From a virus: DNA of 24,869 bases. Of the stretch, positions 1 through 24,869 are shown one piece after another. A program made the position numbers and the translations under genes. Position 1 is the first letter of the stretch. Each line of letters starts with the position of its first letter. The notes under the pieces are model-generated. The model was not told where the DNA came from. It did no database searches and was given only the letters and a program-made list of their open reading frames with translations. The stretch spans positions 1-24,869 of IMG/VR virus record IMGVR_UViG_3300028837_000162; one strand, 5' to 3'.

Positions 1-6
1 AAAATA

Positions 7-426
7 ATGAAAATACAGACGATCAGTTTTGAATTGGCTAAAAAGTTGGATAGCTTGGGGGTTAAGCAAGATAGTTGGCTGGCTTATTGGGAAATAAGCA
101 GTGAAATAATCGATAGGCTTGGATGGCAAGAATCTCATTGTCATAAAGCCATTAAAACGAATAGACTCTATTTGCATGCCTACATGCTAGAAGAGATTCT
201 TGGAATGCTGCCTCACTATTCTTTATGTATATGTAAGAGCCTATGTAATGGCACTTGTAAATCAATGCAAGATAAAAGAACATTAAATACAACCACAATA
301 TCTTTTCGCCTAGAGTATGGCGGTAAAATAGAAGTTTCTCATAAAAATCCAGTAGAAGCAGCTGGAAAATTGCTAAAAGTGTGCATAGAGGAAGGCTACG
401 TCAAAATAGAAAAAGAAAATAATTAG
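7..426 (+). CDS. Hypothetical phage-associated protein, 139 aa
   Basis: This is the only convincing plus-strand gene. It starts with ATG at 7, but only six bases precede it, so neither a ribosome binding site nor an upstream extension can be judged. The C-terminal half has the pattern of small phage proteins I recall from metagenomic phages: a helical N-terminus, a 'EEILGMLP' segment, a beta-rich part and an 'NPVEAAGKLL' helix near the end. It is rich in cysteine at residues 73-84 (pattern CICKSLCNGTC), which could bind metal or be incidental. It is convergent with the late operon and its stop codon overlaps that of the opposing gene (TTAG at 423-426). It probably belongs to a non-structural module that continues left of the window. 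Function unknown. Confidence 0.7.
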   Translation: MKIQTISFELAKKLDSLGVKQDSWLAYWEISSEIIDRLGWQESHCHKAIKTNRLYLHAYMLEEILGMLPHYSLCICKSLCNGTCKSMQDKRTLNTTTISFRLEYGGKIEVSHKNPVEAAGKLLKVCIEEGYVKIEKENN

Positions 427-764
427 TGCTTTAAATGATCAAACGCTTTTTCTATAGTACCTTGATTTTTGTTAATATCTTGTTCGCAAGAGGCTATAAA
501 ATCTGTCTTAAACGCTGTAAATCGTCCCTCAAGATTAGTATACATTGATTTTAACGCAGATATCTGTGCTGCATTTTCTGAAATTTTTTCAATACTACTT
601 AGTCTTAGCAATAAGTTAGAAAAATTTATCAAAAGTCTGTCCATTTTCCCGCCTAAGCTTGATTCAAGTTCCTTTATTCGCTCATAGCCTTTTAATATAT
701 CGTCTCTAAGACTAGTTAAATCTTCCTCTAGTTGACCAACTCGATTAAAAAGTTCATCGTTCAT
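423..764 (-). CDS. Coiled-coil hypothetical protein, last gene of the late operon, 113 aa
   Basis: The protein has heptad-like leucine and isoleucine spacing through most of its length (for example residues 8-37 and 43-60) and no membrane segment, so it is probably a soluble coiled coil. The start is well supported: AAAGGAG lies upstream of the ATG, and that ATG overlaps the stop of the holin-like gene as ATGA, which suggests translational coupling. Its place directly after the holin suggests a role at lysis or a late accessory role, but a spanin is unlikely because there is neither a signal peptide nor a TM segment. No family recognised. Confidence 0.75.
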   Translation of the reverse strand: MNDELFNRVGQLEEDLTSLRDDILKGYERIKELESSLGGKMDRLLINFSNLLLRLSSIEKISENAAQISALKSMYTNLEGRFTAFKTDFIASCEQDINKNQGTIEKAFDHLKH

Positions 765-1198
765 TGTGACGCACTCCTTTGTTTTTGCCTTTTATTGTAC
801 GATCGATGGCCAAAATAAAAACCAATAATAGTAAAAAAAATATCAAATAATATTTTTTGCAGATTAGGCAGGGATGAAATCCAAAGTTGCATGCCGGCAG
901 CAAAATTTTGCGCGATAACTGGATTAATTACATAAGTTATAGAAAAAAGAATACCCAGTATTATAAATAAAATAAGAAATAAACAAATTGTATAAACAAT
1001 TGAAACAGGCGCTCTAGATGTCCATTTGTCAGGGTTTTTGCTCTCGGCAATCCTTGCTTGCCAACGCCATTTAATATCAGCTAATTTACCATTTTTTTCA
1101 GCCTCTAAAAGGCGAGCTTCAATCTTCAACGCCTCGGTTTTGTCTGGAAAGATTATTCGTATAATATCGCGACCGAAATTTATAATACTATTAATCAT
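761..1198 (-). CDS. Holin-like membrane protein (GTA three-TM holin type), 145 aa
   Basis: The N-terminal ~60 residues are charged and helical and include a 'KWRWQARIAES' stretch. A 'WTSRAP' segment then leads into a strong hydrophobic segment at about 66-88. A second one lies at about 115-132, ending in 'GFYFGHRS' and a basic tail. A weaker hydrophobic stretch around 90-105 may be a third helix. This layout (charged helix, W-x-R-P-like turn, TMs, GxRS-like end) matches the GTA_holin_3TM family as I recall it; such proteins make pores in the inner membrane to release endolysin. Its location in the same cassette as an endolysin supports this. The ATG has only a weak Shine-Dalgarno. Family assignment is inference; membrane nature is directly visible. 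Confidence 0.7.
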   Translation of the reverse strand: MINSIINFGRDIIRIIFPDKTEALKIEARLLEAEKNGKLADIKWRWQARIAESKNPDKWTSRAPVSIVYTICLFLILFIILGILFSITYVINPVIAQNFAAGMQLWISSLPNLQKILFDIFFTIIGFYFGHRSYNKRQKQRSASQ

Positions 1199-1200
1199 AA

Positions 1201-1536
1201 TTATTTTATTTTTAACTTGAGCTGCGCTTTTCGGGCCTGAAGATCACTTATTAAGAGATCCAAAATTTCAACGCTATTTACATTTGACAATGCTTTGTGC
1301 AATAAATTGATAAAATATTCTTTTACTGAAATACCTTTAAAGCCATTCATTGCTTTAACAAATAAATCATGAATAGCCGGCCTCAGAAAAACTTTCACAA
1401 GGTGGTCATCTGCTTTAATAGGCGTTTTTGCAGCCCATGCGGCAGCAGTATTATCTATGGCGTAATCAATTGCTGGATGTGCAAATAATTTAATTGCTAC
1501 TTTACCAAAAAAACCTAGACTACTTTTTAATGACAT
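1201..1536 (-). CDS. Hypothetical protein in the lysis cassette, 111 aa
   Basis: The N-terminus (about residues 5-35) is moderately hydrophobic and alanine-rich but not a clear TM helix. The C-terminus is helical and lysine-rich ('LQARKAQLKLKIK'). I do not recognise a family. The gene starts with ATG at 1536, with GGGG about nine bases upstream, and its start overlaps the end of the small ORF at 1527-1646 by ten bases. It lies between endolysin and holin genes and ends two bases before the short leader of the holin gene, so it is almost certainly co-transcribed with them. A lysis-accessory or virion role cannot be decided from the sequence. Confidence 0.7.
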   Translation of the reverse strand: MSLKSSLGFFGKVAIKLFAHPAIDYAIDNTAAAWAAKTPIKADDHLVKVFLRPAIHDLFVKAMNGFKGISVKEYFINLLHKALSNVNSVEILDLLISDLQARKAQLKLKIK

Positions 1537-1646
1537 GTCTTTTTACCCCATTTTTTCTTTCTATTTTTATTAGATAATTTTATTATTATAGAGCTATAAC
1601 AAACCACTAAAAACACAATCAAACATATACCTATTACGTAAAACAT
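1527..1646 (-). CDS. Small single-TM protein in lysis cassette, 39 aa
   Basis: This short ORF fills the gap between the endolysin and the 111-aa gene. It starts at ATG 1646 with a strong GGGGG ribosome binding site five bases upstream (1652-1656) and ends with TAA at 1527, overlapping the next start by ten bases. Residues 2-22 are strongly hydrophobic (Y-V-I-G-I-C-L-I-V-F-L-V-V-C core) and the rest is lysine-rich (NKNRKKKWGKK). This gives one N-terminal membrane anchor with a basic tail that would be cytoplasmic if the helix is N-out. It could be a small holin, antiholin or inner-membrane lysis helper; too short for a typical i-spanin. The RBS, spacing and tight packing support a real gene; function is inference. 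Confidence 0.6.
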   Translation of the reverse strand: MFYVIGICLIVFLVVCYSSIIIKLSNKNRKKKWGKKTCH

Positions 1647-1658
1647 ATAATCCCCCTG

Positions 1659-2123
1659 TCAATCTAATATGTATTTTTCAAAATTTTTGATGAATTCTTT
1701 AATCGTTCCCTGACCTCTTATCGTGTTATAATATCTTTTCCAATAATTAGCTAATCCTTCAATATCATCAGCTTTTGGAAGTTTTTCAGGTACTCTATAA
1801 TAATGAATTCTTGCCATTGCAGTTGCATAATATAAGTTGCCAATTAGATTCTTTTTCATTGAAAAAGCTGGAAAAGACAAATTAAGTATTTTCTTATTAA
1901 GATCGCTTTTATAAACCAAAAAATTATTATGGATATCTTTATGAGTATCTGGCTCCATTTGATATATTCCTAACGCAGGACCGTTTATTTGATGTAAGTA
2001 TTTGCCTAAATGAGACTCTTGCGCCGCTGTTCCTAATAATAAATTTACAGCAGATGCGCTATTCAACCCCATATAATCAAGAGTAGGAATAATAATATAT
2101 TCTTTTAAATGTGACGCTAACAT
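1659..2123 (-). CDS. Endolysin, lysozyme/transglycosylase-like muralytic enzyme, 154 aa
   Basis: The segment 'LLGTAAQESHLGKYL' (about residues 28-42) carries a glutamate in the A-x-E-S-H-x-G context typical of the catalytic acid of lysozyme and transglycosylase-fold enzymes. 'GPALGIYQMEP' (about 48-58) is the usual following substrate-groove motif. The C-terminal half has the 'AMARIHYYR', 'GLANYWKRYYNT' and 'GTIKEFI' blocks seen in a phage lysozyme-like family of this size. It should cut the glycan strands of peptidoglycan at lysis. There is no signal peptide, so it would need the holin nearby. The Shine-Dalgarno before the ATG is poor. The catalytic role of Glu is family knowledge; whether it is a hydrolase or lytic transglycosylase is not decidable here. 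Confidence 0.8.
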   Translation of the reverse strand: MLASHLKEYIIIPTLDYMGLNSASAVNLLLGTAAQESHLGKYLHQINGPALGIYQMEPDTHKDIHNNFLVYKSDLNKKILNLSFPAFSMKKNLIGNLYYATAMARIHYYRVPEKLPKADDIEGLANYWKRYYNTIRGQGTIKEFIKNFEKYILD

Positions 2124-2130
2124 AATCTAT

Positions 2131-2172
2131 GTTTTAGTTTGTTTTTGTTTTTGTTTGTTTTTGTTTGTCCAT
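2131..2172. repeat. Low-complexity GTTTTT-type tract
   Basis: A run of G separated by three to five T residues on the plus strand encodes the lysine/glutamine/threonine tail (KQKQTKTKTN) of the 97-aa protein on the minus strand. It is likely prone to slippage, which would change the length of that tail. Confidence 0.6.
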
Positions 2173-2427
2173 TTCTTTAAGAATTTGTGCGCTCACTAGC
2201 CGTGTAAACTGTTTATTATTTTCTACTTCCTTATATAATTTATTATAGTCTGCGTCATCTAATTCTATGCTCTGCCCGCTGTACAATTTCAAAGACCAGT
2301 CCATGTACTTAATAGCATCTCCGCCAGAACTACTTATCAACGCGTTTGCTAAAAGTTTGCCCATGTGAGAATTTGGTAATTCTTTTTCATCTAAACCTAT
2401 TAAATTTTTGTCTAATAATAATTGCAT
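2134..2427 (-). CDS. Small phage protein, 97 aa, first gene of the lysis transcription unit
   Basis: The layout 'L-x-G-L-D-x-x-x-L' at the start, then a helix with 'LLANALISSSGGDAIKYMDWSLKLYSG', a 'LDDADYNKLYKEVE' block and a 'LVSAQIL' end, resembles a widespread small phage protein that I know only as hypothetical. A well-placed AGAGGA ribosome binding site precedes the ATG at 2427. It is the first gene after the duplicated promoter-like repeat, followed ten bases on by the endolysin. Its C-terminus is a repetitive K/Q/T tail. The real function is unknown; a regulatory or assembly role is only a guess. Confidence 0.75.
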   Translation of the reverse strand: MQLLLDKNLIGLDEKELPNSHMGKLLANALISSSGGDAIKYMDWSLKLYSGQSIELDDADYNKLYKEVENNKQFTRLVSAQILKEMDKQKQTKTKTN

Positions 2428-2450
2428 ATTTTTATTCCTCTTTTTGATTA

Positions 2451-2466
2451 AACCTTTATTATAACA
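2451..2466 (-). promoter_or_regulatory. Extended -10 promoter, proximal copy, before the lysis genes
   Basis: On the minus strand TGTTATAAT lies at 2466-2458, an exact TGnTATAAT extended -10 element. The likely start site is near 2451, giving a leader of about 24 bases that contains AGAGGA before the ATG at 2427. No good -35 hexamer lies 16-18 bases upstream; the palindrome GTTTGCAAAC sits there instead (2476-2485). Confidence 0.6.
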
Positions 2467-2501
2467 AATAGCTGCGTTTGCAAACAGTAATTTTAGTCAA
2501 A
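2455..2501. repeat. 47-bp direct repeat, copy 1
   Basis: This is identical base for base to 2517-2563, with a period of 62 bp. It contains the TGTTATAAT element and the 10-bp palindrome GTTTGCAAAC. Confidence 0.95.
2476..2485. promoter_or_regulatory. Palindrome GTTTGCAAAC, operator-like, copy 1
   Basis: This is a perfect 10-bp palindrome centred about 30 bases upstream of the predicted start site, where a -35 element would be. It could bind a dimeric repressor or activator. The same site recurs at 2538-2547. Confidence 0.45.
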
Positions 2502-2512
2502 ATTGAAAACAG

Positions 2513-2528
2513 CAATTTTATTATAACA
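2513..2528 (-). promoter_or_regulatory. Extended -10 promoter, distal copy
   Basis: TGTTATAAT on the minus strand at 2528-2520 repeats the proximal promoter exactly, with a predicted start near 2513. It lies just after the stop codon of the DUF4116 gene. Confidence 0.55.
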
Positions 2529-2563
2529 AATAGCTGCGTTTGCAAACAGTAATTTTAGTCAAA
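2517..2563. repeat. 47-bp direct repeat, copy 2, overlapping the DUF4116 gene end
   Basis: This is a perfect copy of 2455-2501. Its last nine bases (2555-2563) form the stop and the last two codons of the DUF4116 gene. The 15-bp spacer 2502-2516 is itself related to part of the repeat (AAAATTGCTGTTTTCAA against AAAATTACTGTTTGCAA on the minus strand). Confidence 0.95.
2538..2547. promoter_or_regulatory. Palindrome GTTTGCAAAC, operator-like, copy 2
   Basis: Second copy of the palindrome, in the same position relative to the distal extended -10 element. Confidence 0.45.
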
Positions 2564-2959
2564 TATGTTTTTATCAACATATTTTATAGCATTCGCACTT
2601 TCCTGTACCGCAGCCAATGCTATAGCTTGCGTTTGTACTTTAACATATTTCAAGGCTTTTCCATCTTCTTCTACAGCCTCCAAACATATTGCTGGTGTTT
2701 GATTATGAACAAACCTCAACGTTTTTCCTTTTGCCCCCACTGCTGCCATACACATTGCTGTTGTTTGACTTTTAACATGTCTCAACGCGTTTGGGTTTTG
2801 CTGTACGGCTGCCAAACAAACAGCTTCGGTTTGTTCTATAACATTTTCCAGCTCTTCCCCGTCTTCCTCTACAGCAGCTAGTGCTTCCGCCTCTATCCAA
2901 TAGCCTTTAATATCACTTTCCTGCGCTCCCACTAAAGTTAAAAATTCTTGTAAAGTCAT
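2555..2959 (-). CDS. DUF4116-like repeat protein, 134 aa
   Basis: After a 20-residue N-terminus the protein is five units of exactly 22 residues (21-42, 43-64, 65-86, 87-108, 109-130). Four of the units begin with QT and follow QTxAxCLxAVxxxxxALxxV. This is the DUF4116 type of repeat, which I know mainly from proteins of Legionella, amoeba-associated bacteria and giant viruses. Each unit should form a helical hairpin, giving a small solenoid, probably for protein binding. A GAAGGGG ribosome binding site supports the ATG. It sits between fibre and lysis genes, a usual place for cargo (moron) genes. No catalytic motif is seen. It could be a host-modifying factor or an accessory virion protein. 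Confidence 0.8.
   Translation of the reverse strand: MTLQEFLTLVGAQESDIKGYWIEAEALAAVEEDGEELENVIEQTEAVCLAAVQQNPNALRHVKSQTTAMCMAAVGAKGKTLRFVHNQTPAICLEAVEEDGKALKYVKVQTQAIALAAVQESANAIKYVDKNIFD
2570..2899 (-). repeat. Five tandem 66-bp coding repeats (DUF4116 units)
   Basis: These encode the five 22-residue units of the DUF4116-like protein. The repeats are diverged in DNA but strict in length, with QT at residues 43, 65, 87 and 109. Confidence 0.8.
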
Positions 2960-2992
2960 ATCTATCCCCTTCTTTTTATTATTAAATAAATA

Positions 2993-5900
2993 TTATGCGT
3001 CTGCATAAAGTGCAAGTCTGCGAATTGCCCCATTAATTTCTACTCTTACTGATTCAGTGGAGCTTGTTCCTGATGAAATAACCCCCCTGTCGCTTCCTAT
3101 GAAGTTAATAAATCCCTCCGATACGTCCGCCTGATCTAGCGCTAATACTGGTATTGCTCCATCGTCTTCCTTCTGATCAACATGTAATTGAGCTGTAGGC
3201 GTAGAAAGATTAAGATTCATCCCGACACGTCCATTTGTAGCAAGCAGCAATTGGCTTGAGGTAACACCAGTATTTCCAGCACCCAATCGTAAATCTCTTA
3301 CAGTTCCTGTACCGCTGTTACTAGAATAAATTTGAAATAAAGTATATCCAGTATTATATTCCATTTTCAATGATTCTTGGTTAGACTGACTTGCAGTAGT
3401 GCCAACTCCGAAAATATGCAGTCCTATCGTATCTGTTCCATCACCATCAGAAGTAAAGAATTTTATAAGAGCGTTTGCACCTGCAACGTCATTGTATAAG
3501 TGAAAATCATCGTCACCCTCTGTAATCATGAGATATTGATCATCATCAGTATCATTAAAATGTAATTTGGGAGTGGAACTTGTGATAGTTAAATTACCAC
3601 CAGTTATTTCGCCAGTGGTTGTTATATCTCCACTACCCATATCTAGATCATCGCCTGCGGTAACAGGAGAAATGATGGTTCCGGTTCTTTCAAACGGGCT
3701 TAAAATAGTAGCAGCAGCCCATTTAAGGCCAGTAGCTGTTGAACTATCAGCAACAAGAATCTCATCGTCAGACCCGACTATCAATCCTCTGGATCTCGTG
3801 CCATCGCACGCTATCAATTCTCCTTTAGTGGCTATGGCTGAAAAATGAAGGTCGACACTATTTACAGTAACATCATATCCGGTAATATTTAAAGTTGAAT
3901 TAACTCCACCAACGTAAACAGTTCTTGTGCCGGCCCCGCTTGCCAAACTAACAGTATTTGTATTCGCGTCTGTAGCAACATTAATAGCCCCAGTACCGTT
4001 TACAGTAAAATTCCCACCTGTCGTATCTATTGAAGTCCCCAAAAGTGTTGTAGTGGTACCTGTAATATTTAAATCCCCACCGGTAATCTGACCGGTAGTA
4101 GTGATAATTCCACTACCCATATCAAGATTATCATTAGCAGTAAGAGGCTCTAACGTATCACCTCCGGTTCTAGTCCAATAATTAACGCCGCTAGCAGCAT
4201 CCGCGTACGCTGTGGTTGCTAATTTCGTTGAATTGTCAGATGGTGATTGCGTTGTTGCCAATGTTCCGTCTGGTAAAGTTATGCTAGAGCTAATAGTGCC
4301 ACTGCCGTTGGTTCGCAAGATGCCATTAGTTGTTGTCAATTCCGGCAAAACTACATTACCATCTTTAGTTATTGTTAATTTTGCGTCAGTTAAATCAGAA
4401 TTAGAATCATCATTGGTTCCTTCTACAGCCAGATGAAGTGAGCCGACCCCGCCCGCTTCTGTTCTTTCGAAAAATATACCAGCTTTACATCTAATATCTG
4501 TTAGTTCGCCAGATGAAGATCTAAATCTCATACCAGTAGCAGAACTGGCACCCCCTGTTTGATTGTCTAATAACAATCCGGTTGCTAAATTAGAACTGTT
4601 CGCAGCAACATGTAATGAATATAATGCTTCAGAAAGATTGACACCTAGTGTTCCTGTGCTTATTGTGAAGTTACAAGACATATCAAAAGTATCCTCATCT
4701 TCAAGCCACGTAATTACTCCATCGTTATCTTCTCCATCAAACGTTAATGTATAGTCAACACCAGCTGCTCCAGCTCCTATTGTTACATTTCCAGTGCTTT
4801 GAAAGGTTCCGTTTATCTTCACTAGATTTGTATCAAATTCACCATAGATAAGAGGGGAAGCGCTATTGCTGTTTTCAATGTAGAGTTTATTTGAGCCTGT
4901 CTCGTTCGATCCAGATAGATAACCTAAGAAAACGTTGCCATTTCCTGTTAAGGTATTTTGTCCGGATCCATACCCAATCATGGTGTTATTGCTTTTAGCA
5001 TTTGTGCCTGATGGGCCACCATTTCCTGCGTAAGTACCAATCAATACATTATAATCTCCACCTGATTGGTTATATCCTACATAACTTCCTATTCCTGTAT
5101 TACTAATACCAGTTGCTTGCCATAAGCTATACGCTCCCACTGCTGTATTACCACCAGTTGGTGTGGCATTATTATTGGTATATAAACTACGGTATCCAAA
5201 AGCAGAGTTATAACTACCCTTAACGTTAGTTAGCAATGCTTGATGCCCAACTGCTGTATTTCTATAAGCATCTCCGGCTATTTCTGTATTAATTCCTGCC
5301 TCATAACCAACGAAAAGTTGCGATCTATCAGTGGGGTCTATAGCAAGAACTCTATCAGTACCTATTTTGTAATTACCAGTTACATCTACATTTGCGGCAT
5401 CGACATCCCCAGTCCCCATATCTAAATCATCACCGGCTGTTTCTGGCGAAATGGTAGTTCCAGCCCTTGCCCATATACTGGTATCCCCAAGAGAAATCCA
5501 TGAGCCGTTTTCTCTAAATTGAAATCTGTTTAAACCACTATCATAGTAGATAAGTGCATCATCTGTTCCAGGAGCTACTGCTTGAGGATCTAACACTAAT
5601 GCTGTCGGATCTATTAATCCATCAACAGTAAGCTTTCCTGTAAAATATGCATTGGTAGCGGTAATATCTCCCGTCCCCATATCTAAATTATCACCGCTAT
5701 TAACAGGCTCGATGGTTGTTCCTGTTCTGGTAAATATATTAGAAGATATATTTTCGTGATCGCCTAGTACACATCTAATATGTGTATATTCACCCCACTC
5801 GTTTCCTTCTTTCTCTAAAATACCTAATATTTTTAATTGTCCACCACCTGTATTTAAGGTAGTAAGATCTAATTGCGTTGCTGAAATACCTGTTGAAGTA

Positions 5901-6286
5901 TTTCCAGATCCAACGACAATATTGGCATATTTCCCTATATCATTATTAGTAATAGTTCCGTTTACCTGTATTTCAATTTCAACCCAACGATCATCTATAA
6001 CATCAACATATCGCGCTACATTAGCTTTTCTATAAATATCATCTTGGTTATAAAGAATATCCTTTACAGAAGTTATTATGCCTACAATATTATCAGTATC
6101 ATCAGCTTTAGCGACTATTGGAACACCGTCATCATTTGATGTATTTGTTAACTTAACAAAATCATTAATAAAAATATCATCCGAATCTGATGCGGGAATA
6201 TAATATTTATTTGTCTTGCCGCTATACTGAGAACTCGATAGATTGTTTATAGGTTTTCCCCCTATTGGGTTATTTTTATTTGCCAT
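2993..6286 (-). CDS. Long fibre with capsid-decoration-like N-terminal domain, 1097 aa
   Basis: Residues 1-177 match the separate 189-aa capsid decoration protein (18867-19436) along its full length. Shared blocks include 'GDFVK/NDFVK', 'EIQxxGT', 'DIGxxAxIVVGSG', 'LxTxNTxxxQLxILG' and a terminal E-x-N-x-x-G. The rest is fibre-like. Four related units of about 37 residues (186-222, 273-309, 705-743, 866-902) carry 'GDxLDMGxGxI'. Residues about 341-470 have 'NTAVGHQAL', 'NSAFGYRSL', 'NTAVGAYSL' and 'NVLIGTYAG' repeats as in YadA-like trimeric stalks. 'STKLATTAYAD' (687-697) is a common fibre motif. The C-terminus shows no S74 chaperone. It is probably a trimeric adsorption fibre; the N-terminal match suggests attachment to the capsid rather than the tail. 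An AGGA precedes the ATG. Confidence 0.85.
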   Translation of the reverse strand: MANKNNPIGGKPINNLSSSQYSGKTNKYYIPASDSDDIFINDFVKLTNTSNDDGVPIVAKADDTDNIVGIITSVKDILYNQDDIYRKANVARYVDVIDDRWVEIEIQVNGTITNNDIGKYANIVVGSGNTSTGISATQLDLTTLNTGGGQLKILGILEKEGNEWGEYTHIRCVLGDHENISSNIFTRTGTTIEPVNSGDNLDMGTGDITATNAYFTGKLTVDGLIDPTALVLDPQAVAPGTDDALIYYDSGLNRFQFRENGSWISLGDTSIWARAGTTISPETAGDDLDMGTGDVDAANVDVTGNYKIGTDRVLAIDPTDRSQLFVGYEAGINTEIAGDAYRNTAVGHQALLTNVKGSYNSAFGYRSLYTNNNATPTGGNTAVGAYSLWQATGISNTGIGSYVGYNQSGGDYNVLIGTYAGNGGPSGTNAKSNNTMIGYGSGQNTLTGNGNVFLGYLSGSNETGSNKLYIENSNSASPLIYGEFDTNLVKINGTFQSTGNVTIGAGAAGVDYTLTFDGEDNDGVITWLEDEDTFDMSCNFTISTGTLGVNLSEALYSLHVAANSSNLATGLLLDNQTGGASSATGMRFRSSSGELTDIRCKAGIFFERTEAGGVGSLHLAVEGTNDDSNSDLTDAKLTITKDGNVVLPELTTTNGILRTNGSGTISSSITLPDGTLATTQSPSDNSTKLATTAYADAASGVNYWTRTGGDTLEPLTANDNLDMGSGIITTTGQITGGDLNITGTTTTLLGTSIDTTGGNFTVNGTGAINVATDANTNTVSLASGAGTRTVYVGGVNSTLNITGYDVTVNSVDLHFSAIATKGELIACDGTRSRGLIVGSDDEILVADSSTATGLKWAAATILSPFERTGTIISPVTAGDDLDMGSGDITTTGEITGGNLTITSSTPKLHFNDTDDDQYLMITEGDDDFHLYNDVAGANALIKFFTSDGDGTDTIGLHIFGVGTTASQSNQESLKMEYNTGYTLFQIYSSNSGTGTVRDLRLGAGNTGVTSSQLLLATNGRVGMNLNLSTPTAQLHVDQKEDDGAIPVLALDQADVSEGFINFIGSDRGVISSGTSSTESVRVEINGAIRRLALYADA
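3581..3691 (-). repeat. Fibre repeat unit 4
   Basis: Encodes residues 866-902, starting 'FERTGTIISPVTAGDDLDMG' and continuing with a 'TGEITGGNLTI' strand. It is closest to unit 3 in its last third. Confidence 0.75.
4058..4174 (-). repeat. Fibre repeat unit 3
   Basis: Encodes residues 705-743, with 'TRTGGDTLEP', 'NLDMGSG' and 'TGQITGGDLNI' in the same order as unit 4. Confidence 0.75.
5360..5470 (-). repeat. Fibre repeat unit 2
   Basis: Encodes residues 273-309, with 'ARAGTTISP', 'GDDLDMGTGD' and 'VTGNYKI'. It leads directly into the YadA-like repeats. Confidence 0.75.
5621..5731 (-). repeat. Fibre repeat unit 1
   Basis: Encodes residues 186-222, with 'TRTGTTIEP', 'GDNLDMGTGDI' and 'FTGKLTV'. 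It follows directly on the decoration-like N-terminal domain. Confidence 0.75.
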
Positions 6287-6316
6287 TTTTGTTTTTCCTA
6301 ATTTTATTTAAATTTA

Positions 6317-8044
6317 TCATTCTTCCCATCCAATAATACTAATCCAGAATCCGCTTACGTTATAATCTGAGATTATTTTAATGTCCTTTGCTGTTCCAGT
6401 TAGAATTTTATATCTGCCACCAGCATGTTCTGGATCTTGGGTCATAATATTTGTAAATAATGGTTCAACATCCAAAACTGTACCGCTTTCATCTGGAACT
6501 TGATCATCTTGATCTGAACTATATATATATAATAATGCGGCACTATTAGTATTAGTCCAACTAAGGTTAAAAGTAGCGTAAGTTTTTACATCAGGAGGAA
6601 CTCGTGTAAGGGTAACAGTCTTAGCCGTACTAGCAACCAAGGTATCATTTACATCAATTATTAATTCTTTAAAATGGGTTTCACGCAGGCCTCCTGGTAA
6701 AACAGTCATATAAGAATCCGTAATATTCCCGGATGTGTCAGTATATATTGACCACACCCTCTTATAATCAGTATAACCAGTAGCATCTGCTAATAAATTT
6801 GTGGCATCAATATCCGAGTCGAAGCCTGCATCTGTTGTGCCGTCAGGTTTCGAGATTACAAAACAATGATACCAAGTGCTAACTGCAAGAGTAATTCCTG
6901 TGGGAAAACCACCATTACCAGTACCCTCAGCCCAACTAGCATCTGTACGTTTAATCATTGCTGATGCAAGAGTCATATTTGCCAGATTATTTTCACCTCG
7001 TGCACTTCCTACATTGAATTTAACATCATGTTCTGTATCACCTGAATCTTGTTCACAAAGGAAACCTGTTAATTGTCTAATAGGGTATGTTCCTCCTGAA
7101 GCATTATCTCCATATTCAGAAGCTATTAACCAATTAGTTCCATCGCTTACAAAAGTAATAGAAAAATATTGAATGCTAATCCCAGTAGAGGCAGCTCCAT
7201 CTATTGTTTCAGCGCCGGATGGCGTAACAGTAACAATATTAGTTGAAGAATCTACCTTTTTAACAGTAACCTTCCAACCACGACCTACTGTAACTGCCGA
7301 TGGTAAGTTAACAGCAAAAGCTCCTCCACTTGCATCTGCTTTCATTAAATGCGTATTATTACTTAATGTTAAAGTAGTAACAGCACTAACAGCTGTTACA
7401 GTTCCTCGAATTTGAGAAGCTACAACATGCCAATTAGAGCCATCACTGTGGAGTTCCACAAAATCAAAGTAATCATTTAAGAGATAAGTTAATCGATCAT
7501 CTATAGTTTCTGAAGAAGCCCCATCAATTGTTACTGCATTAACTGTGTTGTCTATTTTCTTGATGATTATTTTAAATTTATTTCCAGCAGTTGCCGCAGC
7601 AGGAAGATTTATTGTAAAAGCCCCAGAAGTAGTATCTGCTAAAATAGTTTTTCCACGATCTCCCGCTACTATTGTATAAGTTCCAGTTTTTAATAATGCG
7701 GTTGTCGTAGTAGAATTTAAGTCCGCAATTGTAGCTGTAAGACTAGTCCAATCTAATTGATCATATTCATTAATATTATCTAAAGTAAGAAGCGTAGTTC
7801 CTGCGTTATTTTTTAATACCATCTTATAAGAACCACGAAGCCATATAGCCGCGCGTCCACTACCATGATCAGGATAACCTGCCGTATCTAACACAACAGG
7901 ATTAGCTGCTGTAGCTGATTCTGCTTGATCAATCCAAGTATCTTTAGGTGTAGAGGTTCCAGCCTCATACCATTCTACGGTACCTTCCGTTATTGGATCG
8001 CCGTTGCCATCTAAAAATTGTAAAGTTTGAAATAATGTAGCCAT
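6317..8044 (-). CDS. Tail fibre / tailspike-like protein, 575 aa
   Basis: The first ~95 residues ('FLDGNGDPITEGTVEWYEAGTSTP', a 'W-x-D' turn, 'NPVVLD', 'IWLRGSYKMVL') are the N-terminal domain common to podovirus tail fibres and spikes, which joins the protein to the tail. Two tandem beta-rich domains follow (121-210 and 222-309), sharing 'GAFxVNLPxA', 'KxxxKKxDxxxNxVT' and 'SDGxNWxxAS'. The next part (~340-450) has a 'TWYHCFVISKPDG' and 'GFDSDIDATN' domain frequent in fibres, and the C-terminus is beta-rich and ends in 'ISIIGWEE'. No enzymatic depolymerase motif is visible. It should bind the host surface. GAGGGT lies before the ATG. It follows the ejection genes directly. Confidence 0.85.
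   Translation of the reverse strand: MATLFQTLQFLDGNGDPITEGTVEWYEAGTSTPKDTWIDQAESATAANPVVLDTAGYPDHGSGRAAIWLRGSYKMVLKNNAGTTLLTLDNINEYDQLDWTSLTATIADLNSTTTTALLKTGTYTIVAGDRGKTILADTTSGAFTINLPAAATAGNKFKIIIKKIDNTVNAVTIDGASSETIDDRLTYLLNDYFDFVELHSDGSNWHVVASQIRGTVTAVSAVTTLTLSNNTHLMKADASGGAFAVNLPSAVTVGRGWKVTVKKVDSSTNIVTVTPSGAETIDGAASTGISIQYFSITFVSDGTNWLIASEYGDNASGGTYPIRQLTGFLCEQDSGDTEHDVKFNVGSARGENNLANMTLASAMIKRTDASWAEGTGNGGFPTGITLAVSTWYHCFVISKPDGTTDAGFDSDIDATNLLADATGYTDYKRVWSIYTDTSGNITDSYMTVLPGGLRETHFKELIIDVNDTLVASTAKTVTLTRVPPDVKTYATFNLSWTNTNSAALLYIYSSDQDDQVPDESGTVLDVEPLFTNIMTQDPEHAGGRYKILTGTAKDIKIISDYNVSGFWISIIGWEE
7118..7684 (-). repeat. Tandem duplication inside the tail fibre gene
   Basis: Residues 121-210 (7415-7684) and 222-309 (7118-7381) of the fibre are diverged copies of one ~90-residue beta domain, recognised by 'GAFTINLPAA/GAFAVNLPSA' and 'SDGSNWHVVAS/SDGTNWLIAS'. 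Confidence 0.7.
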
Positions 8045-8046
8045 GA

Positions 8047-9936
8047 TTATTTACCCTCGTTTTTTAATTTGGTTGCTGGAATAGAAGCTAAAATATTACG
8101 CAAATAATTAACTCCTAGAGGTATTTCCCCTTTACCTATAAGACCTTTATTCGCAAGTTCTTCAACAAATAGTTTTTGCATTTCTGGATTTTCAAAAGCA
8201 TTTCTTACTGCTTTTGAGGCAAGATGTGGCACTATAAAAGGTAAAGCGCCTAATGCCATATGGCCACTTCCAGCTAAACTTAAACCAGCTCCTATTTTAG
8301 CAACTCCTTTAATTTGTCCTCTAATGCCTGCTGGAGCTGATTCTTTAAACGCATCTGGATATTGCTTATGTAATTTAGCTAGCTGATCTAACTCATCTTT
8401 ATACTCAGGTAATAAAGCTTGTTTCTGACCTTCTCCTAATTTAGACCATCTATTCATGATTTCTCTTGGCTTATTATCGATATCTTTAATATAATCATAT
8501 GCCAATAATTTTCGTGTTGCTCCCTCGTCTGGAGGAGCCATTTTAAGAAAATTTTGTAATAATGTTTGTTGATCTTTCTGTGCACCAGGTTTTAAGTATT
8601 GAGAACCAATCTTATCCGAAGCCTCTATTCCTTGTTTTATTTTCCAAAAAGGAGAAGTTTTCCCTCGACCTGTTTCTTGGAATGGAACCATTTCATTTTT
8701 ATATCTTGTATCTGCTTCTCTTAATAAGGCTGCTGCCTCAGGATCAGATTTACCTACGCCTACAGAAATAGCCCCTTTTTCTCCTTTGATTGCATTATCG
8801 CGTAAATCAATTAGATAAGGCTTAACAACAGGATTAAGAGTTTTATCTCTTAGATTATTATTAATAATTTCCTTTAATTGTTGTGCATCTCCAACAGTTT
8901 TAATGTTTGCTTTCTTGATATCGCTTAATTGATTAATGGCATCCTGATATGGAGCTTTAGTTTGAGAGGTCGCAGCAAAAGGCGCCATTTTAGACTTTAA
9001 TTCACGTATTTGGCTTGTAATTTTTTTTGATATTACAGATTGGTCTGCGGGTAAGTTTACAGGGACACGAGCGTAAGCATCACCAACACTATTACCACGC
9101 CGAACATAAGTATTTGGAACATCATCTGGCCCTCTTGTTGAGTTATCTCTGCCTAATTCCTCATAATAAGTATTTAATCTATTATATAGATCGTTACTAC
9201 TAGTTTCTTTTGATGAGGAACCTCTTAGATCAGTAATTATACCATCAATTTTATTTTTTATAAAGGGAGCAGCATCTTTAGAAAAGTAATTACGTAATAC
9301 TTTTTGAACAATGGCTTTCTTGTTTTTAACTGCTGATATGCCTTTACCAATTACTTGACTCGCACCAAGCGTTGCAATATCAGCTACAGGAGATACGGCC
9401 AGCGTTTCAAGTGCAGCTTTAACAGGATGTTTTGGCGCTAAAGAAGGAGCTACTGCTGCGCCGCCAACTGCACGCTCAATCATGCCAGGGAGAACTTTAC
9501 CAGTTCCAGCAATTGCTTCTCCTACTTTAGCCGCACCTGCGGCTTCACCACCTAACCCTAAAATCGCACCACCTCCTAAAAGCTTTCCTACTTCAGCAGA
9601 TGTTCCTGGTTGCGCTACTTTAGGAGCCTGAAGATTTAATGGTGCTCCAGATGGCTTTATTCCTGCAAATTCTTCTATTTTCCGCCCTCCTTTAGCAGCT
9701 AAATTAATAGCGTTATCTAATGCCTGCCCTATAGTCTGGCCAGCTTGAACGCCAGCATTAATAATAGGATGATTTTTAAGTATTTCAAGAGCTTGATCGG
9801 CGTTTTCTTCTTTGGGTTTTTGTAATGGAGGAGCGATTCCTTCTGACTGCAAAATGTCTATAGATGATGAATCATGTTTCCCATCTGATTTCGCAGGAGG
9901 ACTAATACCCTCTGATTTAAGAATATCTATACTCAT
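8047..9936 (-). CDS. Ejection (internal virion) protein, gp16-like position, 629 aa
   Basis: The N-terminus carries a short duplicated motif, SIDIL(K/Q)SEGI(S/A)PP, at residues 2-14 and 25-37. Residues ~105-200 are rich in glycine and alanine ('GKLLGGGAILGLGGEAAGAAKVG') and look membrane-active. The middle is charged and helical, and residues ~545-590 are again Gly/Ala hydrophobic ('GAGLSLAGSGHMALGALPFIVPHLA') before an 'NPEMQKLFVEEL' end. Long proteins of this make-up, third in a row after the tail hub, are the DNA ejection proteins of P22-like phages (gp7, gp20, gp16) that leave the head and help form a channel across the envelope. AAAGGTG precedes the ATG, which overlaps the upstream stop as ATGA. 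No muralytic motif was recognised. Confidence 0.75.
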   Translation of the reverse strand: MSIDILKSEGISPPAKSDGKHDSSSIDILQSEGIAPPLQKPKEENADQALEILKNHPIINAGVQAGQTIGQALDNAINLAAKGGRKIEEFAGIKPSGAPLNLQAPKVAQPGTSAEVGKLLGGGAILGLGGEAAGAAKVGEAIAGTGKVLPGMIERAVGGAAVAPSLAPKHPVKAALETLAVSPVADIATLGASQVIGKGISAVKNKKAIVQKVLRNYFSKDAAPFIKNKIDGIITDLRGSSSKETSSNDLYNRLNTYYEELGRDNSTRGPDDVPNTYVRRGNSVGDAYARVPVNLPADQSVISKKITSQIRELKSKMAPFAATSQTKAPYQDAINQLSDIKKANIKTVGDAQQLKEIINNNLRDKTLNPVVKPYLIDLRDNAIKGEKGAISVGVGKSDPEAAALLREADTRYKNEMVPFQETGRGKTSPFWKIKQGIEASDKIGSQYLKPGAQKDQQTLLQNFLKMAPPDEGATRKLLAYDYIKDIDNKPREIMNRWSKLGEGQKQALLPEYKDELDQLAKLHKQYPDAFKESAPAGIRGQIKGVAKIGAGLSLAGSGHMALGALPFIVPHLASKAVRNAFENPEMQKLFVEELANKGLIGKGEIPLGVNYLRNILASIPATKLKNEGK

Positions 9937-11375
9937 TTTGATGCACCTTTTTTACTTGCTATATATTGTTTAAGCTCATCAACCGTCATTCCATATTTCT
10001 TAGCCGTATCTGCATAATCTTTATCAGAATATGATTTAGGACCCCCACTTTTATCTGAATAATAAGCTTCTGGATTTTGCAGGGCGTCTTTTCTTATATT
10101 AATTTCTTGTTTTAATGTCTTAATAAATGCATTAAACTTTTCTTTAGTAGCTGCTGGTGAATCAATCCAATTCCTAGGAGTTGTTATTTCATCAAGTTCT
10201 TTCCTAGCTGAAGGTATAATACTTTTCCCAAAATATTGAGTTACTTGATCATTCAATAATGCACTATTTGCTAAAAATCTCTGATATGCTAAATACTGCG
10301 GGGATGGTTTACCAGTCTGTTGAAATAAAGTGCGATCCGCTAACAATTTTGCTGAGCCTGTTGGACCACTATAAGCTGCCATTGCATCTAAATCAGGAAT
10401 CATATTGTTAATTGTATTATCTGCCTGATTACCATAAACTATTTTTGATCTATTTTGCGTATCTGAAGTTTGTTTTAATGTAGCTAATCCAGTTTGTGAT
10501 GCTAGTTGTTCATAATTTGGAGTTGTTATAAGTTTAGGAGCTCCTGCTTGTTGAGGTTGCGCTCCAACCTGTTGAGGCTGACCCATTGATGGTTGCTGTG
10601 GAACACTTTGTGGAACATTTTGTCCTTGAGTTCCTACAGTAGCTGTAGCTGCTTCTGCTGATCCTGGTTGCGCACCAGGAAGTTGCGTAGCATCTCCCCC
10701 TTGAATTATATGATTAAGAATATGAGACGTTGGAGTTACCGGCTGTCTATTCTTGATTTGATTTAGTTGAACTTCGCTTATATGAGCGTCTATTGCATCT
10801 GCTTTTGTTTTAGCATCCTGTGGCTTATATCCAGCAGCTACCGCATATTGATCCATAGTTAATAGAGGAAGTCCTTGCTGCTGTCTTTTTGCATTTTCAT
10901 TTTGAAAATTTTGATTAAATTGAGTTTTTTGTAGTGTGGGCATATTCTTTAGCCAAAGATTTGAACCATAAAATGCCGCACGTTGTTTTTTCATATTAAT
11001 ATTTGATTGGAATTCATTTAATGCGTTTTTGTATACTTCGCTATTTTCTCCATATTTATTTTTTAAATATTGTAATGATGCCGCATCCCCTGCCGGCCCC
11101 TTTAAGGATGCTTCATTTTGAGGAGCTAAAGCTTTAGCGGCTTCAGCAGCTTGTAAATTACGAGTAGACGCAGCACTTGCTAAATTACTTTGGAATGTTA
11201 ATGGCTGCTCTCTAACTGCTTCTTGTTGCTGCTGTAATTTCAAGGGAGCTAACGTAGCTTGTTGTTTCATAGTCTGTCGTTGTGCAGCCTGTTGTTGCAA
11301 TGTACTAAGTGTATTAATCGCTCTTTGTAGAACCCCTGGTTGCTTTGCAAAGCCTAAATAATCTGGTACTGCCAT
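9933..11375 (-). CDS. Ejection (internal virion) protein, gp20-like position, 480 aa
   Basis: The start is set at ATG 11375 ('MAVPDYLGF') because GAGGAGAG lies just upstream; a longer reading from a TTG at 11402 has no comparable signal. Residues ~20-90 are a glutamine- and alanine-rich helical region, and residues ~230-290 are a Q/P/G-rich linker. A more conserved C-terminal half follows, with 'YSGPTGSAKLLAD', 'SPQYLAYQRF' and a terminal 'YSDKDYADTAKKYGMTVDELKQYI' block that recurs at the ends of podovirus ejection proteins. The protein should be packed inside the head and ejected with the DNA. It is coupled to the next gene by ATGA. Confidence 0.75.
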   Translation of the reverse strand: MAVPDYLGFAKQPGVLQRAINTLSTLQQQAAQRQTMKQQATLAPLKLQQQQEAVREQPLTFQSNLASAASTRNLQAAEAAKALAPQNEASLKGPAGDAASLQYLKNKYGENSEVYKNALNEFQSNINMKKQRAAFYGSNLWLKNMPTLQKTQFNQNFQNENAKRQQQGLPLLTMDQYAVAAGYKPQDAKTKADAIDAHISEVQLNQIKNRQPVTPTSHILNHIIQGGDATQLPGAQPGSAEAATATVGTQGQNVPQSVPQQPSMGQPQQVGAQPQQAGAPKLITTPNYEQLASQTGLATLKQTSDTQNRSKIVYGNQADNTINNMIPDLDAMAAYSGPTGSAKLLADRTLFQQTGKPSPQYLAYQRFLANSALLNDQVTQYFGKSIIPSARKELDEITTPRNWIDSPAATKEKFNAFIKTLKQEINIRKDALQNPEAYYSDKSGGPKSYSDKDYADTAKKYGMTVDELKQYIASKKGASK

Positions 11376-11386
11376 AATTCTCTCCT

Positions 11387-12052
11387 CTATAAACCAAACC
11401 AATGCCTTTTTTGGGCAATATTAGCTATGCCGCCGGCGGCGGTTCCAAGGAACTTTCCTAATCCCGAAGATTGCGCCATCTGAGATTCAGCAGCAGACTC
11501 TCCCATTTGACCATATAGATTAGATTCCTGGCCTGCATATCCATAGCCTAAGTTAGCCAATTCTCCACCTTCTCCATAGGCTAATTGAGATGCTCGAGAT
11601 GATGATTGCTGACCCATTCCAGCCAAATTAGCAAGCCTATCTTGATAACCCCCATATTCTTGTTGAGCCATTCCCTGCCCTCTTTTTTGTAATTCTGCTT
11701 GTTCTGCACCTGATCCAGTCATACCACTTGCAGCTTCCCCTCTTTGTACTGCCGTTAAACCTTGGTTTAATGCATATTGATAGCCAGGACTCTCCGTAAA
11801 CTTATCAATAGCACCTTGTTGTGCACCTTTGCCTCCATACCCCAATGTTGCCATATATCCTTGCAATCCTTCTTGTCCGGCCTCTCGATAAGGCTGCTCA
11901 TATCCTAAAGCCTGTTGAGTATACCCAGTAATATCTTGTCGTCCTTGAGTTTCATGTTGGCGCATTTCATCCATAGCCTTGTTCAAATACTTCTGATATT
12001 CTTTATTTGCATCTCCGGCACCCCCTCCGAATAAATTATCAAAAAACCCCAT
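11387..12052 (-). CDS. Ejection protein, gp7-like position, 221 aa
   Basis: It starts 'MGFFDNLFGG' after an AGGAG. The core 'FTESPGYQYALNQGLTAVQRGEAASGMTGSGAEQAEL' followed by 'GMAQQEYGGYQDRLANLAGMGQ' is a highly conserved pattern found in many tailed phages in the first ejection-type gene after the tail hub genes. The rest is glycine-, alanine- and glutamine-rich with Y-G-E/Y-G-Q repeats. The length fits P22 gp7 (about 229 residues). It should be an internal head protein expelled during infection. The next gene's ribosome binding site lies inside its last codons, showing tight packing. DNA-ejection function is family inference. Confidence 0.85.
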   Translation of the reverse strand: MGFFDNLFGGGAGDANKEYQKYLNKAMDEMRQHETQGRQDITGYTQQALGYEQPYREAGQEGLQGYMATLGYGGKGAQQGAIDKFTESPGYQYALNQGLTAVQRGEAASGMTGSGAEQAELQKRGQGMAQQEYGGYQDRLANLAGMGQQSSSRASQLAYGEGGELANLGYGYAGQESNLYGQMGESAAESQMAQSSGLGKFLGTAAGGIANIAQKRHWFGL

Positions 12053-12062
12053 AATATTTCTC

Positions 12063-12869
12063 CTATTTAAACCATTTAACTATTAATCCTTTCTGGATAA
12101 TGTCATCATTAGTAGTTGCTTCACCAGTACATAAAATACTTAAAGATGTAGTTAAATCTTCAGTACTCGCTGTAAAAGTAGAAGAATCTATAATTAATGA
12201 ATTATCAGAAATGATTGATGATATCACTTGCTGAGTAGCTGCTGCTGTGCGAATTATCTTTGATGTTATTGACCAATTCGCATTATTTGCGGCAACTGCA
12301 CCGGTATCTAATAAGGTAGTTGTACCAAATTTTAATTTAATTGTTTTATTATTAGCGTTTGCAGCAGTAATTCCCCATGCGAAAATTTCTAAAAAATTTC
12401 CGTCAAGATTTAGAGTGTTGGCAGCCATAGAATAAGTAATTAACGTATCTTCACCAGCACCTACATTTCCTACACTTGTCGTATCAACAGTTAATGTACC
12501 ACCTAAAGGAATATCTACAACACTTCCACCAGCTCGAATTGTGACATTAGAATTAGAAATAGTAACATCTTCAATTGAGCCACCTGTAATAGCCACATTA
12601 TCAGCATCCTGATCTGCCATAGTGCCTAAATCAGCTTGATTAGCCTTAGTATCTAATTGATCTTGAACAGTATCATCAGTACGAACACCAACTAATGTAT
12701 TCAATTCACTAACAGACGCTTTTAAGCCCTTAAGATCAGGATTAGAAGATTCATATCCCCCACTTCTATTCCATAGTTCATAAATTAAGCTAAAAAATTC
12801 AGAACTATTCGTATCCATAGATGGACGAGGGGGTTGTAATACAATGTTGCTGATTTGAGAACTAGTCAT
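12063..12869 (-). CDS. Tail needle or short fibre-like protein, 268 aa
   Basis: The N-terminus has 'EFFSLIYELWNRSGGY', common in the gene after the tail hub of P22-like phages. A helical/coiled segment with 'LKASVSELNTLVGVRTDDTVQDQLDTKANQADLGTMA' follows, then a beta turn region ('GGSIEDVTI', 'NVTIRAGG') seen in many phage fibres. Residues ~130-268 are a beta-rich C-terminal domain that could be a trimeric knob. The position directly after the gp10-like gene is that of the P22 needle gp26, but the long coiled coil of gp26 is not evident, so this may be a shorter plug or fibre. The ATG overlaps the upstream stop as ATGA and follows GGAGGAT. Confidence 0.7.
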   Translation of the reverse strand: MTSSQISNIVLQPPRPSMDTNSSEFFSLIYELWNRSGGYESSNPDLKGLKASVSELNTLVGVRTDDTVQDQLDTKANQADLGTMADQDADNVAITGGSIEDVTISNSNVTIRAGGSVVDIPLGGTLTVDTTSVGNVGAGEDTLITYSMAANTLNLDGNFLEIFAWGITAANANNKTIKLKFGTTTLLDTGAVAANNANWSITSKIIRTAAATQQVISSIISDNSLIIDSSTFTASTEDLTTSLSILCTGEATTNDDIIQKGLIVKWFK

Positions 12870-14638
12870 GATCCTGTATCCTCCACTTCAACAACTGCGC
12901 CTAATACTACTCGATAGGTAGGATCAGTCATACGTATTCTAAACACAGGGGCACGAGATGAGCCTAACCTATTCCATTTTGCACGTGCTTTATATTTTCC
13001 AATTTTACTTAAGGTTTTCCATAATTCACTAGCCCATGTAACACCCCCATCTCTTGAGATTTGAAGCATAACTTTAGGTTCTGAGCCTTGACCAGTAGTT
13101 AGACCTTTACCAGCCTCAAAATCTATCTGTAATGAATAAAGAATTAAACGATTTAATATATTCTCTAAAATTCTACCAGTTCTTTCACAAGTTATAATTT
13201 CTCCATCTTCAGTATAATATTCATCAGATAATTCATAGACTTTGCCGGACTCAAAATCTCCTACAAGATATTTATTATCAAAATAAACAAAACTATTAGC
13301 TCTCCAACGTCCCTGTCTATATTCATTACTTGCGGGAAGATTATTAGCTAATCTAGAACGTCTTTCATGCCATGCTTGTGTTGTAATATCATAAACCCAT
13401 GTTCTATCAGCAGTTGGAAAAGTTAAAACATAAAATATATGGCCATTCCATTGATGAACAAATCCAATAGCATCATCTATAACACTATATGATCGTAATT
13501 CAACGTTAATAGGCTCTGTAGAAATAGGTACTACATCATAAGATTGTGACATTGCAACAATCAGACCACCTTCTGAGTTACGAGCTAGCCAAAAAAGAAG
13601 ATTATTATGACCACGCGCTAGGGAATATGGAGCAGCACATCCATACGTAATAACTAAATTAGTACGAGGTTGGAAAGGAAAATATTCCGCGCCAGTATTA
13701 TACCAAACTTGTATTGTATCTCTTCCAAAAAACCAAACTTCTTCTCTTATTGAAATAGCTGCTACTAAATTATCAGGAAGAGAACTTGTACGCGCAAAAT
13801 CTAAAGCATTTACCACACTAAAATCATTTATAGAAGAAATATAGAAGATATCAGATTGTTGTTTAATATAAATACCGTAATTATCTTGATAAGCAGGTAT
13901 TATTGGCACATAAAAAGCTGAATCTACTGAAACATCAAATTTCCAATAATCGTGAATTGTATGTCCATTATCATGAATAAATTTAATAGTAACTCCATCA
14001 TTTAACTGTTGGTCAAGCTCTGTTATCTGTACATTTTCAGCATTCCACGTAGTTCCATCATTATCTGACCATCTAAATGTATCGGGAGTAGGCGCAGTTC
14101 CAACAGTATCAATTTCTACACGATAATTTTTAGCTGTTGTTCCAATATACGTACCTCCTGAAGACATGTCATCTAAACCTGCTCCGGTAAATGTAGCCTC
14201 CCCAATAAACGACGTAGCTTCTTCTATTTGAAAGAACTCTTCTGCATCATGAGTATCTGACTTAACTAATTGATATACATATCCATATCTACCATCAGTA
14301 ATAAATATTTGATTATCGTTAGCTATCATTCTAACGTGCCCTTCGCTAGTTTTTAAGGTTCCTAAGCCACTATTAGTTTGATTTCCTGAACCACTATAAA
14401 TTAAAAAAGTATTTCCATGTACAACATATAAAACATTATTCAACTCAAATAATCCTCGAATAGCTCCTACACCAGATCGTTCAGACCATAATCTTAAACC
14501 AGGCGTTGGAAGCAACGCTGTTGAGAATTTTCCAGTAGCATCTTTTGTAATATACCAATTAATACACGTCTGCCCGTCTAATTGTACAGCTGGCATATCA
14601 TATGAAGTTCCAACAAAATTTATTTTAGTTTTAGCCAT
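12866..14638 (-). CDS. Tail hub / packaged DNA stabilization protein, P22 gp10-like, 590 aa
   Basis: The start 'INFVGTSYDMPAVQLDGQTCINWYI' followed by 'LLPTPGLRLWSE' and 'GAIRGLFELNNVLYVVHGNTFLIY' is the typical opening of P22 gp10-family proteins. The centre has repeated beta blades ('NDNQIFITDGRYGYVY', 'REEVWFFGRDTIQVWYNTG', 'NNLLFWLARNSEGG', 'YVLTFPTADRTWVYDITTQAWHER') suggesting a propeller-like fold. The end 'ISRDGGVTWASELWKTLSKIGKYKARAKWNRLGSSRAPVFRIRMTDP' is also conserved in this family. Gp10 forms the hexameric tail hub between gp4 and the needle. GAGGT lies before the ATG. Length exceeds P22 gp10 (about 472) because of an extra domain around residues 135-240. Confidence 0.9.
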   Translation of the reverse strand: MAKTKINFVGTSYDMPAVQLDGQTCINWYITKDATGKFSTALLPTPGLRLWSERSGVGAIRGLFELNNVLYVVHGNTFLIYSGSGNQTNSGLGTLKTSEGHVRMIANDNQIFITDGRYGYVYQLVKSDTHDAEEFFQIEEATSFIGEATFTGAGLDDMSSGGTYIGTTAKNYRVEIDTVGTAPTPDTFRWSDNDGTTWNAENVQITELDQQLNDGVTIKFIHDNGHTIHDYWKFDVSVDSAFYVPIIPAYQDNYGIYIKQQSDIFYISSINDFSVVNALDFARTSSLPDNLVAAISIREEVWFFGRDTIQVWYNTGAEYFPFQPRTNLVITYGCAAPYSLARGHNNLLFWLARNSEGGLIVAMSQSYDVVPISTEPINVELRSYSVIDDAIGFVHQWNGHIFYVLTFPTADRTWVYDITTQAWHERRSRLANNLPASNEYRQGRWRANSFVYFDNKYLVGDFESGKVYELSDEYYTEDGEIITCERTGRILENILNRLILYSLQIDFEAGKGLTTGQGSEPKVMLQISRDGGVTWASELWKTLSKIGKYKARAKWNRLGSSRAPVFRIRMTDPTYRVVLGAVVEVEDTGS

Positions 14639-14645
14639 TTATACC

Positions 14646-15590
14646 TCAATTATAAAAATCCGGTTGGAAATATAAGGATCCCTGCTCATTGTCAAAAGAC
14701 ATAGCCAATATTAATGCTTCTTGAGCATCTTGCTTTAATGTCACATAACTTCCTCCAGGATTATCACGGCCAAAAGGATGTGCTAATTTTGCAGCTAAAT
14801 TCAATACTAACGCGTCATGCCATTCTTGAGGAAAATCTGGAGTATTAGGATTAGAAACAAAATCCTCAATTTTTTGTTCATACGTTATTTTTACTAAATC
14901 ATTTACATTGTCTGGAACAGGCCAAACTTTTAATAAAGACTTTCCTAATTGTCGATCGTAATTGTATGAAACAGGAACTCCCGAACTTGTTTTATTTGGT
15001 AATTGAAAATATTCCTCATAAGAAAGGTAATTCATAGGAGTATCTATTGCGCTTTCACTCTCTCGCACCATTGAATAGATATTAAACGGCTCTGAAACAC
15101 GAGTAGTATAGGCATATACTTTTAAACCAAATGAAGCATCATCTGTTAAAGCATCATCAATAATGACTGTAGTAGAATCTGAAACAGTATCTATTGTTGA
15201 CCAATGAATAGTATTATCGTCCTGCTCTATTCCAATATAATCAGCTGCGGTCATTCCAGTAGAAGATGTTACTGTTATTGTTGTTTGACCAGTAGCTTTA
15301 TCTGCTCCTAAAGTAGTTTCTATATAACTTTCAGTAGCATGATCACCTGTAGAATATATCTCATATTCTAGTTGATCTTTTTGTAAAAACACAGTAGCAG
15401 TACTTTTTTTCCATAAATGTATACCTTGAGCTTGCCATGCTTTAATCATTCTATTTAAAACACGGGTAGCAAGAGCTCCATCTTGCGGAGCCACACTTTC
15501 ATCTGGATTGCTAACATTTAAAACTAATAATGCGTCTTTAATGATATCCTCTAATGTAGACGTAAATGTTGTAGATCCTGATGTTGCCAT
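14646..15590 (-). CDS. Head-to-tail adaptor, P22 gp4-like, 314 aa
   Basis: The N-terminal helices, including 'ALLVLNVSNPDES' and 'RVLNRMIKAWQAQGIHLWKKSTAT', match the P22 gp4/Sf6 adaptor pattern that docks under the portal. A beta insertion (~85-160, 'GQTTITVTSSTGMTAADYIGIEQDDNTIHWSTID') makes it longer than P22 gp4 (166 residues). The C-terminal part 'YDRQLGKSLLKVWPVPDNVNDLVKITYEQKIEDF', 'PDFPQEWHDALVLNLAAKLA' is a common podovirus segment. It is the gene directly before the tail hub, as in P22. The ATG overlaps the preceding stop by one base (TAATG) after GGGTGAT. Confidence 0.85.
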   Translation of the reverse strand: MATSGSTTFTSTLEDIIKDALLVLNVSNPDESVAPQDGALATRVLNRMIKAWQAQGIHLWKKSTATVFLQKDQLEYEIYSTGDHATESYIETTLGADKATGQTTITVTSSTGMTAADYIGIEQDDNTIHWSTIDTVSDSTTVIIDDALTDDASFGLKVYAYTTRVSEPFNIYSMVRESESAIDTPMNYLSYEEYFQLPNKTSSGVPVSYNYDRQLGKSLLKVWPVPDNVNDLVKITYEQKIEDFVSNPNTPDFPQEWHDALVLNLAAKLAHPFGRDNPGGSYVTLKQDAQEALILAMSFDNEQGSLYFQPDFYN

Positions 15591-15835
15591 TATAAATCAC
15601 CCGGAGTTATTTGAGTTGTTACAAACCTATCCTCACCACGAGAGCGTGGAATAGGAACTTGTTGATCATCAACTCGTCCTCTTACAAAATCCTGCGGCTG
15701 CCTTGTTTCCCAACAATGATAGCAAACAAAGAGATTATCCCATTCCATCTGGCATTCACTGGCCTTAAATTTAACGCCACATCGATCACAAATTACATTG
15801 TAATCGCCATCTCGAAAATAATCTCTCTTTCCCAT
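15590..15835 (-). CDS. Zinc-ribbon phage protein, 81 aa
   Basis: Cysteines 16 and 19 (C-D-R-C-G) and 38 and 41 (C-Y-H-C-W) form a four-cysteine zinc-ribbon, with 'WDNLFVC' between. The following 'ETRQPQDFVRGRVDDQQVPIPR' is a conserved tail in a small protein often placed next to the adaptor gene in P22-like phages. A GAGGGGG ribosome binding site supports the ATG. It probably has a structural or assembly role at the head-tail junction, judged only from gene order. The metal site is seen in the sequence; the function is not known. Confidence 0.85.
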   Translation of the reverse strand: MGKRDYFRDGDYNVICDRCGVKFKASECQMEWDNLFVCYHCWETRQPQDFVRGRVDDQQVPIPRSRGEDRFVTTQITPGDL

Positions 15836-15858
15836 ATCACTAGTAGCCCCCTCATATC

Positions 15859-16263
15859 CTATTTAATAAATGGAACATCTTTTTTATTTATATAAAGGAT
15901 AATATATCCTTTATCACCAGCGCCTAAACCTACAGTAGTCATTACGATATCTCCTGTACGTCCAGTCCCACCATTATTAGGAATGCCCCCATACGTTGAA
16001 AAATTAATCTCTTCTTGGAGACTATCATCAAGCTCTAATAGCATAACATTAGCTGTAGCATCCCAAGAAAGAGTTGCACTAAACCCATTTAAAAGGTATT
16101 TAATCTCCCGCAAACTATTATTATCAGTTGCAGGCGTATACGCTGAAGCATCAAATATTACGGTATCAGTTTCTTCACCAGTCCCGTCTCCTTCGATCGT
16201 TACTTTTATAACAGTTGAACGTTTGCCATCTATAATAACTTGAGTATTTATTGCATTAGCCAT
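15859..16263 (-). CDS. Conserved beta-rich virion protein, 134 aa
   Basis: The segments 'MANAINTQVIIDGKRSTVIKVTIEGDGTGEETDTVIFDAS', 'LREIKYLLNGFSATLSWDAT' and 'GGIPNNGGTGRTGDIVMTTVGLGAGDKGYIILYINKK' define a family of about this length that lies in the head module of many podoviruses and siphoviruses. It is nearly all beta strand, so a small sandwich is likely. A GGAGGGTG ribosome binding site precedes the ATG at 16263, and a strong hairpin lies upstream. It could be a head completion or decoration protein; no direct functional evidence. Confidence 0.75.
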   Translation of the reverse strand: MANAINTQVIIDGKRSTVIKVTIEGDGTGEETDTVIFDASAYTPATDNNSLREIKYLLNGFSATLSWDATANVMLLELDDSLQEEINFSTYGGIPNNGGTGRTGDIVMTTVGLGAGDKGYIILYINKKDVPFIK

Positions 16264-16278
16264 TTCACCCTCCAGTTA

Positions 16279-16299
16279 GAGGGGGAAATATTCCCCCTC
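16279..16299. other. Strong intercistronic hairpin, 9-bp perfect stem
   Basis: GAGGGGGAA at 16279-16287 pairs perfectly with TTCCCCCTC at 16291-16299 around a three-base loop. On the minus strand it lies between the stop of the beta-helix gene and the GGAGGGTG ribosome binding site of the next gene. There is no following U-tract, so it is more likely an RNA stability or processing element, or a weak attenuator, than a full terminator. Confidence 0.6.
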
Positions 16300-16310
16300 A
16301 TATTTAACAA

Positions 16311-17849
16311 TTACGCAGCAACTATTGTTGCATCAGTATCCATTGCTTGATATTCAATATACCAAGTAACATCCCCTGTAGTTGTTGCTGCACAATTCAT
16401 TTCAATAGTTCCTGGGCTGACAATAAATGAATCTGCTTGTTCTGCGGCTTTAACGCCAGTTGTACCAGAATTAGCTAATGCATTTGCAAAAGTACCAGTT
16501 ATTGAAAGGAACGATGCCTGCGCAGCTCCTGTAACGTCTAGTACAGCGCATAAATCAACATTACCACCAACAGTCGCTTTATTAACCAATTTAGTGTTAT
16601 TAGCAGAAGCCTCAAAAGCTGTGTTAACGAACCCAGTAATATTCAGCACTTTCACTAAACCACCAGCCACTACAAAAACATCTGCTGTTGTAATACTGGC
16701 TAGATTTTTCGAAGAACTTTTAGTAACCTGAATCTGTGTATACTCTGAACGCTCCATTAAAGAACCATCGCGATTAGCTGTAACAGCTGTAGAATCGTAG
16801 CCAGTGCGTATCATGTCATCAAGACTAGAATTAGCAGTATCTGGGACACCAATCATATTTTCTATATCTTGATGGTTAGTTCTTGCAGAAGGATTTCCTA
16901 AATCTGCCTGAACAGCATCTATTTTCCCTTCTAATCCAACAGCTGGAGCGGTACCTATAGGATCTCCACCTTCACCATCAGCATTATAACCATAACATTT
17001 GCTATCCCAATTTAACTTAGCAACTGAGCTTACATACGTAGTTCCTGATGCTATCCTTATATCAAGATTTTTAGCCAATCCGGTAGCATTAGCATCTAAA
17101 ACAATACCAGGAATAGGACCAGAATTTGTATTATCGACTTTAATGTTTTCTAAACGAATATTTAGAACTTCATCGGTAACGTTTTCGATATTACCAGTAC
17201 CAAAATCACCTCTAATATCAATATCTACTAATTCGGCATTATCAACACCATTTAACTGGATATTAGATTGTTTTTGAGTGCCACCTTCGTCACCAACAGT
17301 ATATTTCCAACCATATATTTTTAGACCAGTACAATTTGCATCTGTAACAATACAATCAGTAGTATCAATAGATGTTCCATCATAGTATTCACCGTTAATT
17401 ATCTTAAAATTAGCTGCTCCTAACGCAATAGGTCCTGTCAATGCATCAATACTAGCTGTAAATCGTGGACTAACTAAAGTAATGTCGTCAGAAGCTACTT
17501 CCATACTCGCAGTAACAGCAGTACCAAAATCAATAGTTGCTTTATTATCACCTTCTCCCATAAATATGATAGTAATTCCAGCAACATCAAGATCTAAACC
17601 AGACGCAGCAATTACACTTTCGGTATGGCCTGCTGCTACAACAATTAAATCACCTTGATCAGCAGTACATCTACCTACAGCATAATCAATTGTTGCGAAA
17701 GGCTGATTAAAAGTACCTTTATTACCGTCTGACCCCTTTACAGAATCCACGTGAAAAACATTACCAAAAGCATTTTGAGTAGTAACAAATGGAATTCCAC
17801 GCATTGTGACTCCATTTGTGAAACCATTTGGATAGTTACTTATAGGCAT
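16311..17849 (-). CDS. Beta-helix virion protein, candidate capsid decoration/fibre, 512 aa
   Basis: After a short leader, 'FHVDSVKGSDGNKGTFNQPFATIDYAVGRC' and 'GDLIVVAAGHTES' (residues ~32-78) are the usual opening of a right-handed parallel beta-helix as in pectate-lyase-like folds. Repeated short strands such as 'GLKIYGW', 'NIQLNG', 'NAELVDIDIRG' and 'NIRLENIKVDN' continue to about residue 270. A linker with 'LGNPSARTNHQDIENMIGVPD' follows, then a beta-rich C-terminal domain (~370-512). No catalytic site is recognised. It lies directly after the major capsid gene and has a strong AGGAG start signal, so an abundant virion protein is likely. A host glycan-binding or depolymerase role is possible but unsupported. 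Confidence 0.75.
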   Translation of the reverse strand: MPISNYPNGFTNGVTMRGIPFVTTQNAFGNVFHVDSVKGSDGNKGTFNQPFATIDYAVGRCTADQGDLIVVAAGHTESVIAASGLDLDVAGITIIFMGEGDNKATIDFGTAVTASMEVASDDITLVSPRFTASIDALTGPIALGAANFKIINGEYYDGTSIDTTDCIVTDANCTGLKIYGWKYTVGDEGGTQKQSNIQLNGVDNAELVDIDIRGDFGTGNIENVTDEVLNIRLENIKVDNTNSGPIPGIVLDANATGLAKNLDIRIASGTTYVSSVAKLNWDSKCYGYNADGEGGDPIGTAPAVGLEGKIDAVQADLGNPSARTNHQDIENMIGVPDTANSSLDDMIRTGYDSTAVTANRDGSLMERSEYTQIQVTKSSSKNLASITTADVFVVAGGLVKVLNITGFVNTAFEASANNTKLVNKATVGGNVDLCAVLDVTGAAQASFLSITGTFANALANSGTTGVKAAEQADSFIVSPGTIEMNCAATTTGDVTWYIEYQAMDTDATIVAA

Positions 17850-17893
17850 TTTATTTCTCCTATTAAATTAATATTACCCTTTCGGGAAGTCAT

Positions 17894-17932
17894 TTGTTCC
17901 AATGGAACAAGGGCTGCTTAAAAACAGCCCTT
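17894..17932 (-). terminator. Twin hairpins after the major capsid gene; possible partial terminator
   Basis: In minus-strand order, AAGGGCTG and CAGCCCTT (17925-17932 with 17909-17916) form an 8-bp stem. A second 7-bp perfect stem, TTGTTCC/GGAACAA (17904-17910 with 17894-17900), follows and shares two bases with the first. They begin 8 bases after the major capsid stop codon. A U-tract is missing in the minus direction, so termination would be partial; pausing or protection of the abundant capsid message is an alternative. Confidence 0.5.
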
Positions 17933-17939
17933 TGTACAA

Positions 17940-18851
17940 TTACGCACCTGGCGAACCGTAAATTCCTCTCCAATCAGTCCAGCCGAAGCTATAACGTTCA
18001 TATCCTGAGAACTTAGCGTTCTTAGTGTCAAAATCGTTATCAGCCTCAAAGCGTGGAGCTTCACGACTAAAATGTTTCAAACCGTCTGGACAACTGGTTA
18101 AGATAAACCAAGCATCACTATCAGTTAGATAAACATTAACTTTTATACCGCCTGGTAAAGAACCCATTTTATACATAGCACTGATGTCTCGATCAGCAGT
18201 ACCTGGACGTTCTGGATTCTTCAATATTCTCGTGGCTTCAAATTCCAATTGATGAGGGACCACTAAAGATTCACCCATATAGCTGATATGGTTATTTCGA
18301 TTATCTCTAAAATCTTTAATATCAATAAGCGCTTGCTCTAATGAAGCTTCTGATAAATCAGCTGCGGTCGTTAAAGTATTGCTTAAAGTGCCTCCTTCAG
18401 TTGGATGGGATGAATTTATTAAAGAAACACCATCACCTCCTGTATAAGAAGCATTAAATGCCCTATTAAGAATATTTGCAGCAACATTTTCTTTGCTTTG
18501 ATTCATCGAAAACGCAACATTACGTGCTCGTTGACCCCCAAATTGCCCATATAAATTATCAGCAATTTCCTCACGAGTAATTATGTACCCTAAACTATAT
18601 GCGATATTAGTATAGCGAGAGACAAAACTTTGTTTCATCGTATCGTATACCAAGCTATCGCCTTCCGGCTTAACTGGAGCTAGCCCCATGCCTGTTAAAC
18701 CAACGTCCTCTTCATATGCCTTATCTGATTTGAATGTAGGAAAAATTTCTTTCCATTGAGGAACATGCTCATTGTAAGCTAGTCCCCACATGCTATTCAA
18801 TCCAGGCCATAGAAGCTTGGGCGTAGAGCCTGTAGTTATTACACCTGCCAT
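17940..18851 (-). CDS. Major capsid protein, HK97 fold (Mu gpT-like type), 303 aa
   Basis: The N-terminus 'LLWPGLNSMWGLAYNEHVPQWKEIF', the central 'YSLGYIITREEIADNLYGQFGGQRARNVAFSMNQSKENVAANILNRAF' helix, 'LVVPHQLEFEATRIL' and the end 'WFILTSCPDGLKHFSREAPRFEADNDFDTKNAKFSGYERYSFGWTDWRGIYGSPG' are hallmarks of a very common major head subunit with the HK97 fold. There is no N-terminal delta domain, consistent with a separate scaffold gene. It forms the icosahedral shell. A near-perfect AGGAGG start signal and hairpins after the stop fit high expression. It is preceded 15 bases upstream by the decoration gene. Confidence 0.93.
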   Translation of the reverse strand: MAGVITTGSTPKLLWPGLNSMWGLAYNEHVPQWKEIFPTFKSDKAYEEDVGLTGMGLAPVKPEGDSLVYDTMKQSFVSRYTNIAYSLGYIITREEIADNLYGQFGGQRARNVAFSMNQSKENVAANILNRAFNASYTGGDGVSLINSSHPTEGGTLSNTLTTAADLSEASLEQALIDIKDFRDNRNNHISYMGESLVVPHQLEFEATRILKNPERPGTADRDISAMYKMGSLPGGIKVNVYLTDSDAWFILTSCPDGLKHFSREAPRFEADNDFDTKNAKFSGYERYSFGWTDWRGIYGSPGA

Positions 18852-18866
18852 TTTTTAATCCTCCTC

Positions 18867-19436
18867 TTAAATACCTGTAGTGGTTTTAAATCGTTGTTCA
18901 TTAATCATGCAGATAACTTTCGCATCTGCCCCAAAGTCATTGTCTTCACGCTGAGATAACCCCAATATACGTAATTGCTGGCTAGTAGTATTTTTAGTTG
19001 ATAAATCTACTTCCATACCTGATAAACCAGTACCAGTGCTACCAGATCCAACTACAATCTCTGCGTTTAGACCTATATCTTCCACAGCCAACGTTCCGCT
19101 TGCTTGTATCTCAAAAGTTGCATAAGGATCACTGCATACGTAGACAGTTCGCAATGTACTTGCAGTCCGATAAATTTGATTTAAGTAGTCTGAATCGACT
19201 TGAAAACCAACTACAAAACCACAGAGCGTATCTGTAGCAGCGGCTTGAGTCACAACAGGACGAGTCTTTCCATCTTGACCAACTCCAGCTATTCCAGTGC
19301 ATTTAACAAAATCACCAACAAACATAGCTGTAGCATCAGTGGCAAGAACCGTATACGCCGTGACTTTGCCATTATAGTTTGAGCTCATAAGATTCCCACA
19401 AGCTCTGGCGCCAAAAACAGTATCTTGATTTGCCAT
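18867..19436 (-). CDS. Capsid decoration / structural cement-like protein, 189 aa
   Basis: The start is set at ATG 19436 (MANQD) because GGAG lies just upstream and because this start aligns with that of the fibre at 2993-6286; a TTG at 19451 is less likely. The protein is beta-rich, with 'AMFVGDFVKCTG', 'FEIQASGTLAVEDIGLNAEIVVGSGSTGTGLSG', and 'LRILGLSQREDNDFG'. Its position immediately before the major capsid gene is that of decoration or cement proteins, which bind on the assembled shell. The whole length is similar to the first ~177 residues of the 1097-aa fibre. Decoration role is inferred from gene order and general character. Confidence 0.8.
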   Translation of the reverse strand: MANQDTVFGARACGNLMSSNYNGKVTAYTVLATDATAMFVGDFVKCTGIAGVGQDGKTRPVVTQAAATDTLCGFVVGFQVDSDYLNQIYRTASTLRTVYVCSDPYATFEIQASGTLAVEDIGLNAEIVVGSGSTGTGLSGMEVDLSTKNTTSQQLRILGLSQREDNDFGADAKVICMINEQRFKTTTGI

Positions 19437-19559
19437 TATAAAAATCTCCAAAATTAATTGAAAAACTAGAACATAAAATGTCCTACCCTCAAGTATTCTG
19501 ACTTGTATGAAATTACCCAGCTATATGGGATTTATAGAATGGCGTTGCTTGCCTGTGAT
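19437..19559 (-). other. Leader region before decoration and capsid genes
   Basis: This 123-base gap holds the GGAG start signal of the decoration gene. I see no convincing promoter (no -35/-10 pair with normal spacing) and no small ORF. A weak CCCA/TGGG stem lies near 19517-19530. Confidence 0.4.
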
Positions 19560-19934
19560 TTATTCTTTGACTAATTTGTGCTCTATAACAACTTCGCCCC
19601 TACGGACGTCTTCTTTTACTTTGTCTAAATGTCCAATCTGAGACATTATTCTATCGGGTTCTTTTTGCTTATCCATTTGATCTTTGTTATAAAGATCTTC
19701 AGGAATTTCCATATAATAAGCAGTTATTCCTCCACCAACAGCTTGAGATGATACTTTACCAGCCTGTGAAGCATCTGCCGCATCTTTTGCTCCTTCTCTA
19801 ATAGGTTTCTCCATTATACGATAACCAGCTTTTTTAAAGTTTTCAATCCTTTCGCCTACATCATTAACTAATCTATCTTTAAAACCAGGAGTGGATTCTA
19901 TTCCTACCCGCGTTTGCACCAGTACGATCGGCAC
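19560..19934 (-). CDS. Small head-module protein overlapping the scaffold gene, 124 aa
   Basis: The only in-frame start that keeps the conserved N-terminus is GTG at 19934, inside the end of the scaffold gene, giving a 56-base overlap. GGA lies seven bases before it. The protein has a helical first half ('FKDRLVNDVGERIENFKKAGYRI') and a later 'GGGITAYYMEIPEDLYNKDQMDKQKEPDRIMSQI' block, a layout shared with small proteins between scaffold and capsid genes in other podoviruses. It has no membrane segment. Expression by frameshift from the scaffold is an alternative to the GTG start. Function unknown. Confidence 0.7.
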   Translation of the reverse strand: MPIVLVQTRVGIESTPGFKDRLVNDVGERIENFKKAGYRIMEKPIREGAKDAADASQAGKVSSQAVGGGITAYYMEIPEDLYNKDQMDKQKEPDRIMSQIGHLDKVKEDVRRGEVVIEHKLVKE

Positions 19935-20724
19935 TGATCATTCCATTAACTATCTGCTTCACTTCGAACGGCAAATCATTATACGTTATTTCTTGTGGAC
20001 GCCTTACTGCTTGTGTACGTCCTTCAACTACAGGTTGTTTATTGCGATTTGGGTTTTCAAATCGGTGTGGAAATTGCTGTTTAACCAATTTTTCTGTTTC
20101 ATTTAAACGATCTGATACAGACAACTCAGGACGTGTATGAGTTAAAGTTGCCTCAATTCCTTCTGCAAATCTTGCCATCTGAATATTTTGAGGGGTATCT
20201 TGATTAAACCAACTTTTATTACGCGCTGCAAATTCGTAAACCTCTGGAGCAAGATCAGGAGTAGAATTTTGTGGGGCTGTTTCTGCTGTTATTTGAGCAG
20301 CCTCAGCCTGCGCCTTATTATAAGCAGCTTCGTAGCGTTCTGCATTCTCTACATCCCCCTCCTGAATAGCCTCTATTTTTTTTTGTCGTAGATTTTCTAT
20401 TTTAGGCTCATTTAACAATTTCGTCTGATTTACAGCCAATTTAGTCAAGGTCTCAACACTTTTTCGTAATTGTTTAATTTCTTTATTTCTATCTGAAATT
20501 TTATCCATTAACGGCCCACGAGCAACCCATTCCTGCGCCGGGCGCCAGTTATCAAGATCCCCTTTAAATTCTTCTTTAGGAACCCATCCTTGCCTACGAG
20601 CTTCATTTTCAATTGTTGATTCTGTATTTGTTTTAGACTCTTCAACTGACTGTTCAGATTGTTCTTCTGTTTGTTCTTCCGTTTGTTCTTCAGCTTGCTC
20701 TTCAGGCAATCTCGCCTTTATCAA
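19879..20724 (-). CDS. Scaffolding protein, about 281 aa, non-ATG start
   Basis: The N-terminus is a run of E-E-Q repeats (residues ~8-30), followed by 'ARRQGWVPKEEFKGDLDNWRPAQEWVARG' (~43-71), a motif common at the start of podovirus scaffolds. A strongly helical, charged middle follows (~75-150, 'DRNKEIKQLRKSVETLTKLAVNQ'). The C-terminus has 'LPFEVKQIVNGMI' and a basic end. It should fill the prohead interior, guide assembly and then leave. The first ATG is at residue 73, after the conserved motif, so translation probably begins at a TTG: 20724, or 20709 with AAAGG just upstream. It overlaps the end of the GroES-like gene. Confidence 0.8.
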   Translation of the reverse strand: MIKARLPEEQAEEQTEEQTEEQSEQSVEESKTNTESTIENEARRQGWVPKEEFKGDLDNWRPAQEWVARGPLMDKISDRNKEIKQLRKSVETLTKLAVNQTKLLNEPKIENLRQKKIEAIQEGDVENAERYEAAYNKAQAEAAQITAETAPQNSTPDLAPEVYEFAARNKSWFNQDTPQNIQMARFAEGIEATLTHTRPELSVSDRLNETEKLVKQQFPHRFENPNRNKQPVVEGRTQAVRRPQEITYNDLPFEVKQIVNGMISADRTGANAGRNRIHSWF

Positions 20725-20878
20725 TTAATATTCCATCAGTAACTAAATCTTGTTCGCGTCTTATTGTTTCTTTGGTCAAATGAATACCGCCCGCAGTCGT
20801 TTCTTTAACAGGTATTACCTCAATAATTATCCTAGGGCCAGCTCCTTTTAATTGATTAATGTCGGTAATTTCATTCAT
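20702..20878 (-). CDS. Short GroES-like (co-chaperonin) protein, 58 aa
   Basis: The start is set at ATG 20878, preceded by GAGGGGG and overlapping the upstream stop by eight bases; a longer reading from 20917 is not supported. 'PRIIIEVIPVKETTAGGIHLTKETIRREQ' and 'TDGILIDKG' follow the GroES order: first strand, mobile loop with G-G-I-x-L (residues 30-34), then the strand after it. GroES and its phage homologues are ~95-110 residues, so about the last half is missing, including the strands that close the barrel. It could be a remnant, a truncated but active mobile-loop peptide, or a different small protein. In phages, such proteins modify host GroEL to fold the capsid protein. The similarity is by eye. 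Confidence 0.55.
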   Translation of the reverse strand: MNEITDINQLKGAGPRIIIEVIPVKETTAGGIHLTKETIRREQDLVTDGILIDKGEIA

Positions 20879-21122
20879 TGCCGTCCCCCTCTGTATTAAA
20901 ATCTTCATATTCAACATTTAACAGTGCTTTACACATATTGATATAACCGATTTGTTCTCCAACTTTTATAGCATTGTCAGGGTTATTTGAAGAAGGGATA
21001 TTTTCTAAATTATTTCGATGAAAAGCTAAACGATCTTTAATCAAATCAAATACCTTTTTCGTAATTGGCTCTTCTAACCAATTAGCAAATTCATTCTGTT
21101 TTATTTTATGCTGCTCTACCAT
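20871..21122 (-). CDS. Small helical protein after the portal, 83 aa
   Basis: The pattern 'FANWLEEPITKKVFDLIKDRLAFHRNNL' followed by 'GEQIGYINMCKALLNVEYEDF' is shared with short proteins placed directly after the portal in other phages. It is mainly alpha-helical and has no cysteine pair or membrane segment. Its end carries the ribosome binding site of the next gene, and their reading frames overlap. It may assist head assembly, but no function is known to me. Confidence 0.75.
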   Translation of the reverse strand: MVEQHKIKQNEFANWLEEPITKKVFDLIKDRLAFHRNNLENIPSSNNPDNAIKVGEQIGYINMCKALLNVEYEDFNTEGDGNE

Positions 21123-21166
21123 AATAATTTCCTCTAAAATTAATTATTTATATTTATCCATCACAA

Positions 21167-23398
21167 CTATTGTGGTGGCATTTGTCCAGGCCCCTGTGGA
21201 CCGCTAGGCCCCTGTGGACCGCTAGGCCCCTGTGGACCGCTAGTATTTTCTGGTGGCTGGACACCATTTCCAGCTTCAGGTACAGAAGCAGGAACTCCTT
21301 GCGTAGCACTCATATTATTTTGACCTGCTTGTTGTTGCATTTGCGGCGATTGAGTTCCTGCAATCTGATTCATTTGAGCATTTAATGCGTTTAATTGTTG
21401 TTCAGTTTGAGGCGAAATTCCAACTGGAATATTCATTAATTTAGCTGCTCTTTCGGCAGCTTCAATATTCTTTGCTCCAACGCTAGCTTCTGTTTGAGCT
21501 AAATTAGCTATAGCACTAATCTTATTATCAGTAACGATACCGCCTTTATATGCAGCATCAATTTGATTAGCTTGTTGTTTTAACTCCAAATCTGCACGTT
21601 CATGATACATTTGTATTAACCTACCAACAGTCTGTACTTTCTGGTCTGCAATTTTCGCATCAGCCATTAATTCCTGTGGTGATGGTGGCGGATTAGGATT
21701 CGGTGGTGGAAGCACTTTTTCAATATCTGGAACTTTTAACGTTTCAAAATATCTTTCCAAAATTTCATGTGGATCAACTAGCGGATCCTGTCTGAGTGGC
21801 ATTAATGCTTGGGCTTGCGCCAATTTCATTGCCATAGTCGACATACTTGGATCTGCAACAGGAAAAATACCGTAATCTGATTTCTGATAATCTTCCAACG
21901 TAACCATTCCGCTAGTAGTAGCAGAAATATATGTTTCAGAAACTTCTAAATATTTCTTATTTAATTTATATAGTTTTTCGAATTCTTTTTTAAATGAATT
22001 AAACAATCGATATAACATTGAGCTATATACTTTAGTACCCTGCTCTATCAGAGCCATTGCCGTAGTCGCTGGAACGTTTGATCCTGGAGACACTCCCATC
22101 ATAATATCTGTAATAGATCCTATTTCCTTCCCGCTCTTAATAATTAATTCTAATAATTCCATTAAAACAGGGGACGGTTGCTGAACAGGCAGCGGATAAA
22201 TTGATTGTGATAAATTAGGAGCTAAACCGTTTATAACTTTCCACTCGCCAGGTTTAAATCTTAAATCTTCTTTACGCAATCGTAGCGATTTGCTTATAAA
22301 TCCTCCTTGACGATTTGCCAATGTACCAGCATCTATTAATTGGTTTAAAATACTATTAATTATTGCATTATGAGGTCCTAATATTATTCCATAACCTAAA
22401 CTCAAAAATGTTCCGTCGGGAGAAGGGATATAATGATAATCAGTAAAATATTGAATAGCATTTATTTTAATCATTTTTCCATTATTTTTGTTAAATATAA
22501 AACTATCTTCATCATAACGAGCAACAATTCTTAAAACCTTATCAGATTTTTTATGTACTGTGACGATATACGGTTCTTTGTAATCATCGCCATCTAAATC
22601 CAAAAACGTATGCTGTTCATATAACTCCGTTAATCCAGTTCCTGTATCCATATTATCGTTATCACTATCATCAGCCATATTCAAAAATGAATCTTCAAGA
22701 GCATCATCATCATCACTTAGCTGTAATTCATCCATTGAATATTTTTCATAGAGGCCAGCATTCATACGCTCAATAAGTTCATTTTGAGAAAGCCGTAACA
22801 TATGGGTAACTCTATTAGCACTTTCTAAAGACGTAATATTGTTATTGATAATAATATCATCAGGCAAACAAAAATCAATTTGCGGACGTCTATTTATTGG
22901 ATCGTAATACGATTTTCTATAAACCGTCCCCATCATGGCAAGCACCATGAATAATTTATCGGTATCGCTTTTCCAATTATCACTTTGCCCGATTAATTGA
23001 TAAGACATATGCTCGCTTAACCTCTTAACCCTATCTATTTCAGATTCGTCTGTGTCTCGCCCCATTAAAGCAACCTTAACAACTTTTTCACCCTGCACGA
23101 TTTCGGGATTTAGATGAGCATTAGCTTGAATACAAGCTAATAGAACTAATGGATATTTGACATTAGATGCTCCAGGCCACGGGCTACTTTTTCCCTCTAT
23201 AGTTTGTTTGGCTATTTTTAGCGCCTCAGTCATGTTTTTGCGCCATTCATATGACGTTTCTTGGTCGATCTTAGCTTTATCTATAACATCATAACCAATT
23301 TTTCTAACTTCATTAGGATCTAGCTTAGATACGATATTATCTAGCGACATGTATTGCTGGAGAATCGAAGGAATTTTTTCTTTATCTTTATCTACCAT
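21167..23398 (-). CDS. Portal protein, P22-like, 743 aa with collagen-like C-terminus
   Basis: Residues ~68-115 ('GKSSPWPGASNVKYPLVLLACIQANAHLNPEIVQGEKVVKVALMGRD') are the signature of portal proteins in this podovirus-type group. 'AMMGTVYRKSYYDP', 'LPDDIIINNNI', 'LTELYEQHTFLDLDGDDYKEPYIVTVHK' and 'SPDGTFLSLGYGIILGPHNAIINSILNQLID' follow in the usual order. The length agrees with P22 gp1 (725). It forms the twelve-subunit ring at one capsid vertex for DNA entry and exit. The C-terminus (~570-715) is Q/A-rich helix, then three S-G-P-Q-G-P units (720-737). No good Shine-Dalgarno precedes the ATG; a hairpin covers it. Confidence 0.9.
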   Translation of the reverse strand: MVDKDKEKIPSILQQYMSLDNIVSKLDPNEVRKIGYDVIDKAKIDQETSYEWRKNMTEALKIAKQTIEGKSSPWPGASNVKYPLVLLACIQANAHLNPEIVQGEKVVKVALMGRDTDESEIDRVKRLSEHMSYQLIGQSDNWKSDTDKLFMVLAMMGTVYRKSYYDPINRRPQIDFCLPDDIIINNNITSLESANRVTHMLRLSQNELIERMNAGLYEKYSMDELQLSDDDDALEDSFLNMADDSDNDNMDTGTGLTELYEQHTFLDLDGDDYKEPYIVTVHKKSDKVLRIVARYDEDSFIFNKNNGKMIKINAIQYFTDYHYIPSPDGTFLSLGYGIILGPHNAIINSILNQLIDAGTLANRQGGFISKSLRLRKEDLRFKPGEWKVINGLAPNLSQSIYPLPVQQPSPVLMELLELIIKSGKEIGSITDIMMGVSPGSNVPATTAMALIEQGTKVYSSMLYRLFNSFKKEFEKLYKLNKKYLEVSETYISATTSGMVTLEDYQKSDYGIFPVADPSMSTMAMKLAQAQALMPLRQDPLVDPHEILERYFETLKVPDIEKVLPPPNPNPPPSPQELMADAKIADQKVQTVGRLIQMYHERADLELKQQANQIDAAYKGGIVTDNKISAIANLAQTEASVGAKNIEAAERAAKLMNIPVGISPQTEQQLNALNAQMNQIAGTQSPQMQQQAGQNNMSATQGVPASVPEAGNGVQPPENTSGPQGPSGPQGPSGPQGPGQMPPQ
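21188..21241. repeat. Three perfect 18-bp tandem repeats in the portal gene
   Basis: Units 21188-21205, 21206-21223 and 21224-21241 are identical (AGGCCCCTGTGGACCGCT on the plus strand). On the minus strand each gives S-G-P-Q-G-P. They are much richer in G+C than the surroundings. Confidence 0.97.
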
Positions 23399-23444
23399 TT
23401 ATATCATATTTTATATTAAAACATCTTGTCTTCTATGATATAAA
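23398..23444 (-). promoter_or_regulatory. 11-bp inverted repeat over the portal start
   Basis: TTTATATCATA at 23398-23408 pairs perfectly with TATGATATAAA at 23434-23444, with 25 bases between. The arm reaches the first base of the portal ATG. It could form an RNA hairpin that limits portal translation, or act as a DNA operator behind the promoter at 23459-23487. Confidence 0.5.
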
Positions 23445-23458
23445 GTGAAATCTTTAAT

Positions 23459-23487
23459 AAAATAACTTATTTACAATACAAAGTCAA
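23459..23487 (-). promoter_or_regulatory. Candidate sigma70-type promoter for portal/head genes
   Basis: On the minus strand TTGACT (23487-23482) and TATTTT (23464-23459) are 17 bases apart. The -35 matches five of six consensus bases, the -10 four of six. The start site would be near 23452, about 54 bases before the portal ATG. It lies in the only sizeable gap in this part of the operon, after the glycosyltransferase gene. Confidence 0.5.
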
Positions 23488-23500
23488 CAAAAATAAAAAA

Positions 23501-24220
23501 TTAAAAAACTAAACGCATACTTTTATACCACGGCGTTTGTTCAGTACCATAATACCAATCCACTTTCATATTGGGTTGGATTAAAATCACACCTTCCTTT
23601 TCTAAACGACCAGCTAAATGTGCAATAATATTTGGTATTGTTACTATATGATCTAAATTTGCAATCACCGTAGCTAATCCATCAATATCGTTTTCTAAAT
23701 CTAAATCGTCATAAGTAGATAGATTTTTGAATTCGCATTCTTTAAATATATTAGGATTATTAGTACTTAAATTATTAAATTGCAAATCAATAAACGTCAC
23801 CTTAGGACTAGATTTAATTAGTCTCTTCCAAAACTCGTATGAATCTGGATTTATAGGATAATATGAGATTCCTACTAACTTGCGTCTTTTATATTTCTTT
23901 CTAAGGATCGACTTGATTTTGTTTTTATTGCGATAGTTTACTAACAGAGGACCATTCATATCTTTTTCTAAATCTGGATTTAGTAAATTTGGTAATTCTG
24001 ATAAAAAATAGTAATCCTCAAATTGTTTGTTGATTGATTCGTTGACATCAATAAAATTAATCCATTTGTACGTGCGTTTATATGTCGTAATCAATCTATC
24101 ATCACATTGTATATAAACTTCTCTAGTCCTACCTTTAAGGAGATGAAACAACGAGCTATAGTATAATTGTTTGCTTAATGGCTCGTCGCAATGAATAAGA
24201 CAACTTTTGTCAATATTCAT
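23501..24220 (-). CDS. GT9-like (heptosyltransferase-type) glycosyltransferase, 239 aa
   Basis: The start is set at ATG 24220 (MNIDKSC), with TAGG just upstream; a GTG at 24235 is less likely. The C-terminal ~70 residues, 'LENDIDGLATVIANLDHIVTIPNIIAHLAGRLEKEGVILIQPNMKVDWYYGTEQTPWYKSMRLVF', follow the pattern of the TPR-linked and GT9/heptosyltransferase group (I-A-N-L-D-x-V-x-x-x-x-x-x-A-H-L-A-G then D-W-x-Y-G-x-x-x-x-P-W-Y). 'RKLVGISYYPINPDS' and 'FIDLQ' (~130-170) match the start of the nucleotide-sugar half. The usual 'VDT' before the AHLAG motif is 'IPN', so activity is uncertain. It should move a sugar onto an acceptor. It sits between TerL and portal, a place for accessory genes. Confidence 0.65.
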   Translation of the reverse strand: MNIDKSCLIHCDEPLSKQLYYSSLFHLLKGRTREVYIQCDDRLITTYKRTYKWINFIDVNESINKQFEDYYFLSELPNLLNPDLEKDMNGPLLVNYRNKNKIKSILRKKYKRRKLVGISYYPINPDSYEFWKRLIKSSPKVTFIDLQFNNLSTNNPNIFKECEFKNLSTYDDLDLENDIDGLATVIANLDHIVTIPNIIAHLAGRLEKEGVILIQPNMKVDWYYGTEQTPWYKSMRLVF

Positions 24221-24359
24221 TATGCCTACGACCACACGTTGCGTCTAATCTCAGCGACCAAACCAACAATATAAATATACAAATTGTCCAGGTGGAAAAT
24301 GAAATCATATCAATTAACGCAACTGTCGACACCAAAAGAAATAATAATAAACGTATCAT
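24210..24359 (-). CDS. Small two-TM hydrophobic protein between TerL and the glycosyltransferase, 49 aa
   Basis: This short ORF starts at ATG 24359, 14 bases after the TerL stop, and ends with TGA at 24210, overlapping the glycosyltransferase start by eleven bases. It has two hydrophobic segments, residues ~4-19 (L-L-L-F-L-L-V-S-T-V-A-L-I core) and ~24-36 (W-T-I-C-I-F-I-L-L-V-W-S-L), separated by a short polar turn with one aspartate, then a basic tail. The upstream Shine-Dalgarno is weak (TGGG). The tight packing and membrane pattern support a real small gene, but chance cannot be excluded. A lysis-, exclusion- or glycan-related membrane role is possible. Confidence 0.4.
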   Translation of the reverse strand: MIRLLLFLLVSTVALIDMISFSTWTICIFILLVWSLRLDATCGRRHNEY

Positions 24360-24372
24360 TGTTAATACCCAG

Positions 24373-24869
24373 TTATATTGTCGCGCGTGTCTTCGTCATA
24401 TTATCTACAACTAATCCAAGTTCATTTAGCTGCTCGCGTCCTTCGTAGGTATCCGCCGGATCACCAACCCCCTCTATTTTAAACCCTTGACAATATTTAG
24501 TCAAAAATGGCTTTACTGCCGATTTATACAAGTCTTTCACGCTCATATACTTACACGTAAATTCTTTTATACAACGTAACTGATCTTCGGCGTATTGTAC
24601 TAATAAACAGGCAGGCGAAACTTTACCGTAATCCCACGCTAGTAGTATAGGAACGTCGCGAACAATGTTGATGGTCTCCTTAGAATGAATATCATCGTTA
24701 TATTCAGGATAGATCACCTTACCACCCTTTACAATGCCGTATTGCCCCATACAATACACTTTAATGTACTCTTTGCTTTTTGAGGCAGCTAAATTTAAAT
24801 AGTAACCAGCAGGCAAATTTTCAATATTTTCAGCCTCGGGATTAGCGCTATATTGTCCGTCTTTCTCAA
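24373..24869 (-). CDS. Terminase large subunit, C-terminal part only, ends early
   Basis: The reading frame is open to the window edge, so the ATPase half (Walker motifs) lies outside. The visible 164 residues begin in 'NPEAENIENLPAGYYLNLAASKSKEYIKVYCMGQYG', the linker pattern of podovirus TerL, then 'VYPEYNDDIHS'. 'ILLAWDYGKVSPACLL' carries the first nuclease aspartate, and 'VEGVGDPAD' (here 'IEGVGDPAD') a second conserved acid. The protein then stops at 'TRATI'. Typical family members run ~100 residues further and include an S-H-x-x-D-A-L-x-Y block with a third acidic residue. TerL cuts DNA at headful packaging, so this end may be lost, moved or naturally short. Confidence 0.85.
   Translation of the reverse strand, partial: EKDGQYSANPEAENIENLPAGYYLNLAASKSKEYIKVYCMGQYGIVKGGKVIYPEYNDDIHSKETINIVRDVPILLAWDYGKVSPACLLVQYAEDQLRCIKEFTCKYMSVKDLYKSAVKPFLTKYCQGFKIEGVGDPADTYEGREQLNELGLVVDNMTKTRATI

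Follow-up and report, generated by a model that had tools for sequence, protein, structure and literature searches.

On which part of the virion is a long phage fibre mounted when its gene lies in the tail-spike cluster and its first residues resemble a protein encoded beside the major capsid gene? Head fibres are hard to spot from sequence because their bases are poorly defined. The question arises from a virus record of 24,869 bases, analyzed over its whole length and called the window here, for which the original prediction proposed a head fibre rather than a tail fibre. Its late gene set is P22-like and lies on the minus strand. A terminase fragment and an SU10-type portal come first, followed by the decoration-like gene and a Mu gpT-like capsid gene; P22-like genes for head closure and ejection come next, and two long appendage genes precede the lysis genes. 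The features concerned are:

2993..6286, minus strand: gene of the 1097-aa fibre, with docking domain, stalk, and distal region (ORF; similarity to G001 proteins)
5756..6286, minus strand: probable capsid-docking (decoration) domain, fibre residues 1-177 (BLASTP against the 189-aa protein; phrog_37556; AF2; Foldseek)
2993..5755, minus strand: fibre stalk and distal part (pattern scan)
6317..8044, minus strand: candidate tail-attached spike or fibre of 575 aa, directly upstream of the fibre gene (ORF; kept in relatives)
7682..8044, minus strand: P22-type tailspike attachment (head-binding) domain of the 575-aa protein (profile against PDB 7eeq, E = 8.6e-6)
17940..18851, minus strand: major capsid protein, 303 aa, Mu gpT-like (phrog_371, E = 5e-14; PF10124 above its cut-off)
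18867..19436 from the ATG, minus strand: probable capsid decoration protein of 189 aa, beta-tulip type (AF2, Foldseek, gene position)

The 189-aa gene thus sits 15 nt ahead of the major capsid gene. The fibre gene is in the tail-spike cluster, 12.6 kb away from the capsid genes, which counts against head attachment.

Several further genes were recorded along the window. Directly 3' of the capsid gene, a 512-aa protein without a family match (16311-17849) could be another capsid-associated protein; at its position the related contig G003 encodes a 319-aa protein whose N-terminus is alike by eye. Between terminase and portal lies a 244-aa protein (23501-24235) that has no counterpart in Pfam and matches phrog_36377 weakly. 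Where relatives have an annotated co-chaperonin GroES gene, there is a 71-aa ORF (20702-20917) that appears shortened and has no Pfam match. Right after the fibre gene, 2555-2959 encodes a DUF4116 repeat protein (E = 4.6e-10), whose counterpart in contig G001 (IMGVR_UViG_3300005821_000004), the closest relative, occupies the same place and is longer (186 aa, L005:14790-15350). The lysis position holds a protein matching phrog_3108 and, weakly, Phage_lysozyme2 (1659-2123) in the window and an unrelated 156-aa protein, peptidase-like by eye, in G001 (L005:15385-15855). A few genes beyond its fibres, G001 also encodes a radical SAM protein with a SPASM domain (L005:16885-17805; E = 4e-13 and 5e-8), none of which was seen in the window.

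The original prediction placed the copied segment at 5756-6286 on the minus strand, which is correctly residues 1-177 of the 1097-aa ORF at 2993-6286 on the same strand. BLASTP aligns these residues with the 189-aa protein from end to end (E = 1e-41), as had been claimed; the accompanying by-eye identity of about 30% was too low, the measured value being 39% (71 of 184 positions, with 58% positive). The Smith-Waterman score is 316, compared with 61 for the best of 2000 shuffles of the fibre domain (z = 52). Profile-profile comparison of three fused copies with four copies encoded before the capsid gene, proposed as a check in the original prediction, is likewise significant, with a probability of 100% and E = 3.3e-42 over 182 columns. 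Judged from their sequences, the homology of the fibre N-terminus and the 189-aa protein is certain. The whole 24.9-kb record contains exactly two copies of the domain, the fibre N-terminus and the 189-aa protein. Their likeness at the DNA level is confined to a 110-nt stretch (67%) and a 24-nt stretch (83%), indicating that the duplication is old. As delimited, the fused copy ends at an Asp-His opposite Glu180-Gln181 in the alignment with the 189-aa protein, and the stalk stands in place of the last eight residues of the latter.

That the 189-aa protein decorates the capsid had been assumed from the position of its gene. It belongs to phrog_37556, a family of unknown function that the fibre docking domain also matches. 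Scans of the domain against Pfam and NCBIfam gave chance-level matches only, and no match, T1 included, came from a profile search against PDB sequences; fold comparison was therefore needed. An AF2 model of the 189-aa protein, built from a 93-sequence alignment, is all-beta with a mean pLDDT of 90.6. Its ten best Foldseek matches in the PDB are only decoration chains, from T1 (9kzj), FCWL1 (9kmg and 9kmh), Sf11 (9ocb), and TW1 (gp56, 5wk1), with probabilities of 0.75-1.00, the next ones falling to about 0.1 or below. The matched chains have 142-157 residues, a length that fits the decoration proteins, and not the capsid proteins, described for these particles (PMC12724387; PMC7602432).

The fibre domain, modeled separately with its own sequence first, gave a pLDDT of 90.9, and structure prediction thus yields for both domains a confident model (pLDDT about 91) with eleven strands in identical order. 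The six best PDB matches of the fibre domain are decoration chains of T1, FCWL1, and Sf11; its match to TW1 gp56 (5wk1) is weak, at a probability of 0.38 versus 0.90 for the 189-aa protein. Foldseek E-values for the best matches are 0.002-0.07, and TM-scores of the credible PDB matches of both copies are moderate (0.35-0.52 overall, 0.41-0.52 for the best matches, and 0.36-0.52 for the 189-aa protein), which counts against the head reading. Both copies thus share a fold of the beta-tulip type, that of lambda gpD, TW1 gp56, and T1 gp49, without close relatedness.

Gene position was followed across a family sample of about 130 viral contigs and seven annotated phages, the latter comprising phages of Alcaligenes, Pelagibacter, and Roseobacter as well as two environmental genomes. 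A gene for the domain precedes the major capsid gene on the same strand by 2-44 nt (median 15) in 135 of 140 cases and stands directly before it in the seven annotated genomes. In the window this arrangement holds for the 189-aa gene and not for the fibre copy. The available text of the literature on cultured Pelagibacter and Roseobacter phages yielded no virion proteome for a homologue of the 189-aa protein. Because of the fold and the conserved position beside the capsid gene, which together back the earlier assumption, the 189-aa protein is probably a capsid decoration protein, and phrog_37556 a family of such proteins.

Of the copies placed elsewhere, those that matter are fused ones. They occur in the window fibre, in a 774-aa protein of G001, in a 645-aa protein of G003, which has a truncated further copy as well, and in an 826-aa protein of a distant phage (contig G041). 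Compared with the window, the pre-capsid copy is 83% identical in G001 and 59% in G003, and the docking domain of the fused copy 64% and 41%, respectively. In a tree of the domain, the pre-capsid copies of the window, G001, and G003 phages form one clade (SH-aLRT 97), which is sister (93) to a clade of the fused copies (97). The stem branch of the fused clade is long (0.44 changes per site). The simplest reading of this tree would be a single duplication in the common ancestor of the three phages. In comparison with G001, dN/dS is 0.12 for the pre-capsid gene and about 0.09 for the fused domain, the latter value being rough since dS is near saturation; by this sequence measure, both are under purifying selection. 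In G003, two fibre genes lie in tandem (L141:1-363 and 375-2312) with docking domains that are 83% identical; one reaches the contig end and is incomplete. Several head fibres with one type of base may coexist in that phage.

The G041 protein (contig locus L106; L142:3153-5633) is spike-like and carries the same kind of N-terminal domain (E = 2e-30). This domain groups with its own phage's lineage (94) and therefore represents a second, independent fusion, on a long branch whose placement is only moderately sure. Duplication and fusion of the decoration gene appear, from these groupings, to have arisen at least twice in related phages. No further fusions were found in scans of viral contigs with P0001 alone, the G003 fusion, or the G041 spike; a scan with alignment A3 gave eight weak partial loci, and those examined were the ordinary short copy without a fusion. 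A second copy of the domain was present in none of the seven annotated phages.

Beyond the docking domain, pattern scans found four LDMGTG/LDMGSG segments in the fibre, near residues 201, 288, 721, and 881; repeats of the NTAVG type occupy about 343-420. The stalk and distal part have no Pfam match, and no PHROG match lies outside the N-terminal domain. In G001 the fibre is split (L005:10001-14762): the 774-aa protein, whose start is 67% identical to window fibre residues 1-266, combines the docking domain with a different distal part, and the next protein, of 808 aa, is 62% identical to window residues 272-1097. The 808-aa protein matches the rest of the window fibre without having a docking domain, which counts against the head reading as far as this distal part is concerned. 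The 645-aa fusion of G003 is colinear with window residues 1-544 (31%). The docking base is thus retained while distal parts are swapped, as expected for an adhesin.

The neighboring 575-aa protein bears on where the fibre could attach. Its N-terminus matches PDB 7eeq, annotated as a tailspike head-binding domain, in the profile search listed above. This P22-type domain is absent from the fibre itself. It also occurs in proteins of relatives, among them the annotated tail spike of MW202785, and is kept beside the fused fibre in G001 and G003, where the counterparts of the 575-aa protein have 571 and 573 aa. The role of tail attachment therefore already has its own dedicated protein, and this, together with a different fibre domain that derives from a shell protein, favors attachment at the shell. 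A P22-type tailspike domain was not detected in the stretches of G041 examined, and that contig may be incomplete; the fused spike may be that phage's only spike, a role that would be odd for a purely head-mounted protein and so counts against the head reading.

These observations need to be weighed against other explanations of the fused domain. It might be a general virion-docking module that was re-purposed for the tail or neck, in the portal/adaptor region, so that the 1097-aa product would be a second tail fibre. Such a role would fit a fibre gene with the tailspike gene as its neighbor in the cluster of late tail genes, a G041 fused spike without a recognizable P22-type companion, and fibre copies forming a clade of their own, whose binding surface could have changed along the stem of 0.44 changes per site. 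However, every credible fold match is a shell decoration protein, also when the fibre copy is the query, the other searched phages of the family have the domain only beside the capsid gene, and the tail slot has a dedicated attachment domain that G001 and G003 kept alongside the fusion. We regard tail or neck docking as quite unlikely. A convergent resemblance or a chimeric contig has a negligible probability: against both stand the full-length match (E = 1e-41), the shuffles (z = 52), purifying selection, and the recurrence of this fusion in two other contigs, whose docking domains are 64% and 41% identical.

With the fold of the fibre domain, the separate P22-type tail spike next door, and the second, independent fusion, we conclude that the 1097-aa protein is probably a head-anchored fibre that binds the capsid, as the original prediction held. 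Within head attachment, a special case would be a fibre of very low copy number at a special site, such as a portal-proximal ring of quasi-three-fold sites. Fibre genes in tail clusters are generally expected to be expressed less than decoration genes, and single head filaments exist in phages such as phiCbK (discussed in PMC12796354); we consider this special case possible and on the unlikely side.

For the head-anchored fibre, the following mechanism is proposed. Fibre residues 1 to about 177 are a duplicated copy of the phage's own probable capsid decoration protein of the beta-tulip type. The docking domains of three fibre chains would probably form a trimer where the shell has a three-fold or quasi-three-fold site, and the remaining residues, about 920, would form an outward fibre that contacts the host surface or the surroundings, presumably for adhesion. 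The 189-aa protein would fill most such sites and cement the shell. The fused copy would take a minority of them, whether in homotrimers that carry a trimeric stalk or in a mixture with the 189-aa protein, and the tail would carry its own spike, the 575-aa protein. Homology, fold, and gene context are demonstrated here, and with them the origin of the fibre base by duplication and fusion. We lean toward a broader proposal, in which phages with P22-type tails and gpT-type capsids repeatedly make head adhesins from a duplicate of their own decoration gene joined to modules of fibres or spikes, and in which one lineage would carry several such adhesins with a shared base and swappable tips, rivaling the decoration protein for shell sites.

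Cement paralogues with an outward extension (T1) and head fibres (phi29 and others) are already known. No full-length fibre or spike joined to the decoration domain of its own phage, in two or more independent lineages and in a family without a prior function, was found in the open-licence papers searched. The base of the fibre is directly readable here, since it duplicates the decoration protein of the phage itself. From this follows a rule by which metagenomic phages can be screened for head-mounted adhesins that would otherwise be annotated as tail fibres. The finding also gives phrog_37556, a family whose function was unknown until now, a probable role in capsid decoration, and it is a natural case of a decoration protein that displays large cargo.

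Among known systems, the P22-type tailspike belongs to short-tailed phages and, as is proposed for the window fibre, is trimeric and adhesive and docks through an N-terminal domain; the docking domain of the fibre is unrelated to it. The capsid-stabilizing protein gp56 of TW1 (5wk1) has an all-beta decoration fold that matches the 189-aa protein and, unlike the window fibre, is not fused to a fibre. In phi29, gp8.5 is a trimeric head fibre whose beta-tulip-type capsid-binding base occupies quasi-three-fold sites, according to the available text of PMC7602432, which mentions no separate decoration paralogue. The window protein would likewise be a head fibre on a beta-tulip-type base, its attachment being proposed from domain homology. 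The stalk of gp8.5 is a helical coiled coil (PMC7602432, same text); that of the window fibre holds LDMGTG segments and NTAVG-type repeats. The best fold match of both window domains is T1 (9kzj), whose gp49 and gp48 are two related copies in one phage with a beta-tulip cement fold, one of them extended at its C-terminus (PMC11945409); the window fibre is such an extended paralogue of the phage's own cement protein, and gp48 is its closest precedent. It differs from gp48, which has 255 aa and about 100 extra residues, in that its roughly 920 extra residues are fibre-like. T1 gp48 forms heterotrimers with gp49. In the window, 12.6 kb separate the fibre gene from the capsid genes, the phage has short-tail genes like those of P22, and no match to T1 was found by sequence. 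On the T1 shell, gp48 joins two copies of gp49, and its protruding end is proposed to aid adsorption (PMC11945409). Since gp48 and gp49 share capsid sites in this way, it is plausible by analogy that the window fibre and the 189-aa protein do so as well.
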